From Weeksella massiliensis (GTDB taxonomy: Bacteria; Bacteroidota; Bacteroidia; Flavobacteriales; Weeksellaceae), in contig CCMH01000006.1 in assembly GCA_000751595.1 (NCBI GenBank), forward strand, positions 124,001-188,000: DNA of 64,000 bases. The letters are read 5' to 3'. Both the position numbers and the translations under genes were made by a program. Every line of letters starts with the position of its first letter. Position 1 is the first letter of the stretch. Of this stretch, positions 1 to 64,000 are shown one piece after another. Below the pieces are notes generated by a model. It made no database searches, was not told the origin of the DNA, and was given only the letters and a program-made list of their open reading frames with translations.

Positions 1-130
1 CATGATCGGCACTGTTAAAAACATAAGAAGTTGTCTGATAAATAGGTACCGCACGCGAACCGGTTGTTGGATCTACTTGTTGCCCTGCATGTACTTGTAA
101 AGTATCGTAATGCCATGATTGTTTTGCCAT
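1..130 (-). CDS. metY: O-acetylhomoserine sulfhydrylase (MetY type), N-terminal part only
   Basis: The gene runs off the left edge; 43 codons are visible, starting at the ATG at 130. The peptide starts [18 protein letters not shown] and continues with [17 protein letters not shown], the usual N-terminus of the PLP-dependent O-acetylhomoserine aminocarboxypropyltransferase family (Cys/Met metabolism PLP enzymes). These enzymes make homocysteine or methionine from O-acetylhomoserine and a sulfur donor in the cytoplasm. The catalytic lysine lies outside the window. A SAM-I-like riboswitch sits upstream on the same strand, which fits a methionine biosynthesis gene. The family is clear; the exact paralogue (MetY or a related MetB/MetZ form) is inferred from the N-terminus. 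Confidence 0.85.
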
Positions 131-183
131 GATTATTAAGTTTATGGATATTAAAAAAAATTGTTTGAAAAATGGGGTAAAAG

Positions 184-214
184 AACAAGATGAAGAACTT
201 CATCTTGTTTTTTT
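184..214 (-). terminator. leader hairpin, possible riboswitch expression platform
   Basis: A 12-bp perfect inverted repeat (184-195 with 198-209) lies between the riboswitch and the metY start, about 54 bases upstream of the ATG. On the minus strand it is followed by CTTTT, a weak U-tract, so it could be the terminator controlled by the riboswitch. On the plus strand it is followed by a better T-run, but no gene there needs it. Confidence 0.45.
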
Positions 215-384
215 AAATCGCATTAAGCGAAAAAACGATAGAGTAAGAAAATCAGCAACGCATTCGTGCAGATGACTTTCTATTATAATAATATAAAGAG
301 GTAGTTGGTTTATAAAACCCTATCGTATTATTGGTTAATTGAGTAATCATTTGTTTGTATTGTCTTATCATTCAAAAAAATTTT

Positions 385-456
385 GTTGGTTTTGGCACCG
401 TTAATTTCTTATGGTTGCCAGCGAGTCACCGAGCCAATTCTCTCGTCGCTTCTTTA
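385..456 (-). promoter_or_regulatory. SAM-I-family (S-box) riboswitch upstream of metY
   Basis: Read on the minus strand, the element has the S-box layout. GCGA and CGAG strands pair with CTCG and TCGC across an internal loop carrying GTGAC, followed by the conserved GGCAACC and then GGTGCCAAAACC, matching the usual GGTGCnAAnnCC. It lies about 255 bases upstream of metY. Members of this family bind S-adenosylmethionine and switch off methionine genes. The core is recognisable; the P1 closing stem was not resolved by eye. Confidence 0.78.
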
Positions 457-491
457 TAATGCAATAAAAATAGCTTCATTTTTATAGTTCA

Positions 492-522
492 AATATAGAA
501 TTTTATTCTGCATACAATCAAA
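492..522 (-). promoter_or_regulatory. promoter of the metY leader
   Basis: On the minus strand TATATTTG (plus-strand CAAATATA at about 492-499) matches the Bacteroidota -7 box TAnnTTTG. A TTG lies roughly 20 bases upstream. Transcription from here would include the riboswitch. The 131-736 stretch otherwise holds only the riboswitch, the leader hairpin and the terminator of the next gene; I see nothing else in it. Confidence 0.5.
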
Positions 523-660
523 TAAAAACAATATTTTAGAAAACATATCTACAATAACTGGTTATTACAAAACAATTATCTAAATCTTCGCAAAAACTCC
601 TAACTACAAACTATTATCTTGAGAAAAACTATTGTGTTTGAATAAGATTTTAACAAATAA

Positions 661-695
661 AAAAAGCTCTTCGGACAAAATCTGAAGAGCTTTTC
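661..695 (-). terminator. terminator of the DPP IV-like gene
   Basis: An inverted repeat of AAAAGCTCTTC with GAAGAGCTTTT around an A-rich loop, about 40 bases past the stop of the S9 peptidase gene. A/T runs on both sides make it usable in either direction. Confidence 0.75.
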
Positions 696-736
696 GCATA
701 TTTCGATTGAAAAATATGTTTTTCGATGAAGAAATT

Positions 737-2866
737 CTATTTTCCGGGCTGTAAATACAAATCGAAATAATCGGTAATTTTCTGCATCAAATGTACTCGA
801 TCTTTTCCGCGCACATTGTGTTCATGTCCAGGATAAACGAAGTAATCCATTTGCACGCCGTTGCTAACAGCCTCGCGAAGAAAGTCAATCGAATGTTGCC
901 AAACCACCACCGGATCTTGCGCTCCGTGAATCATCATCAATTTACCTTTGAGATCTTTGGTTCGGTTGAGCAAGTTATTTTCTTTGTATCCTTCTGGATT
1001 ATCTTGCGGCGACTCCATATAACGTTCGGTGTACATAATTTCATATTGCGTCCAATCGAGAACAGGACCTCCAGCAACGCCAACTTTGAAAACGTCTGGC
1101 TTTCTCAACATGAAAGAAGTCGTCATAAACCCTCCATAACTCCAACCATGAATTCCCATTCTATCGGCGTCTACATAAGGCAATGAGCGTAAATATTCTA
1201 CTCCTTTCATCTGATCATTCATTTCTACAGTTGCTAAATTTCGATGAATGGCTTGCTCAAATTTCAACCCTCTATTCGATGAGCCTCGCCCGTCCATTGT
1301 GAAAACAATATACCCTTTATCGGCCAACACATCGTACCATAAATTTCCACTTGCTGGGAAGCGATTCGTGATCAATTGCGCATGTGGACCGTTGTACAAA
1401 TACACAATCACCGGATATTTTTTGGTAGGATTAAAATCGGTCGGATAAATAATTTTCCCGTACAAATCGGTTCCATCATCAGCTTTTAGGGTTAGATTTT
1501 CTACTTTTGCAGTCTGATAATTTTCCAAAGGATTTTTGGCTGTTAATAAATTTTGAGTTGATTTTCCATCGGTAGAAAGCAAATCAATTTTACGAGGCGT
1601 GGTTTCATTGGTCCAAACATCCAACACATAATTTCCTGATTTTGATGCTAAAACTGAATGTGTTCCGGCGTCTTTAGAGATTTTTCTCAATTTTCCGTTT
1701 TCCCAATTCACGGCATACAATTGTTTTTCTTTAGGAGAATCTTTGGTTGTCGTAATCAACAATTCTTTCCGTTTCAGATTATTTCCTACAATTTCATTCA
1801 CCAACCAATCTCCTTTTGTAATAGCATTCAACAATTTCCCATTTCGGTTATATCGATACAAATGCATAAAACCATCTCTTTGCGACCACCAAACAAACTC
1901 ATCATTTTTCCCAGGTAAAAAATACAATTCGTGTTGTGGTTCTACGTATTTATCATCATTTTCCTCGAATAACGTTTTTATTTTCTTTCCGCTTGCAACA
2001 TCATATTCGTTGAGCTGGAGATGTTTTTGATTGCGTGATAAAAGGGCGATAAAAATAGATTTCTCATCAGGCGACCAAGTTACTGAAGTGAGATAATGAT
2101 CGATTTCGGGTTGGGTTTGAAGAAAGATTGTTTTGCCCGTTTTGGGTTGATAAACTCCCAAAGTTACGGTATGATTTTTTGTGCCCGAAAAAGGATATTT
2201 GATGTTTTTATTCACCGCAGGTTGCACCGACCAATCAACAATCGGATAATCGGTTACCGCTGTCTGATCCATTCTATAAAACGCCAAATAATTTCCGTTT
2301 GGCGAAAAGAACAAGCCATGATCGATCCCAAATTCATTCTGATGCACCGACTTTCCGTTCACAATTTCGTACTTGCCATCTTTTGTAATTTGATGAGTTT
2401 TCCCTGTTTCATCATACAAATAAACATTATTCCCAAGCACATAAGCGAGTTGCTTATTTTGCGCATCTACCGACACATCTTCTGCCTTTTCGGGCAATTG
2501 CATCCACGGAGTAATTTGTCCATTTTTTTTGATCCAATGATAACCTTTCGCGTTGATAAAATATGCCTGCTCTTCATTCACCCACTGAAAATAAGGCAAG
2601 CGATTCTGCTCGAATTGAGAACTACGAAAAACCGTATCTACCTTTTGGTTTGCTACCGAACGTTCTACAAGTGCTTCACCGTACGAAGTTTTCACGCTTT
2701 GCGTATAGCGATCTTGCTCAGGTTTCCAGCCGAGTTGAGAAAGATTTTCTATCCGTAAATTACTTCCTAAACCCAAAACTGCATCGGTCATGCTTAGGTT
2801 TTTCTTTTGTCCAAAAACAGCTGAACTCAAAAATAAAGCTACTGTAATAAGTGGAATATTTTTCAT
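737..2866 (-). CDS. dipeptidyl peptidase IV-type S9 serine peptidase, secreted
   Basis: 709 residues starting with a signal peptide (MKNIPLITVALFLSSAVFGQ). An N-terminal beta-propeller (DPPIV_N) is followed by an alpha/beta hydrolase domain from about residue 500. The catalytic triad is visible: Ser576 in GWSYGG, Asp651 in HGAQD and His683 in GHEHN. The family removes Xaa-Pro or similar dipeptides, probably in the periplasm or at the surface. The frame is open further upstream to 2947, but that extension would overlap the preceding gene and lacks a signal peptide, so I chose the ATG at 2866, 13 bases after the ArsC-like gene. The two probably form an operon. Confidence 0.9.
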   Translation of the reverse strand: MKNIPLITVALFLSSAVFGQKKNLSMTDAVLGLGSNLRIENLSQLGWKPEQDRYTQSVKTSYGEALVERSVANQKVDTVFRSSQFEQNRLPYFQWVNEEQAYFINAKGYHWIKKNGQITPWMQLPEKAEDVSVDAQNKQLAYVLGNNVYLYDETGKTHQITKDGKYEIVNGKSVHQNEFGIDHGLFFSPNGNYLAFYRMDQTAVTDYPIVDWSVQPAVNKNIKYPFSGTKNHTVTLGVYQPKTGKTIFLQTQPEIDHYLTSVTWSPDEKSIFIALLSRNQKHLQLNEYDVASGKKIKTLFEENDDKYVEPQHELYFLPGKNDEFVWWSQRDGFMHLYRYNRNGKLLNAITKGDWLVNEIVGNNLKRKELLITTTKDSPKEKQLYAVNWENGKLRKISKDAGTHSVLASKSGNYVLDVWTNETTPRKIDLLSTDGKSTQNLLTAKNPLENYQTAKVENLTLKADDGTDLYGKIIYPTDFNPTKKYPVIVYLYNGPHAQLITNRFPASGNLWYDVLADKGYIVFTMDGRGSSNRGLKFEQAIHRNLATVEMNDQMKGVEYLRSLPYVDADRMGIHGWSYGGFMTTSFMLRKPDVFKVGVAGGPVLDWTQYEIMYTERYMESPQDNPEGYKENNLLNRTKDLKGKLMMIHGAQDPVVVWQHSIDFLREAVSNGVQMDYFVYPGHEHNVRGKDRVHLMQKITDYFDLYLQPGK

Positions 2867-2879
2867 GTAATTTCTATGT

Positions 2880-3227
2880 TTATTTAAAATGATTTTCCAA
2901 CGCTTCGACATTCTTTTTTTCACTTCCGATAAAAATCGCATCTCCATCTACAATCGCAGGACGTTTGAGAAAAGTATAATCGGATAAAATATAAGTTCGA
3001 TAATCTTGTTCGGTAAGCGTTTTATCTTTCAGCCCTAAAGCTTTATATTTCTGAGCTCTTCTCGAAAACAACGCCTCATAACTTCCGGCTAATTTCTGCA
3101 AATCATCTACTTCTTTTTCGGTTAATGGATTAGACTTTATTTCTCTCATCTCGAAACCTTCTGTCGGAATTGATTCTAAAATTCGTTGACAAGTTGAACA
3201 TGTTTTTAGATAAAATATTTTTTTCAT
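2880..3227 (-). CDS. ArsC/Spx-family thioredoxin-fold protein
   Basis: 115 residues. It has a thioredoxin-like fold with CSTC at residues 10-13 and the family C-terminal signature LKRPAIVDG. ArsC-family proteins are glutaredoxin-dependent arsenate reductases, while YffB- and Spx-like members have other redox or regulatory roles. The RPxxV-type tail (here RPAIV) supports the family, but there is no arsenic-resistance gene nearby, so arsenate reduction is not implied. It lies 13 bases upstream of the DPP IV-like gene on the same strand and is divergent from rluF. Confidence 0.75.
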   Translation of the reverse strand: MKKIFYLKTCSTCQRILESIPTEGFEMREIKSNPLTEKEVDDLQKLAGSYEALFSRRAQKYKALGLKDKTLTEQDYRTYILSDYTFLKRPAIVDGDAIFIGSEKKNVEALENHFK

Positions 3228-3316
3228 ACAAGCTATTTTTCCTTTTCAATTGGGTAAAGATAGAGAAGTTTGACTGGTTTTTGAGGTGATTTTGATATTT
3301 TCCTGATCGAATGTTT

Positions 3317-3324
3317 TATCTTTA
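3317..3324 (+). promoter_or_regulatory. -7 box of rluF, next to the start codon
   Basis: TATCTTTA, one mismatch to TAnnTTTG, ends four bases before the rluF ATG at 3329. A TTTG at 3291-3294 may be the -33 element with a 22-base spacer. This spacing implies a leaderless message. Confidence 0.45.
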
Positions 3325-3328
3325 CCGC

Positions 3329-4222
3329 ATGGAAGAAAAGGATACTATTCGGCTCAATAAATTTATTAGTGATAGTGGATATTGTTCTCGTCGAGAAGCC
3401 GATCAATACATAGAAAATAGACAAGTTTATGTCAATGGTCGAATCGCAAAAGTAGGGCAACATGTACAATTGCGCGATCAGGTGGTGGTGAACGATACCG
3501 AAATCAAACCGAGAGATAAAGAAATGGCCGTTTATATTGTCCTCAATAAACCGGTTGGTATTACGTGTACAACCGATCCGAATGATCCTACCAACATCAT
3601 CGATTTTCTAAGTTTTGGTGAACGAATTTTTCCGATTGGTCGCTTGGATAAAGACTCACAAGGGCTGATTCTTTTAACGAGCGATGGAGACATTGTGAAC
3701 AAGATTCTTCGGGCTGGCAATCAGCACGAGAAAGAATACATTGTTACTGTTGACAAACCGATTACAGATGAGTTTTGTACCAAAATGGAAAATGGTGTTC
3801 CGATTCTTGGTGTGAATACCAAAAAATGTAAGGTTGAAAAAATCAACACTAATACTTTTAAGATTGTTCTAATTCAGGGTTTGAACAGACAAATCAGACG
3901 AATGTGCGAATATTTCGATTATCGAGTAACGAAGCTTGAGCGCATCCGAATTATGAATATTGATCTGAATGTTCCGGTTGGTCAATACCGAGATTTAACG
4001 ATCGAAGAACTCACCGAACTGAAGCGATTAACAGCTCAGTCGGAACAACATGAAAAAGCAGAAGCAGCCAAGAAAGCGAATAAGAAAAAGGCCGCAGCTA
4101 AAAAAGCAGCTTTAGAAAAAGACGAAAAACCGAAAAAGAAAATATCTAGAAAACCAAAATCTCAACCTCGCATTGGGAAAAGTAAACCACCTGAAAAACC
4201 AAAACGTAAAAAACGCTTTTGA
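3329..4222 (+). CDS. rluF: 23S rRNA pseudouridine synthase, RluF type
   Basis: 297 residues. An S4 RNA-binding domain (residues about 7-55, [18 protein letters not shown]) precedes an RsuA/RluB/RluF catalytic domain. The catalytic Asp107 is in GRLDKDS, and NRQIRRMCE is the late family motif. The last 55 residues are a Lys/Ala-rich tail with no fold. RluF isomerises a uridine in domain V of 23S rRNA (U2604 in E. coli). The start at 3329 is preferred over the in-frame ATG at 3311, because the -7 box overlaps the latter. A second RsuA-family enzyme, RluB-like, is at 39.5 kb. Confidence 0.88.
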
Positions 4223-4305
4223 TTCTCTTAGTTTCAGCCCTTCTCACTTTTTGTTTATAAAGAATTTAATATCTTAGTGCTAAATTATCTTTCAAAACAA
4301 TAAAC

Positions 4306-6753
4306 ATGAGAAAACTTTTTTATTCTCTGCTCTTCTTATCGCTAACTTTCAGCGGCTTACATGCGCAAGAGAATTTGTCGTATCAACAACCTCCTACCGA
4401 AATTTTACAACTGGCTGATGCTAATCTTCCACCTTCGGTGTATGCAGATAGAAAAGGTGAAAATGCTTTTTTCTTCTACCGTAACCGTTACAAAACAATT
4501 GCTGAATTATCAGAAGTTGAAATGCGTTTAGGTGGACTTCGCATCAATCCAAAGACAAACATCAACAGTAGACAATCGTACTTTGATCGTTTAAGTGCTT
4601 ACAACCTAAAAACAGGCAAAGAGCAAGAAATCAAAGGATTACCGAATAACGGAAAATTTGCCAATGCCGTTTGGAATCGTAATCAGACCAAAATCGCTTT
4701 CACTAATACCACCGAAAATGGTGTAGAGCTTTGGGTAGTTGACGTAAAAAACAATCAGGCTAAAAAGCTAACCAAAGATAATTTAAATGCTAATTTAGGA
4801 CGTCCGTTTACTTGGTTAGAAGACGGAGAAAGTTTCTTGGTGAATGTCTTACCTGGAGATAGAAAAAAACTTATCGATACCAAAGAAGCGGTTCCGACCG
4901 GACCAACAATTTCGGTGAGTGATGGGAAAGAAGCGCAAAACAGAACCTACCAAGATTTATTACAAAATAAAAACGACGAGTTCAATTTCGAGCAATTAAC
5001 CCGATCTGAACTTTATTTAGTTACAACCAACGGAACAACAACCAAATGGAAAGATGCCGGAATGTACGTTTGGAGCAGTGTTTCACCAGACGGAAATTTT
5101 GTAACGATAACCGAAATGAAGAAACCATTTTCGTACATCGTCCCGTATAGCCGTTTTCCGCAATCGACAGTTGTTTATGACAAAACAGGAAAAGAAATAA
5201 AAACCATTGTCGATAAACCGTTAGAAGAAGATCGACCAAAAGGTTTTATGTCTACTTCGAAAGGTGTACGCAGCCTTTCTTGGCGCGCAGATCATCCGGC
5301 AACATTGGTTTGGGCAGAAGCTTTGGACGAAGGAAATGCTGAGAAAAAAGTAGATTATCGTGACGCTGTTTATCAGTTATCGGCTCCTTTCAACGGAGAG
5401 AAAAAGCTAATCCTAAAAACCGTTGATCGTTTTTCGGGTATCACTTGGGGAAATGATCAAGTAGCGATTGCGTATGACAATTGGTGGAATACTCGAAATA
5501 CGAGTAATTACCTTTTCAATCCGTCGGACAATACACAAGAACCGAAACGTTTTTTCAACCGAAATTACCAAGATGCCTACAACGATCCGGGTAGTTTTGT
5601 TACGATTGACAACCAATTTGGTCGACAACAACTATTCATCGACAATCAGAAATTGATGTTAGAAGGTGAAGGAATTTCTGCCGAGGGGATTATGCCTTTT
5701 ATTGATGAGTTTGATTTGAAAACCATGAAAACAAAACGTATTTGGCGCGCTGCAAAAAGTGATAAACTCGAAACGATTGTCAATGTATTGGATCCTAAAA
5801 AAGGAATTGTTTTAGAAAGAATTCAATCCAAAACAGATTTTCCAAATCTTTACGTAAGAAACATCTTCAAACCAAAACAAAAACCACAAGCGGTAACCTT
5901 CCATAAAAATCCTTTTGAAGCGATGAAAGGCGTTCATAAAGAAGTCATTACCTATCAACGAGAAGATGGAGTAGAATTATCGGGCACGCTTTATCTTCCA
6001 CCGAATTACGATAAAAAGAAAAAGGAAAAATTACCTATGTTGATGTGGGCTTATCCAAGAGAGTTTAAAGATCCAGCAACTGCTGGGCAAGTAACTTCAT
6101 CGCCAAATGAATTTACCTATCCTTCTTACGGAACCCCTGTACTTTGGGCAATGCGCGGTTATGTTGTGTTGGATGATGCAGCATTCCCGATTATTGGCGA
6201 AGGGAACGAAGAGCCAAACGACACCTTCGTAAAGCAATTGGTAGGAAATGCCAAAGCAGCGATTGATGCTGTCGATAAATTAGGTTATATAGACCGAACA
6301 AGAGTGGGTGTTGGAGGACATTCTTACGGAGCTTTTATGACTGCGAATTTATTAACCTACTCTGATTTGTTTGCTGCAGGAATTGCTCGTTCTGGAGCAT
6401 ATAACCGAACCTTAACACCATTTGGTTTCCAATCGGAAGAGCGAAATTATTGGGAAGCGCCAGAGGTTTACAATACCATGTCACCCTTCCAGAATGCTAA
6501 TAAAATGAAGACACCACTTTTATTGATTCATGGAGAAGCTGATAATAATTCGGGAACATTCCCGATGCAATCTGAGCGCTATTTCAATGCGTTGAAAGGT
6601 TTGGGAGCAACGGCTCGTTATGTGGTTTTACCAAAAGAATCTCACGGTTATTCGGCCAGAGAATCTGTTCTACATATGCTTTGGGAACAAGATCAATGGT
6701 TAGAGAAATACGTAAAAAATAAAGGTCAAGAAACCAAAGAAGAAGAAAAATAA
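4306..6753 (+). CDS. S9D-like serine peptidase (glutamyl endopeptidase type), secreted
   Basis: 815 residues with a signal peptide ending near LHAQ. A beta-propeller-like middle is followed by a prolyl-oligopeptidase catalytic domain from about residue 580. The triad is Ser673 in GGHSYGAF, Asp746 in HGEADNNSG and His780 in ESHGY. The N-terminal stretch (PPTEILQLADA, GLRINPKTN) is typical of S9 members related to chloroplast glutamyl peptidase. It is probably a periplasmic or surface peptidase used for protein feeding. It is a single gene with its own terminator. Together with the DPP IV-like gene, the window carries two very different S9 peptidases. Confidence 0.87.
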   Translation: MRKLFYSLLFLSLTFSGLHAQENLSYQQPPTEILQLADANLPPSVYADRKGENAFFFYRNRYKTIAELSEVEMRLGGLRINPKTNINSRQSYFDRLSAYNLKTGKEQEIKGLPNNGKFANAVWNRNQTKIAFTNTTENGVELWVVDVKNNQAKKLTKDNLNANLGRPFTWLEDGESFLVNVLPGDRKKLIDTKEAVPTGPTISVSDGKEAQNRTYQDLLQNKNDEFNFEQLTRSELYLVTTNGTTTKWKDAGMYVWSSVSPDGNFVTITEMKKPFSYIVPYSRFPQSTVVYDKTGKEIKTIVDKPLEEDRPKGFMSTSKGVRSLSWRADHPATLVWAEALDEGNAEKKVDYRDAVYQLSAPFNGEKKLILKTVDRFSGITWGNDQVAIAYDNWWNTRNTSNYLFNPSDNTQEPKRFFNRNYQDAYNDPGSFVTIDNQFGRQQLFIDNQKLMLEGEGISAEGIMPFIDEFDLKTMKTKRIWRAAKSDKLETIVNVLDPKKGIVLERIQSKTDFPNLYVRNIFKPKQKPQAVTFHKNPFEAMKGVHKEVITYQREDGVELSGTLYLPPNYDKKKKEKLPMLMWAYPREFKDPATAGQVTSSPNEFTYPSYGTPVLWAMRGYVVLDDAAFPIIGEGNEEPNDTFVKQLVGNAKAAIDAVDKLGYIDRTRVGVGGHSYGAFMTANLLTYSDLFAAGIARSGAYNRTLTPFGFQSEERNYWEAPEVYNTMSPFQNANKMKTPLLLIHGEADNNSGTFPMQSERYFNALKGLGATARYVVLPKESHGYSARESVLHMLWEQDQWLEKYVKNKGQETKEEEK

Positions 6754-6770
6754 TCTTTTTCTGATTTGAT

Positions 6771-6809
6771 AAAAAAAGGCTAACTCAAAATTGAGTTGGC
6801 CTTTTTTAA
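6771..6809 (+). terminator. terminator of the S9D-like peptidase gene
   Basis: AAAAGGCTAACTCAA pairs with TTGAGTTGGCCTTTT with one wobble, followed by a T-run, 18 bases after the stop codon. Confidence 0.85.
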
Positions 6810-6908
6810 TTCGACGGTAAATAAAAAACGCACCTAACTCATCCTACCAAGAAACAAACGAATAAACAACAGAATGAAATGGGTATAATTCATCTCCGAA
6901 AAATCTCT

Positions 6909-6916
6909 TAACTTTG
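6909..6916 (+). promoter_or_regulatory. -7 box of the cystathionine lyase/synthase gene
   Basis: TAACTTTG matches TAnnTTTG exactly and lies 23 bases before the ATG at 6940. I see no clear -33 TTG at the right distance. Confidence 0.5.
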
Positions 6917-6939
6917 TACAAATTGTAAATTCTATTACC

Positions 6940-8091
6940 ATGAAATTCAATACAAAAGCGATACACGGAGGACAACAACACGATCCTTCTACAGGAGCAG
7001 TGAACCCTCCTATTTATCAGACCTCAACCTTTGCCCAACAAAGTCCCGGAAAACACAAAGGATACGAATATGCGCGAGGTGAAAACCCAACGCGCACCGC
7101 CTTAGAAAACTCTTTGGCTTCGATAGAAAGCGGAGTGGCAGGTTTTGCATTTGGTTCTGGTTTGGCCGCAATCGATGGCATTTTGAAGTTATTTTCTCCA
7201 GGGGACGAAATCATCGCAATGGACGATTTATATGGAGGTTCTTATCGATTATTCACGCGAATTTATAGCAACTATGGTCTAAAATTTCATTTTATAGATA
7301 TGACCAATGTGGATGCGATTGTTGATTTGATGAACGACAATACCAAAATGATTTGGATAGAAACGCCTACCAATCCTTTGATGAAAGTTGTGGATATTGA
7401 AGCTGTTTCGAAAGCGACAAAAGCTAAAAAAGCAGACGTTTTGGTGGCCGTTGATAATACTTTTGCATCGCCATATTTACAGCGTCCGATCGAGTTGGGT
7501 GCCGATATCGTGATGCATTCTGCAACCAAATATTTGGGCGGACATTCTGATTTGGTTGCTGGAGCTGTAATTGTAAATTCGAAAGAATTAGCAGAAAAAG
7601 TACATTTTAATTTATTCGCAACGGGCGGAATTTTAGGTCCACAAGATTCGTATTTGGTGCTTCGTGGCATAAAAACATTGGCCGTTCGTATGGACCGTCA
7701 TTGCGAAAACGGAATGAAAATCGCTGAATTTTTGGTTCAACATCCGAAAGTAAAAGAAGTTTATTATCCTGGTCTAAGCAATCATCCGCAGCACGAAATT
7801 GCTAAAAAACAAATGAAAGCTTTTGGCGGAATGGTAACTTTCACGTTGAAATCTGGAAAACAAGAAGATGCTTTTAAACTATTAGAGAACCTGAAAGTTT
7901 TCACTTTAGCTGAGTCTTTGGGTGGCGTAGAATCTTTGGCCAATCATCCTGCAACGATGACACACGCATCGATCCCAGCAGAAAAACGTGCAGAGATAGG
8001 AATCACAGATGATCTAATCCGCCTAAGTGTTGGTATTGAGGATATTGATGATTTAATTGAAGATTTGACCAAAGTTTTTGAGTTGATCTAA
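6940..8091 (+). CDS. cystathionine gamma-lyase / gamma-synthase family PLP enzyme
   Basis: 383 residues covering the full Cys/Met metabolism PLP family. YEYARGENPTR and the loop around residues 40-55 bind the cofactor. The Schiff-base lysine is Lys197 in SATKYLGGHSD, and the C-terminal domain has ESLGGVESL. Members either make cystathionine from O-acylhomoserine and cysteine (MetB) or cleave it to cysteine (CGL). These activities cannot be separated safely from sequence; the length and EAxxLGGVES region fit both. It acts in the cytoplasm in transsulfuration and pairs logically with the metY gene at the left edge. Monocistronic. Confidence 0.88.
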   Translation: MKFNTKAIHGGQQHDPSTGAVNPPIYQTSTFAQQSPGKHKGYEYARGENPTRTALENSLASIESGVAGFAFGSGLAAIDGILKLFSPGDEIIAMDDLYGGSYRLFTRIYSNYGLKFHFIDMTNVDAIVDLMNDNTKMIWIETPTNPLMKVVDIEAVSKATKAKKADVLVAVDNTFASPYLQRPIELGADIVMHSATKYLGGHSDLVAGAVIVNSKELAEKVHFNLFATGGILGPQDSYLVLRGIKTLAVRMDRHCENGMKIAEFLVQHPKVKEVYYPGLSNHPQHEIAKKQMKAFGGMVTFTLKSGKQEDAFKLLENLKVFTLAESLGGVESLANHPATMTHASIPAEKRAEIGITDDLIRLSVGIEDIDDLIEDLTKVFELI

Positions 8092-8111
8092 TCATTTTAA
8101 AATCATCCAAT

Positions 8112-8147
8112 AAAAAAATCCAGTCGAAGTTCGACTGGATTTTTTAA
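8112..8147. terminator. bidirectional terminator between convergent genes
   Basis: A perfect stem, AAATCCAGTCGA with TCGACTGGATTT, flanked by A- and T-runs. It lies between the stops of the PLP enzyme gene (8091) and the DUF4254 gene (8158), so it can serve both. Confidence 0.88.
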
Positions 8148-8157
8148 AATTATCTTA

Positions 8158-8778
8158 TTAGATTTTTTTATTTCTTTGTTGATACAATACAGGATTCAGA
8201 CTCTCGTCATTGTACATTTTCATTTGCTTATACACTTTCATGTATTTAATACCTTTTGCAATATCATCGATTAATTCTTCGATTGCCGTACTCAAATCCT
8301 GATGCTGAAGCTGTAGAACGTCTAATTTGCTTTGACAAATAAATTTATGATCTTCACTCGCATCTTTTCTGTTTACCTCTTGTTGCATATGATAAACTTT
8401 GAGCGATAGAATAGAAAAACGATCAATTGCCCAAGCTGGTGATTCTGTATTGATTTTCGCATTCGGGCTTACCACAACGTCTTTATATTTATCCAAAAAC
8501 CAAGAATCGATATATTCTACCATATCGGTACGTTCTTGGTTCGATTGATCAATCCAACGTTTGATACGCAATGCTTCTACCGGATCTATTCCCGGATCTC
8601 GAATGATATCTTCTAAATGCCACTGAACCGTATCGATCCAATTTTTTTTGTACAATAAATGTTCGATCAATTGATCTTCTCCATAAGGATTGTTGATAGC
8701 TTGATTAACATCATCTTTCAGGTGATAATCTTGGATACTTTCATTAAATATCTTCCACGCTTTTTCTGTAAATGTCAT
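8158..8778 (-). CDS. DUF4254 family protein
   Basis: 206 residues, soluble, rich in charged helices. The features of this Bacteroidota-specific family are visible: an N-terminal HLLYKKNWIDTVQWHLEDI segment, RDPGIDPVEALRIKRWIDQ, and a long central helix with DRFSILSLKVYH. No catalytic motif is evident and the function is unknown. It lies downstream of tatA, but a terminator between them (8803-8834) suggests separate transcription. Confidence 0.75.
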   Translation of the reverse strand: MTFTEKAWKIFNESIQDYHLKDDVNQAINNPYGEDQLIEHLLYKKNWIDTVQWHLEDIIRDPGIDPVEALRIKRWIDQSNQERTDMVEYIDSWFLDKYKDVVVSPNAKINTESPAWAIDRFSILSLKVYHMQQEVNRKDASEDHKFICQSKLDVLQLQHQDLSTAIEELIDDIAKGIKYMKVYKQMKMYNDESLNPVLYQQRNKKI

Positions 8779-8802
8779 ACGATAATATGTTTTATGCGCT
8801 TA

Positions 8803-8834
8803 TAAAAAAAGCATTGCAAATGGATCACAATGCT
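8803..8834 (-). terminator. terminator of tatA
   Basis: On the minus strand AGCATTG pairs with CAATGCT and is followed by seven T's, about 27 bases past the tatA stop. Confidence 0.75.
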
Positions 8835-8860
8835 CATTTTTATTATTTTCTAAAATAAAT

Positions 8861-9037
8861 TTAATTCTCCTTTTTCTCAGGATCAACTTTCTTGTCTTCT
8901 TCTTTCGTCGCGTTCTTAAATTCTTTTATACCAGAACCTAAGCCTTTCATCAATTCAGGAATTTTTTTCCCACCAAATAACAAAAGAACAATCACAAGAA
9001 TAATTATAATTTCTGTAGCACCAAACTGTCTAAACAT
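8861..9037 (-). CDS. tatA: twin-arginine translocase subunit TatA/TatE
   Basis: 58 residues, a very short gene. It starts [20 protein letters not shown], one membrane helix preceded by a charged/Phe-Gly start, then the hinge [14 protein letters not shown], an amphipathic helix and an acidic/lysine tail. This is the standard TatA layout. TatA forms the pore-like component for export of folded proteins across the inner membrane. It follows the EnvC-like gene by 36 bases at the end of the envelope cluster. tatC is not in the window. Confidence 0.92.
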
Positions 9038-9073
9038 ATTCTATTGATTTTGTGCAAAGTTAAACATAAATTC

Positions 9074-10741
9074 TTACATACCTGCAACCCAAGCTGCTGG
9101 ATTTTGTCTTTGAGTTCCGTTCCAAACTTGGAAATTCATCACCGTCTGTCCGTCGGTTGTATCGATTGTTCCTAAAGCTTGTCCACGACCTACTTTATCT
9201 CCTTTCGAAACCGAAACCGAACTTAAATTTGTATAAGCTGTAAAGAAAGATCCATGACGCACAAGGACCATTTTGGCTCCTCCGGCAATTTGCTGCACAG
9301 CAGTTACTTCTCCTTCGAAAACTGCTTTTGCTTGCGCTCCACGACTGGTCGCAATATCTACCCCTAAATTTTCATACGAAATATTCGATAAAATTGGGTG
9401 AGAAGATGTACCAAAAGTCGCAACAACACGGCCATTATCTACCGGCCAACGCAAACGTCCTTTGCTCGAAGCGAAATCTCCAGAAATTCCTCCCAAACCA
9501 GTGCGGTCTTCATAGGCCTCATTATTCGGTGTTGCCTTATCTACTTTTACAACTTTTTCTTTTTCAGGAACTTTAGCTACAACTTCTTTTTCTGCTTTTT
9601 CACGTGCAGCTCTTTCGGCTTCTGCTCGAGCAGCAGCAATTTTTCGCTCATCTTCTTCTTTCTGCGCTTTGAGTCTTCTTTCTTCTTCAGCTTTCGCCAA
9701 AGCAATCAATCGTTGACGTTCGGCTTCTGCTTCTCGTTCTAATTTCTCGAACTTCTCAATCTCCGTACGCGCCGTTGTCACAAAAGATCCTTTCGGATTA
9801 GATTTTAGGTAAGATTGGTAGGATGCTTTTGTATGCGTAGAACGGGCTACGTTCCAAGCTCTTGCATCTTCTTCAATAACTTTTATAGCTTTTTGTGCCG
9901 AAGTATAATAATCCCCTTTCGGATTATCACTCATATATTTTTGAAATGCCGGAATGGTATTCGCGCTTAGCGCTATTTGCCATTCTTTTTTATCTTTTTC
10001 GGCTCTTAATTTTTCTAAGCGAATTTCCTCTTCAATAATTTTCTGAATTTGTGAGTTTATTTGCCGTTGTAAAGCTTCTTTTTCTCGAATTTGTGCGGTA
10101 ATCAAACCTTCATTTTTCTTAAACTCTTCAATTGCAGCATTTTTTGCACGACGCTCACTCTCCAAACCATCGGCAAAAATGACTTGTTGTTTAAGTACTT
10201 TTTCTTTATCGTTTACCGCTTTTTCTTTTTGTTTTTTCGCACTTACAATCGCCGCTTGCTTATCCATGATTTCTTGTGCTTGTGCTTTCTGGAAATCAGA
10301 ATATTTTTCTAAGTATTTGATACGACGATATGCCTGATTAAGACTTGTAGAAGACAAAACAAACAGCATTTTATTTGCTGTAGATTTGTTTTTATAAGCC
10401 TTGATCAAAACTTTTTTGTATTCCTCTTTTAGTCCAACCAATTCGCGAGAGAGTTTATTGATTTCTAGTTGAGTGGTATAAATATCATCATCTAGAAACT
10501 TTTTTTCTTTCGAAAGATTATTGACTAATTTCGACTGAACTTCTATTTTCTTTGTTAGATTCTGCACGAAATCAACACTCAATTTAGAGTCTTGTTGATT
10601 TTTTTTCAACTGATTACCAAGCTGAATAATTTCTTTTTTCAGCTCGAGGTTTTGTTTTTGTAATTTCTCTTTATCGCTTAATTTCTGTGCAAAGAGCAAA
10701 ACACCAGAAAAAAATAAGACGCAACTTAGGAAGATTCTCAT
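9074..10741 (-). CDS. EnvC-like murein hydrolase activator with degenerate M23 domain
   Basis: 555 residues. A signal peptide is followed by a long coiled coil (about 20-250), two tandem helical repeats (about 253-292 and 295-334), an Ala/Glu/Lys-rich coil (335-390) and a C-terminal LytM/M23 domain (428-555). The M23 zinc ligands are missing: the HxGxD site reads N458-L-G-V-D462 and the HxH site reads V534-M-N536. It is therefore probably not a peptidase but, like EnvC, an activator of periplasmic amidases at division. The repeats share W, A, a YxxYL-type segment and NPKG, and are not part of textbook EnvC. The start overlaps the stop of the DUF4292 gene by one base. Confidence 0.85.
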   Translation of the reverse strand: MRIFLSCVLFFSGVLLFAQKLSDKEKLQKQNLELKKEIIQLGNQLKKNQQDSKLSVDFVQNLTKKIEVQSKLVNNLSKEKKFLDDDIYTTQLEINKLSRELVGLKEEYKKVLIKAYKNKSTANKMLFVLSSTSLNQAYRRIKYLEKYSDFQKAQAQEIMDKQAAIVSAKKQKEKAVNDKEKVLKQQVIFADGLESERRAKNAAIEEFKKNEGLITAQIREKEALQRQINSQIQKIIEEEIRLEKLRAEKDKKEWQIALSANTIPAFQKYMSDNPKGDYYTSAQKAIKVIEEDARAWNVARSTHTKASYQSYLKSNPKGSFVTTARTEIEKFEKLEREAEAERQRLIALAKAEEERRLKAQKEEDERKIAAARAEAERAAREKAEKEVVAKVPEKEKVVKVDKATPNNEAYEDRTGLGGISGDFASSKGRLRWPVDNGRVVATFGTSSHPILSNISYENLGVDIATSRGAQAKAVFEGEVTAVQQIAGGAKMVLVRHGSFFTAYTNLSSVSVSKGDKVGRGQALGTIDTTDGQTVMNFQVWNGTQRQNPAAWVAGM

Positions 10742-11526
10742 TATTTAATATCTCTTTTCTTGTACCCACTCGGAATGCTAAATGGCGTATCTATTTGTTG
10801 AAATGTAAAACTATTATATTCTAAATCAATTTGTTTGGTTTTCTTATCTTTTACCAAAATTTTAACACTTTTAGGCAACTCTTCTTTCCCAGCTTTCACC
10901 CAATTAAGGTACTGAATTTGGACCTCAACTTTTTCTTTCGGATAGTTAAGATTGGCTTCTTTCAACCGAAAACCACTATCGAAAATATACGATTGTTCGT
11001 AAGCTTCTTTCTTCGATTTAGCCGCAGTCGGTGTTATTCTGTATTCATTGTTTACTTTTTCTGCCGTGAAATCCGTATCCGAAAGGTTGACAAATACTTT
11101 ACCCAACAACAAATTCTGAAATTTATGATAATCGATAAAATCGACACCCAACATTTTATTGATAAAAGAAAAATCACCATCTACATACGATTTCCCCATA
11201 TTTTCATACGCCTGAAAACCTTCTGGAGTAACCAAAGCGCGTGCCTTGAAAATAAATTTCTGTGCATTGATCCAGATTTTATCTTGATTATCGATAAAAA
11301 TCGTCGCATCGATTCCGGTATTCATATCTCCTAAATCGGCTTTGAGCGTTGATTTGATCATCAAATAATCAAAATTTGATTCTTTATTGAGCACATTTTT
11401 TATGATCGCACTACTACTCGATGCGAGAGCCGTGGTTTCGTTTACTTTGGTCGTTGCGGTTCCTTTTGTAGAAGCACAACTTGCCAGAAATAAACTCATC
11501 ATAACACAGATGGCAATTTTTCTCAT
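10741..11526 (-). CDS. DUF4292 lipoprotein
   Basis: 261 residues with a lipoprotein signal peptide (lipobox LASC, Cys17). The rest looks like a LolA/LolB-type beta-rich fold: repeated amphipathic strands, a KIWINAQKFIFKARALVTP segment and a C-terminal LNYPKEKVEVQIQY region. This is the usual DUF4292 pattern in Flavobacteriia, where it sits beside EnvC and dut as here. It is probably attached to a membrane in the periplasm. Function is not established. It is translationally coupled to the EnvC-like gene (TAATG overlap). Confidence 0.78.
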   Translation of the reverse strand: MRKIAICVMMSLFLASCASTKGTATTKVNETTALASSSSAIIKNVLNKESNFDYLMIKSTLKADLGDMNTGIDATIFIDNQDKIWINAQKFIFKARALVTPEGFQAYENMGKSYVDGDFSFINKMLGVDFIDYHKFQNLLLGKVFVNLSDTDFTAEKVNNEYRITPTAAKSKKEAYEQSYIFDSGFRLKEANLNYPKEKVEVQIQYLNWVKAGKEELPKSVKILVKDKKTKQIDLEYNSFTFQQIDTPFSIPSGYKKRDIK

Positions 11527-11538
11527 GATTTGATTGTC

Positions 11539-12549
11539 TTATTTTAGTTTAAAATCTAACACCGAATAATCTCCCAAACTGATGCTACGAGAAACGCCAT
11601 AATATTCGGCATTGTTCCCAATCATGCTATCGGTAAGATGGGCATTTTCGATGATGGCATTTTCTTGCACCAAGCTATCTACAATATTCGTGCAAATAAT
11701 TCTTGTTCCGTTTCCTAAGGAAACATTTGGTCCTACTTTAGAGTCTTCGATAACGACATTTTCGCCAATAAAACAGGGCTGAATAATCAATGAATTGGTG
11801 ATTTTAGCAGAGGCTGGAATCTCGAATTTACCATTGAAGCCTAATACTTTGCTGTTGGTTTCTACGGTAACTGTTTTGTTTCCGCAATCCATCCATTCAT
11901 CAACTTTTCCTAATGTAAATTTCTTGCCTTTGGCGCGCATATTTTCTAAGGCGTCAGTTAATTGGTATTCGCCACTTTTCATGATTTTATTATCAATCAG
12001 GAATTGAATTTCATTTTTCAGTTCTTGACCATCTTTGAAAAAATAAATACCTATAATCGCCAAATCAGACACAAATTCTTTAGGTTTTTCGACAAAGTCT
12101 GTGATATATCCGTAGCTATCTAATTTTACCACTCCAAAAGCACTTGGATTATCGACTTGCTTCACCCAAACAACTCCATCGTTTGTGGTATCGAGTTCGA
12201 AATTTGCTTGAAACAAAGTATCGGCAAATGCCACCACAACTGGTCCGTCCATCGCATCTTTTGCCATCCAAATCGCATGTGCAGTTCCCAACGGTTCATC
12301 TTGTCGATATATACTTCCTTTGGCTCCTAAACTTTCTGCAATTTGTAAGAGATCTTTTTCTATCTCCTCTCCAAAATCACCAATAACAAAAGCAATTTCG
12401 TCGATTGGTTCTGAAGATAATTTATGGATATCCTCTGCCAAACGATAAACAATTGGTTTACCAGCAATCGGAATCAAAGGCTTTGGCGTTGTCAGGGTAT
12501 GCGGTCGAAGACGAGAACCTCTTCCCGCCATTGGAATAATAATTTTCAT
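11539..12549 (-). CDS. sugar-1-phosphate nucleotidyltransferase with left-handed beta-helix tail
   Basis: 336 residues. The N-terminal NTP_transferase domain carries the signature GRGSRLRPHTLTTPKPLIP at residues 8-26 and later DTLFQANFELD. The C-terminal 80 residues show hexapeptide-like repeats (IGENVVIEDSKVGPNVSLG). These enzymes join a sugar-1-phosphate to a nucleotide; the sugar (glucose, mannose or other) cannot be read from sequence. The frame is open to 12684, but the extension overlaps dut and is not family-like, so I chose the ATG at 12549. It is one of the flippase-dut-DUF4292-EnvC-tatA run, suggesting supply of activated sugar for envelope glycans. Confidence 0.83.
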   Translation of the reverse strand: MKIIIPMAGRGSRLRPHTLTTPKPLIPIAGKPIVYRLAEDIHKLSSEPIDEIAFVIGDFGEEIEKDLLQIAESLGAKGSIYRQDEPLGTAHAIWMAKDAMDGPVVVAFADTLFQANFELDTTNDGVVWVKQVDNPSAFGVVKLDSYGYITDFVEKPKEFVSDLAIIGIYFFKDGQELKNEIQFLIDNKIMKSGEYQLTDALENMRAKGKKFTLGKVDEWMDCGNKTVTVETNSKVLGFNGKFEIPASAKITNSLIIQPCFIGENVVIEDSKVGPNVSLGNGTRIICTNIVDSLVQENAIIENAHLTDSMIGNNAEYYGVSRSISLGDYSVLDFKLK

Positions 12550-12592
12550 TGTATTTTTAGGTTTCTTTACTAACGTATTTATTTGCTTTTTC

Positions 12593-13024
12593 TTATTTTC
12601 CGGTACTACCAAATCCTTTGGCACCACGCGAAGTATCAGACAAATCTTGTACTTCTTCCCACTCGATTGTCTCATGTTTTGCAATCACCAATTGAGCGAT
12701 TCTCTCTCCGTTTTGGATGGTTGTTTTTTGGTTGGAAAGATTCACCATAATCACACCAATCTCTCCACGATAATCAGCATCAATTGTTCCGGGAGCGTTC
12801 AAGACAGATAAACCTTCTTTCAGAGCAAGACCGCTTCTTGGACGAACTTGTGCTTCGTAACCTGCAGGCAATTCGATCGAAATACCGGTCGGAATTAATT
12901 TTCTTTCCAAGGGTGCTAATTCTACCTCTTCGGTAAGATTTGCTGTAAGATCCATTCCTGCAGATAAGGCTGTTTTATAAGCCGGTAAAGCATGTTTGGA
13001 TAGGTTGATGATTTTTACTTTCAT
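12593..13024 (-). CDS. dut: dUTP diphosphatase
   Basis: 143 residues, full length for the homotrimeric family. All five motifs are visible: [39 protein letters not shown] and the C-terminal Gly-rich arm [10 protein letters not shown]. It hydrolyses dUTP to dUMP and pyrophosphate, keeping uracil out of DNA and feeding dTMP synthesis. It starts one base after the flippase stop and is followed by the nucleotidyltransferase gene, so it is probably co-transcribed. Confidence 0.95.
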
Positions 13025-13025
13025 C

Positions 13026-14444
13026 TTATTTTTTTTCTAATTTAATACTCCTTTTTTCTATAAAATAAGTCATCGCAATATACATGATAAGCAAACCATT
13101 TCCAATGAAAAAGTTACTGTCTAACAGGTAATATGTTACACATGTAATGGCGATTGCAGAACCTGTATAAAGGACAATTTTCTTGGTTTTATACGGAATT
13201 TTATATTCTTTTTGTCCCCAAAAATACGAAATCAACATCATACTTGCATAGGCCAAAAGCGTCGCCCAAGCAGAAACCATGAAACCATATTTTCTGAGTA
13301 AGAAGAAATTCATCACTACTGTAATGCCACATCCTACCAAAGAAATAATTGTACCGACGTAGGTTTTATCGGTCACTTTGTACCAAGTTGACAAGTTGAA
13401 ATATAAACCGTAAAACAAATTGGCGATGAGAATTATTGGGACGATATCCATGGCAATCCAATAAGATGGATTTCTGATTAGGATTAATTTTATCCAACCA
13501 AGATTCGCTACAACACCGATAATCACTACATTACAAACGATACTGAAATACAACAGCACATCGGCATACGTTTTTCGGCTATCTGCTTTCTCCGACACTT
13601 TGAAGAAAAAAGGTTCAACGCCCATTCGGTAAGCGGTAACAAAAAGGGTGAGAATCATGGCCAATTTATAGACTCCGTTGTAGGCACCTGCATCGGCTTC
13701 GGAAATAACATTTCTTTGGATAAGTTTATCGAGGTTTTCATTGGTTACGAAAGCCAAACCGGCAATCATGATTGGATATCCGTAATGAAACATTTTCTTG
13801 AATAATGCCCAGTCGAATTTAAATTGGATTTTCCTCAACACCGGAAGTAAAAGAACAAACCCCAACATACTAGCCAAGAGATTAGCGACAAAAGTGTAGG
13901 AAACTTTTTCTGACAAGCCAATTTTTTCCAGCCAATTATCGGCAATCCAATAAAGCATTGCAAAAGTTAGAATCGCCTGAAAAGTACTGATCACAATTCG
14001 GACAAGCGCATATTTCGCCGGCATACTATTGAAGCGTAAATAGGCGAACGGAATCACACAAAGGGTATCGAAAAAGATAATCCAACCAAACCATTTCAAG
14101 TATTCGGGATGATTGGCATAATCGGCAAAATTGGCTAAAGGTTGCAAAAATAGATACACGAGCAAAATAAATATACTCGAGGTGAAGAACATAAACCAAA
14201 ACGAAGTGTTGAGTGTTTTTTTGTACAATCCATCTTGTGAGGCATACCTAAAAAAAGCTGTTTCGAAACCAAAAGTCAAAATCACATTCAGGTAAGAAAC
14301 TGCTGCATAGAGCTGTCCGTATTGCGAATACTCTACACTATTTACTTCTTTTATGATAAAAGGTGTAAGGATAAAAATAATGAGTCGCGGCAAAATCGCA
14401 CCCATTCCATAAATTATCGTTTCGCTTAAGAGTTTTTTATACAA
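13026..14444 (-). CDS. polysaccharide/oligosaccharide flippase (Wzx/MOP family)
   Basis: 472 residues with about 12 to 14 hydrophobic segments and the N-terminal family pattern [19 protein letters not shown]. Such proteins flip lipid-linked sugars across the inner membrane. The start codon is TTG at 14444: an in-frame stop lies four codons upstream, and the next ATG (codon 14) would cut into the conserved N-terminus. It is the first gene of the minus-strand run that continues to tatA and is divergent from gpsA across about 100 bases. The sugar substrate is unknown. Confidence 0.85.
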
Positions 14445-14518
14445 AGGCTTAGTCTAAAATATTCAACAAAATTGAGATTTCTTTTTCAAAAATCAAAACT
14501 TAGGTCGTGGTAAAATGC

Positions 14519-14526
14519 GTATCTTT
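14519..14526 (+). promoter_or_regulatory. -7 box of gpsA
   Basis: TATCTTTG matches TAnnTTTG and lies 20 bases before the gpsA ATG. No convincing -33 TTG is seen. Confidence 0.5.
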
Positions 14527-14546
14527 GTAGGTTCAAAATTCACTCG

Positions 14547-15548
14547 ATGAAAGAATTAGAAACCTATCGTATTGGTTTAATCGGAAATGGCAGTTGGGCA
14601 ACCGCAATTGCGAAGATACTAAGTAAAAATCTGAGCAATATTCGGTGGTGGGTAAAAGATGATTTTGTGAAAGGGCATTTGATGCGCTCGAAACATAATC
14701 CTACCTATTTGACTGATGTTGAGTTTGATCCGAATCAATTTATTATTTCTACCGATATCAACGAAGTTGTTTTCGAAAGTGATATTATCTTTCTTGTTGT
14801 TCCTTCTATTTACGTAGAAAAATGTTTAGAACCGCTCAATGTTCCGTTGAAAGATAAAATTATCGTGAGCTCGATAAAAGGAATTGTACCAAATCATTAT
14901 TTAGCTGTGAACGAATTTTTGCATCAAAAATATCAAGTTCCTACCGAAAATATGGGCGTTGTGAGTGGTCCTTGCCATGCCGAAGAAGTTGCTCTCGAGC
15001 GATTATCGTATCTTACCGTTGCGCATCAAGACCAAAAAATGGCCGAAACGATTGCCAATTGTTTACGGTGCGATTTTATACAAGCCAAAATTACCGACGA
15101 TGTTACCGGAACCGAATATGGGGCAATCCTAAAAAATATTTATGCCATAGCAGCCGGTATTGCACATGGGATAGGTTTTGGTGATAATTTTCAGGCAGTG
15201 CTGATGAGTAACGCAATCCGTGAAATGGAACGCGTCTTGGATGTAGTCGATTCGCGCGATCGCGATATCAACGACTCTGCTTATTTGGGTGATCTTTTGG
15301 TTACAGGATACTCTTTTTTCTCGCGCAATCGAATGTTTGGAAACATGATCGGGAAAGGCTATACCGTGAAATCTGCAATCCTAGAAATGAACATGGTTGC
15401 CGAAGGATATTATGCGACAAGAGGTGTGTACGAAATGAAGGATAAATTCGAAGTGAAGTGTCCGATCATCTCTGCTGTGTATAAAATTTTATATTTAGGA
15501 AAAAATCCTAAAAAAGTAATGGATAAATTGGCCAAAAAATTAGACTAA
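14547..15548 (+). CDS. gpsA: NAD(P)-dependent glycerol-3-phosphate dehydrogenase
   Basis: 333 residues. The dinucleotide-binding loop is GNGSWATAIA (residues 13-22). Lys111 lies in SSIKGI, and the catalytic Lys196 lies in YGAILKNIYAIAAGI with the GIGFGDNFQA helix after it. It reduces dihydroxyacetone phosphate to sn-glycerol-3-phosphate, the backbone for phospholipids, in the cytoplasm. The stop overlaps the start of the next small gene by one base (TAATG), so the two are coupled. Confidence 0.94.
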   Translation: MKELETYRIGLIGNGSWATAIAKILSKNLSNIRWWVKDDFVKGHLMRSKHNPTYLTDVEFDPNQFIISTDINEVVFESDIIFLVVPSIYVEKCLEPLNVPLKDKIIVSSIKGIVPNHYLAVNEFLHQKYQVPTENMGVVSGPCHAEEVALERLSYLTVAHQDQKMAETIANCLRCDFIQAKITDDVTGTEYGAILKNIYAIAAGIAHGIGFGDNFQAVLMSNAIREMERVLDVVDSRDRDINDSAYLGDLLVTGYSFFSRNRMFGNMIGKGYTVKSAILEMNMVAEGYYATRGVYEMKDKFEVKCPIISAVYKILYLGKNPKKVMDKLAKKLD

Positions 15549-15955
15549 TGCTAAAAAGAGATTTCATCGCAAAATACATCGAAGAGCTTGGTAAGATGCT
15601 CAGCAAACTACTCGATATCGAAAACTACAAAGATGCTGTTTCTGATTTTGATTATTATTTCAAAGAAATGTTGCATGCTTATTACCATATAGATGATGAA
15701 CAATTGCAGCTACTTCTAGAAGAAAATGAAGAGCGCGATTTATTTTTGTTGAGTTTTGATATGAAAAACAAAAACATTTTGGCTTTTGCCAAAGCTGCTC
15801 ATTATTACGCAGAACAAGGCGAAACAGAAAAAGCCCGACAAATTCTTGCAATCATACAACGCATCAATCAAATAAATTCTGATGTATTCCGTTTTCCGAC
15901 AGAAGAAGACAATTGGGTACAAAAAGCAATAAAAGAACTTCCTGCACTAAATTAG
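15548..15955 (+). CDS. uncharacterised small helical protein coupled to gpsA
   Basis: 135 residues, not recognised. It is entirely helical by composition and acidic, without signal peptide or membrane segment. The C-terminal half (YYAEQGETEKARQILAII) looks like a single TPR-like helix pair. It overlaps the gpsA stop by one base. The A/T-rich coding pattern and strong start coupling support it as real. No function can be assigned; a DUF family with scattered Flavobacteriia members is possible. Confidence 0.65.
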   Translation: MLKRDFIAKYIEELGKMLSKLLDIENYKDAVSDFDYYFKEMLHAYYHIDDEQLQLLLEENEERDLFLLSFDMKNKNILAFAKAAHYYAEQGETEKARQILAIIQRINQINSDVFRFPTEEDNWVQKAIKELPALN

Positions 15956-15957
15956 AT

Positions 15958-15988
15958 TTTGTCTAAATAAATATTTCATGTAGTTTTG
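15958..15988 (+). promoter_or_regulatory. promoter of the siderophore-interacting protein gene
   Basis: TTTG (TTG at 15959-15961), a 19-base spacer, then TAGTTTTG (15981-15988). This is a good match to the Bacteroidota sigma promoter in both boxes and spacing. The ATG at 16009 is 21 bases downstream, which decides against the ATG at 15997. Confidence 0.7.
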
Positions 15989-16008
15989 TCGATCATTTGA
16001 TCAAAAGC

Positions 16009-16842
16009 ATGGCTGAAAAATCGAAAATCGCAAAACAGAAATTTGTGTTACAACACAAAGAGTTCATCGGACCAAATTTCATACGTCTATATTTAGGACG
16101 AGAAAACATCGAACAATATCTTTCGATGACCTGTGGCAGTAGCTGCAAACTCTACTTTCCGCCGCTTGGGATGCGCGACATTCATTTTGCGAGTTACGAT
16201 GAAAAATCAGGAAAATGGATTTCTCCGAGCGAGAAATTCAAACCAAAATCCAGAACGTATACCTTACGGAAAATCCTACCCGAAAATAATCAATTGGTTA
16301 TCGACGTTGCAAATCATGGTACACAAGGACCTGGAACGCGCTGGGCAAACGAAGCAAAAGTTGGGGATGCAATTGGCGTAACCATGAAAAGTAAATCTAA
16401 AAAAATTGCCGCAAAAGCCGATTGGTATTGTTTGGCTGCCGATCTTACAGGTTTACCTGTTGTGTCGGTCATTGCCGAAAATTTACCTTCTACCGCTAAA
16501 GGTGTTTTGCTAATCGAGGTGCCTTCTGAGCAAGATATTCATGCGATTGATACGCCCTTGGAAATTCATTGGGTTGTGAATCCTTTGGTTGGAGCAAATT
16601 CTGATTTGTACAAAAAACTGAAAAACATTGAATTTCCTAACAAGAAAAAAATTAGTCGTTTTGCATATGTTGCCACAGAATCTACGAGTACGAAAAAAAT
16701 CAGAACGTTTTTTAAAGATACTTTGGCTTGGAAAAAAGACGAATATTTCTGCACATCGCACTGGAAATTAGGCAAAGAAGAACGCAATGCGTTAGAGCAA
16801 TGTCACGAAAAAATAGAAACCCAAGAATTGATTTCTTTGTAA
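16009..16842 (+). CDS. siderophore-interacting protein (FAD-binding, ViuB/SIP family)
   Basis: 277 residues. The N-terminal half is a ferredoxin-reductase-like FAD domain with RTYTLRK near residue 80. The C-terminal SIP domain contains DWYCLAADLTGLPVVSVIAENLP, a typical family segment, and ends with the EYFCTSHWKLGKEE helix. SIP proteins reduce ferric siderophores in the cytoplasm to release iron. There is no siderophore transporter beside it. The start is chosen from the promoter position. Flanked by its own promoter and terminator. Confidence 0.8.
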   Translation: MAEKSKIAKQKFVLQHKEFIGPNFIRLYLGRENIEQYLSMTCGSSCKLYFPPLGMRDIHFASYDEKSGKWISPSEKFKPKSRTYTLRKILPENNQLVIDVANHGTQGPGTRWANEAKVGDAIGVTMKSKSKKIAAKADWYCLAADLTGLPVVSVIAENLPSTAKGVLLIEVPSEQDIHAIDTPLEIHWVVNPLVGANSDLYKKLKNIEFPNKKKISRFAYVATESTSTKKIRTFFKDTLAWKKDEYFCTSHWKLGKEERNALEQCHEKIETQELISL

Positions 16843-16868
16843 GAAGCTTACTATCATTATCATATCAT

Positions 16869-16902
16869 AAAAAAATCCACCCGAATTCGAGTGGATTTTT
16901 TT
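16869..16902. terminator. bidirectional terminator between convergent genes
   Basis: AAAAATCCAC and GTGGATTTTT pair around CCGAATTCGA. It is flanked by A/T runs between the stop at 16842 and the convergent stop at 16903. Confidence 0.85.
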
Positions 16903-18786
16903 TTATTCTTTTTCTTTGTCTTCTTTAAGCTTTCGTTCTAATTCTGCCTGAATATCTTCTAAAACAGGTTTGACGGTCGATTCTGGTAAATCGGAAATTC
17001 GGATATACATCAAACCATCAATCGCATCATTGAATTTCGGATCGACATTGAACGCAATAACTTTTGCATTTTGTTTGATGTATTTTTTTATCAACACTGG
17101 CAAACGCAGCATGTTTGGTTCTAGTTCATCAATCAACTTATCAAATTTATTAAGATCGGCATTGTCTTCGAAAATCAAACTTCTCTCCTCTTCTTTTAGT
17201 TTTACTTTGTACTCGTTTTTGGCGTGCACAAATTGCGCTACACTCGGATCGAAATAATGTGAACGCATAAACTCGATCATCAACGATTTAGAAAAATCAG
17301 AAAACTGATTGCTGATACTCACGCCGCCCATAATGTATTTTTGTTGTGGATTACGCAAAGTAACATGGACAATTCCTCGCCAAAGCAAAAAAAGTGGCAT
17401 TGGTTTTTGCTGATAATCTTCGACCACAAAAGCGCGCCCCATTTCTATACATTTCTTGAAGAAAGGATGAATTTCGGGTTCGAAATTAAACAACTCACTG
17501 ATATAAAACCCTTTAACTCCATATTTTTCATACACTTCAGACCCTAAAGCCATTCGATACGCCCCAACAATTCGCTCATTTTCTTTGTCCCACAACAATA
17601 GATGATGGTAATGATTATCATACCAATCCAAATCAATTTCATGGTTAGTTCCTTCTCCAATTGCCCGAAAAGTAATTTCGCGTAATCGTCCGATTTCTCG
17701 TAAAATACTCGGAATATTTTGGGCCAAAGCAAAATAACATTCATACTGATTACTGGTAAAGAGCAAATTCATCGGATCTTCATTCAGAACCTTTATATCC
17801 TTCAGTAATGACTCCTTACTGGTTTCACTAATTATATCTTTTGGTTTGGGCGCGCGTGATAATTGTGGGATAAATTGCGGAATTATTTTCAACGGTAAAG
17901 ATGGAATTGTTGATGGAATTCTCTTGATAGTATCAATGGATAAATTCTCTCTCAACGAGTTTTTCTTACCGTAATAAGACGACAAAAGATAGACTTTCCG
18001 ACGCAAGAAAAGTCTGAATTGCTCGACGTCTTTGTAAGCTTCTTGTGTTTTTGGTAGGATCGGTTTCCCGATTCTTATTTGGATAGGTTTTGTTCTTTTA
18101 CGAATCATCTCAGAAGGCAACATCGCCGTTTGTACATCGGGATGCAACTTAGACATTCGGTAAAATAACTTGCTGTTTCTCGCTCTGAAAAACATTGGCA
18201 CTACTGGAACTTTGGCTTTTTGTACCAAACGAATAGCAGAATCTTGCCAAACGCGATCGACAATTTCTCCATCCTCATTTTTGAAAGATACTTCTCCAGC
18301 TGGGAAAATTCCCAAACCGCCCCCTTCTTGCAAATGAGAAAGCGCTGCGCGTAAGCCGTGTAAACTGCTGTACACTTCTTTTCTCGACTCGAAAGGATTC
18401 ACCGGAATTACCATCGGTTCTAAAGGTTTTATCTGATGCAAAAGAAAATTCCCCATCACTTTGAAGTCGGGTCGAACTTTCCCAATGGCATGCATCATAA
18501 TTATCCCATCTAATGCACCCAGCGGATGATTGGCCAAGATAATAAATGGCCCGGTTTTCGGAATTCTATTGAGGTCTTCTTCATGGATCTCATAATCCAC
18601 ATCGATATCATCCAACAAATAATCTAAAAATTTGTCGGTGGGTAAATCTTTTCCTCTATTATAGATTTGATTAAGCACATTGAGTCGCGTAATATTTATT
18701 ACCGACCACGCAATTGGTTTGCCTAATATTCCTAATTTTTTCAAGCCTAAAGCTTTGTATATGTCATCTGTCGATACAATTCCCAT
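16903..18786 (-). CDS. OlsF-like bifunctional acyltransferase (lysophospholipid AT + GNAT-type N-acyltransferase)
   Basis: 627 residues with two halves. The N-terminal half is a PlsC-like acyltransferase with NHPLGALDG (His87, Asp93, one residue longer than the usual HX4D) and FPAGE near residue 160. The C-terminal half (about 330-530) is OlsB/hemolysin-like, with GAYRMALGSEVYEKYG and EMGRAFVVEDYQ. This fusion is the architecture of OlsF, described in Serratia and Flavobacterium as making ornithine lipids by N- then O-acylation. Glycine or other amino-acid lipids are alternatives. It acts at the inner membrane. It follows the aspartate kinase gene by one base, probably as an operon. Confidence 0.75.
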   Translation of the reverse strand: MGIVSTDDIYKALGLKKLGILGKPIAWSVINITRLNVLNQIYNRGKDLPTDKFLDYLLDDIDVDYEIHEEDLNRIPKTGPFIILANHPLGALDGIIMMHAIGKVRPDFKVMGNFLLHQIKPLEPMVIPVNPFESRKEVYSSLHGLRAALSHLQEGGGLGIFPAGEVSFKNEDGEIVDRVWQDSAIRLVQKAKVPVVPMFFRARNSKLFYRMSKLHPDVQTAMLPSEMIRKRTKPIQIRIGKPILPKTQEAYKDVEQFRLFLRRKVYLLSSYYGKKNSLRENLSIDTIKRIPSTIPSLPLKIIPQFIPQLSRAPKPKDIISETSKESLLKDIKVLNEDPMNLLFTSNQYECYFALAQNIPSILREIGRLREITFRAIGEGTNHEIDLDWYDNHYHHLLLWDKENERIVGAYRMALGSEVYEKYGVKGFYISELFNFEPEIHPFFKKCIEMGRAFVVEDYQQKPMPLFLLWRGIVHVTLRNPQQKYIMGGVSISNQFSDFSKSLMIEFMRSHYFDPSVAQFVHAKNEYKVKLKEEERSLIFEDNADLNKFDKLIDELEPNMLRLPVLIKKYIKQNAKVIAFNVDPKFNDAIDGLMYIRISDLPESTVKPVLEDIQAELERKLKEDKEKE

Positions 18787-18787
18787 G

Positions 18788-20029
18788 TTAAGGTTTGGTC
18801 ACTATTTGTAGTGTTTCTTTAAAAGTTTGACGTAATAATTCTTTTTTATCGGCAAGGCACTGATCAGAATCATTGTCATAATGCCTTATGGTATAAAGAT
18901 TTACACCCTTTTCATGTGAGATTTTATAGTCATGGTTGAGTTGGTTTAATAATTCGGTTAGGTGTTGATATTTATCCTCTACGCATATAGATAAACTAAT
19001 TGCTGAGTTTTGCATCAAATTTACTTTAATCTTTGCATCATACAAAGCATTGAAAATTGCACTTAAATTTTCTTCGGTAATAAACGAAAAATCCTTACTC
19101 GAAATATGCAACAAATGTTGATCTTTTTTCAAGATATAACAGGCTGTTTTGGGAGAAATTTTTTGGCCTTCTCGCACCGAAGTTCCAGCAGCTAATGGTG
19201 CATAAAAAGATTTCACAAAAAACGGAATATTTTTATTTTGCAAAGGTTGCATCGTTTTCGGATGAATAACAGACGCCCCGTAATACGCCAACTCAATCGC
19301 TTCCTCGTACGAAATACGATCGAGCAAAATGGTATCCTCAAAATAGCGCGGATCGGCATTGAGTACACCAGGCACATCTTTCCAGATCGTCATACTTTCT
19401 GCATCTAAACAATAGGCAAAAATAGCCGCAGAATAATCAGAACCTTCTCGACCGAGCGTTGTTGTGAAAAAATTAGCATCCGACCCTAAAAAACCTTGCG
19501 TTATGATCATTCCATCTTTTGGCAACGTAGCAATCGCCTTTTGCGTTTCTTCCCAATTCACTTGTCCTTCTCGGTAAGTATCATCGGTTTTGATGTATTC
19601 TCGCACATCGAGCCAAGTATTGTGAATACCGACTGTGTTGAGATATTCGCTTACAATGGTGGTAGAAACCAATTCGCCCTTGCACACCACCTGATCGTAG
19701 ATATAGTTATAGTTTGGAGATTTATTTCGTTCCAAAAAAGCTTCTAAATCAGAAAAAATATTTTCGATTAAATGAACTATTTTTTCGGGCTGATCGAACA
19801 AATCCCGAACAATAGCCAAATGCTGCCCTTTGATTTCGTTTATTTTGGTCTGATGATCTCCTTGTTCACCATACAAAGCCACCACTTCTTCTAAAGCGTT
19901 GGTTGTTTTTCCCATGGCAGAAATAATCATACAAACATCTGAATAACCTACTTTTTGCAAAACTTGTGCAACGTTCCGAATACTTTCTGCATCTTTCACA
20001 GATGCTCCTCCAAATTTATATACCTTCAT
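18788..20029 (-). CDS. aspartate kinase
   Basis: 413 residues. The N-terminal amino-acid kinase domain carries MKVYKFGGASVKD at the start and TTLGREGSDYSAA near residue 193. The C-terminal part from about 300 is ACT-like. It phosphorylates aspartate, the first step to lysine, threonine and methionine. It is a stand-alone enzyme, not fused to homoserine dehydrogenase, and is followed immediately by the OlsF-like gene. On the minus strand TATCTTTA about 35 bases upstream is a weak -7 candidate. Confidence 0.92.
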   Translation of the reverse strand: MKVYKFGGASVKDAESIRNVAQVLQKVGYSDVCMIISAMGKTTNALEEVVALYGEQGDHQTKINEIKGQHLAIVRDLFDQPEKIVHLIENIFSDLEAFLERNKSPNYNYIYDQVVCKGELVSTTIVSEYLNTVGIHNTWLDVREYIKTDDTYREGQVNWEETQKAIATLPKDGMIITQGFLGSDANFFTTTLGREGSDYSAAIFAYCLDAESMTIWKDVPGVLNADPRYFEDTILLDRISYEEAIELAYYGASVIHPKTMQPLQNKNIPFFVKSFYAPLAAGTSVREGQKISPKTACYILKKDQHLLHISSKDFSFITEENLSAIFNALYDAKIKVNLMQNSAISLSICVEDKYQHLTELLNQLNHDYKISHEKGVNLYTIRHYDNDSDQCLADKKELLRQTFKETLQIVTKP

Positions 20030-20180
20030 CCTCTTGTAGATTCACGATTTATTTGGCTGTAAAGATACGCATCTTACCGATTTATAAATAGAAAGTCCAG
20101 AGAACATAAAAACAGTATCCAAAAAAATAAGCTACCATCATATCAACTGGATAAAACTTTCATATCCTAAAATATCTTCC

Positions 20181-20188
20181 TAATTTTG
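20181..20188 (+). promoter_or_regulatory. -7 box of fbp
   Basis: TAATTTTG matches TAnnTTTG and lies 23 bases before the fbp ATG. No clear TTG at -33. Confidence 0.45.
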
Positions 20189-20211
20189 CCAAGCAAACAC
20201 ATTAAACTATT

Positions 20212-21231
20212 ATGACACAAAACACCCATCCCACTTTAGGCGAATTCATCATCCAAAAACAAGATGATTTTGTGTATTCGAGTGGTGAGCTTACGCGATT
20301 ATTAAGCTCGATAAAATTAGCCACCAAAATCGTCAATTACAAAGTAAACAAAGCCGGTTTGGTGAATATTTTGGGCGAATATGGTGAAGAAAATGTGCAA
20401 GGAGAGCGTCAACAAAAATTAGATGTTTATGCCAATGAAGTTTTTATCGATACACTTTCTCAACGAGAAGTTGTCTGCGGAATTGCTTCTGAGGAGAATG
20501 AACACTTTATCGAAATTCCTTGTACTACGAATGCCAAAAACAGCAAATATGTTGTTTTAATCGATCCGCTCGATGGGTCTTCTAATATTGATGTAAATGT
20601 TTCGGTAGGAACAATTTTTTCTATTTATCGAAGAATTTCTGAACCCGGAACGCCTGTAACCCAAGAAGATTTCTTACAACCCGGAAACCAACAAGTTGCT
20701 GCAGGATATATTGTGTACGGAACATCGACCATGTTGGTGTACACTACCGGAAATGGTGTAAATGGTTTCACCCTCAACCCAGGAATCGGGACATTTTACC
20801 TTTCTCATCCAGACCTAAAAATTCCAGAAAACGGAAATATTTACTCTGTGAACGAAGGAAATTATGCTAAATTCCCTACAGGAGTAAAAAAATACATAAA
20901 ATTCTGTCAAGAAGAAGAAGGCGATCGTCCTTATACTTCTCGCTACATCGGGTCTTTGTGCTCGGATTTTCATAGAAATATGCTGAAAGGTGGCATCTAT
21001 ATTTATCCTTCTGGAACCAATAATCCGAACGGAAAATTACGTCTTTTGTACGAATGCAATCCGATGGCTTTTATTGCAGAGCAAGCAGGAGGAAAAGCAA
21101 GTGATGGTTTCCAACGAATTTTAGATATTCAACCTACAGAATTGCATCAGCGCGTGCCATTTTTCTGCGGATCCAAGAATATGGTAGAAAAAGCTGAAGC
21201 GTTTATGCAAGCTGAAAAAGACAATCAATAA
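20212..21231 (+). CDS. fbp: class 1 fructose-1,6-bisphosphatase
   Basis: 339 residues, the normal length. The metal and substrate site [17 protein letters not shown] lies at about 123-139, and the late [14 protein letters not shown] segment around residue 280 is a family hallmark. It removes the 1-phosphate from fructose-1,6-bisphosphate in gluconeogenesis, needed by a peptide-feeding bacterium. It is divergent from aspartate kinase and 15 bases upstream of the suppressor-of-fused gene, probably one transcript. Confidence 0.95.
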
Positions 21232-21246
21232 TCTCGAAAATCTTTT

Positions 21247-21882
21247 ATGGATTTACAATCATACCAAACGACCTACAACGAGAAACAAGCCGTAGGAGCA
21301 CTTTTTATTGAGGATGCTTTGAAGAAAGTTTATCCCGATACAACGCCAAATTTCTATTCTCCACACGTTTTGAGTTTCGAAGGAGGTGAGGAGGCTTTAG
21401 ACGGAGTTGCAATTTATAATACTCCCGAATACGATCACCTGATCAGTTATGGCATGTCTCATTTGTATTACAACGAAGAAGCCATCTCTGGGGAATACAG
21501 CAAATGGGGATTCGAGTTTTCTTTCCGTGTAAAACCTTTGCCACAAGATAATGGCGAAGATCCTTTTTGGGCAATAAACGTTTTGCAGAACTTAGGTCGG
21601 TTTGTGTACGAGACAAAAATATATTTTGATGAGTTTCAGTTCATGCCTTTGGGTGGAACAATTCGGCAAGACACCGAGAATGATATTGTAGGAATTATTT
21701 TTATCAAAGATCCTGAACTTGGCGAAATAGAAACGCCTCACGGAAAAGTTAAATTTTTGCAAATAATTGGTATTGATAGCGATACGCTAAAAAGTCTCGA
21801 AGAAGATTCGTCATATCCTCACATTGAAGCTGTGGTAAAAGAAATTCAGAAAAAAAATCCATTGTTCATTTGCGATGTCTAA
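21247..21882 (+). CDS. suppressor-of-fused (SUFU) domain protein
   Basis: 211 residues, soluble. The conserved SUFU core is visible: LSFEGGEEALDGVAIY, the SYGMSHLYYNEEA strand-turn, WGFEFSFRV and DPFWAINVLQNLGRFVY. In animals the fold binds Gli transcription factors. Bacterial members are of unknown function, and some occur with toxin immunity systems; no toxin gene is next to this one. It probably shares the fbp transcript. Confidence 0.8.
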   Translation: MDLQSYQTTYNEKQAVGALFIEDALKKVYPDTTPNFYSPHVLSFEGGEEALDGVAIYNTPEYDHLISYGMSHLYYNEEAISGEYSKWGFEFSFRVKPLPQDNGEDPFWAINVLQNLGRFVYETKIYFDEFQFMPLGGTIRQDTENDIVGIIFIKDPELGEIETPHGKVKFLQIIGIDSDTLKSLEEDSSYPHIEAVVKEIQKKNPLFICDV

Positions 21883-21956
21883 TTCAATGAGTACGAAACA
21901 AATAATAAAGTTTAGTTAAAAAAGAAATTAACTTTTCTCATATAAAAAACACACAC

Positions 21957-21964
21957 TATATTTG
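21957..21964 (+). promoter_or_regulatory. -7 box of a small RNA or leader
   Basis: TATATTTG fits TAnnTTTG exactly, 75 bases after the previous stop. An A/T-rich stretch with TTT near the -33 position is the only upstream signal. It starts the structured region described next. Confidence 0.45.
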
Positions 21965-21970
21965 TTAATG

Positions 21971-22088
21971 AAATTCTTACTTAGTCCATTTCTATGGAAT
22001 AAGTAAATTTATTTTTCATAGGTTTTAGGTTGGTAAATTAAGTTTAAACTTAGTTTAAGCGTCTCTTCTCAAGAGACGCTTTTTTTAT
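21971..22088 (+). ncRNA. candidate small RNA or attenuated 5' leader
   Basis: Three structures follow a -7 box. The first is a 13-bp stem with one mismatch (21977-21989 with 21994-22006). The second is a 24-base near-perfect palindrome (22034-22057). The third is a strong terminator hairpin with seven T's (22057-22087). No substantial ORF is present; a 12-codon ATG frame at 21968 overlaps the start. Either a free RNA of about 115 bases or an attenuator for the membrane protein gene 20 bases downstream would fit. No family was recognised by eye. Confidence 0.4.
22057..22087 (+). terminator. terminator of the candidate small RNA/leader
   Basis: AAGCGTCTCTT pairs with AAGAGACGCTT around a short loop, followed by seven T's. 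It is among the strongest hairpins in the window, and no protein gene ends just before it. Confidence 0.85.
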
Positions 22089-22107
22089 ATCAAAAAATAA
22101 AGACAGC

Positions 22108-22470
22108 ATGAGCATGAAAAAATTATTCATCTTCCTCACGCTACAAGCAGTTGTTTGCGTAATATCGAGCAAATTAATCACCCAAATGGGATGGATTGGC
22201 AAAATTAATAAACGTTTTTTCTACCAAGAATACCGTTTTCTACAAACATGGTGGAAAACAGCCCTTGCCTCTTTTCTCGTTATTCTTTTTATTCACTTAC
22301 TATTAATAAGTCAGAAAAAGTGGAGTTCTCTCCAAACAACCCAAAAAACAGGGATTCTACTTTCTGTTCTGCTGCTTTTTGGTTTCGGATATTCGGTTTA
22401 TGATTTCACTTGGACGAGCCATCAATACTTAATGAACACTTTTCTTATAGGAGTCATATATTTTGGATAA
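22108..22470 (+). CDS. small uncharacterised membrane protein
   Basis: 120 residues (118 if the ATG at 22114 is used), not recognised. Three hydrophobic segments are visible: LFIFLTLQAVVCVISS near the start, TALASFLVILFIHLLLI in the middle, and TGILLSVLLLFGFGYSVY. The basic loop between the first two (KINKRFF) should face the cytoplasm. It begins 20 bases after a strong terminator, so its expression may depend on read-through or attenuation. No function can be given. Confidence 0.55.
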   Translation: MSMKKLFIFLTLQAVVCVISSKLITQMGWIGKINKRFFYQEYRFLQTWWKTALASFLVILFIHLLLISQKKWSSLQTTQKTGILLSVLLLFGFGYSVYDFTWTSHQYLMNTFLIGVIYFG

Positions 22471-22520
22471 ATTGCTTAACGAGTATTGCATATCAATTTA
22501 TTTCTGAAAAAAAAGCATAA

Positions 22521-22546
22521 AAAAAACCGGAAAACTCCGGTTTTTT
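22521..22546. terminator. bidirectional terminator
   Basis: AAAAACCGGA pairs with TCCGGTTTTT between the small membrane protein gene and the convergent csbD-like gene. Confidence 0.85.
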
Positions 22547-22575
22547 GTTTTTATTCTTTACAAAGAATAATGGAT

Positions 22576-22770
22576 TTAATCTTCTTTCCAATCTTTAATC
22601 TCTTTTTCGATATCTTCACGGGTTTTTCCTGTTTTCTCTTGGATTTTTCCCACTACTTGATCCCATTTTCCTTCGGCGTATACTTTGTCGTCATCGAACC
22701 AATCACCATATTTTTCTTTTACGGCTCCTTTGATTCTTTTCCATTTTCCTTCTAATTCCTGTGCATTCAT
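22576..22770 (-). CDS. CsbD family protein
   Basis: 64 residues, highly charged and helical. The CsbD pattern is complete: LEGKWKRIKGAVKEKYGDW, then EGKWDQVVGKIQEKTG and KTREDIEKEI. Members are small stress-associated cytoplasmic proteins of unknown mechanism, often under general or envelope stress control. It is monocistronic. I could not identify a confident promoter upstream. Confidence 0.9.
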   Translation of the reverse strand: MNAQELEGKWKRIKGAVKEKYGDWFDDDKVYAEGKWDQVVGKIQEKTGKTREDIEKEIKDWKED

Positions 22771-22899
22771 TTTTTTTGTGTTTTTATGATTATTAATGTT
22801 ATATAGTGATGCAATTAACTTTCCAAAAACGCATTTGAAATGTTAAAAAAAACACAAAACTAAAACGATTTTATTCTACCGAAAATAATTTTGGACATA

Positions 22900-22934
22900 A
22901 AAAAAGCTTCAACTATTTCTAATTGAAGCTTTTA
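22900..22934 (-). terminator. terminator of tRNA-Leu
   Basis: AAAAGCTTCAA pairs with TTGAAGCTTTT; on the minus strand it lies directly after the tRNA. Confidence 0.8.
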
Positions 22935-22937
22935 TAG

Positions 22938-23019
22938 TACGGGCGGAGAGACTCGAACTCTCACACCTCGCGGCACTAGATCCTAAGTCTAGCGTGTCTA
23001 CCAATTCCACCACGCCCGC
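22938..23019 (-). tRNA. tRNA-Leu (anticodon UAG)
   Basis: An 82-base cloverleaf read on the minus strand. The acceptor arm is GCGGGCG with CGCCCGU, the D arm has AATTGGTAGAC, and the anticodon loop is CTTAGGA (anticodon UAG, decodes CUN leucine). A class II variable arm is present, and the T arm is GAGAG-TTCGAGT-CTCTC. The discriminator is A73. The CCA end is not encoded. The first acceptor pair would be G1-U72, a wobble. Confidence 0.93.
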
Positions 23020-23030
23020 ATTTGAGATTG

Positions 23031-23060
23031 CAAATATACATTAATATTTTTGTTGACAAA
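23031..23060 (-). promoter_or_regulatory. promoter of tRNA-Leu
   Basis: On the minus strand TTTTG, an 18-base spacer, then TATATTTG (plus-strand 23031-23038), 11 bases before the tRNA 5' end. Good match to the Bacteroidota consensus. Confidence 0.7.
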
Positions 23061-23097
23061 ATATCCTGCACAAAATTTTTTATTTGTTGAAATCTCC

Positions 23098-23105
23098 TAA
23101 CTTTG
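23098..23105 (+). promoter_or_regulatory. -7 box of the DUF3127 gene
   Basis: TAACTTTG matches TAnnTTTG. It covers the upstream in-frame start at 23103, so translation must begin later, at the ATG at 23127. Confidence 0.55.
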
Positions 23106-23126
23106 TATCAAAGAAGTAAGATTATT

Positions 23127-23489
23127 ATGGAAATTACAGGAAGAATCAAGAAAATATTTGATACTCAAAACATTACAGCAAGTTTCAAGAAAAGAGAAAT
23201 CGTTATTACAACGCAAGAACAATATCCTCAAGATATTTTGGTAGAGTTTACCCAAGACAAAACCGATTTATTAAACAATTACGGGGAAGGGCAAGAAGTT
23301 CGAGTTTCTATCAATATTCGTGGTCGTGAATGGATAAATCCAGAAGGTGTTGCTAAATATTTCAACTCTATCCAAGGTTGGAGAATCGAAAATTTGGCTG
23401 ATGCTGCTCCATCTCCGGACCAATTCCAGCAATTACCACCTGCTCCGCCGACAGATTTTAGTAATGATGACGACGATTTACCTTTCTAA
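23127..23489 (+). CDS. DUF3127 protein, OB-fold single-strand-binding-like
   Basis: 120 residues. An OB-fold-like N-terminal domain (MEITGRIKKIFDTQNITASF, REIVITTQEQYPQDILVEF, VSINIRGREWINPEG) is followed by a Pro-rich linker and an acidic tail ending DDDDLPF. The acidic DDLPF end resembles the SSB C-terminal peptide that recruits repair proteins. This family is common in Bacteroidota; ssDNA or RNA binding is inferred from the fold and tail, not shown. Confidence 0.78.
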   Translation: MEITGRIKKIFDTQNITASFKKREIVITTQEQYPQDILVEFTQDKTDLLNNYGEGQEVRVSINIRGREWINPEGVAKYFNSIQGWRIENLADAAPSPDQFQQLPPAPPTDFSNDDDDLPF

Positions 23490-23508
23490 GGAATCTCTAA
23501 AACAATAC

Positions 23509-23536
23509 AACGTGTCGTAAAGGCACGTTTTTTTTT
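23509..23536 (+). terminator. terminator between DUF3127 and aat, ending 3 bases before the aat ATG
   Basis: AACGTG pairs with CACGTT around a nine-base loop, followed by nine T's. The aat start codon at 23539 follows almost directly. Confidence 0.75.
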
Positions 23537-23538
23537 AT

Positions 23539-24174
23539 ATGATTTGGCTTAATTCTACCGATAATTATTTTCCAGATTATGCACATGCAAGCGAAGAAGG
23601 CATCTTAGCCGTTGGTGGCGATTTATCTCCCGAACGTTTACAATTGGCGTATAGCAAAGGAATTTTCCCGTGGTTCAATCAAGAGGATCCTATTTTGTGG
23701 TGGTTTCCTCCGGAGCGTTTTGTACTTTTTCCGGCCAATTTAAAAGTATCAAAATCGATGCGAAAAGTTTTTCGCGATCAGCAATTTCATTTTACCGAAA
23801 ATCAAGCCTTCGAAAAAGTGATCAGACATTGTGCAGAAATTCCGCGTAAAGATCAGGACGGAACTTGGCTGACTGAAGAAATGATAGAAGCCTACGTAAA
23901 ACTGCACCAGTTAGGTTGGGCAAAAAGTATAGAAGTTTGGGAAGGAGATGCCTTAGTTGGCGGTTTTTATGGTATTGAGGTTGGACGTGTTTTCTGTGGA
24001 GAAAGTATGTTTAGCAAAGTAAGCAATGCTTCGAAAGCTGGTTTTATTCATTTTGTAGCCACACATTATAACAAATACGATCTAATAGATTGCCAAGTCT
24101 ATACAGAACATTTAGAAAGCTTGGGCGCCGAATTGGTTAGCGCCGAAACCTTCTTACACTATATTTCTACCTAA
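23539..24174 (+). CDS. aat: leucyl/phenylalanyl-tRNA--protein transferase
   Basis: 211 residues, full length. Family signatures are GILAVGGDLSPERLQLAYSKG, FPWF followed by ILWWFPPERFVLFP, and FCGESMFS with SNASKAGF. It adds Leu or Phe to the N-terminus of proteins with N-terminal Arg or Lys, marking them for ClpAP (N-degron pathway). It is convergent with the DUF3108 gene, only four bases apart. The start sits right after a terminator, so its promoter is unclear. Confidence 0.93.
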   Translation: MIWLNSTDNYFPDYAHASEEGILAVGGDLSPERLQLAYSKGIFPWFNQEDPILWWFPPERFVLFPANLKVSKSMRKVFRDQQFHFTENQAFEKVIRHCAEIPRKDQDGTWLTEEMIEAYVKLHQLGWAKSIEVWEGDALVGGFYGIEVGRVFCGESMFSKVSNASKAGFIHFVATHYNKYDLIDCQVYTEHLESLGAELVSAETFLHYIST

Positions 24175-24178
24175 GCTT

Positions 24179-24943
24179 TTATTTCACAAAATTGATAGGA
24201 TATTTCAAGTTTTTATACTCGTAAATATCCGCATTGAGCGAACCTACGACCAACGAAGCTTTTACCGAAACCGGAACCATATTCGCATCATCTGTGATCC
24301 ACATCGTGACACTTTCCGATTCTTTGAAAACGCGCCCTTCTTGCACATAAGGTCTGATCATGATTGTATTGATTTTTCCAAACTTCGTTTTCTTTTCTTC
24401 TCGGCCTAATATTTTTATTCTGAATTTATACGTTTCATCTCCCAAGAAAATATTCCGATCGATAAATTGTCCTTCGATCAGTTTTGTATGATCTTCATTG
24501 CGCAAAGAATACACAACCGAAAGTAAATCATACGCTTCACCAAAGAACTTCACCGAAGCCGATTTGTTCCGTTTCACATCATCTACAATCGCATATTGAT
24601 CGTTATGATTGAAATAATAAATCTGATATCGTTCGTAGCCGCCTTCACTAATATTTCTGATAAATTTGGTCGGCTTGAAAATGCTTTTATCGATAAACGT
24701 TTCATACACATCATCTACCTTGTAAAAAGCTCTTACAGCGCCCGAAGAATTTCCTTTCCCTACGATATGGAAATGATCGCGACCATCGTATTTTACATCT
24801 TTTACATTGAGCGTCGCAAAACCGGCATTCAGACCAGAATAGTGAATTCTATATTTCAGAAATTCTCCTGATTTGAAGTTGAACTGAGCTTGCGTGCTTA
24901 TCATCAACATGAATATAAAAAGTACACTGTAAATTCGTTTCAT
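24179..24943 (-). CDS. DUF3108 family secreted protein
   Basis: 254 residues with a signal peptide (MKRIYSVLFIFMLMISTQAQ). The mature part shows the family pattern GEFLKYRIHYSGLNAGFATLN near the start, beta-rich repeats, and VTMWITDDANMVPVSVKASL near the end. It is probably periplasmic with a lipoprotein-carrier-like (LolA-related) beta fold. Function unknown. An ATG two codons upstream (24949) is also possible. Confidence 0.8.
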   Translation of the reverse strand: MKRIYSVLFIFMLMISTQAQFNFKSGEFLKYRIHYSGLNAGFATLNVKDVKYDGRDHFHIVGKGNSSGAVRAFYKVDDVYETFIDKSIFKPTKFIRNISEGGYERYQIYYFNHNDQYAIVDDVKRNKSASVKFFGEAYDLLSVVYSLRNEDHTKLIEGQFIDRNIFLGDETYKFRIKILGREEKKTKFGKINTIMIRPYVQEGRVFKESESVTMWITDDANMVPVSVKASLVVGSLNADIYEYKNLKYPINFVK

Positions 24944-25058
24944 AAACATAACATTTGGTTTGGTTTTGACAATAATGTCAAATTCTTTGCCAAAAATAAA
25001 ACTCGCTTCAATTGAAACGAGTTTTACTTTGAAAATATTTCCTAGTTTTCATTTTCTA

Positions 25059-25337
25059 TTAATGTTCGGTAGGATGCGCTTCTTGTTCGCCTGCATTGAC
25101 TTCGTTCGACACATCAATTACCTTAATAATTTCTGGCACAAACTTTTTCACAGTAGTTTCAACTCCTGCTTTCAACGTCATTTGATTCACAGAACAAGAC
25201 GTGCAAGCTCCTGTTAATCTCACTTTCACGATGTTGTCTTTTACCTCAACAAGTTCGATATCTCCACCATCCGAATTAAGAAAAGGTCGGATTTCATCCA
25301 ATGCTTTACGAACATTATCGATAAGTTCTGTATTCAT
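25059..25337 (-). CDS. NifU C-terminal domain iron-sulfur scaffold protein
   Basis: 92 residues. The NifU_C domain has LNSDGGDIELVEV and GACTSCSVNQMTLKAGVE, where the CxxC pair holds a bridging 4Fe-4S cluster. The tail is short and His-rich. It probably carries clusters to target proteins. The start is six bases from the stop of the mrp-like gene, so the pair forms an operon for iron-sulfur cluster delivery. Confidence 0.9.
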   Translation of the reverse strand: MNTELIDNVRKALDEIRPFLNSDGGDIELVEVKDNIVKVRLTGACTSCSVNQMTLKAGVETTVKKFVPEIIKVIDVSNEVNAGEQEAHPTEH

Positions 25338-25343
25338 AGTGTT

Positions 25344-26447
25344 TTAGTTTTTATTTACTGCCGAACATCCTGCCATATTGGTAATGCGTACAGCTTCTGT
25401 TGGCGGTAAGGTATTATTACGTTCTACTAAACTCTGAACGGTATTGCGGGCAATATTGGTATAAATATTCGCGGCTACCGTGTTATCTTGCAAAGATGCT
25501 GGTCGACCAACGTCGGCTGCCTCACGAATAGATTGGATAATAGGAACCTCTCCCAAGAAAGGAACGCCTAAATCTTCTGCCAAGTTCTTTGCTCCGTTTT
25601 GTCCAAAAATATAGTATTTATTATTGGGTAATTCTTCTGGTGTAAAATAAGCCATATTTTCTACAATTCCAAGTACCGGAACATTAATCGCTTCCATCGC
25701 AAACATGCCTACTCCTTTGCGAGCATCAGCCAAAGCAATTGGTTGTGGCGTACTTACGACAACGGCACCGGTCAACGGAATTTGTTGTACAATCGATAAG
25801 TGAATATCCCCTGTACCAGGAGGTAAATCGATTAGCAAAAAGTCTAACTCACCCCAATGTGCATCGCGCAACATTTGGTTTAGGGCTTTTGCAGCCATAG
25901 GTCCACGCCAAACAATTGCCTGATCGGTATCTGCGAAAAATCCTATAGATAAAAGTTTTACACCGTAATTTTCTACTGGTTTTATTTTTGTTTTGCCGTT
26001 AACTTCTACCGAAAAAGGTTTGGCATCTTCTACATCAAACATGATTGGCATCGATGGACCGTAGATATCCGCATCCAACAATCCTACCTTGAAGCCCATT
26101 TTAGCTAAACTTATCGCTAAGTTAGAAGCCATGGTCGATTTTCCTACTCCTCCTTTACCTGATGCTACTGCGATAATATTTTTCACTCCAGGTAATGGAT
26201 TTCCTTTTATTTCGTTTGGTTTTTCTTCAACTTCTACCGTGATATTGAGCTGTAAATCTGCTTCTGGTAAATGTTCTCTGAAAGCGTTTCTGATTGCGAC
26301 TTCTAATCGTTTGCGCTCGTGCATTGCAGGAGTTGGTGAAGCAATATCTAAAATAATTTTATCGCCCATCACTTGTGCATTTCGCATCCAATTACGAATC
26401 CCTAAGCTTTCTAAAACTTCATTTATCTGATCTCTTGTATAAGCCAT
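25344..26447 (-). CDS. Mrp/ApbC-type iron-sulfur cluster carrier ATPase
   Basis: 367 residues. An N-terminal MIP18/DUF59-like domain (1-90) precedes a ParA/MinD-like P-loop NTPase with ASGKGGVGKSTMA near residue 105, the switch DLPPGTGDIHL, and the family ending NMAGCSAV. Mrp/ApbC proteins load or transfer 4Fe-4S clusters. The start is the ATG at 26447 (MAYTRDQINEVLE); the longer frame adds seven unlikely residues. Upstream of the NifU-like gene in an operon. Confidence 0.9.
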   Translation of the reverse strand: MAYTRDQINEVLESLGIRNWMRNAQVMGDKIILDIASPTPAMHERKRLEVAIRNAFREHLPEADLQLNITVEVEEKPNEIKGNPLPGVKNIIAVASGKGGVGKSTMASNLAISLAKMGFKVGLLDADIYGPSMPIMFDVEDAKPFSVEVNGKTKIKPVENYGVKLLSIGFFADTDQAIVWRGPMAAKALNQMLRDAHWGELDFLLIDLPPGTGDIHLSIVQQIPLTGAVVVSTPQPIALADARKGVGMFAMEAINVPVLGIVENMAYFTPEELPNNKYYIFGQNGAKNLAEDLGVPFLGEVPIIQSIREAADVGRPASLQDNTVAANIYTNIARNTVQSLVERNNTLPPTEAVRITNMAGCSAVNKN

Positions 26448-26579
26448 TTTTCTGTCTTTATTTAACATACAAATTTACGCAATAAGCTTGTGAAGTGGAA
26501 ATCTTCTCGACTGATTTTAATCGTTTTATGTTATAATGCCATATTTTTTTTCTAATTTGCTAAAAATATCCCAACTAAA

Positions 26580-27041
26580 ATGGAAGAACAGATCTATTAT
26601 TTAGGCTTGATTCGAAAAAACATTATCAACGAACTCGAAACCCATTCTCTACAGCAACTCTTGTACATCCCGGTTGGTTTCAAAAATAATATTTTCTGGA
26701 ATGCTGCCCATGTTTTGGCCACGCAACAACTTATTATGTATTATCTTACCGAAACCAAAATGTACGTGGACAAAAGTTTTATAGAACGCTACAAAAAAGG
26801 TACGATCGGAACCACAGAAGTTACCGAAAAGGAAGTGGAAGAACTGATAGAAGTCCTCGAGCAAACACCGAAACTTCTTTACAAAGATTATCGGTCTGAG
26901 AAATTAGCGTACTACAAACCGTACACAACGAGTTTTGGTGCAAAATTAGAAAGCATCGAAGACGCAATCCAATTTAACAACATACACGAAGGAATCCATT
27001 ATGGCTATATTTTGTCAATGAAAAAGAATATTCCTTTTTAA
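26580..27041 (+). CDS. DinB-family protein
   Basis: 153 residues, a four-helix bundle. The metal-binding triad of the family is visible as His44 (NAAHVLATQ), His136 and His140 (NIHEGIHYGYI). DinB/YfiT-like proteins include bacillithiol- or mycothiol-linked transferases, but most are uncharacterised. Monocistronic with its own terminator. TAATTTG just upstream is an imperfect -7 box. Confidence 0.8.
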   Translation: MEEQIYYLGLIRKNIINELETHSLQQLLYIPVGFKNNIFWNAAHVLATQQLIMYYLTETKMYVDKSFIERYKKGTIGTTEVTEKEVEELIEVLEQTPKLLYKDYRSEKLAYYKPYTTSFGAKLESIEDAIQFNNIHEGIHYGYILSMKKNIPF

Positions 27042-27059
27042 TTCTCAACCAGAAACAAA

Positions 27060-27096
27060 AAAAGCTTACTCGACAAAGTATCGAATAAGCTTTTCT
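27060..27096. terminator. terminator between the DinB-like and nitroreductase genes
   Basis: AAAAGCTTACTCGA pairs with TCGAATAAGCTTTT with one mismatch, between convergent stops at 27041 and 27127. Confidence 0.75.
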
Positions 27097-27126
27097 TATT
27101 ATTAGCCTTAAAAGTTTTTTTATTTT

Positions 27127-27699
27127 TTAATGATTGATAAAAACAACTTTATCTTCAATTGGTTTACGTTCTGCTTTGCGTTCTCTGTCGGCAACTTTCC
27201 CTAAATAAAAAATTCCGACACATTTTTCTCCTTCTTGCATCGGCGTAAACTCGTCCATATTTGCAATAATATTTGTTGGCGATGACCAATAAGAAACGAT
27301 GTTAAGCGTTCCGCACATCAACCACATATTTTGTACAGCCATCGCAGTAGAAGCCAACTCTTCCCATTCTGGCACTTTTCCGGTATCTACAAACGAGATA
27401 AGAATTATTGCTTGAGATTTATCACATTTCTCGGCCATATCGTTCAATTTTCGCTCACTCAAATTTTCGGGTGAAGTCGATTGCACATATACACGTTTCA
27501 TGAATTCTTTCAATCGTTCTTTCCCTTCTCCTTGCACAATCTTGAAACGCCAAGGCTCGGTTTTTTTATGCGTTGGTGCCCAATTCGCTGCTTCTAACAA
27601 GAGTTTCAGTTCGTCTTCTGATATTTTTTCGTCGGTATATTCTATCGGAAATATTGATCTTCTCTCTTGAAATATTTTTAATAAATCACTGGAAACCAT
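27127..27699 (-). CDS. nitroreductase family protein
   Basis: 190 residues, YdjA-like. Motifs are RRSIFPIEYTDEKI near the start, LLEAANWAPTHKKTEPWRF (FMN site), and AMAVQNMWLMCGTLNIVSYWS. The family uses FMN and NAD(P)H to reduce nitro groups or quinone-like compounds; the physiological substrate is unknown. The frame is open to 27774, but the extra residues are low-complexity and overlap the divergent gene, so I chose the ATG at 27699. Confidence 0.87.
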   Translation of the reverse strand: MVSSDLLKIFQERRSIFPIEYTDEKISEDELKLLLEAANWAPTHKKTEPWRFKIVQGEGKERLKEFMKRVYVQSTSPENLSERKLNDMAEKCDKSQAIILISFVDTGKVPEWEELASTAMAVQNMWLMCGTLNIVSYWSSPTNIIANMDEFTPMQEGEKCVGIFYLGKVADRERKAERKPIEDKVVFINH

Positions 27700-27766
27700 A
27701 ATATTTTTTCTAAATTTTTTAATTATTTTTAACGAATCAAAATTACAAATTTTTAAACTAAAATCT

Positions 27767-28510
27767 ATGAACAAAATCGATCCACAAAAAATTCAACTTC
27801 ATCAAACCCAAAAATGGGATATAAAAATTGGTGATTATCTAAGCAAAGGTTTTGAAATCTATAAAAAAGAATGGGTAAATTATTCACTCTTTTCGTTGCT
27901 TTCACTCATCATTGCAATTGTTGCAGGTGCTACTGTAATTGGGATGTTCTTTGTTGCGCTCCCTTTATCTTTAGGCTATGCAGTGGCAACAGAAAAAGTA
28001 GAAAAAAATGAAACACTTTCTTTGAATGATTTTTTTAAGCCTTTCGACAAAACGATGCAACTTTTCATGTTGGCGCTCATTATTATCGGAGTAATCTTTG
28101 TTGGTTATTTAATTGCAGCTCTTCCTTTGGCTTTAACGTCGAATTCGGATGCAAATAATCCTTTATCTATATTTTCGATATTAATATTTTTCATCATTTC
28201 GCTCGTGATCATGTTGTTTGCCGTTTTCATTTTATTTGCGCCTTATTTGGTTTATTTTGGAAATTACTCGGCTTCAGACGCCATTAAAACTTCTATAAAA
28301 TTAGGAAAACAAAATGCATTAATGATATTTCTTTTCCTAGTTGTAAACGGAATTATCGGGCAATTGGGTGCGATTGCGTGTTATGTTGGGATGTTTGTAA
28401 CGCTTCCAATTTCATCGATTGCTATGTATCTAATGGTGAAAGACGCAATTCTTACGACGACAACAGAAAATGATAATTTTAACAATCTAACCACAACATT
28501 CAAGTCATAA
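27767..28510 (+). CDS. polytopic membrane protein, uncharacterised
   Basis: 247 residues with about five membrane segments (LFSLLSLIIAIVAGATVIG; LFMLALIIIGVIFVGYLI; ILIFFIISLVIMLFAVFIL; MIFLFLVVNGIIGQLGAIA; the last is a short one). The N-terminal GDYLSKGFEIYKKEWVNYS and the middle DAIKTSIKLGKQNALMIF repeat the same helical motif, as in DUF4013/DUF975-like proteins. No function is known. Its stop is directly followed by the pabB ATG, so it is co-transcribed. Confidence 0.7.
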   Translation: MNKIDPQKIQLHQTQKWDIKIGDYLSKGFEIYKKEWVNYSLFSLLSLIIAIVAGATVIGMFFVALPLSLGYAVATEKVEKNETLSLNDFFKPFDKTMQLFMLALIIIGVIFVGYLIAALPLALTSNSDANNPLSIFSILIFFIISLVIMLFAVFILFAPYLVYFGNYSASDAIKTSIKLGKQNALMIFLFLVVNGIIGQLGAIACYVGMFVTLPISSIAMYLMVKDAILTTTTENDNFNNLTTTFKS

Positions 28511-29461
28511 ATGAATCAGCAAGAATTCATCAAAACCATGAATAAATTAGGGAGCCAACGTGTTCCCTTTTTCTTTATGATTAACTTTCTGAAAACGGAA
28601 GCAGAGATTTTCCCCCTTTCAGAATTACCAGAAACTATTCAATATCAATTCAATACCCAAAAAAACACTTCTAATCAAACTATAGAATTGGAAAAAAAAC
28701 CGGTTTCGTTTGCGGAGTATCAGAAGAAGTTCGATTTGGTTCATGATGCGATTCTCCGTGGAGATTCTTATCTGTTGAACCTTACCCAACCAACGGCAAT
28801 AAAAACCGAAGCTAGTTTGCCATTTATTTTCGAGAATTCGCACGCGAAATTCAAACTTCTTACCGAAAATTTTGTGTGTTTTTCACCCGAGAGATTTGTC
28901 AAAATAGAGAATAATAAAATTTTTTCTTATCCGATGAAAGGAACGATTGATGCGACGATTCCCGATGCTGAAAAACGTATCCTATCAGACGAAAAAGAAG
29001 CGGCAGAACATGCTACAATTGTTGATTTAATCCGAAACGATCTAAGTCAAATCGCTGAAAATGTTAAGGTCACTCGTTATCGTTTTATCGATACGATTCA
29101 AACTCCACAACACACTTTGCTACAAGTTAGTTCGGAGATTGTTGGTGATTTACCTCCTAATTATGCAGCTCAATTGGGGACTATTTTCGATGCGCTTTTA
29201 CCCGCTGGTTCTATTTGTGGCGCACCCAAAGCAAAAACTTTGGAACTGATTTTGAAAGCTGAAGAATATGACCGAAATTACTACACAGGAGTTTTTGGCA
29301 TTTTCGATGGTAAAAACCTCGACAGTGCAGTCATGATTCGGTTTATAGAAAACATAAACGGTGATTTATACTACAAAAGTGGTGGTGGAATTACCAGTAA
29401 AAGCAATGCAGAAAGTGAATACAAAGAACTGTTACAGAAAATATACGTCCCCATTTGTTGA
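28511..29461 (+). CDS. pabB: aminodeoxychorismate synthase component I
   Basis: 316 residues, a compact chorismate-binding enzyme. Key sites are FSPERFV, YPMKGT (the PabB-type motif), DEKEAAEHATIVDLIRNDL, GSICGAPK and the C-terminal GGGITSKSNAESEY. It converts chorismate to 4-amino-4-deoxychorismate for folate. A glutamine amidotransferase subunit is not present here. It is followed by an overlapping pabC-type gene, giving the last two steps to 4-aminobenzoate. Confidence 0.88.
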   Translation: MNQQEFIKTMNKLGSQRVPFFFMINFLKTEAEIFPLSELPETIQYQFNTQKNTSNQTIELEKKPVSFAEYQKKFDLVHDAILRGDSYLLNLTQPTAIKTEASLPFIFENSHAKFKLLTENFVCFSPERFVKIENNKIFSYPMKGTIDATIPDAEKRILSDEKEAAEHATIVDLIRNDLSQIAENVKVTRYRFIDTIQTPQHTLLQVSSEIVGDLPPNYAAQLGTIFDALLPAGSICGAPKAKTLELILKAEEYDRNYYTGVFGIFDGKNLDSAVMIRFIENINGDLYYKSGGGITSKSNAESEYKELLQKIYVPIC

Positions 29462-30050
29462 GACTATTTGCCTGATCGATGGTGAACCTCGTCTTTTGCG
29501 CTACCATAACAGACGCCTAAATCATACACGAAAAATGATTTTTGGTTCGACGGATTTTATAGATTTAGCCGATTATATTCCAAAAGAAACTCAAAAAGGA
29601 AAACAAAAACTAAGAGTTTTGTACGATGAGACAATTTTATCTGTAAAAGTTTCTGATTATCAAATCAATGAATTACAAGAAATTAGCGCAGTTACGATTG
29701 ATCCTACATTTTCTTATACCTACAAATCAAGTGACCGAAATTATTTTGCTCAGTTACTCGAAGAACAAAATGCACAAGATTTAGTTTTGATACAAAACAA
29801 CCTCATCACAGACACCACTTTTTGCAATCTTATTTTTTCTGATGGAACCCGATGGTTAACCCCCGCACAGCCTTTGTTAGAAGGATGTATGCGCCAGAAC
29901 CTGATCGAAAATCACGGCGTTTTGCCTGCGATAATTAGAACAGAAGATTTGGATAAACTAATTAGTTTCAAACGAATTAATGCGATGAGAAGTTTTGAGG
30001 AAGCAGAAGAAACTCCTATTTCGGCGCTTCTTGTAAACCAAAAAAATTAA
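29406..30050 (+). CDS. aminotransferase class IV, aminodeoxychorismate lyase-like
   Basis: About 214 residues. The fold-type IV PLP pattern is present but shortened: FVETICLIDGEPRLLRYH near the start and NLITDTTFCNLIFSDGTRW with PLLEGCMRQNLI later. In this position it should cleave aminodeoxychorismate to 4-aminobenzoate and pyruvate (PabC role). The start is uncertain. The ATG at 29406 overlaps the end of pabB by 56 bases in another frame; no ATG, GTG or TTG exists closer to the conserved region. Confidence 0.78.
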   Translation: MQKVNTKNCYRKYTSPFVETICLIDGEPRLLRYHNRRLNHTRKMIFGSTDFIDLADYIPKETQKGKQKLRVLYDETILSVKVSDYQINELQEISAVTIDPTFSYTYKSSDRNYFAQLLEEQNAQDLVLIQNNLITDTTFCNLIFSDGTRWLTPAQPLLEGCMRQNLIENHGVLPAIIRTEDLDKLISFKRINAMRSFEEAEETPISALLVNQKN

Positions 30051-30062
30051 GGTTTTATTAAA

Positions 30063-30557
30063 TTATTTTTCGAATAATTGAGTAACAACTTCTTGAATCA
30101 AATCAAACTCATATCCTTTATAAGCCAAATAATTTCTTATTTTTTGTTGCTTTTTATAACTTTCGCGTTCATTTTTCAAACTCACATATTTTTTTTCAGC
30201 CAACTTTTCTAAGGTAGAATAATAAGCATCTTGATCTATCTCTGACCGAAAAGCTTCGAGAATCATTTTTTCTGGAATTTGTCTTTTTTTCAATTCCATT
30301 CGGAGTCTATTTTTTCCCCATTTTTTCTGATTAAATTTCCCTCTCACATATTGATTGGTAAACCTTTCTTCGTTGATAAAACCATATTGATATAACTTAC
30401 TGATTACTTCTTCTTTTGCTTCGGGAATCAGATTAAATTCGCGTAACTTCTGCTCTACTTCCCAGAAACAACGATCCTGATAAAGACAAAAATGTCCCAT
30501 TTTATCCTTTATTTCGTCGAGAGTAAAACTTTTTTTAGGAGATTCGTACGCGTTCAT
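30063..30557 (-). CDS. recX: regulatory protein RecX
   Basis: 164 residues with three-helix RecX repeats. Signatures are YQDRCFWEVEQKL, YGFINEERFTNQYVRGKF, GKNRLRMELKKRQIP and YLAYKGYEFDLIQEVV. RecX binds RecA filaments and limits recombination. On the minus strand TAATTTTG (plus-strand 30562-30569) just before the ATG is a good -7 box, again very close to the start. Convergent with pabC. Confidence 0.88.
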   Translation of the reverse strand: MNAYESPKKSFTLDEIKDKMGHFCLYQDRCFWEVEQKLREFNLIPEAKEEVISKLYQYGFINEERFTNQYVRGKFNQKKWGKNRLRMELKKRQIPEKMILEAFRSEIDQDAYYSTLEKLAEKKYVSLKNERESYKKQQKIRNYLAYKGYEFDLIQEVVTQLFEK

Positions 30558-30586
30558 TCAACAAAATTAACCGATTTTTTGGCAAT

Positions 30587-30622
30587 AAAAAACCCAAAGA
30601 GAACGATTGTCTTTGGGTTTTT
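30587..30622. terminator. terminator downstream of rpe
   Basis: AAAAACCCAAAGA pairs with TCTTTGGGTTTTT, a strong stem. Directly beside it is an inverted pair of the octamer GGTAGGAT (30623-30641). Confidence 0.88.
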
Positions 30623-30641
30623 GGTAGGATAATTTCCTACC
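30623..30641. repeat. inverted pair of the recurrent octamer
   Basis: GGTAGGATAATTTCCTACC: seven bases of the window's recurrent octamer and its complement face each other around a five-base loop, next to the rpe terminator. Confidence 0.6.
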
Positions 30642-30659
30642 GAAACAATAATATTTTTT

Positions 30660-31307
30660 TTATGCTTTAACTAACTCAGCAATGTATTCAGTCGGATTTT
30701 CTGCGTTGAAAACGGCACTTCCCGCAACCAAAGCATCTGCTCCGGCAGCAATCAATTTAGGTGCATTTTCGGTGTTTACTCCACCATCGACCTCGATAAT
30801 CAAAGCTGGATTGTATTCTTTTTTCATCGCGGCTAATTTTTCGATTTTTCGATAAGTATTTTCGATAAATTTCTGACCACCAAATCCAGGATTAACACTC
30901 ATTATCAACACCAAATCAAGCTCTTCTATCACATCTTCTAAAACCGAAACCGGTGTGTGTGGATTGAGTGCTACGCCCGCCTTCATCCCTTCTGCTTTTA
31001 TCGCCTGAAGAGTTCTATTCAAATGCGTACTCGCCTCATAATGAACCGTTAATATATCGGCACCAACTTGTCTAAAAGTCGAAATATATCGATCTGGTTC
31101 TATAATCATCAAATGCACATCGAGGACCTTATCGGTCAGTTGATTGATACGATCGATAATTGGCATCCCATAAGAAATATTAGGTACGAAAACGCCGTCC
31201 ATCACATCGAGATGAAACCATTGAGCTTGCGATTTATTCACCATTTCGATATCTTTCCCGAGGTGGGCGAAATCCGCAGCCAAAATTGAAGGGGCAATAA
31301 TAGCCAT
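30660..31307 (-). CDS. rpe: ribulose-phosphate 3-epimerase
   Basis: 215 residues, a TIM barrel. Motifs are APSILAADFAHLG, HLDVMDGVFVPN with the metal-binding residues, SVNPGFGGQKF and EVDGGVNTENAP. It interconverts ribulose-5-phosphate and xylulose-5-phosphate in the pentose phosphate pathway. Monocistronic between terminators. Confidence 0.96.
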   Translation of the reverse strand: MAIIAPSILAADFAHLGKDIEMVNKSQAQWFHLDVMDGVFVPNISYGMPIIDRINQLTDKVLDVHLMIIEPDRYISTFRQVGADILTVHYEASTHLNRTLQAIKAEGMKAGVALNPHTPVSVLEDVIEELDLVLIMSVNPGFGGQKFIENTYRKIEKLAAMKKEYNPALIIEVDGGVNTENAPKLIAAGADALVAGSAVFNAENPTEYIAELVKA

Positions 31308-31401
31308 AGTTATTTATGTTTTGTTTGTTTGTGCAAATTTAAGAATAAAAAAATCGCTTATTCTCAACTGTATATTTTTATTTCTAATGATTCTTTTAGA
31401 C

Positions 31402-31447
31402 AAAAAAAAACACTAAAACCATGAATCGTTTTAGTGTTTTTATTTTT
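31402..31447 (-). terminator. terminator of the sigma factor gene
   Basis: AAAACACTAAAAC pairs with GTTTTAGTGTTTT, with A/T runs, directly after the stop of the sigma factor gene. Confidence 0.82.
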
Positions 31448-32314
31448 TTATCGACCGATGTAAGTCTTTAAGATTTTAGATCGCGAAGTATGTTTCAATC
31501 GACGGATTGCTTTTTCTTTGATCTGACGTACACGTTCTCTTGTGAGGTCAAATGTTTCACCGATTTCTTCTAAGGTCATCGGGTGAGCACCATTGAGCCC
31601 GAAATATAAACGGATAAGGTCAGCCTCTCTCGGAGTTAAAGTCTGTAAAGCACGTTCGATTTCTACTCGCAACGATTCTATCATCAAAACATTATCGGGT
31701 GAAGGAGATTCACCAATATTCAATACATCGTATAAGTTAGAATCTTCCCCTTCTACCAAAGGTGCATCCATCGATACGTGACGACCTGAGTTTTTGAGGG
31801 ATTCTTTTACGTCTCCTTCGGACATGTCCAACACTTCTGAAATTTCTTCTGCAGATGGAGCACGTTCGTGTTCTTGTTCTAATAAAGCATAAGCTTTATT
31901 AATTTTATTAATCGATCCAATTTTATTGAGCGGTAAACGAACAATACGAGATTGTTCTGCTAAGGCTTGTAAAATAGATTGACGAATCCACCAAACGGCA
32001 TAGGAAATGAATTTAAAACCACGCGTTTCATCAAAACGTTGTGCAGCTTTAATCAAACCTAAATTCCCTTCGTTAATTAAATCCGGTAAACTTAATCCTT
32101 GGTTCTGATATTGTTTAGCTACTGACACCACAAAACGTAAGTTTGCTTTTGTTAATTTCTCCAACGCTACACGGTCTCCCGCTTTTATACGCTGCGCTAA
32201 TTCTACTTCTTCTTCTGCGGTAATCAGATCTACTTTCCCTATCTCTTGCAAGTATTTGTCCAACGATGCGGTTTCACGATTGGTAACCTGTTTGGTAATT
32301 TTAAGCTGTCTCAT
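31448..32314 (-). CDS. rpoD: primary sigma factor (RpoD/SigA type)
   Basis: 288 residues, the short Bacteroidota form without region 1.1. Region 1.2 is at the start ([20 protein letters not shown]). Region 2 has [21 protein letters not shown] and [13 protein letters not shown], and region 4 ends in the helix-turn-helix [20 protein letters not shown]. It directs RNA polymerase to housekeeping promoters. In Bacteroidota these read TTG at -33 and TAnnTTTG at -7, and many such boxes are present in this window. Confidence 0.95.
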
Positions 32315-32457
32315 TAAACGAAATCTCTAAAAAATTTATTAATTAACTAAAATTGCGAATATATATTTTGCAAGTAGAAAGCATAATGCAATGCATCTAC
32401 ATATAGGTATACGTAAAAAAGTAGGAAAAGGTTACAAAAAAATAATATAATTTTATT

Positions 32458-33399
32458 TTAAGCTTGTTTTATGGCCTCTAATATCATGTGCGCAGCTAAT
32501 TTCGATGTCTGATTATCTCGATCTAAACTCGGATTGACTTCTGCCAAATCGAACAAGCGCAATTTACCCGATTTTGCTATCAACTTCACTAAATATTTCA
32601 CCTGAAAAGGAGTTAGTCCATTGATACTCGGTGCGCTAACTCCGGGCGCGTAAGCCACATCAAAAACATCCATATCGAGAGAAAGATAGACAGCATCTAC
32701 CGAGGTTAGTTTTAGTCGAAGATTGCTCAACATCTGTTCGAAATTGAAATGGATTTCGTCTGCTAAATGATAATTCACTTTCCAGATTTCGGCACGTTTG
32801 AAAAGCGCCATCGTATTCCCGTTTTCTTGCACACCAAAGACAGAATAATCGAAGGTACGATTTTCTTCTTCGCAAAATTGATGCATCTCGAAAAAAGGTG
32901 TACCCGAAGAAGTTTCGGGACTTGGGCTACGTAAATCGAAATGCGCATCGATATTGATAATCGCAATATTCTGATAATGTTTCGCAAGGGCTAAATAATT
33001 TCCTAAGGCTGTTTCGTGTCCGCCACCGATTACGATTGGTAATTGATTTTTGGATAGGATTTCATCCACCTTATCTATTTGTAGCAATCGTGCACCTTCT
33101 AAATCATCATCCAAACAAAGAATGTTTCCGGCATCGGCAATGGATTTTTCGATCGGATTGAAATGCACCGGTAAATTAGCCAGCGCTTTTCGGATCTCGT
33201 TCGGAGCTTCAGCGGCACCAACTCGACCTTTATTTCGCTTCACTCCTTCATCCGAACTAAAACCCAACAATACTTGTTTATAAGCTTCTGTTTCTTGGTA
33301 TTCTTGTACAATTTGATGAATTCGGATTCCATCTAAACCATCTTCTTCATCGTTTCGGCCTTGCCAAATTGTAGGATCGAATTTTTGTAGTTCTTTCAT
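32458..33399 (-). CDS. hutG: formimidoylglutamase-like ureohydrolase
   Basis: 313 residues of the arginase/agmatinase family. Mn ligands are visible in GGGHET (His128), NIDAHFDLR (residues 149-157) and SLDMDVFD later, followed by APGVSAPSINGLTP. In Flavobacteriia this branch is usually annotated as formimidoylglutamase of histidine degradation. Other hut genes are not nearby, so agmatinase or arginase activity cannot be excluded. The start overlaps the stop of the TRIC-type gene by four bases (ATGA). Confidence 0.82.
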   Translation of the reverse strand: MKELQKFDPTIWQGRNDEEDGLDGIRIHQIVQEYQETEAYKQVLLGFSSDEGVKRNKGRVGAAEAPNEIRKALANLPVHFNPIEKSIADAGNILCLDDDLEGARLLQIDKVDEILSKNQLPIVIGGGHETALGNYLALAKHYQNIAIINIDAHFDLRSPSPETSSGTPFFEMHQFCEEENRTFDYSVFGVQENGNTMALFKRAEIWKVNYHLADEIHFNFEQMLSNLRLKLTSVDAVYLSLDMDVFDVAYAPGVSAPSINGLTPFQVKYLVKLIAKSGKLRLFDLAEVNPSLDRDNQTSKLAAHMILEAIKQA

Positions 33400-34004
33400 T
33401 TATAAAACTTAGGGAGTGAAATATTATAACGCACTGTTAACATCCGAACAAGGACAATAACAGCACCCGAAATTACGAAATTTATGTTACGATTGCAACC
33501 AAAAGAATCGAGTACCAAATAAAGAACACCACCCAAAACACATGCTGTAGCATAGATTTCTTGCATAAAAATTATGGGGGTTCTACTGATAAGCGCATCG
33601 CGCAAGACGCCTCCCATTACCGCGGTGAACATTCCCATCAGGACCGAAATAAAATTATTGGCACCAAAACTTTGTGCTTTTTCTAATCCTACAATTGTAA
33701 AAAGCGCAATCCCAATCGTATCAAAAAGCAGAAGCGTAGTTCGCCAACGCGACAAAACTTTGGTAAAAATTGCGGTGAGAAGAATTCCAGCAAAAACGGC
33801 ATAGATCAAATTCATGTCTTCCATCCAAACCAACGGATGACTATCGAGAAACAAATCGCGCAGAGTTCCGCCTCCTATCGCAGTAATAAAGGCGATAAAT
33901 GTGATCCCAAACCAATCGTGTTTTTGTCTTTCATCTCCGGCCAAAGCACCCGAAATAGCAAACACTACGGTTCCAAAAAGTTCGAATATATATTGTATGG
34001 TCAT
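33396..34004 (-). CDS. trimeric intracellular cation (TRIC) channel family protein (UPF0126)
   Basis: 202 residues, seven membrane helices. Two repeats carry the family motifs: FAISGALAGDERQKHDWFG then AIGGGTLRDLFLDSHPLVW, and TIVGLEKAQSFG then MGGVLRDALISRTPIIF. Bacterial TRIC homologues are cation channels in the inner membrane. It is translationally coupled to hutG, a pairing that may be accidental. On the minus strand TATATTTG (plus-strand 34045-34052) is a candidate -7 box. Confidence 0.87.
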   Translation of the reverse strand: MTIQYIFELFGTVVFAISGALAGDERQKHDWFGITFIAFITAIGGGTLRDLFLDSHPLVWMEDMNLIYAVFAGILLTAIFTKVLSRWRTTLLLFDTIGIALFTIVGLEKAQSFGANNFISVLMGMFTAVMGGVLRDALISRTPIIFMQEIYATACVLGGVLYLVLDSFGCNRNINFVISGAVIVLVRMLTVRYNISLPKFYK

Positions 34005-34075
34005 CTAAAAATTTGCTTAATTGACTATTTGTGCATCATTTTTGCAAATATAAAAATATTGAAGAATAAAAGATT

Positions 34076-35053
34076 TTGAAACAGTTTACAATTGCCTTTT
34101 ATAATGTTGAGAATTTTTATGCTCGACAATTACATCCTACCGACGAAGAATCGTTTATAGTGGGCAATAAACAAAAATGGAATACAAGTCGGTATGCGAA
34201 AAAACTCGATCAGGTTTGTACGACGCTTCATCATTTAGGCAGACAAGAAACAGGGAGTTCTCCTACTTTTATCGGTTTGGCCGAAGTAGAAAATGCGTTT
34301 GTTTTAGAAGATATTGTTTCTCATCCGCAACTTTTTTCGGATGGGTATGATTATGTTTTTTACGATTCGCTCGATGAACGAAATATCAATGTGGCATTGT
34401 TGTACAAAAAAGACGAAACCGAAATTCTAGATTCGAAACCGATCCGAGTGGTTTTCCGTAATGCATTGGGAATCCGTTCATACACCCGCGATGTTTTGTG
34501 GGTGAAAGCGAAACATTATGATGAAATTTTACATCTTTATGTTTTGCACTTACCGTCTAAAAGAGATGGATTGCTCAATCAACACAAGCGATCAAATATC
34601 CTGCAAGTCCTGAAAAATGAATTGGATAGTTTGTACGCAAAAGAACACGAACCCAATGTGGTCATGATGGGAGATTTTAACGACACTCCGAACAATTCTC
34701 AACTAATCAATATTCTATCCACGAAGGCAAATTTACAAGATGTTCGGTCGAATGATTTATTTAATCCGTTTGTGAAAATGATGAATTACGACACAGGAAC
34801 GATTGTGTACAAAAAACAACGCTTGATCTTTGATCAAATGTTATTTTCGAAAAATTTCATAAAAAAAGAATCTTTTTTTCATTGGAATAAATCGCATATT
34901 TTTAACCCTAATAAATTCATTTTTAATAATTTAAACAACCCATCGCAACCCCAAAACACTTTCAAGGGGAAAAATTATTTTGGAGGTCCGAGCGACCATT
35001 TTCCAATTATTAGCATTATTAATTATAACTTTGCGTTACGAGACAATACGTAA
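34076..35053 (+). CDS. endonuclease/exonuclease/phosphatase family protein
   Basis: 325 residues without signal peptide. Catalytic motifs of the DNase I-like fold are in order: FYNVENFY, GLAEVEN, LHLPSKRDG, MGDFNDTP and the terminal SDHFPII. The substrate (DNA, phosphoester or lipid) is unknown. The start codon is TTG at 34076; the first in-frame ATG lies deep inside the conserved domain, so TTG is needed. The stretch 35054-35231 after it holds no gene; it has a small stem (35181-35188 with 35197-35204) whose loop contains part of a GGTAGGAT copy. Confidence 0.82.
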   Translation: MKQFTIAFYNVENFYARQLHPTDEESFIVGNKQKWNTSRYAKKLDQVCTTLHHLGRQETGSSPTFIGLAEVENAFVLEDIVSHPQLFSDGYDYVFYDSLDERNINVALLYKKDETEILDSKPIRVVFRNALGIRSYTRDVLWVKAKHYDEILHLYVLHLPSKRDGLLNQHKRSNILQVLKNELDSLYAKEHEPNVVMMGDFNDTPNNSQLINILSTKANLQDVRSNDLFNPFVKMMNYDTGTIVYKKQRLIFDQMLFSKNFIKKESFFHWNKSHIFNPNKFIFNNLNNPSQPQNTFKGKNYFGGPSDHFPIISIINYNFALRDNT

Positions 35054-35231
35054 ACGAAAGAAATTTCGGGGTAGTTTTTTAGGGTAAAACTCTAAAAATC
35101 AACATCCTAAATAAATCAAAAAATTACTTTCGAAATTGTTTCACAACCAACTTAATAAATTGAAACCGCATTCGACCAAGTTTTTGGTAGGATGAAACCA
35201 AAAAGAAAAGATTATTAAGCAAAGCGATAAA

Positions 35232-35975
35232 ATGACTGTTAAAGATTATTTAGATTCAACCTATTTGAAAACGCCCGAACAAGCCGGAATTTCGAACTCA
35301 GAAACGTTGAACAAAGTACACGAAGTTACCCAAGAAGCTATAGACAATGGCTTTTTTGCGGTAATGATTCGGCCCGATTATGTACGGTCGGTACGCGAGT
35401 TATTAGATGCACAAGGCTCTAAAGTGCAACTCGGGACGGTCATCGATTTCCCAGAAGGAACTGCCGAGGTTGATGAAAAATTGCGTGAAGCCCAGAAAGC
35501 GATTGCCGATGGTGCAGATGAATTGGATTTTGTGATTAACTATAACGCCCTCAAAAAAGGAGATGTAGAAAAAGTGAGCGAAGAAGTAGAATCTTGCACA
35601 CGTGTTGCGCTACGAGAAGGAAAAGTTATTAAATGGATTATCGAAACGGCGGCTCTTACCGACCAAGAAATTGTTCGCATTACGCAGTTGATTCGAGATA
35701 TTGTCCTCGAAAAAATTGGAGAAGACGTAGCAGACCGTGTTTTTGTGAAATCATCTACCGGATTTTTCGAAACCCCGAATGGTGAACCCAATGGTGCTAA
35801 TGAGCACGTGATAAAACTGATGTTAGATAATGCAGGTCCTCTTCCTGTAAAAGCTTCGGGTGGCGTTCGCTCGTATGAAGAAGCAAAACAGATGATCGAC
35901 TTGGGCGTAAAACGTATCGGAACGTCTTCTGCTCTTGCCATTGTAAAAGGTTTACCGAGCAAAGAAGATTATTAA
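35232..35975 (+). CDS. deoC: deoxyribose-phosphate aldolase
   Basis: 247 residues, a TIM barrel. Schiff-base Lys173 is in FVKSSTGF and the second active-site Lys207 is in VKASGGVRSYEEA. It splits 2-deoxyribose-5-phosphate into glyceraldehyde-3-phosphate and acetaldehyde in deoxynucleoside catabolism. Other deo genes are not in the window. It is convergent with the feo operon and shares a strong terminator with it. Confidence 0.94.
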   Translation: MTVKDYLDSTYLKTPEQAGISNSETLNKVHEVTQEAIDNGFFAVMIRPDYVRSVRELLDAQGSKVQLGTVIDFPEGTAEVDEKLREAQKAIADGADELDFVINYNALKKGDVEKVSEEVESCTRVALREGKVIKWIIETAALTDQEIVRITQLIRDIVLEKIGEDVADRVFVKSSTGFFETPNGEPNGANEHVIKLMLDNAGPLPVKASGGVRSYEEAKQMIDLGVKRIGTSSALAIVKGLPSKEDY

Positions 35976-36017
35976 TCTCTCCACGATTGATAGATAGCAA
36001 TCAGCTATTCCACATAA

Positions 36018-36047
36018 AAAAAGTGCTTCCTCAGGAAGCACTTTTTT
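36018..36047. terminator. terminator shared by deoC and the feo operon, overlapping a stop codon
   Basis: AAAAAAGTGCTTCC and GGAAGCACTTTTTT pair around a four-base loop. On the minus strand the stop codon of the FeoB-associated gene (36031-36033) is in the loop, so the gene's last five codons form one arm of the hairpin. Confidence 0.9.
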
Positions 36048-36201
36048 GTTTGTCTTTCGGTTCTATTGTTGCAGAACAACCACAGCCTTTGCTGCATTGT
36101 TTTTTACCTTTCATAGCATCTTTTATCATTTTTGCGACATACCAAATGGCAAACACAAAAACGATGGCTATAAAACCATATTGTACATAGATATTCGACA
36201 T
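36031..36201 (-). CDS. FeoB-associated Cys-rich membrane protein
   Basis: 56 residues. One membrane helix (FIAIVFVFAIWYVAKMI) is followed by a Lys-rich stretch and the Cys cluster CSKGCGC, the pattern of the small FeoB-associated family. It lies 19 bases downstream of feoB on the same strand. It probably assists FeoB in the inner membrane, perhaps by metal binding; the mechanism is not known. Its 3' end doubles as a terminator arm. Confidence 0.88.
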   Translation of the reverse strand: MSNIYVQYGFIAIVFVFAIWYVAKMIKDAMKGKKQCSKGCGCSATIEPKDKQKSAS

Positions 36202-36220
36202 CGTAATTTTTTATTATAAA

Positions 36221-38311
36221 TTATTTCAATAACTGATAAGCAATCAGCGCCAGGATGTAGGCAATGCCGGTCATTAGCCCAGCTTGCAATAAAGTCCATT
36301 TCCAAGAACCGGTTTCTTTTTTCACAATCGCAATTGTACTCATACACTGCATTGCAAAAGCATAAAACAATAACAACGAAACTCCTGAAGCTAAATTATA
36401 CGCAGGCTTCCCTGTGTTGTGATTGATTTCACTTTTCATTCTTTGCAACAAAGTTACTTTTTGTTCTTCGTCCTCGAAATCTTCATTCATACTATAGACC
36501 ATTGCCATTGTACCCACAAAAACTTCGCGCGCTGCAAAAGAAGAAATCACACCGATTCCCATCTTCCAATCATATCCTAAAGGTCTGATCGCAGGTTCTA
36601 TAAAGTGTCCCAATTGTCCCAAAATAGAATGAGTCACTTGAAAACTTTTTACTTCTCTTTCTAATTCTTCTCCGTTCATGGTAGGATGAGCCGCTTGCAC
36701 CACTTCTTCTGCATGATAGAAATCTTTCTTGAAACTGAAATTCGACATTACCCATAAAATAACTGCCATGGATAAGATGATTTTTCCGGCATCGAACACA
36801 AAACCCGAAACACTTTCGTATACACTTGTGAAAACATTTTTCCAATCGGGCATTTTATAATTTGGTAATTCGATTGCAAAGAAAGAACGATGCGAGGTCG
36901 GAATAATTTTATTAAGGATAAACGAACTTCCTAACGCACCAACAATTCCTAAAAGATACATCACAAAAAGTGCAATTCCGCGATAATCGAACCAGCCTAT
37001 TTTCTCTGCCGGAATCACCAATTCTATGATAATAAGATAAATTGGTAAACGAGCAGAACACGTCATAAACGGCGTTACCAACATCGTTAGCAATCTTTCT
37101 TTGGTGTTTTCTATGGTTCTTGCCGACATCACTGCAGGCACCGCACACGCTATACCAGAAACCAAAGGAACTACACTTTTCCCGCTCATTCCAAAAGGTT
37201 TCAAGAAACGATCAGATAGATAAACAATTCTACTCATATAACCGGTTTCTTCCATCATGGCAATCAAAAAGAAAAGCAACATAATTTGTGGAATAAATAT
37301 CACGATTCCACCAATTCCTGCCACGAAACCATTCCCCATCAAATCAGAAAAAGGTCCTGTTGGTAAGACGCCCGAAAGCCAAGAAATCAACCAAGCAAAT
37401 CCTTCATCTATTGCATCCATAAAAGGCGTTGCCCAAAAATATACGGCCTGAAACATCAGAAACATCACCAAGAAAAAGAATAAATAACCCAATATCGGAT
37501 GCATCAATATTTTATCTATTTTTTCGGTCGTGGTGAGCGATGTTTGCACATGATAATTCACAATTCCGTCGAGTGCCAGATCGAGTTCACGGTTTCTTGC
37601 CACAATTTCTTTTACCTGCAAACGCTTGTAAATAAAATTGTGTTCTCTACGGATATCGTCTATTTTCTGTTGTTGATCATGATTAAGAGCCGGAATCTTT
37701 TTTTGTGCCAAATAATGCCAAGCCAAATAATCATCTTCGAGCTGAAAAGTTGATTTCACCTCCTCTACCACTTTTTTGGTTTCTTCTGGTAGGATAAAAT
37801 GATGCATCGTTTGGATAGGATGATAATGAAAAGCCTCTTTCAACTCATTCAATCCTACACCTTCGCGTGCATTGGTTGTGATGACTTTTGTATCGAGATA
37901 CGCTTCTAATTTTTCTAAATCGATTTCGGCACCTTTCGAGCTCAACTCGTCTATCATATTGATGACAAAAATTGCCGGAACGCCCAATTCTCTTACTTGT
38001 TGATAGAGAATTATTGCACGTTTCAGGTTAGAAGGTTCTCCTATCACAATTGCCAAATCTGGATAATCAGGATGGTTTTTGTCTTGTAGGATATTGAACA
38101 CAATTTGCTCGTCAATCGAATTTGGATACAAACTATACGTACCGGGCAAATCGATCAATTGGAAGGTTTCTTCGTTGTACGTTACCTTTCCTTCTCGTTT
38201 GCTCACCGTTACACCAGGATAATTCCCGACTTTATGTCTGAGTTGTGTTAATTGATTGAATAATGAGGTTTTCCCGACATTCGGATTTCCGACAAGTGCG
38301 ATTTTCTTCAT
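36221..38311 (-). CDS. feoB: ferrous iron transporter FeoB
   Basis: 696 residues. The N-terminal G domain has G1 GNPNVGKTS (7-15), switch GNYPGVTVSKREG and G3 DLPGTYSL. A helical spacer and then the membrane part follow from about 270, with the Cys-containing Gate motifs VSGIACAVPA and TPFMTCSARLP. It takes up Fe2+ across the inner membrane with GTP hydrolysis. Operon: feoA, feoB, FeoB-associated protein. Confidence 0.96.
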   Translation of the reverse strand: MKKIALVGNPNVGKTSLFNQLTQLRHKVGNYPGVTVSKREGKVTYNEETFQLIDLPGTYSLYPNSIDEQIVFNILQDKNHPDYPDLAIVIGEPSNLKRAIILYQQVRELGVPAIFVINMIDELSSKGAEIDLEKLEAYLDTKVITTNAREGVGLNELKEAFHYHPIQTMHHFILPEETKKVVEEVKSTFQLEDDYLAWHYLAQKKIPALNHDQQQKIDDIRREHNFIYKRLQVKEIVARNRELDLALDGIVNYHVQTSLTTTEKIDKILMHPILGYLFFFLVMFLMFQAVYFWATPFMDAIDEGFAWLISWLSGVLPTGPFSDLMGNGFVAGIGGIVIFIPQIMLLFFLIAMMEETGYMSRIVYLSDRFLKPFGMSGKSVVPLVSGIACAVPAVMSARTIENTKERLLTMLVTPFMTCSARLPIYLIIIELVIPAEKIGWFDYRGIALFVMYLLGIVGALGSSFILNKIIPTSHRSFFAIELPNYKMPDWKNVFTSVYESVSGFVFDAGKIILSMAVILWVMSNFSFKKDFYHAEEVVQAAHPTMNGEELEREVKSFQVTHSILGQLGHFIEPAIRPLGYDWKMGIGVISSFAAREVFVGTMAMVYSMNEDFEDEEQKVTLLQRMKSEINHNTGKPAYNLASGVSLLLFYAFAMQCMSTIAIVKKETGSWKWTLLQAGLMTGIAYILALIAYQLLK

Positions 38312-38319
38312 GATAGGAT

Positions 38320-38553
38320 TTAGATTTTTTCAATCAATAGTGTTTGGGCTTCGGCTTTTCTCAGCGCCAACAACACGTTGTTTCTGGTCAGTTTTATACT
38401 GATAAGTCCTCCTAAAGGTGCTTTGGTTTTCACTTCGATAATGGCACCCGGCGTCAGGCCTAATTCTATATATTTTGGGGCTATATCTAAGTTGTCATCA
38501 ATCTTGATTCGACCTTTGTCTCCTACCTTTAAATCTTTGAGTGAAAATTGCAT
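38320..38553 (-). CDS. feoA: ferrous iron transport protein FeoA
   Basis: 77 residues with an SH3-like beta-barrel: SLKDLKVGDKGRI, YIELGLTPGAIIEVKTKAPL and the end LALRKAEAQTLLIE. It is a small cytoplasmic partner of FeoB, eight bases upstream of it. Upstream on the minus strand is TAACTTTG (plus-strand 38571-38578) as a -7 box. I did not see a clear Fur-type operator. Confidence 0.93.
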   Translation of the reverse strand: MQFSLKDLKVGDKGRIKIDDNLDIAPKYIELGLTPGAIIEVKTKAPLGGLISIKLTRNNVLLALRKAEAQTLLIEKI

Positions 38554-38570
38554 ACTTCAAAATCTTGCGA

Positions 38571-38578
38571 CAAAGTTA
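38571..38578 (-). promoter_or_regulatory. -7 box of the feo operon
   Basis: On the minus strand TAACTTTG matches TAnnTTTG, 17 bases before the feoA ATG. Confidence 0.5.
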
Positions 38579-38648
38579 CTTATTTTTATTTTTTCTAAAT
38601 AACCCTAAGATCAAAATCATATAAATATTTTATTATTCTTGTTGGATG

Positions 38649-38680
38649 TTTGGCAAACGAATAAAAACATCTTATATTTG
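38649..38680 (+). promoter_or_regulatory. promoter of rplU-rpmA
   Basis: TTTG (TTG at 38650-38652), a 20-base spacer and TATATTTG (38673-38680). This is one of the best full matches to the Bacteroidota consensus here, as expected for ribosomal protein genes. Confidence 0.78.
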
Positions 38681-38711
38681 CATCCAAATTTTTAACTAAT
38701 AATTTATTAAC

Positions 38712-39071
38712 ATGTACGCAATTGTAGAGATAGCAGGGCTTCAATACAAAGTTGAAAAAGACCAACAATTGTTCGTAAACCGTTTGAAAGGTGAAGCAGG
38801 TGACGAGGTAACATTCGATCGCGTGTTATTAACTGACAACGGGACTATCGAAGTTGGCGCCCCAGTTATAGACGGAGTTAGCATTACTGCTAAAATCGTT
38901 GAACACGTAAAAGGAGACAAAGTAATCATCTTCAAAAAGAAAAGAAGAAAAGGTTACCAAAAAAGAAACGGACACCGTCAACAATTTACTAAAATTGAAG
39001 TAACTGCAATTGGTGGTGCAAAAGCTGCAAAGAAAACAGCGAAGAAAGCAGAAAAAGAAACTGCTGAATAA
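38712..39071 (+). CDS. rplU: 50S ribosomal protein L21
   Basis: 119 residues. The L21 core is complete (MYAIVEIAGLQYKVEKDQ, GAPVIDGVSITAKIVEH, FKKKRRKGYQKRNGHRQ). The last 20 residues are a Lys/Ala extension beyond E. coli L21 (103 aa). It is followed by L27 after 32 bases, the standard rplU-rpmA operon. Confidence 0.96.
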   Translation: MYAIVEIAGLQYKVEKDQQLFVNRLKGEAGDEVTFDRVLLTDNGTIEVGAPVIDGVSITAKIVEHVKGDKVIIFKKKRRKGYQKRNGHRQQFTKIEVTAIGGAKAAKKTAKKAEKETAE

Positions 39072-39103
39072 TTTTAAGTATTAACCCTAAAAAGTAACTA
39101 GAA

Positions 39104-39361
39104 ATGGCACATAAAAAAGGAGTCGGTAGTTCGAAAAACGGTCGCGAGTCAGAATCGAAACGTTTAGGTGTTAAAATTTTTGGTGGACAATCAGCTATCG
39201 CTGGAAACATTATTGTTCGTCAAAGAGGAACTAAACACCACCCAGGAGACAATGTAGGAATTGGTAAAGACCATACCTTATTTGCCCTTATTGATGGAAA
39301 AGTTGTTTTTACTAAAAAACGTGATAACAGATCGTATGTTTCTGTTGAGCCAGTAAACTAA
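39104..39361 (+). CDS. rpmA: 50S ribosomal protein L27
   Basis: 85 residues. It starts [20 protein letters not shown] and continues with [19 protein letters not shown], typical of L27, whose N-terminus reaches the peptidyl-transferase centre. There is no processed N-terminal extension of the Firmicutes type. Confidence 0.97.
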
Positions 39362-39380
39362 AAACAAAGTCATAAAATAA

Positions 39381-39409
39381 AAAACCACTTCAAACGAAGT
39401 GGTTTTTTT
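39381..39409 (+). terminator. terminator of rplU-rpmA
   Basis: AAAACCACTTC pairs with GAAGTGGTTTT around a four-base loop, followed by T's. Confidence 0.88.
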
Positions 39410-39468
39410 GTTTATCAACCTTAGGGTTTGGATTATTTTATCCAACTTTAGGTAATTTTATATGAACT

Positions 39469-39497
39469 AAAAACTCCGAAAGCTATTTCGGAGTTTT
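39469..39497. terminator. terminator of rluB
   Basis: AAAACTCCGAAA pairs with TTTCGGAGTTTT, located 36 bases past the rluB stop on the minus strand and followed by A/T runs in both directions. Confidence 0.82.
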
Positions 39498-39532
39498 TTG
39501 TTTTGCTTATTAAATGCTTATTAAGCTATGCA

Positions 39533-40426
39533 TTATACCATTTTCAGGAAGTTGACTTCTTGCGCAGTCAATGCTCGGTATTGACCTTGTCTTAGTTTAG
39601 ATTTCGTTAAACCAGCAAAAGAAACGCGGTCTAATTTTTCTACTTGATACCCCAAGCTTTCGAAAATTCTTCGTACAACACGGTTCCAACCAATATGCAA
39701 TTCTAACCCAACTTCGTTGTGCGGACGTCCTTCGATAAAACTCACATCATCGACCATCGCTACACCTTCTGGGATCAAACGAATTCCTTTACGGATTTCG
39801 GCCATATCTTGTCCGGTCAATTTTCTATCCAAAGTTACATGGTAAACTTTTTTTACATCATGGCTCGGATGCGTTAATTTTTTGGTAAGAAAACCGTCAT
39901 TTGTAAAAAGTAAAACTCCGGTTGTTTGTCTATCTAATCGTCCTACCGGAAAAATTCTTGCGGTAGTTGCTCCTTCCATCAAATCTAATACTGTCTGACG
40001 ATTTTTTTCATCTTTCGACGTCGTAATGTAACCTTTTGGTTTATTTAGGATGAAATATACATTTTTCTCTGCCGAAATTTTCTTTCCATCAAAACGGACT
40101 TCATCTGTTGGTTGCACTTTGTATCCCATTTCGGTAATCACTTCACCGTTTACGGTTACCACGCCCGTCAAAATAAGTTCATCGGCTTCTCGGCGAGATG
40201 AAATTCCTGCATTGGCGATATATTTATTGAGACGAATTGTTCCGTCATCTTTTGGCGCAGGTTTCAATTTTTTATTGAAACGATCTTTGTTGTACACATT
40301 GTACGCTGCTTTACCTTTATAATTTTTAGACGTTCGATTTTCTCCCGATTTGCGGTTATCTCGCCCTTTTGGATTGGTACTTTTGGGATTGTTCTTAGAC
40401 GAACGATCATTTCCTCGTTGATTCAT
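39533..40426 (-). CDS. rluB: 23S rRNA pseudouridine synthase, RluB type
   Basis: 297 residues. A basic, Asn/Lys/Arg-rich N-terminal extension (about 60 residues) precedes an S4 domain (IRLNKYIANAGISSRREADE) and the catalytic domain with GRLDRQTTGVLL (Asp nucleophile) and NRVVRRIFESLGY. The RluB family modifies U2605 in helix 89 of 23S rRNA. I chose the ATG at 40426, because the ten extra residues before it are not family-like. On the minus strand TAAATTTG at 40479-40486 is a possible -7 box. Confidence 0.85.
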   Translation of the reverse strand: MNQRGNDRSSKNNPKSTNPKGRDNRKSGENRTSKNYKGKAAYNVYNKDRFNKKLKPAPKDDGTIRLNKYIANAGISSRREADELILTGVVTVNGEVITEMGYKVQPTDEVRFDGKKISAEKNVYFILNKPKGYITTSKDEKNRQTVLDLMEGATTARIFPVGRLDRQTTGVLLFTNDGFLTKKLTHPSHDVKKVYHVTLDRKLTGQDMAEIRKGIRLIPEGVAMVDDVSFIEGRPHNEVGLELHIGWNRVVRRIFESLGYQVEKLDRVSFAGLTKSKLRQGQYRALTAQEVNFLKMV

Positions 40427-40496
40427 ATCTCGTAATTTATTAGGACAGTTTACCATCCTGCGGACAAACCATCTGCTGCAAATTTACGAGTTTTAT

Positions 40497-41357
40497 TTAG
40501 ATGAATATAATACTTATGACGCCTGATACGATAATCGCCTTAAAAAATAAATGCATTGCCTGATAATATCGGATAGAATTCATCCTGCCAATTCTGAAAA
40601 TAAAGACGAACAGAATAAAAATACAGGCATAAAAAAAGTATTGCATCCTACCCAAAGAATAAGAAACTACCAGAAAAACAGCCAAAGAAACTGCTGCCAA
40701 TGAAAGGAATTGCAAGATTGTTTTGGTTTTTTTTTCTCCATAAATCAATGGCAACGTATCGTACCCATAAATGGCATCTGCTTTTTGCGAACTCAGATCT
40801 TTTAACAAATCGGTAATCATCAACAAAATAGTTAGAAAACCTGCATGTACAAAGACATTGAGATGATAATTCTCGAAATATAAAAGGAGAGCAAAAAACG
40901 GAAAAACTCGTAAAATGACAGAAAAAAGATTTTTTAGGAAAACTATTTTATTGATTCGATGACTGTAAATCCAAACTAAAAATTGATACACTACAAAAAA
41001 CAATAAAACCCGCCAAGACACATAAGCTGCCAACAAAAGTGCAAGTGAATTGAGGAAAATATACAAACGAAGCTTGAAACCTTGCGATACTTTTCGGTTG
41101 AGATAAGCCAACAAAGGTCGTTTGATATTATCTTTTTCTAAATCGTAAAAATTATTGATAATGTAACCCGCCGCCGCACTTAGCGTAGATGCAAAAACCA
41201 TTGCATTGAATGCAGGGTTGAATAGAATTTCTCGGTGCGTTTGGTTAGGAGCAAAAACAAAAAGAGCTGCCAAATATTGCGCCAATGCTAAAACGATGAG
41301 GTTGTACACGCGAACCACATTGAGCAAAGCAAAGGTTTTGATCAGGACCTCCTTCAT
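40497..41357 (-). CDS. UbiA-family prenyltransferase (geranylgeranylglycerol-phosphate type)
   Basis: 286 residues, about eight membrane helices. The first aspartate motif appears as NNFYDLEKDNIKRP (near residue 67) and the second as DLLKDLSSQKADAIYG (near 183). These bind Mg and the prenyl diphosphate. The branch found in Flavobacteriia is commonly annotated as geranylgeranylglycerol-phosphate geranylgeranyltransferase; quinone or other lipid prenylation is possible. It lies ten bases after the mevalonate kinase-like gene, linking it to isoprenoid supply. Confidence 0.78.
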   Translation of the reverse strand: MKEVLIKTFALLNVVRVYNLIVLALAQYLAALFVFAPNQTHREILFNPAFNAMVFASTLSAAAGYIINNFYDLEKDNIKRPLLAYLNRKVSQGFKLRLYIFLNSLALLLAAYVSWRVLLFFVVYQFLVWIYSHRINKIVFLKNLFSVILRVFPFFALLLYFENYHLNVFVHAGFLTILLMITDLLKDLSSQKADAIYGYDTLPLIYGEKKTKTILQFLSLAAVSLAVFLVVSYSLGRMQYFFYACIFILFVFIFRIGRMNSIRYYQAMHLFFKAIIVSGVISIIFI

Positions 41358-41367
41358 TTAGTACTAA

Positions 41368-42282
41368 CTAAAACCGATAAACAACTTCCGGATTCAGGTG
41401 TTTCAGTTGTTCTTCGACGATAGCATAATCTTCGGTGAAACCTAAGACATAACCGCCTCCGCCCGATCCACATAATTTTAGGTAATACGAATTGGTGTCG
41501 ATTCCTTTTTTCCAAGCATCGACTAATTTTGCAGGAATCATGGGTTGGAAATGCTCAAAAGCCCAAGACGATAATTTTTTCAGATTTGCAAAAAGAGGTT
41601 TAAATTCACCTTTCACAAAATCATCAATACAGGCATTATTGTAATTGATAAACTCTTCTCGCAAGGTTTTTCTGAAACCTTCATTTTTCAGTTTATCGAA
41701 AAAGATTTGTACCATAGGTGCTGTTTCGCCTGGCGCACCCGAATTGATTAAAAAAATTGCTCCTTTTCCTTCTTTCACTGCAGGTAATCCTACCGTAGAA
41801 ATATCGTCTTTTGATTGGATGAGCAACGGAATCTTCATGTAACAAATCAACGGATCGATTCCAGAACTTGTTCCGTGGAAAAAACTTTCCATTTGAGAAA
41901 AAAGCTTTTTGAGATGGGCAATTTTCTCTTTGGTAATTCCTTGTTCGATATCTATTTTCTCAATCGCATATTGATCATAAATCGCGGCTACCAAAGCGCC
42001 CGAACTTCCTACGCCGTATCCTTGTGGAATATCTGAATGGAAATACATGCCAGCTTCTACATCAGACAAAAACTGTTCGGTATGAAAATCATTCGGAAAT
42101 TTTTCGTGTAGATAAGTCGCAAATTTCTTCAGATGTAGATTCGATTCTGCCGAAAATTCGTTTTCTTCGAACTTTAGTACACCTTTATAATCGTTAAAAG
42201 GAATCGTCAAACCTTTCGAGTTTTCGATGATGCCGTACTCCCCGAAGAGTAATATTTTCGCGTAAAATAAAGGACTTTTCAT
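41368..42282 (-). CDS. GHMP kinase, mevalonate kinase-like
   Basis: 304 residues. The N-terminal AKILLFGEYGII and the GHMP loop GYGVGSSGALVAA (near residue 90) mark the family, with GTSSGIDPLICY and the C-terminal KLCGSGGGGYVLG motif. It most likely phosphorylates mevalonate, because a diphosphomevalonate decarboxylase gene lies at 51.3 kb and a prenyltransferase follows in the same operon. Phosphomevalonate kinase is an alternative. Confidence 0.8.
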   Translation of the reverse strand: MKSPLFYAKILLFGEYGIIENSKGLTIPFNDYKGVLKFEENEFSAESNLHLKKFATYLHEKFPNDFHTEQFLSDVEAGMYFHSDIPQGYGVGSSGALVAAIYDQYAIEKIDIEQGITKEKIAHLKKLFSQMESFFHGTSSGIDPLICYMKIPLLIQSKDDISTVGLPAVKEGKGAIFLINSGAPGETAPMVQIFFDKLKNEGFRKTLREEFINYNNACIDDFVKGEFKPLFANLKKLSSWAFEHFQPMIPAKLVDAWKKGIDTNSYYLKLCGSGGGGYVLGFTEDYAIVEEQLKHLNPEVVYRF

Positions 42283-42350
42283 AGGCGATTGAAATTCAAT
42301 ACAAAATTACAAATAATTTCGTTACCATTGTAAGCAAAAAGCGAACCAAG

Positions 42351-42701
42351 ATGAATATAGAAGAAATGCGCAACTATTGTCTTAGTAAACCCTTTGTTAC
42401 AGAGGATTTCCCTTTTGATGAACACACATTGGTTTTTCGTTTAGCAAACAAGATTTTTTGTCTGACGGCCTTAGATGCGGTTCCTTATCGGATCAACCTG
42501 AAATGCGATCCTGACTATGCGCTAAGTTTGCGAGAAGAATATTCTGCCATTTCGCTTGGTTTTCATATGAATAAGAAACATTGGAATACAATTTGCCCCG
42601 AAGAATTGGACAACGATTCGCTGCTTTTCGCCTTGATCGATCATTCGTATGATTGCATACTGAAAGGCTTACCAAAAAAAGTGCGAGTACAATTAAAATA
42701 G
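42351..42701 (+). CDS. MmcQ/YjbR family protein
   Basis: 116 residues: NIEEMRNYCLSKPFVTEDFP, then FRLANKIFCLTALDA, and MNKKHWNTICPEELDNDSL in the second half, the complete MmcQ/YjbR pattern (CyaY-like fold). Members are small proteins often described as DNA-binding, but their role is not firmly known. Its 3' end carries the -7 box of the next gene. Confidence 0.88.
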   Translation: MNIEEMRNYCLSKPFVTEDFPFDEHTLVFRLANKIFCLTALDAVPYRINLKCDPDYALSLREEYSAISLGFHMNKKHWNTICPEELDNDSLLFALIDHSYDCILKGLPKKVRVQLK

Positions 42702-42702
42702 C

Positions 42703-42710
42703 TACCTTTG
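42703..42710 (+). promoter_or_regulatory. -7 box of the CBS-domain gene, adjacent to its start codon
   Basis: TACCTTTG matches TAnnTTTG and ends five bases before the ATG at 42716. It follows the MmcQ stop codon and implies a leaderless transcript for the CBS-domain gene. Confidence 0.55.
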
Positions 42711-42715
42711 CAACT

Positions 42716-43369
42716 ATGTACACAACCGAATATATTCATAAAGATTTTATACCGGGAAAACGCAAACAATCGTCGCAAGAACTTTTACGTTTGATGCATG
42801 AACAGCGCGTTACACACCTTCCTTTGTTCGAGAATCTTCGATTTATCGGTAATCTATCAGAAGAAGATTTGGTGGATAGTCTAGAGGTAGAGAATTTCAC
42901 TTACACCGATTATACCCAAAAATTCTTGGTAACCAACGAACATACGGTCTTAGATGCTTTGCGCATAATGCATCATTACCACGCCAATATGGTGCCTGTT
43001 TTTGATGCTGAAGAACGATATTTAGGCACTATTTTGCAGGGCGACATTATGGATCTTTTTGCCTCTACACCATTTATCGACGAGCCTGGCGCAACGATGC
43101 TTTTATCGATTGCAACCACCGATCTGTCGATGACTTCTATTGCAAATATTGTCGAGTCGCATAACAGCAAATTACTCGGTTCGTTAATTTTACGACAAGT
43201 AGAAGATCATACCAAAGTCTTGATCAAAGTGCGATCAGAAAATATTTTATCGATAGGAGAAACCTTTGAGCGATTTGGGTATCAAGTAGTTCAGAAATAC
43301 TACAATGATGAAAAAACCGAACTCTTGAACGATCGTTACAATCAATTAATCAAATTTATCAACCCTTAA
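42716..43369 (+). CDS. CBS-domain protein
   Basis: 217 residues. Two CBS motifs span about 1-125 (RVTHLPLFENLRFIGNLSEEDL; ANMVPVFDAEERYLGTILQGDI), followed by an ACT-like C-terminal part (about 135-205, TTDLSMTSIANIVESHNSK). CBS pairs bind adenosine nucleotides as energy sensors. In Bacteroidota this gene typically precedes nadK, as here, eight bases apart, so a link to NAD(P) balance is plausible. The start at 42716 is preferred over upstream in-frame codons that lie inside the MmcQ gene. Confidence 0.8.
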   Translation: MYTTEYIHKDFIPGKRKQSSQELLRLMHEQRVTHLPLFENLRFIGNLSEEDLVDSLEVENFTYTDYTQKFLVTNEHTVLDALRIMHHYHANMVPVFDAEERYLGTILQGDIMDLFASTPFIDEPGATMLLSIATTDLSMTSIANIVESHNSKLLGSLILRQVEDHTKVLIKVRSENILSIGETFERFGYQVVQKYYNDEKTELLNDRYNQLIKFINP

Positions 43370-43377
43370 TTTATCGC

Positions 43378-44259
43378 ATGAAAGTTGCATTATTTGGGCA
43401 AAAAACAAGTACTTCTTTACACGACATTATCGATCCATTTTTACGTTTCTTGACGGATCAGCAGGTTGAGTTTTGTATCGAAGAAAAATTTAAGCAAATC
43501 TTAGGAGAATATACCAACTTTGATTTGTCGGCAATAGAAACTTTCGACAGTTTCGAGACCTTAGACAAAACCTCTAAATTTATTTTTACGTTTGGAGGAG
43601 ATGGAACAATTCTCAATGCAATTTCGTATATCAAAGACAGTGGAATTCCGATTGTTGGTGTAAATACGGGTCGATTAGGGTTTTTGGCGACAATCAATAA
43701 AAATTATTTTATCGATCAGTTAGAAAACATTTTCAATGATCAATACAAATTGGTACCGAGAACTTTATTAAGTATTTCTTCTAAAAGCGAATTGGATTTG
43801 GTCGATAAATTTGCCTTAAATGAAATTACGGTTACGCGACGAGAAACGACCAGTATGATTACGGTCGATTCTTGGTTGGATGGAGAATACCTAAATTCTT
43901 TTTGGGCCGATGGTCTCATTATTTCTACCCCAACCGGCTCTACAGGTTATTCGTTGAGTTGTGGCGGCCCGATTGTGCATCCATCGACCGAAAATTTTAT
44001 TATAACACCGATTGCCCCGCATAACTTAAATGTTCGTCCGCTCATTGTAGATGATGAAGCTTGCATCGATCTGAAAATAAATAGCCGTGCCAATGAATAT
44101 TTTTTATCGTTGGATTCTCGGAATTTAGCCCTTTCTACCGAAGTCGAAATTCGGGTAAAAAAGGCTAATTTCTATGTCTATATCGTCGAAACAAATGAGA
44201 TAAGTTACTTCAATACACTTCGAGAAAAACTCCTTTGGGGATCAGACAAAAGAAATTAA
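43378..44259 (+). CDS. nadK: NAD kinase
   Basis: 293 residues. The GGDGT motif (FGGDGTILNAI, Asp75) and the later STPTGSTGYSLSCGGPI (near 182) are diagnostic. It makes NADP from NAD and ATP in the cytoplasm. It lies between the CBS gene and the DUF6089-uppS-bamA cluster. Confidence 0.95.
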   Translation: MKVALFGQKTSTSLHDIIDPFLRFLTDQQVEFCIEEKFKQILGEYTNFDLSAIETFDSFETLDKTSKFIFTFGGDGTILNAISYIKDSGIPIVGVNTGRLGFLATINKNYFIDQLENIFNDQYKLVPRTLLSISSKSELDLVDKFALNEITVTRRETTSMITVDSWLDGEYLNSFWADGLIISTPTGSTGYSLSCGGPIVHPSTENFIITPIAPHNLNVRPLIVDDEACIDLKINSRANEYFLSLDSRNLALSTEVEIRVKKANFYVYIVETNEISYFNTLREKLLWGSDKRN

Positions 44260-44315
44260 TTACAATATTTCTTCTTAATTTTTGTTAAATCAATTAGGTT
44301 GAAATCAGTTTTGTT

Positions 44316-44323
44316 TATATTTG
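44316..44323 (+). promoter_or_regulatory. -7 box of the DUF6089-uppS-bamA cluster
   Basis: TATATTTG matches TAnnTTTG exactly, 50 bases before the ATG at 44374. A TTG is at 44299-44301 but only 14 bases upstream, so the -33 element is unclear. Confidence 0.55.
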
Positions 44324-44373
44324 TTCGTTAAATTGAAAAGTATAAGCAGCGACTTATTATATTACAGTACATT

Positions 44374-45183
44374 ATGAAGAACTATTTTCTTGCACTTTTA
44401 TTATTGGTCAATGCCACGTCGTTGCTAGCACAGCGTCACGAATTGGGAGGTTTTTTGGGAGGCGCAAACCTCATCTCCGACATAGGAAGTGAGAACTATG
44501 TAAACCCATTCCCGAATCGTTTAGAGAGTGGAAAACTAAACGTACCAATCGTTGCAGGGCTTATTTATCGATTCAATTTTAACCCTTATATGGGCGTACG
44601 ATTAGGGTTTTATCATTCGCAAGTGAATAATCATGATCATAACTCGAACCAATTGTACAAAAAAAACAGAGGAAAGTTTTATAAAAACAACATAACAGAA
44701 GGATCGTTATTGTTCGAATATAATTTTTTTCCGATCAATGATGAAGGAAATGCACATTCTCCTTTTATCTTTGCCGGAATTGCTGGTTTTATGACTCGCG
44801 AACGAGAAGTATATTATAGAGAAACAAGCATAAAAGACAGCGAAGGAAACGTAATCGTCCCAGAAGGAATTGATGTTCGCAAGAAATCTGCGGCCAATTT
44901 TTCTCTTCCGATAGGAGTCGGTTATAAAATAAAATTCAATTACAATTGGGTTTTAGCTGCCGAAGTTGGCTTCCGCTATACAAACAGTGACAAATTAGAT
45001 TATAGTGAATATACGTTTAATCGAAATTTGTATGATGATAAAGGTAATTTGAGAGAGGGAGTAGATGCCACAAAGTATTTAGATTACCAACGAATCGGCA
45101 ATATATCTAACACCGATTGGTATGTTTTCTCGGGGCTGAGTCTTACTTATGCGTTCGGAAGACCACCATGTTACTGTGATTAA
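44374..45183 (+). CDS. DUF6089 outer-membrane beta-barrel protein
   Basis: 269 residues. A signal peptide (ending LLAQ) is followed by HELGGFLGGANLISDIG and repeated amphipathic strands, ending in a short Cys-containing tail (GRPPCYCD). An OmpX/OmpW-like small barrel is likely. It is always found before uppS-bamA in Flavobacteriia, which suggests a role in outer-membrane biogenesis, but none is proven. First gene of the run to the second Skp-like gene. Confidence 0.8.
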   Translation: MKNYFLALLLLVNATSLLAQRHELGGFLGGANLISDIGSENYVNPFPNRLESGKLNVPIVAGLIYRFNFNPYMGVRLGFYHSQVNNHDHNSNQLYKKNRGKFYKNNITEGSLLFEYNFFPINDEGNAHSPFIFAGIAGFMTREREVYYRETSIKDSEGNVIVPEGIDVRKKSAANFSLPIGVGYKIKFNYNWVLAAEVGFRYTNSDKLDYSEYTFNRNLYDDKGNLREGVDATKYLDYQRIGNISNTDWYVFSGLSLTYAFGRPPCYCD

Positions 45184-45191
45184 TAGAAAGA

Positions 45192-45935
45192 ATGGAGAGT
45201 AAAATAGATCAAATAGACCGAAAGCGTGTTCCGCAACACATTGCCATCATTATGGATGGGAATGGTCGTTGGGCAAAAAAAACTGGACACGAACGAACTT
45301 TCGGACATAAAAATGCCTTGAAAGCAGTACGGTCGGCAATCGAAGCTTGTCGGGAATTGAACATTCCTTACCTTACGCTGTATGCATTTTCATCTGAGAA
45401 TTGGAATCGTCCTAAACTAGAAGTTAGTTTATTGATGACTCTCTTAGCGCAAACTATCCAAAAAGAAATCAAAGAATTACACCAAAACAATGTTCGTCTC
45501 AACGTCATTGGTAATCTAGAGCGCTTACCTAAATCTACCTTAAAAGAATTGAATAAAGGTCTCGAACTCACCCAAAACAACACTGGGTCTACCCTAACGT
45601 TGGCGTTGAGTTACGGATCGAAAGAAGAAATATTATCAGCAACCAAATCGATTGCTCAAGCCTACAAAAACGGAGAAATTAACCTAGAAGATATTGACGA
45701 ACATCTGTTCGAGCAACATCTTTATACGCACCAAATGCCTATGGTCGATCTAATGATCAGAACAAGTGGTGAAGCGCGTATAAGTAATTTCTTGCTTTGG
45801 CAAATAGCCTATGCCGAACTGTATTTTACCGATACACTTTGGCCCGATTTTACCCACGAGAGCTTGTACGAAGCAGTGCTAAGCTATCAAGGGCGAGAAA
45901 GAAGATTTGGTAAAACAAGTGAACAATTAATCTAG
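45192..45935 (+). CDS. uppS: isoprenyl transferase (undecaprenyl diphosphate synthase)
   Basis: 247 residues. HIAIIMDGNGRWAKK (catalytic Asp22), RSAIEACRELNIPYLTLYAFSSENW, and the C-terminal MPMVDLMIRTSGEARISNF are the family motifs. It adds isoprene units to farnesyl diphosphate to make the C55 carrier for peptidoglycan and surface glycans. It lies eight bases after DUF6089 and 20 before bamA. Confidence 0.95.
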   Translation: MESKIDQIDRKRVPQHIAIIMDGNGRWAKKTGHERTFGHKNALKAVRSAIEACRELNIPYLTLYAFSSENWNRPKLEVSLLMTLLAQTIQKEIKELHQNNVRLNVIGNLERLPKSTLKELNKGLELTQNNTGSTLTLALSYGSKEEILSATKSIAQAYKNGEINLEDIDEHLFEQHLYTHQMPMVDLMIRTSGEARISNFLLWQIAYAELYFTDTLWPDFTHESLYEAVLSYQGRERRFGKTSEQLI

Positions 45936-45955
45936 TTTTCTAGAAGTACAAAGGT

Positions 45956-48487
45956 ATGAGAAAAATAACATGGTCTATGTGGATGTTAGGGGCTTACCTA
46001 ACCGTAGTAAATGCGCAAGTGAACGACAGTATTCCTGCTGCAGTAGAACAAACTACCGCCACGCCACAAGATTTTAGTAATTTAAATAATGTCCGCACGT
46101 TCATCCTAAAAGATGTACAACTAACAGGCGACACAAAGTTTTCTAAGAATCAAATCTTGCGATTCGCAGGGTTTTCTTTGGGAGATGAAATAGAAATTCC
46201 GGGAACAAAAATAAACAATGCCGTAAAAAAATTATGGCGTTCTAAGATGTTCTCTGACATCAATGTTTATGTAAGTTCTGTGCAAGGAAACGAAGTTGTT
46301 TTAGAACTCAATTTACTCGGTTTACCCGAATTAGAGGCGATTAATATTAGTGGTATAAAAAAATCACAACGCGACGAGGTTATCAAAAAGAATAAACTCG
46401 ATCCTGGAGTGAAGATTACCAATAATTTATTGAATCAGACCCGAAACAACATCAAAGAATATTACGTACAAAAAGGATTTCCAGAACCTGTCATTACGAT
46501 TAATCGTACCAAAACAGACGGCGACAAAGAAAATCTTGATGTAAAAGTAGATCGTGGACCGCGCGTAAAAATCAAAAACATCGTTTTCGAAGGAAACAAT
46601 GAACTTTCGGATGCTAAATTGCGTAAAGCAATGAAGGATACGAAACGCAAATCGATCAACTTCTTCAAACCATCTAAATTAATTGATGAAAAATACCAAG
46701 ATGACCTGAAGAAAGTGGTAGAAAAATATAAATCGGTTGGTTTCCGCGATGCGAAAATTATTTCGGATAGTATCGAGAAAGTTTCTAATGATCGAGTTAT
46801 TGTCCATATTAAGGTTGACGAAGGAAAACCTTATTATTTAGGAAACATTACTTTTGCTGGGAATTCAGTTTTCACATCAGATCAATTAGCGCGGGTTTTT
46901 TCTTACAAAACAGGTGATCGATATGATGCGGTTGGAATCAATAAAAAAGTAACCGGATCTGAAAAAGATGATGACATCAAAACTCTGTATATGGATGATG
47001 GGTATCTCTTTGCCAATGTAATTCCTATCGAAAAAAATATCCAAAATGATGTTATCGATCTAGAGATAAAAATCAACGAAGGAACACAAGCAACCATCAA
47101 CCGAGTTACAATTTCGGGGAATACAGAAGCGCACGATCATATCCTCTACCGTGAGTTGCGTACACAACCTGGAGATTTGTTTTCTAAGTCGAATATCAAA
47201 CGTACGATGTACGAATTGGCTGCTACAAGTTATTTAGAGCCAACGCAAATCGTGCCTGATGTACAACCGAATTTCGAGAACAATACAGTGGATATCAACT
47301 GGAAAGTTGCCCCAAAATCTTCGTCGCAAGTAGAGTTGCAAGGAGGATACGGTGGAGGAACCTTCATCGGAACTTTAGGATTGACCTTCGGGAACTTCTC
47401 TATCGGAAATATCTTCAATCGTAAGGCTTGGAAACCTGTTCCATTAGGAGACGGACAGCAATTATCGCTCCGTGCACAAGCAGGTTATGGTTACCAAAAC
47501 TATAGCTTCTCGTTTGTAGAACCTTGGATCGGAGGAAAACGCCCTACATCGCTTTCTACCTCATTCTACTACTCGCGTTATAACTATCGTGACAACCATA
47601 ATGAGCGTATAAAACTGAACATTATCGGGGGAAGTGTAGGGTTGAGTAAATTACTCACGTGGCCAGATGATTATTTCCGTTTAAGCCACTCAATCTCATT
47701 CCAACAGTATGATTATGAAAACTATAACCTATTTACTGCAGGGAATATTAACTATTCGAATGGTAAATCGAACAATATAAATTACACAATCGGATTGTCG
47801 CGTAATTCTGCAGGTCCGAACCAGATTTTCCCTCAAGGAGGATCAGATTTCAGTGTCAATGCGACCATGACTTTCCCTTATTCTTTGGTGAATAATAAAG
47901 ATTATAAAAAACTAACGCCACAAGAGAAAATCGAATGGTTAGAATATTATAAAATCAAAGTAAAAGGAAACTGGTACAAAGAACTAATCGGGAAATTAGT
48001 TGCGCGTTTGGGAGCTGAGTTTGGATATTTAGGATCCTATAATCACGACATCGGGACCATTCCGTTCGAGCGATTCTATATCGGAGGTACCGGACTGATG
48101 CAACAACGCTTTGATGGTCGAGAAATCATTCCATTACGTGGATACGAAGATTCTACCAACTCAGGAGGACGTGTAAACGAAGACATTACCCCAGAAGGTG
48201 GTGGAGCGATTTATAACAAATTCCTTTTCGAGTTGCGCTATCCAATCACGATGAGCCAAAGTGCCAACATTTTCGCTTTAGCTTTTGCCGAGGCCGGAAA
48301 CACTTGGGAAAATGCACGCGAATACAAACCGTTCGAACTTCGTCGTTCTGCGGGTGTAGGAGTACGCGTATTTATGCCTGCCTTTGGTATGTTAGGATTT
48401 GACTTTGGGTATGGATTCGATAAAGCCTTAGGAGCAACCGAACCATCAGGTTGGCAAACACACTTTATTATTGGACAATCTTTTTAA
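45956..48487 (+). CDS. bamA: outer membrane protein assembly factor BamA
   Basis: 843 residues. A signal peptide is followed by about five POTRA domains (about 50-450, repeats with FEGNNELSDAKLRKAM and FAGNSVFTSDQLARVF) and a C-terminal 16-stranded barrel (about 470-843), with the conserved GGTGLMQQRFDGREIIPLRG segment and an aromatic C-terminus ending GQSF. It inserts barrels into the outer membrane. Central gene of the cluster. Confidence 0.94.
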   Translation: MRKITWSMWMLGAYLTVVNAQVNDSIPAAVEQTTATPQDFSNLNNVRTFILKDVQLTGDTKFSKNQILRFAGFSLGDEIEIPGTKINNAVKKLWRSKMFSDINVYVSSVQGNEVVLELNLLGLPELEAINISGIKKSQRDEVIKKNKLDPGVKITNNLLNQTRNNIKEYYVQKGFPEPVITINRTKTDGDKENLDVKVDRGPRVKIKNIVFEGNNELSDAKLRKAMKDTKRKSINFFKPSKLIDEKYQDDLKKVVEKYKSVGFRDAKIISDSIEKVSNDRVIVHIKVDEGKPYYLGNITFAGNSVFTSDQLARVFSYKTGDRYDAVGINKKVTGSEKDDDIKTLYMDDGYLFANVIPIEKNIQNDVIDLEIKINEGTQATINRVTISGNTEAHDHILYRELRTQPGDLFSKSNIKRTMYELAATSYLEPTQIVPDVQPNFENNTVDINWKVAPKSSSQVELQGGYGGGTFIGTLGLTFGNFSIGNIFNRKAWKPVPLGDGQQLSLRAQAGYGYQNYSFSFVEPWIGGKRPTSLSTSFYYSRYNYRDNHNERIKLNIIGGSVGLSKLLTWPDDYFRLSHSISFQQYDYENYNLFTAGNINYSNGKSNNINYTIGLSRNSAGPNQIFPQGGSDFSVNATMTFPYSLVNNKDYKKLTPQEKIEWLEYYKIKVKGNWYKELIGKLVARLGAEFGYLGSYNHDIGTIPFERFYIGGTGLMQQRFDGREIIPLRGYEDSTNSGGRVNEDITPEGGGAIYNKFLFELRYPITMSQSANIFALAFAEAGNTWENAREYKPFELRRSAGVGVRVFMPAFGMLGFDFGYGFDKALGATEPSGWQTHFIIGQSF

Positions 48488-48554
48488 TTTTATTATTTTC
48501 GCACAAAGAAAACCAATTGTTTGGCATAGTTTTCGAAACAACAAAACACATGAT

Positions 48555-49145
48555 ATGAAGAAGTGGATATTTTTATTGCTGATATTTTTTGGGCTAACCC
48601 ATGAAAGCTTTGCTCAACGCTTTTGCTATGTCGATACAGAATTTGTATTGAGTAATTTCCCTGCCTATACCAATGCGCAAACAAGTCTACAAAGACAAAC
48701 CGATGCATGGCAAAAGGAAATCGAACTAAAAAAGGAAGCTGTAGCAAAACTTCAGGCAGAATTCGAAGCAGAAAAAATTCTACTGACCGACGAGCAAGTT
48801 AAAGCCGAACAAAAGAAAATAGAAGATGAACTAACAGCGATTCGTACATTGCAAGACAAACGTTATGGGCCGACAGGTGATCTGATTACCTTGCGCAAAA
48901 GTTTAGTGAAACCGATTCAAGATCAGATTTACAACGCAACCAAACAAGTTGCAGACCGATTAAACTATAGTTTTGTTTTTGATAAAGGAAGTGATTTGAT
49001 CATGATTTATTCAGATCCGAAATTCGATATCAGTCGAGAAGTTCTAAAAATTTTGGTACCAGAAGTATATGATGTTAAACCACAAAAAAACGCAACATCC
49101 AACCAAAAAAATAATAACAATAACCGTTCGGGAAATAGAAGATAA
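48555..49145 (+). CDS. OmpH/Skp-family periplasmic chaperone, first copy
   Basis: 196 residues. A signal peptide (MKKWIFLLLIFFGLTHESFAQ) and RFCYVDTEFVLSNFPAY precede a long coiled coil (about 40-110), with a DRLNYSFVFDKGSDLI end. The last 20 residues are Asn-rich. The OmpH fold is a trimeric chaperone that carries barrel proteins to BamA. The start is the ATG at 48555; the longer frame overlaps bamA and has no signal peptide. Confidence 0.88.
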   Translation: MKKWIFLLLIFFGLTHESFAQRFCYVDTEFVLSNFPAYTNAQTSLQRQTDAWQKEIELKKEAVAKLQAEFEAEKILLTDEQVKAEQKKIEDELTAIRTLQDKRYGPTGDLITLRKSLVKPIQDQIYNATKQVADRLNYSFVFDKGSDLIMIYSDPKFDISREVLKILVPEVYDVKPQKNATSNQKNNNNNRSGNRR

Positions 49146-49195
49146 AAAAAGAAATAACAAACCCGAAAGCATTTTACGTTTAATACATTTAATTT

Positions 49196-49720
49196 ATGAA
49201 TATGAAAAATTTGAAATTTGTCGCTCTATTAACCATGTTTGTTTTTGGTAGCGTTCTAACTTTTGCACAAGACATTGCGCACATCGATTTTAATAAAGTT
49301 TATGATGCAATGCCTGAGTATAAAAAAGCGAATGATGATTACGAAGCTTTAGGCAAAAAACACCAAGGTGAAATAGAAAAAATCGAAGCTTCTTACAAAG
49401 CTTTAATGGATCAAGCACAAAAAGATTTACAAGGAAAATCTCAAGAAGAAGTACAAAAAATCATCGTTGAGAAAAAATACCAAGAGCAAGAACAAGCTAT
49501 CCAACAAAAATTGCAATCATACCGTGAGGCTGCGCAAAAAGAAATGATGGAAAAAGAAAAATCTATGTTCGAGCCTATCTATAACAAAGTAAAAGTTGCA
49601 ATTGATTCTGTTGCGAAAAGAAAAAACATCAAATATGTTTTACCAGAAAACATGGTAATCTACTCAGGTGGTGGATATGACTTGTTTAATGATGTGAAAG
49701 CAGAATTGAAATTAAAATAA
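49196..49720 (+). CDS. OmpH/Skp-family periplasmic chaperone, second copy
   Basis: 174 residues (172 if the second ATG is used). Signal peptide to LTFAQ, then DIAHIDFNKVYDAMPEYKKA, a coiled coil rich in Lys/Glu/Gln, and the ending RKNIKYVLPENMVIYSGGGYDL. It is a paralogue of the preceding gene, 50 bases downstream. Tandem Skp-like genes after bamA are usual in Flavobacteriia. Confidence 0.9.
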   Translation: MNMKNLKFVALLTMFVFGSVLTFAQDIAHIDFNKVYDAMPEYKKANDDYEALGKKHQGEIEKIEASYKALMDQAQKDLQGKSQEEVQKIIVEKKYQEQEQAIQQKLQSYREAAQKEMMEKEKSMFEPIYNKVKVAIDSVAKRKNIKYVLPENMVIYSGGGYDLFNDVKAELKLK

Positions 49721-49740
49721 AAAAATAAACCTTAATTTTG

Positions 49741-49767
49741 AGCCACTAATTATAGTGGCTTTTTTTA
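49741..49767 (+). terminator. terminator of the Skp pair, ending 3 bases before the rfbC ATG
   Basis: AGCCACTA pairs with TAGTGGCT, followed by seven T's; the rfbC start codon is at 49771. Confidence 0.82.
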
Positions 49768-49770
49768 TTT

Positions 49771-50325
49771 ATGAATGCAACAGAAACCTACCTCAAGGGT
49801 TGTTTCGTTATCGAACCGACCGTTTATCAAGATAAAAGAGGATATTTTTTCGAATCGTTTAACGAAAATCATTTAACCGAAATTCTTGGTTTCCGTCCTC
49901 ATTTTGTGCAAGACAACCAATCGCAATCCACTTATGGTGTGGTTCGAGGATTACATCTACAACAAGGTGAATATGCACAAGCAAAACTCGTTCGTGTTCT
50001 CGAAGGTAAAGTGTTGGACGTGGTGGTCGATGTACGAAAAGATTCTTCCACCTACGGAAAAAGTTTTAGCATAGAGCTTTCTGCCGAAAACAATCGCCAG
50101 TTATTTATCCCAAAAGGTTTCTTGCATGGATTTTCGGTTTTGAGTGAACGGGCGACTTTCTTTTATAAATGCGATCAATTCTATCATAAAGATTCAGAAA
50201 ATGGCGTATATCCTCTTGATTTGGATTTGGCAATCGATTGGCAAATTCCGGCAGAAGAAATGATTCTATCCGAAAAAGATCAGGCCGCGCAACGTTTTCT
50301 CGACTTCAAAAATCATCTTGTATGA
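49771..50325 (+). CDS. rfbC: dTDP-4-dehydrorhamnose 3,5-epimerase
   Basis: 184 residues, a cupin-like RmlC fold. Signatures are YFFESFNENHLTEI, FVQDNQSQSTYGVVRGLHLQ (catalytic His in RGLHLQ) and RQLFIPKGFLHGFSVLSE. It makes dTDP-4-keto-L-rhamnose. It overlaps rfbD by four bases. RfbA and RfbB are not beside it; the nucleotidyltransferase at 11.5 kb might fill the RfbA role, but that is a guess. Confidence 0.93.
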   Translation: MNATETYLKGCFVIEPTVYQDKRGYFFESFNENHLTEILGFRPHFVQDNQSQSTYGVVRGLHLQQGEYAQAKLVRVLEGKVLDVVVDVRKDSSTYGKSFSIELSAENNRQLFIPKGFLHGFSVLSERATFFYKCDQFYHKDSENGVYPLDLDLAIDWQIPAEEMILSEKDQAAQRFLDFKNHLV

Positions 50326-51176
50326 AAAGAGTTTTAGTCACCGGTGCAAACGGACAATTGGCGCAAGCCATAGAAAGTGTACAAAAATCGGCAAACGATA
50401 TTCAATTTATTTTCAAGACAGCCAGCGAATTAGACATCAGTAATCGCGATATGCTATTGCGTCATTTCGATGATTATTTGTATGATGCTGTTCTCAACAC
50501 AGCCGCCTATACCGCGGTGGACTTGGCAGAAAGTGAAAAAGAAAAAGCCTATGCTGTAAATGCCTTAGGTGTAGAAAATCTCGCCATTGGGACTGCAAAA
50601 CAAAATATTCCTCTCCTCCATATTTCGACCGATTATGTCTTTTCCGGTAACGAAAATCGTCCGCAAAAAGAAGAAGATCCTTGCGACCCCCAAAATATTT
50701 ATGGGAAAACTAAATTGGCAGGAGAACAATTGGCATTGCAAGCGAATCCCAAAACAATTATTGTGAGAACGGCGTGGTTGTATTCTCGGTTCGGAAATAA
50801 TTTTGTAAAGACCATGTTGCGTTTATTCGATCAGAAAAAGGAAATCAACGTCATCAATGACCAAATTGGTTCGCCAACCAATGCGATAGATTTAGCGAAA
50901 GCCTTAATTCGGATTATCGAAAGCAAACAACCTCACTATGGCGTTTTTCATTATTCTAATGAAGGCGAATGTTCTTGGTATGATTTTGCCCAAGCCATTA
51001 AAAAAGCAACAAATTCTTCGATAGAAATTCATCCTATTGCGACCAAAGATTATCCTACTGCAGCCAAAAGACCAGCTTTCAGTTTACTGGATAAATCAAA
51101 ATTAAAAGAAGTTTATGGTTTGATGATTCCCGAATGGGAAGATAGTTTACGTACTGAAATCAAAGAAATGTTATAA
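50322..51176 (+). CDS. rfbD: dTDP-4-dehydrorhamnose reductase
   Basis: 284 residues, a Rossmann-fold SDR. VTGANGQLAQAI at the N-terminus, ISTDYVFSG near residue 100, and the catalytic Tyr-Lys in NIYGKTKLAGE are the RmlD motifs. It reduces the keto sugar to dTDP-L-rhamnose for surface glycans. The start at 50322 overlaps the rfbC stop (ATGA), giving translational coupling; the longer frame upstream lies inside rfbC. Confidence 0.93.
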   Translation: MKRVLVTGANGQLAQAIESVQKSANDIQFIFKTASELDISNRDMLLRHFDDYLYDAVLNTAAYTAVDLAESEKEKAYAVNALGVENLAIGTAKQNIPLLHISTDYVFSGNENRPQKEEDPCDPQNIYGKTKLAGEQLALQANPKTIIVRTAWLYSRFGNNFVKTMLRLFDQKKEINVINDQIGSPTNAIDLAKALIRIIESKQPHYGVFHYSNEGECSWYDFAQAIKKATNSSIEIHPIATKDYPTAAKRPAFSLLDKSKLKEVYGLMIPEWEDSLRTEIKEML

Positions 51177-51196
51177 TTTTTCCTACCAATATTGAC

Positions 51197-51226
51197 AAAA
51201 AAAGCTCTACAAAATAGAGCTTTTTT
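51197..51226. terminator. bidirectional terminator
   Basis: AAAAAAGCTCTA pairs with TAGAGCTTTTTT around CAAAA, between convergent rfbD and the mevalonate decarboxylase gene. A one-mismatch octamer copy (TTCCTACC) is 10 bases upstream. Confidence 0.88.
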
Positions 51227-51251
51227 CGGATTATATTTTCAATAATTTGCC

Positions 51252-52316
51252 TTAAAAATTTACTCGATCGTGGATATAGTTTCCTTTTTCGCAAAATTGT
51301 TTCAAGTCATTTTCTATAAAATCGTGGACTTCATTGGCAATATCATCGGGGTAAAGCAAATGAATATTTGCGCCAGCATCTAAGGTAAAAAACAACGGAT
51401 TGCCAGTTTCTTTTCGGTAATTCCAAATCGACTCAATCGCCCCAACGGTTTGTGGTTTCATCAACATAAAAGCAGGATCAGAAGTCATCATCATCGCATG
51501 CAAAGTAAGCGCTTCATGTTCTACCATTTTACCAAAAGCAAACACATCTCCGCTTTTGAGGATTGGTAAGAGCTTGGCCAAGTTTTCATTGGCTTCCTCG
51601 AATCTTTTTTCGGCAAACGGATGTCCGTCCATTAACTGATGTCCTACCGTAGAAGATACCGATTTTTCGCCTTCATGAATCAACAAAATCGTATCGTGAA
51701 AATGCATGAAAACGGGATGAATTTCTTGGTTAGGAAATTTCACTGCGTAGAGATTAGAACTATTAGGCACAGCCTTATTTTCACCCCAAACGACCAATCC
51801 TTTGTAGGTCGAACGACAAGCACTACCCGAGCCTAAACGCGCCAAGAAAGATGCTTTTCTATGCGCCTGTTCTTCATTGAGCGGATGCCCCAAATGTCTT
51901 TCTATTTTTATTAAACAATTGGCCAAAGCGCTCATGCCCGACGCCGAAGACGCAATACCAGAACTATGCGGAAAAGAATTGTGGGTATGCACCTCGAATC
52001 TGAAATTTCTCAAGAAAGGAATATAAGCTTCTATGCGTTCGAAAAACTGAATGATTTTTGGTGCGAAATTGGGTTGTAATTCGCCATCTAAAAAAACCTT
52101 CAAATCGAAATCATTGCCTGATTTTGGTTCAAATTTCAGTTCGGTTTCGGTATAACTATTGGTCAACGTATAGCTAATTGATGCATTGGTCGGAATCTGA
52201 TTTTCCTTTTTACCCCAATATTTTATCAATGCGATATTCGACGGACTTTTAGATTTTACGCTTCCGGCAGACAAAACAAGGTTCGCAGGAAGTTGTGAGA
52301 TGAATTGCTGTTCCAT
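51252..52316 (-). CDS. mvaD: diphosphomevalonate decarboxylase
   Basis: 354 residues. SPSNIALIKYWGKK near residue 27 and the GHMP loop FPHSSGIASSASGMSALA (near 115) mark the enzyme, with ARLGSGSACRSTYKG later. It makes isopentenyl diphosphate from diphosphomevalonate with ATP. The ATG at 52316 is used because the upstream TTG lies in the -7 box. A mevalonate kinase-like gene is at 41.4 kb; the pathway genes are split by about 9 kb. Confidence 0.92.
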   Translation of the reverse strand: MEQQFISQLPANLVLSAGSVKSKSPSNIALIKYWGKKENQIPTNASISYTLTNSYTETELKFEPKSGNDFDLKVFLDGELQPNFAPKIIQFFERIEAYIPFLRNFRFEVHTHNSFPHSSGIASSASGMSALANCLIKIERHLGHPLNEEQAHRKASFLARLGSGSACRSTYKGLVVWGENKAVPNSSNLYAVKFPNQEIHPVFMHFHDTILLIHEGEKSVSSTVGHQLMDGHPFAEKRFEEANENLAKLLPILKSGDVFAFGKMVEHEALTLHAMMMTSDPAFMLMKPQTVGAIESIWNYRKETGNPLFFTLDAGANIHLLYPDDIANEVHDFIENDLKQFCEKGNYIHDRVNF

Positions 52317-52322
52317 AGCTTG

Positions 52323-52330
52323 CAAAATTA
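52323..52330 (-). promoter_or_regulatory. -7 box of mvaD within the upstream gene's stop
   Basis: On the minus strand TAATTTTG contains the stop codon of the epimerase gene and ends six bases before the mvaD ATG, suggesting leaderless transcription. Confidence 0.5.
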
Positions 52331-53320
52331 CTGTTTTAGTTTTTGATATTGATCGAAATGATGAGCAATTGCTTTTTCTACCGAAATAAAATTATACGAA
52401 AGTTTCTCTTTTACTTTAGTATTATCGTACACACTCATCTGGGTGATTGCTTCTAATGTACCTTTGTCGAGCGAAGGTAATCCTATCAATCGTCCGATTT
52501 TAGATAAATAATGAACGGTGTATAAAAAAGAAGTAGGGATTTTTCTTATTTTTTTATCATAATACGAAGCCACTTGACCCAAAACCGATTGATACGCTAC
52601 ATTTTCGCTATTGAGCAGAAAACGTTCTTCATATGCTTTTTCTTTTCTCAGTTGCATAATAATTTCTACCACATCGCGAACATCGACAAAACCAGTTCCG
52701 CCGGCCGGAGCAAAGCGATTACTCCAACCTTTCTGAAAGAGCCGTTCACTTTCTCGTTTTCCGTCTAAACTCCCAATAATTATTGAGGGATTGACGATGA
52801 TGGTTTTTAATCCTTCTTGAGAGCCGCGCCAAACTTCCATTTCAGCTTTGAATTTGGTTAACGCATAAGGGCTATGTTTTTTATCGTGATTGAAGTAGGA
52901 ATCTTCGTCAATTTTTTTAGTGATAGGATTTCGATCATCCATGGTTGCAATAGAACTTATATAGATAAATTCTTCGACTTGTGCTTCTATCGCTGCATTG
53001 ACTAAGTTTGTCGTTACTTCTACATTGCTTTCCCAGAGTTGTTTTTTCTTTTTCGGATCGAAACTTACCATTGCTGCAGCATGAAAAATATTTGTTACAC
53101 CTTGCAACAATTCTGGCAAAGAAGGGATATCTAATAAATCGCCCGTTCTCCATTCGATTTTTTGCCAACGATCGCTTGCTTTATTTTGTGTAAAAAAACG
53201 TTCGACTATCGAAATATCCGAATGCTCGCGACGAAAAGCAATAACTTTTTCATATTCACTTGTTAAGCGTAATAATAGGTTGCATCCAACCAAACCGGTT
53301 CCTCCCGTAATAAAAATCAT
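52328..53320 (-). CDS. NAD(P)-dependent epimerase/dehydratase (extended SDR)
   Basis: 330 residues. MIFITGGTGLVGCNLL is the Rossmann GxxGxxG motif, YISSIATMDDR precedes the YALTKFKAE catalytic Tyr-Lys pair. Such proteins act on nucleotide sugars, flavonoid-like substrates or lipids; the substrate is unknown. The start is the ATG at 53320, next to the -7 box TATTTTTG (plus-strand 53324-53331). It is upstream of mvaD by 11 bases, which hints at an isoprenoid-related role. Confidence 0.83.
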   Translation of the reverse strand: MIFITGGTGLVGCNLLLRLTSEYEKVIAFRREHSDISIVERFFTQNKASDRWQKIEWRTGDLLDIPSLPELLQGVTNIFHAAAMVSFDPKKKKQLWESNVEVTTNLVNAAIEAQVEEFIYISSIATMDDRNPITKKIDEDSYFNHDKKHSPYALTKFKAEMEVWRGSQEGLKTIIVNPSIIIGSLDGKRESERLFQKGWSNRFAPAGGTGFVDVRDVVEIIMQLRKEKAYEERFLLNSENVAYQSVLGQVASYYDKKIRKIPTSFLYTVHYLSKIGRLIGLPSLDKGTLEAITQMSVYDNTKVKEKLSYNFISVEKAIAHHFDQYQKLKQ

Positions 53321-53404
53321 TGAACAAAAATAGTGAAATTTTCTTTTTAACATTTTTTTATAATAAATTTATTATGTTTATATCTGTTAAGATAAAATTA
53401 AACC

Positions 53405-56400
53405 ATGAAGAGAAAAATTGTAAAATTAAGTTTACTCCTATTTCTAGGATTTGGGACGTATGCTTTTGGACAGACACAGGGTCGCGTAGAAGACGACAAT
53501 GGTCTGCCAGAAGATGATGTTGAAGTTCGTATTAAAGGTACAAATACCGTATCTTATACTGATGAAAACGGCAACTTTGAGATTGATGCGAAAATAGGCG
53601 ACACTCTAATCATTAACAATCAAGAATTCTTAGTAACCTCTACAACGCTAGGAAATCTTAAATTAAGATCTAGTTCTAATACTATAGATTTAGATGAATT
53701 AATAGTTGTTGCCTATGGTGTAGAAAAGAAAGAAAATGTTGTCGGCTCTAATTCTGTTATTAAACAAGAGCAAATCGAAAACCGAGTAGTATCCAATGTA
53801 GCTAAAGTATTAGAAGGTTCTTCTCCTGGTGTTCAGGTTTCTACGGGATCCGGACAACCTGGAAGTGGTTTAAGTGTTAGAATTAGAGGAAACTCTTCTT
53901 ATAACTTATCTAACAGCCCTTTATATGTTGTTGACGGAGCCATTTATACAGGGAGTATCTCTGACCTAAACCCTAATGATATTGAGTCAATAAATATTCT
54001 TAAAGATGCCGCATCTACTTCTCTCTACGGAGCTTCTGCTGCAAACGGAGTGGTAATGATTACAACAAAGAAAGGAAGAAAAGGAAAAGGTTCTTTTAAC
54101 TTTAGCGCTTATTCTGGTGTAGTAAGTCGCGGAATTAAAGAGTATGAAAGAATTGGTAGTAAGGAATATTACGTTATGGCTTGGGAAGCAATGCGAAACG
54201 GTTATCTTACCACCAATCCTAACGCATCTTTAGAGCAAGCAAATGCTTATGCATCTGGAGCACTAATTAAAGATAATCTAAAAAATAACATTTATAATGT
54301 AGACAATAATCTATTAGTTGTTGATGGAATTTTTAATCCGAATGCAAGCTTACTCTACAATGACTTCGATTGGAATAAATACCTCAACAAAACAGGACAA
54401 GTGAATAGATATGATTTAAACTATGGCGCTTCAACTGATAATTCTAACTTTTTTGCTTCTTTTGGATATAATAATGAAGGAGGTTATGTAATTAAATCTG
54501 ATTTTGAACGGTATACAGCTCGAGCATCTGCTGACAGTCAAGTAACTGATTGGTTGAAACTTGGAGTAAACCTTAGTGGATCGAAAATTAAAAGTAAATT
54601 AGCAGAAGATAGTGAAGGATCCTCATACATTAATCCATTTTTCTTTACGCGCTCTATAGGTCCTATTTATTCTCCTTTTTACTATGACAAAACAGGTAAT
54701 CAAATGTATGATGATGACGGTAATTTAGTATATGATGGAGTACTTACGCGTGGTCGTGGCTCTGGTGCTCATAGCGGACGTAATGTTATACAAGAAACTC
54801 TACTAAATGATGTTTTGTTCACTGCAGAGTCTATAAACTCTCGATTCTTTACAGAATTAAAATTAGCTAAAGGCTTGACATTTACAAGTAACGCTACCTA
54901 CGATTATCGAAACCAAAATAACAGAAAATACACAAACAAAGTTATTGGAGATGCATCAGGTACTGGAGCTTTATCAAATGAATTATATAAATATACAGGC
55001 ACTACAATAAATCAAATACTTAACTATAACACTTCATTTGATAATCACAATTTCAATATTCTAGTTGGGCACGAATCATATGAATATGGATATGAGTACC
55101 AATATCATCGTAAGATAATGGAAAAAGTTTCGAACAATTATGAGTTTGCTAACTTTGTTCTAACCACAAGCCAAACAGGGAATAGTAATAAAGTAAGAAA
55201 AGAGTCTTGGTTCAGCCGATTAAATTATGATTTTAATAGTAAATACTTAGTTTCTTTATCGTTAAGAAATGATAAATCTTCTCGATTTTCAAAGGATAAT
55301 AACTCAGGTACTTTTTGGTCTGCAGGTGCAGGATGGAATATCCATAGAGAAGACTTTTTGTCTCATAACTCAAATGTTAGTCAACTAAAACTTCGCTCTT
55401 CATATGGACAAGTAGGAAATGATGGTGGAAATGGCACCGCTCCTGGGTGGCAAGCTGATCGCAACTTATACTCACTTAGTTATGATAATGCAGAGGAACC
55501 TGGAATCTATATTACACAACAAGGAAATCCTGATTTAACATGGGAGTCTAACAACCAGTTTGATGTTGCATTAGAATTCGGATTCTTCCAAAATCGTATT
55601 TCGGGAATTGTAGAATATTTTGATAGGAGAACAGAAAATATGATCTTCCGTGTACCAACACCAGGCTCTGCAGGTGTACCTAATAACGGTATATTTAAAA
55701 ATATTGGTACTATGAAAAATAGCGGATGGGAGTTTGGGTTAAACTTAGGATTAATTAAAAATGAAGAATTTGAGTGGAATTTGAGTTTAGCAGCTACCCT
55801 ATATGACACTGAAATGATAAAAATGCCAGATGATCAAGAAGAAATAATTAGTAATAGTCAACGATTAGCAAAAGGACATTCTCCATACGATTTTTGGCTA
55901 CGTCAATGGTATGGTGTAGATCCAACAGATGGCGCACCTTTGTATATCCAAGATCCTAAAATAAAAGCCAACGCCGAAACTCGCACAATGGCTGATGGGA
56001 CAATTGTTACAACAAACCATAACAATGCTCTTTACGATTATTCAGGATCTGCGATACCTGATGTTGGTGGATATTTCAGCACAGAATTCAAATACAATGG
56101 TTTCTATCTAAATGCACTATTCACTTATCAAATTGGAGGAAAAATATATGATTCTAACTATGCCTCGCTAATGGGATCATATGCAGAAGGTAAAGCAATG
56201 CATATTGACATGCTAAATGCTTGGAAAAAACCAGGTGATATTACGAATGTACCTATTGTGAGCTCACAGAATACTTCAGCAGCAGGAGCTGTTTCTAGCA
56301 GATGGCTAGTAGATGCGGATTATTTAGCCTTAAAGAACGCACAATTTGGATATACATTTAAGCAAGATGACATCAAAAACTTAGGCATAACTGCACTGAA

Positions 56401-56539
56401 AGTTTTTGTTAGTGGAGAAAACTTATTCTCAGCAACTAAAAGGAAAGGTCTAGAACCTGCTCAATCTTTTAACGGACATACTTCTTATCGTTACACACCA
56501 TCTAGGATTGTAGCATTAGGACTCAATGTTTCATTCTAA
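53405..56539 (+). CDS. SusC/RagA-family TonB-linked outer-membrane transporter
   Basis: 1044 residues. A signal peptide (ending YAFG) is followed by a carboxypeptidase-regulatory-like domain (about 25-90), the plug (VVAYGVEKKENVVGS, ILKDAASTSLYGASAANGV) and a 22-stranded barrel to the C-terminus (ending GLNVSF). It imports ligands, often glycans or peptides, with its SusD partner 12 bases downstream. No glycosidase, peptidase or sensor gene is attached. Codon use looks more AGA/ATA-rich than in neighbours. Confidence 0.93.
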   Translation: MKRKIVKLSLLLFLGFGTYAFGQTQGRVEDDNGLPEDDVEVRIKGTNTVSYTDENGNFEIDAKIGDTLIINNQEFLVTSTTLGNLKLRSSSNTIDLDELIVVAYGVEKKENVVGSNSVIKQEQIENRVVSNVAKVLEGSSPGVQVSTGSGQPGSGLSVRIRGNSSYNLSNSPLYVVDGAIYTGSISDLNPNDIESINILKDAASTSLYGASAANGVVMITTKKGRKGKGSFNFSAYSGVVSRGIKEYERIGSKEYYVMAWEAMRNGYLTTNPNASLEQANAYASGALIKDNLKNNIYNVDNNLLVVDGIFNPNASLLYNDFDWNKYLNKTGQVNRYDLNYGASTDNSNFFASFGYNNEGGYVIKSDFERYTARASADSQVTDWLKLGVNLSGSKIKSKLAEDSEGSSYINPFFFTRSIGPIYSPFYYDKTGNQMYDDDGNLVYDGVLTRGRGSGAHSGRNVIQETLLNDVLFTAESINSRFFTELKLAKGLTFTSNATYDYRNQNNRKYTNKVIGDASGTGALSNELYKYTGTTINQILNYNTSFDNHNFNILVGHESYEYGYEYQYHRKIMEKVSNNYEFANFVLTTSQTGNSNKVRKESWFSRLNYDFNSKYLVSLSLRNDKSSRFSKDNNSGTFWSAGAGWNIHREDFLSHNSNVSQLKLRSSYGQVGNDGGNGTAPGWQADRNLYSLSYDNAEEPGIYITQQGNPDLTWESNNQFDVALEFGFFQNRISGIVEYFDRRTENMIFRVPTPGSAGVPNNGIFKNIGTMKNSGWEFGLNLGLIKNEEFEWNLSLAATLYDTEMIKMPDDQEEIISNSQRLAKGHSPYDFWLRQWYGVDPTDGAPLYIQDPKIKANAETRTMADGTIVTTNHNNALYDYSGSAIPDVGGYFSTEFKYNGFYLNALFTYQIGGKIYDSNYASLMGSYAEGKAMHIDMLNAWKKPGDITNVPIVSSQNTSAAGAVSSRWLVDADYLALKNAQFGYTFKQDDIKNLGITALKVFVSGENLFSATKRKGLEPAQSFNGHTSYRYTPSRIVALGLNVSF

Positions 56540-56551
56540 AAAATAAAAATC

Positions 56552-58042
56552 ATGAAAAAAATAAAAATCCTTACTTCAACTTTATTAGGCCTAAGCTTAC
56601 TATTAAGTAGCTGTTCAGATGACTATTTGGATACCGAGCCAACATCGTCTGTTAGTGAACAAGCTGCAATGTCAACAGCAGACAACTTGATAGCTGCTAT
56701 CAATGGAATGCATAGAAATATGTATAGTAGACAAAATAGTAGTCAAGGCCAAAACGGATACACTGCTCAATTAATCTTTTCTGATGTAATGGGAGATGAC
56801 CTCATCTTCCCGTCTACAGCAAATGGATGGTTTGTTTCTGTTATACGCTGGCAACACACTAATAATGAATCTGCTAGCGACATATCCTATCCATGGCTAT
56901 TTTGGTATTCAATGATTAAAAACTCTAATAATATTATTACATACGGTGAAAACGCTTCAGGTGATACTAATCTTAAAGAAAGTGCTATTGGACAAGCATA
57001 TGCTTATAGAGCTCTAAGCTTATTTCAGTTAGTACAAATATATGGTAAGCGGTATGTCGCAGGAGAAGCAAATGCAAATCTTGGAGTAATAATACGTCTT
57101 GATCCAACCGATATCGGACCAAAAGCAAGAGCTACTGTTGCAGAAGTGTATGAACAAATTTGGAAAGACTTGGACAAAGCGGAAGAACTTTTAGATGGTA
57201 AAGATCAACCAAACATTTCACATTTTAGTTTAGGTAATGTTAGAGGACTAAAAGCTCGTGTGGCGCTCGTACAACAAAATTATTCTAAAGCTGCACAATA
57301 TGCTGAACTAGCAAGAACGCCATTCAAACTAATGTCTCGCGAAGAATACAAAGAAGGTTTTAATAACTATAATAATCCAGAATGGATGTGGGGAATAAAA
57401 ATAGTAAGTGATCAAACGGATTATTTTGGGAACTTCCACGCATATATGTCGAGAAATTACAATTCTACCCAAATTCGTCAAGCACCAAAAGTAATGAATG
57501 TCAATCTATACAATGCATTTCCGAATTCGGATGTACGCAAAGAATTAGTTGACTCAACTGGGGAACATGCTTCACTAAAATTACCTTCGAACTATTCGAA
57601 GTTTCCTTATACATCACAAAAGTTCTTATCTCAATCTTTTTCAATTTCTTTAGGAGATGTCCCTTTTATGAGAGCTGCAGAAATGTATTTAATCGAAGCT
57701 GAAGCTAAATATAAACTAGGAAACGAAGCTGGTTCTAAACAAATCCTTAAAGAGCTAATACAAGCAAGAGATGATGAATTTAGCGACTTCACCAAAACAG
57801 GAGAAGAATACTATCAAGAAATTTTGCTTAATCGACGTCTAGAACTTTGGGGAGAAGGATTTAGATTTTTCGATCTAAAGCGTTTAGGCTTACCATTAAA
57901 TAGAAATGATGCAAATCAAAACGCCACTGTAATTAGTAATCTATACACAATAGAACCACACGACGTACGTTGGCAATGGTTAATCCCTAGGCAAGAAATC
58001 AATTCGAATTCCTTGATCGAACAGAACCCTACACAAGAATAA
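56552..58042 (+). CDS. SusD/RagB-family outer-membrane lipoprotein
   Basis: 496 residues. Lipobox LSSC (Cys21) with acidic residues right after (SDDYLDTEP), which in this phylum can act as a surface-export signal. TPR-like helices (GQAYAYRALSLFQLVQIYG) and the C-terminal family end (ELWGEGFRFFDLKRLGLPL; IPRQEI) are visible. It forms the ligand-binding lid over the SusC channel. The substrate cannot be told. Confidence 0.93.
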   Translation: MKKIKILTSTLLGLSLLLSSCSDDYLDTEPTSSVSEQAAMSTADNLIAAINGMHRNMYSRQNSSQGQNGYTAQLIFSDVMGDDLIFPSTANGWFVSVIRWQHTNNESASDISYPWLFWYSMIKNSNNIITYGENASGDTNLKESAIGQAYAYRALSLFQLVQIYGKRYVAGEANANLGVIIRLDPTDIGPKARATVAEVYEQIWKDLDKAEELLDGKDQPNISHFSLGNVRGLKARVALVQQNYSKAAQYAELARTPFKLMSREEYKEGFNNYNNPEWMWGIKIVSDQTDYFGNFHAYMSRNYNSTQIRQAPKVMNVNLYNAFPNSDVRKELVDSTGEHASLKLPSNYSKFPYTSQKFLSQSFSISLGDVPFMRAAEMYLIEAEAKYKLGNEAGSKQILKELIQARDDEFSDFTKTGEEYYQEILLNRRLELWGEGFRFFDLKRLGLPLNRNDANQNATVISNLYTIEPHDVRWQWLIPRQEINSNSLIEQNPTQE

Positions 58043-58056
58043 TATTAACATTTTCT

Positions 58057-58089
58057 TAGAGACTGTCTTAATAGACAGTCTCTTTTTTT
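58057..58089 (+). terminator. terminator of the susCD-like pair
   Basis: AGAGACTGTCT pairs with AGACAGTCTCT around TAAT, followed by eight T's, 14 bases after the stop. The following 58090-58250 holds no gene; it is A/T-rich with no clear motif. Confidence 0.9.
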
Positions 58090-58250
58090 TATATTATAAA
58101 ACATAATAGTAACTACATCATTATAATGAAAATTATCCATACCATTCTTTTCTTTTATTAATCCAAAAAATATATTGAGTTTATATCTAATAAATAAAAG
58201 AAATGTTGTCTTTTTTTAATACTTTTGAAGCATTATGTTAACAATTTTTT

Positions 58251-59176
58251 ATGAAAAAAATTAGCTTAATTACTCCTGTTTTTAATGAAGAACAAGCTTT
58301 ACCTATCTACCGCGAAGCATTGAACTTATTTAAAAAAATCATTAGAGAAATATATAATAGAGTGGGTAATTATTGATGACGGAAGCACAGATGCCACCCC
58401 TACAATTATAAGTGATTATGCTGATAATTCTGACGATATAACTTCACTTATTTTTTCTCGAAATTTCGGAAAAGAAGCAGCATTGTTTGCAGGCTTAGAA
58501 GCCTCTACGGGAGATATTGTTATCCCGATGGATATCGATTTGCAAGATCCTTTCGACGTAATTTTTGATATGATTAAATGTTACGAAAACGGAGCTGATG
58601 TCGTCCTCGCAAAAAGAACCAATAGAGATTCTGATAGTAAATTTAAAAGAATGTCTGCTCTTTGGTTTTATAGACTTAATAACAAAATGTCTTCTTTACG
58701 TTTAGAAGAAAATGTAGGGGATTTTCGCTTAATGAATCGACAAGTTGTCGATGAAATCATTCGTTTGCAAGAAAACCAATTGTTTATGAAAGGGTTAGTC
58801 TTGGGTAGGATTCCAAACAGCTATTGTTACATACGAACGCCCAATACGCTCTGGAGGACAAACAAAGTTTAATTTTTTTAAGTTGTGGAATTTAGCCATC
58901 GAAGGAATTACCTCTTTCTCTACGATTCCGCTAAAAGTTTGGCTCTATTTCGGTGGGATAACTTCTTTAACCTCTTTCCTTTTCGGACTGAAAATTATTT
59001 TTGAAAAAATATTCTTAGGCATTTCCGTGTCTGGTTATGCCTCTATAATGGTAACTATTTTATTTTTCGGAGGTGTACAATTAATTGGAATTGGAGTTTT
59101 AGGAGAGTACATCGGCAGAACTTATTTAGAAACTAAACGCAGACCTAAATATATCATCAGAAAAAAAATCAACTAA
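58251..59176 (+). pseudogene. GtrB/DPM-like family 2 glycosyltransferase, two frameshifts
   Basis: Three frames together give a normal polyprenyl-phosphate glycosyltransferase of about 308 codons. Segment 1 (58251 to about 58338) has KISLITPVFNEEQALP. Segment 2 (to about 58798) has EWVIIDDGSTDATP, SRNFGKEAALFAGLE and the metal site DIDLQDP. Segment 3 (to 59176) has SWVGFQTAIVTYERP and two membrane helices ending GEYIGRTYLETKRRP. The first shift is at A7 (58332-58338): six A's would restore the frame. The second is at 58797-58801, where one extra TC would restore GTC TCT TGG. It is probably inactive, unless phase-variable or a sequencing error. It is followed by a GtrII-type gene. Confidence 0.85.
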
Positions 59177-59179
59177 CCA

Positions 59180-60706
59180 ATGGATCATTACACAAATCAA
59201 TCGACTGAAAAAGAACAATTACTTTATATAAAATTTTATAAGACCATCAAGAAATCCTTAGAAGAATTAACCTTTCTACATCTCGCAATTATTGTTGCCG
59301 TATTTTCTTTTCTGTATGTGCTTCCTATCATCTTAACCAATACTTTTTACATCGATGATATGAACCGTACGGTTTTTGGGTACGACTGGGACAGAGATGC
59401 ACGATTTATTTCTTCTAAAATTATGCATCTCCTTTCATTCCAAAAAGACATTGTTTATAGCGGTTATCCCTTTAGTAATATTTTTAGTAGTTTTCTCTTG
59501 GCTTTTTCTGGCTTCCTGCTATGTTATTCAATCGGGATTCGCCATAAAGCATTCCTTTTCATAGGCTCGTTATTGTTACTTACTTGCCCATTTTTATTAG
59601 AGATTTTATGGTATAAATTCGACAGCCTTCCTATTTCACTATCCTTATTTTTTGCAGTATTTCCGTTCGTGTTTTACAATAAACCAATAAAATTTGGGAT
59701 AGTTAGTGCATTCTCTTTGTTTCTGATTTTTGGATTGTACCAAACAACAGCTTTTAGCTATTCTATTATCCTAACATTTTTCTCTATAAAATACATCTGG
59801 AAAAAAGAGTATAAAACAGTTATTATGAATGGATTAATTGGAGTTATATCGTTTGTCATAAGTTTCGTTTGCCATTCTGAGTTGGTGAAAATTTTAGAAA
59901 TTCAAATTATTGATGAACAACGTTCTGAGTTTATTTTCAATCAGCCCAATTTTTCTTTCTTATTAAAAGAACGTTTTGAAGGTTTTAAAGTTTTATTCTA
60001 TGCATTATACACCTCTTCTTATAAATTTTTAATCGGATTTTTACTGGTATTTGTATGTGTTGGTATTATCTCTTTATTAATAAAAACCAAATTAACTTTA
60101 GAACGCTGCATTCAATTAATCATAATTGTAGGGTTAGTATTTTTCGCAATCTTATTAGCCATCGGAATTAATCTATTTGTCATGGATTTTCGCTGGGAAC
60201 CAAGAGCCATGATTGGCTACGCTTTCTTGTTTTATGCCACTCTTTTCGCCATCTATTATATTCCTAAATACAAATCAATCATTGCATTTATTGCTTTTAC
60301 ACCCATAGTATATTATTCATTTCTCATCAGCTCTCAGACAGGTGTTTTTATTAAAAATCAAGAAGAATTTTCAGATTTTGTCATTAATCAAATCTCTACA
60401 GAAGTAATGAAATATGACCACTTGAAACTGGTGATCAACGGTGAAATAAAAAATGCAGAAAGAAATAGAACCGTAAATTATGACGTTTTACCAATCACCA
60501 TCAAATTAGCTCCTAAATACGAAAATTATTCTTGGTACTGGGGAAGAGTCCGAATGAATAAGTTTGGAATTTTTTCGGATGAATTTGTGGATCAAAAAGA
60601 AAGAGAAGAAGTACTTTCCTCTTATGAGTCTTTGCCTCTCATTCAATCAAATTCTATTTATGAATTGCGCATCAAAGAACCATATGCTGTTGTGAAGTTT
60701 AAATAA
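59180..60706 (+). CDS. GtrII-like glucosyltransferase membrane protein
   Basis: 508 residues, about ten membrane helices with a large C-terminal periplasmic part. The early loop FYIDDMNRTVFGYDWDRDARF resembles the GtrII family, whose acidic DD residues bind the lipid-linked sugar. In Shigella phages such proteins transfer glucose from undecaprenyl-P-glucose to O-antigen, with GtrB making the donor and GtrA flipping it. Here the GtrB-like gene is broken and no GtrA is present, so the enzyme may be idle or use another donor. Very A/T-rich. Confidence 0.75.
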   Translation: MDHYTNQSTEKEQLLYIKFYKTIKKSLEELTFLHLAIIVAVFSFLYVLPIILTNTFYIDDMNRTVFGYDWDRDARFISSKIMHLLSFQKDIVYSGYPFSNIFSSFLLAFSGFLLCYSIGIRHKAFLFIGSLLLLTCPFLLEILWYKFDSLPISLSLFFAVFPFVFYNKPIKFGIVSAFSLFLIFGLYQTTAFSYSIILTFFSIKYIWKKEYKTVIMNGLIGVISFVISFVCHSELVKILEIQIIDEQRSEFIFNQPNFSFLLKERFEGFKVLFYALYTSSYKFLIGFLLVFVCVGIISLLIKTKLTLERCIQLIIIVGLVFFAILLAIGINLFVMDFRWEPRAMIGYAFLFYATLFAIYYIPKYKSIIAFIAFTPIVYYSFLISSQTGVFIKNQEEFSDFVINQISTEVMKYDHLKLVINGEIKNAERNRTVNYDVLPITIKLAPKYENYSWYWGRVRMNKFGIFSDEFVDQKEREEVLSSYESLPLIQSNSIYELRIKEPYAVVKFK

Positions 60707-60716
60707 ATATCAAAGC

Positions 60717-60750
60717 AAGATTTAGATTCTGATAAGGGTCTAAATCTTTC
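60717..60750. terminator. weak terminator-like hairpin
   Basis: AAGATTTAGA pairs perfectly with TCTAAATCTT (10 bp), 10 bases after the GtrII-like stop and 18 before the corA stop. The T-run is poor, so strength is uncertain. Confidence 0.5.
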
Positions 60751-60768
60751 ATCAATATTTTTTTCATA

Positions 60769-61725
60769 CTATAAAATACGTTTCTTTTTAAACCAAAAAT
60801 AGATAAAAACAACAATGGCAATCATCGCAATTAAACAAATCGGATAGCCATATTTATAAGCCAATTCGGGCATATAATCGAAATTCATCCCGTACACACC
60901 AACCACAAAAGTTAAGGGTAAGAAAAATGCCGAAAAAATCGTCAATAACTTCATGATATCATTGGTTTTTTGATTGGATACTGACATGAAAATCGTAATC
61001 AAGTTTTGAATATCATCTAAAATCTGAGAATAAAAATGCAGATATTTCTGACTCAATTCTCGTAAATCTTGCAATTGACTCGAATTCTTCTGGAAAATCG
61101 CCAACTCTTTTATTGCATCATCCATCAAACTCAGAATTTTCTTGCACGACGAAGCTTCTCGCTTCAACTGAAAAATTTCCTTCAACGTAATTTTATTCGA
61201 TTTATCCGAGAAAACAATCGTCTCGAAAGTATCAATCTTTTCCATCATCTTCTCGCCCGGCAATTGATAAGACAACAAGGTTTGTCGCAAAATATAATAC
61301 AACAACAACTTCGAATTAATTTTTTGCTGATCCTTGTTTTTCATCAAACAAACTTCCTTGGCCTCGTCCAGTAAATTGGTTTGTTTTTGATGAATGGTTA
61401 AAACAATATTCTGGTTGAAATAAATCCCAATTTTATGACTGAATTCGCGCACAATATTTTGGTATTGATGTTTATCTTTCCCATAAAATCGAACCAAAAG
61501 AAAAGAAATCGAAACATCAGATTCAAATTTTGGCAAGTGACCAGGCTCTAAATTATCCGCTAAAGTAAAGCGATTGAACTGATAAACTTTGGCCAAATCT
61601 TCTAATTCTTCTTTGGTAGGATTCTCTAAGTCGATCCATTTTAGGGTTGGGTTTTCGAACAAAATCGATTGCATAAGCGACAAATCTTCTCGGAAGTTAG
61701 AAAATTCGCTCCACTTTCCTACCAT
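60769..61725 (-). CDS. corA: CorA-family Mg2+/Co2+ transporter
   Basis: 318 residues. A large cytoplasmic funnel domain is followed by two C-terminal membrane helices. The selectivity motif YGMNFDYMPE (GMN at 279-281) sits between them, and the end is KKKR-rich. CorA is a homopentameric magnesium channel of the inner membrane. The start is the ATG at 61725, but codon 18 (61674) is also possible. Divergent from tyrS. Confidence 0.92.
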   Translation of the reverse strand: MVGKWSEFSNFREDLSLMQSILFENPTLKWIDLENPTKEELEDLAKVYQFNRFTLADNLEPGHLPKFESDVSISFLLVRFYGKDKHQYQNIVREFSHKIGIYFNQNIVLTIHQKQTNLLDEAKEVCLMKNKDQQKINSKLLLYYILRQTLLSYQLPGEKMMEKIDTFETIVFSDKSNKITLKEIFQLKREASSCKKILSLMDDAIKELAIFQKNSSQLQDLRELSQKYLHFYSQILDDIQNLITIFMSVSNQKTNDIMKLLTIFSAFFLPLTFVVGVYGMNFDYMPELAYKYGYPICLIAMIAIVVFIYFWFKKKRIL

Positions 61726-61753
61726 GATGCTAAAAAATTTGCAAGATATATTA

Positions 61754-61761
61754 TACCTTTG
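61754..61761 (+). promoter_or_regulatory. -7 box of tyrS
   Basis: TACCTTTG matches TAnnTTTG, 50 bases before the tyrS ATG. No well-spaced -33 TTG. Confidence 0.5.
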
Positions 61762-61811
61762 TCCGATAATTTTTTAAAGAGTATTTATAAAAACCTCCTT
61801 AGTAGAATAAA

Positions 61812-63110
61812 ATGAACAACCCGCTAATCGAAGAGTTAACATGGCGTGGACTTATCCACAACATCATGCCTGGTACAGCCGAACAACTAAACAAAGAAAT
61901 GACAACCGGTTATGTAGGTTTCGACCCAACCGCCGATTCGTTGCACGTTGGTAGTTTGGTGCCCATCTTTTTATTGGTGCATCTACAACGGCATGGCCAC
62001 CGCCCTGTCGCTTTGGTAGGAGGAGCAACCGGGATGATTGGTGACCCAACCGGGAAAAGCGCAGAACGCAATTTGCTCGATGAAGAAACCTTAGAAAAAT
62101 ACGTTAACGGAATAAAAGCTCAACTTGCTCGTTTCCTCGATTTTGATGGTCGAAATGGAAATTCTGCAATCTTAGTTAACAATTACGATTGGATGAAAGA
62201 TTTCTCGTTCATCGATTTTGTGCGCAACGTCGGGAAACATCTTACCGTGAATTATATGATGGCAAAAGACTCTGTGAAATCGCGCCTTTCTGCCGAATCC
62301 AATGTCGGAATGTCTTTTACCGAATTTACCTATCAGTTGATTCAAGGATATGATTATCTCCACTTGTACAAAAAACTCGACGCGAAATTACAAATGGGAG
62401 GATCTGATCAGTGGGGAAATATCACCACCGGAACAGAACTTATTCGCCGTACCGTACAAGGAGAAGCCTTTGCTTTTACTTGTCCTTTGACCACAAAAGC
62501 AGACGGAACAAAATTCGGAAAATCAGAAGGTGGAGAAAATATTTGGTTGGATAAAAAAAGAACATCGCCTTATAAATTCTATCAATTTTGGCTCAATCAA
62601 GCCGATGCTGATTGCGAAAAATATATCAAAATTTATACATTTCTCGATAAAGAAACCATCGACGATCTTATCGAACATCATCGAAAAGAACCTCATCTAC
62701 GCGAGCTTCAACGCAAATTAGCAACCGAAATCACCATCATGGTTCATGGGGTTGATGAGCTTCATAAAGCCGAAAAAGCATCGCAAGTATTGTTTGGGAA
62801 ATCTACCTCAGAAGATCTAAAAAGCTTAGATGCCGACACTTTCCTATCGGTTTTCGAGGGCGTTCCGCAAGCAACAATCGCCAAAGAAGACTTAGAAAAC
62901 GGTTTAGCAATTGTCGATGTGTTGGTAGAAAAATCAGGTTTCCTAAAATCGAATTCAGAAGCGAGAAGAGAATTAGCAGCCAATGCTATTTCGGTGAATA
63001 AAGAAAAAATTACCGATGAATTTGTCCTCGATTCTTCTCACCTAATTGCTGACAATTACGTGCTGTTGCAAAAAGGAAAGAAAAACTATTTCATCCTACT
63101 TGTAGAATAA
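61812..63110 (+). CDS. tyrS: tyrosyl-tRNA synthetase
   Basis: 432 residues, class I. The HIGH-like motif is SLHVGSL within GFDPTADSLHVGSL (about residue 45), followed by GMIGDPTGKSAER. The KMSKS-like motif is KFGKSEGG (near 236). The C-terminal S4-like domain ends with NYFILLVE. It charges tRNA-Tyr. The octamer ATCCTACC overlaps its last base and is followed by a terminator. Confidence 0.96.
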   Translation: MNNPLIEELTWRGLIHNIMPGTAEQLNKEMTTGYVGFDPTADSLHVGSLVPIFLLVHLQRHGHRPVALVGGATGMIGDPTGKSAERNLLDEETLEKYVNGIKAQLARFLDFDGRNGNSAILVNNYDWMKDFSFIDFVRNVGKHLTVNYMMAKDSVKSRLSAESNVGMSFTEFTYQLIQGYDYLHLYKKLDAKLQMGGSDQWGNITTGTELIRRTVQGEAFAFTCPLTTKADGTKFGKSEGGENIWLDKKRTSPYKFYQFWLNQADADCEKYIKIYTFLDKETIDDLIEHHRKEPHLRELQRKLATEITIMVHGVDELHKAEKASQVLFGKSTSEDLKSLDADTFLSVFEGVPQATIAKEDLENGLAIVDVLVEKSGFLKSNSEARRELAANAISVNKEKITDEFVLDSSHLIADNYVLLQKGKKNYFILLVE

Positions 63111-63132
63111 TCCTACCCCAAAAATACAACGT

Positions 63133-63163
63133 AAAAACTCATCCTTTGTGGTGAGTTTTTTTT
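63133..63163 (+). terminator. terminator of tyrS
   Basis: AAAACTCA pairs with TGAGTTTT, followed by T's, between ATCCTACC (63110-63117) and GTAGGAT (63170-63176). Confidence 0.78.
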
Positions 63164-63187
63164 ATCTTAGTAGGATAAGATTTTACT

Positions 63188-64000
63188 TTGGCAGAAGCAA
63201 CACACATCCTACATCAACTATGGCAATTTTTGGTAGAGTGGTATTGGATTCCTCTCACGCTGATTTATTTTTTTGTAATTCTTGCCATTCTCATAGAAAA
63301 CGGAAAACCCGAAAAAACCATTGCTTGGATTTTGGTAATTGTTTTTGTTCCTATTATTGGCTTATTATTTTATTTCTTTTTCGGACAAAAATTCAATAAA
63401 GAAAAAACATTATCTCGAATAGACGCCAAACAGCAACTCCAAATCATCGATCATTGGCACAGCATAAGTTCGCTCAATAGTAACAATCAAGAACTAATTT
63501 CGGCACGCATCGGGAATTTCAGCAAAGTTTTTCATTATTTATACCATAGCCATTCTTCACCCTCGTACATCAACAATCAACTAGAAGTTTTGATCAACGG
63601 AGAAGAAAAATTTCCACTTTTCCTAGAAGCACTTCGCCAAGCAAAACATCATATCCATCTAGAATATTATATTTTCGAGTTGGACCAAATCGGTGAAGAA
63701 GTCATCGAGATCCTAAAAGAAAAAGCTGCAAACGGTGTCATTGTTCGTGTAATTGTAGATGATTTTGGCTCTCCTAAATTGACCAAAAAAGCAGAGAAAA
63801 TTTTCGAGAATAGCTTGGTTCTTTACCAAACTTTTTTGCCTGTTCACTTTTCTTCTTTGGCAAATTCTAACTATCGTAATCACCGAAAAATAATGATTGT
63901 CGATGCAGAAATTGCTTTTGTGGGCGGCATCAACATTTCAGATCGTTATATCAATGTCGCGCCATACAACGACAAAAACAAATTCTATTGGCGAGATACT
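63188..64000 (+). CDS. cls: cardiolipin synthase, N-terminal part (truncated by the window end)
   Basis: 271 codons visible, frame open at the edge. Two membrane helices in the PLDc_N region (WIPLTLIYFFVILAILIENG; AWILVIVFVPIIGLLFYF) precede the first phospholipase-D HKD motif NHRKIMIVDAEIAFVGG. It joins phosphatidyl groups to form cardiolipin in the inner membrane. No ATG lies before the conserved region, and an in-frame stop is four codons upstream, so the start is probably the TTG at 63188. The second HKD motif is beyond the window. Confidence 0.88.
   Translation, partial: MAEATHILHQLWQFLVEWYWIPLTLIYFFVILAILIENGKPEKTIAWILVIVFVPIIGLLFYFFFGQKFNKEKTLSRIDAKQQLQIIDHWHSISSLNSNNQELISARIGNFSKVFHYLYHSHSSPSYINNQLEVLINGEEKFPLFLEALRQAKHHIHLEYYIFELDQIGEEVIEILKEKAANGVIVRVIVDDFGSPKLTKKAEKIFENSLVLYQTFLPVHFSSLANSNYRNHRKIMIVDAEIAFVGGINISDRYINVAPYNDKNKFYWRDT

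Follow-up and report, generated by a model that had tools for sequence, protein, structure and literature searches.

An accessory, probably acquired gtrB–GtrII cassette of Weeksella massiliensis with a gtrB gene that appears recently broken by two frame changes

The window, as the term is used here, is the whole 64,000-nucleotide stretch of Weeksella massiliensis DNA that was analyzed. At positions 58251–59176 it encodes a single GtrB-type GT2 protein that is spread over three successive frames of the plus strand, as read from its open reading frames (ORFs) and from alignment to relatives. The first frame (58251–58376, stop at 58374) holds the start and N-terminal part, the second (58333–58872, stop at 58870) holds most of the GT2 catalytic domain, and the third (58799–59176) holds the C-terminal part of GtrB and ends at the normal stop. 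The gene is followed on the same strand by an intact GtrII-type glycosyltransferase gene of 508 codons (59180–60706; PF14264, E 2.9e-26), the kind of partner expected beside gtrB in gtr systems. Both genes lie within a 2.67-kb accessory cassette (58090–60763, plus strand), delimited by blastn and GC content, that is absent at the same place in a congener (genome G002). Elsewhere in the window, a SAM riboswitch occurs at 362–462 on the minus strand.

The assignment of the three frames to one gene follows from matches to each part. The middle piece matches the GT2 catalytic domain family PF00535 (E 2.2e-24), and a single NCBIfam profile of 308 positions, NF047588, is matched by the middle piece at positions 30–180 and then by the last piece at positions 182–304. 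The last piece also aligns to 11 relatives, although alone it matched no Pfam family. The 41-residue first piece alone matched neither a Pfam nor an NCBIfam family, but it can be aligned to the beginning of an intact relative (E 7e-07). Such an arrangement cannot credibly be put down to chance, and the first-pass annotation, which had described one GtrB-type gene split into three frames by two frame changes, was right in these respects. NF047588 is the PgfS equivalog, with a curated cut-off of 500 bits; since the two pieces score 137 and 113 bits, far under that cut-off, we did not class the gene as PgfS; the intact relative L020 reaches 289 bits. Among solved structures, the closest in sequence is that of sll0501, which we take to be the Synechocystis protein named GtrB (PDB 5EKE/5EKP); residues 8–156 of P0001 match 5EKP with an E value of 1.1e-30.

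The two frame changes differ in how closely they can be placed and in their sequence surroundings. Open frames and alignment confine the first to 58324–58376, given that the second frame opens past a stop at 58321–58323 and the first frame stops at 58374. Relatives are poorly conserved across this interval. An extra A in the A7 run at 58332–58338 had been proposed as the cause, and this run, which begins about 27 codons from the gtrB start, is still the likeliest place, even though only the wider interval is fixed by the open frames. The second change falls at 58797–58799, because the second frame matches relatives as far as 58797 and the third matches them from 58799 on. The change itself thus lies where it had been reported; the loss of one TC from a TCTC-like stretch at 58797–58801 does not hold, as no such tract is present. 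Dinucleotide repeats of at least three copies are lacking throughout 58701–58900, the exception being one T run further downstream, and site 2 is outside any repeat. The further view that both sites are prone to slippage is unsupported at site 2 for this reason, and at site 1 the tract is an ordinary one. The window contains 93 A/T runs of at least seven bases, 51 of them within ORFs of 130 aa or more (57 such ORFs, a few of them overlapping), so an A7 run does not set gtrB apart.

A terminator-like hairpin with a T run follows susD at 58058–58088 (plus strand) and is also present in the congener; the cassette starts just past it. Blastn aligns the window with the congener from 28447 to 58089 and again from 60764, and in the congener susD and its terminator lie next to corA, with 40 bases separating the alignment ends. 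The GC content of the cassette is 0.309, compared with 0.368 in the rest of the window, and is below that of every one of 278 overlapping segments of the same size in 1–58089. According to the ORF listing, its content consists of the gtrB pieces, the GtrII gene and a short ORF nested in the latter, with no phage-like genes. A scan of viral_contigs with the middle gtrB piece, using exact peptide patterns that detect close relatives only, returned no relative, and within that limit a phage origin is without support. The only exact direct matches between the cassette ends are two of 8 bases, taken as chance, and a scan for sigma-70 promoters gave 15 matches against 13.7 expected.

In two other genomes of the genus, the middle piece finds at best a remote match (30–34% identity; E 1.7e-11 and 3.8e-12). 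Neither corA nor susD was found at the cut-offs used in genome G001, which therefore cannot polarize gain versus loss of the cassette. Nearest to gtrB are genes of Paenimyroides and Myroides (L020–L024) and of Flavobacterium sp. xlx-214 (L025), at 64–68% identity. All six of these loci carry an intact gtrB followed directly by a PF14264 gene, the same order as here, although in a different neighborhood, beside genes presumed from their translations to be mlaE/mlaF-like, and with gtrB unbroken. In three of these loci the PF14264 gene is followed by a further GtrII-like gene, recognized by Pfam in L020 and by alignment only in L023 and L025. At the more distant loci L026, L045 and L046, the neighbors tested were DUF6056 proteins. 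A family-wide search at 1e-30 found matches in 10 of 296 genomes, including the source genome, while an order-wide search at a strict cut-off recovered only the source genome among 395 and says little on distribution. Taken together, the low GC content, the absence from the congener and the position of the nearest relatives in Paenimyroides and its kin indicate that the cassette was probably acquired horizontally. We infer that the cassette was gained here and not lost from the congener.

Within the aligned gtrB pieces there are no additional stops, and the encoded residues are largely those of intact relatives. The broken gene retains 112 of the 120 scorable sites at which 11 intact relatives do not vary (L020–L026, L045, L046, L047 and L049; L026 coincides in genome and position with the search match L032), all of which have an unbroken frame in the alignment. 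A remote paralogue, L044, was aligned but excluded from the count. When each intact row was left out in turn and scored in the same way, retention ranged from 91 to 100%, from 113/124 (L045) and 113/122 (L026) up to 113/113; the retained share was larger than that of the broken gene in nine of the 11 rows and smaller in two. These scores are raised for the six Paenimyroides, Myroides and Flavobacterium rows, which are 78–94% identical to each other. Measured against those six alone, the broken gene retains 183 of 221 invariant sites, with three of the misses at the join, which fits its 64–68% identity to them. Strong signs of relaxed constraint are thus lacking, and the damage appears to be recent, although mild relaxation is possible. 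Earlier statements that the conserved motifs are kept, with little other decay, and that the damage is recent agree with these counts. The partner is similarly well preserved: of 37 sites at which nine other aligned proteins do not vary, GtrII retains 36, and seven of those nine proteins were tested as PF14264.

These observations are best explained by an accessory gtrB–GtrII cassette, probably acquired, in which gtrB recently became a young pseudogene through two frame changes, a reading we hold with considerable confidence on the strength of sequence comparison. In the established model for gtr operons, undecaprenyl phosphate would normally be charged with a sugar by GtrB, and GtrII would pass that sugar on to a surface glycan outside the membrane. 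The two-gene cassette would have entered between susD and corA, probably horizontally, and two separate recent frame changes would have broken gtrB and left GtrII intact. Slippage at site 1 is a likely origin of one of the breaks, without making the gene a switch. We infer the loss of GtrB function from this anatomy, as we do the identity of the sugar and of the acceptor. A pseudogene is no surprise in the genus, since the published Weeksella virosa genome, in the portion of that report consulted, lists 56 of them (PMC3072086).

The most obvious competing explanation is that the organism itself carries an unbroken gene and that one or both sites are wrong in the consensus, as the first-pass annotation had allowed. 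The genome is a draft assembly of 54 contigs, one of the sites is probably a homopolymer, and the encoded residues are highly conserved, all of which speak for a sequencing or assembly error. Weighing against it is a control based on the congener, with which the window is collinear in four blocks at 87–89% DNA identity. Using ORFs of at least 100 aa, with half-nested ones dropped, 54 of 54 congener ORFs matched the window at >60% identity, and the gene body was never interrupted by a frame break; all four flagged cases are N-terminal extensions with the body itself in frame. This control covers genes shared with the congener and may overlook shifts near the ends of an ORF, within its outer few percent. 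With the comparison reversed, 55 of the 58 window ORFs matched the congener, and the five flagged comprised four N-terminal extensions and the ORF at 27767–28510. The three without a match were 22108–22470 and the cassette ORFs 58483–58872 and 59180–60706. Widespread homopolymer error was thus not seen, and a generally error-ridden assembly is unlikely. Moreover, many A/T runs of at least seven bases sit in window ORFs, site 2 is outside any repeat, and two independent errors <500 bases apart in a single accessory gene would be coincidental. These points weaken the assembly-error option, and a local error we regard as improbable. Two other ORFs singled out by the comparison deserve mention in their own right. 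The 247-aa ORF at 27767–28510 matches the syntenic congener stretch over its last 20 residues only, belongs to no Pfam family and is perhaps a further accessory gene, while the 120-aa ORF at 22108–22470, in an alignment gap near tRNA-Leu, has no match in the syntenic congener stretch and no Pfam family.

If the breaks in gtrB are real, they could still be reversible or be bypassed in expression. Slippage at short tracts might switch GtrB, and hence a surface sugar, on and off, as had been suggested for this gene. The position of the A7 run near the gene start speaks for this, and sampled passages of the literature state that poly(A) tracts of 6–9 near gene starts vary in other bacteria, at frequencies on the order of 1e-7 for A6/A7 (PMC2831843), and that Salmonella gtr operons do phase-vary (PMC2909390). 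In the latter, however, the switch as described in those passages depends on Dam and OxyR acting at the promoter, not on slippage within the coding region (PMC2909390). Simple-repeat contingency loci would carry a repeat tract at each frame break, whereas here there is probably one at site 1 (A7) and none at site 2. Both breaks must revert together, by two independent events, one of them without a tract. Phase variation at both sites was rejected on this ground, and the on/off switching of a surface sugar loses its support with it; A7 runs are common in window ORFs, and where GC is ~37% an A7 run alone says little for phase variation. Overall, we judge switching of this gene very unlikely. An allele that still yields GtrB through ribosomal or transcriptional slippage is scarcely credible. 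A runs can cause transcriptional slippage, and the rescue of broken genes in Buchnera in this manner is mentioned in a portion of one report (PMC2831843), but such rescue could bridge site 1 at best, there being no repeat at site 2, and all 11 intact relatives do without a frame change.

A different question is whether the cassette could work in spite of a broken gtrB. The genome has one GtrII copy only, that of the cassette, and a second GtrB-like gene of 312 aa (L044, positions 22–960) at the extreme end of contig C18, beside wecB, with its other neighbor beyond the contig. Over the aligned pieces, the latter is 36.5% identical to the broken gtrB. GtrII may be fed lipid-linked sugar by this enzyme, in which case the break would alter or reduce the surface sugar and not abolish the modification; we think this rather doubtful. 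No GtrA flippase was recognized above the cut-off of PF04138 (GtrA_DPMS_TM) in the genome, where the one sub-threshold match lies inside a 1221-aa frame, and the three-component gtr arrangement was accordingly not found. The wider bearing of the broken gene is slight unless the intact GtrII proves to be supplied by another GtrB.

The preferred reading of a young gtrB pseudogene in an accessory cassette can be set beside several known systems. Relative to the bactoprenol glucosyltransferase GtrB (sll0501), the GT2 domain, the C-terminal part and two segments that we take to be the DDG and D-x-D motifs of GT2 enzymes are all encoded here, and the difference is the split of the Weeksella gene into three frames. 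The gtrABC O-antigen operons of Salmonella and Shigella likewise place gtrB before a GtrII/GtrC-type enzyme in an accessory block, whereas the Weeksella cassette has neither an adjacent gtrA nor a phage-like gene, and its gtrB is broken. A literature search joining gtrII, frameshift, Shigella flexneri and gtrB found no paper. A parallel is offered by the Salmonella family II gtr operons, for which the sections of the report used here describe a conserved gtrB deletion with gtrC intact and a second gtr operon present, and in which the authors raise possible supply in trans (PMC3688519). The two cases, so far as those sections go, share a damaged gtrB, an intact downstream partner and a possible source of GtrB elsewhere; they differ in that the Salmonella deletion is common to all operons of the family, while the Weeksella gene has two frame changes in one genome (PMC3688519). 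The finding suggests that a Weeksella-like lineage gains gtr-type glycan-modification cassettes and inactivates them, in much the way reported for Salmonella.
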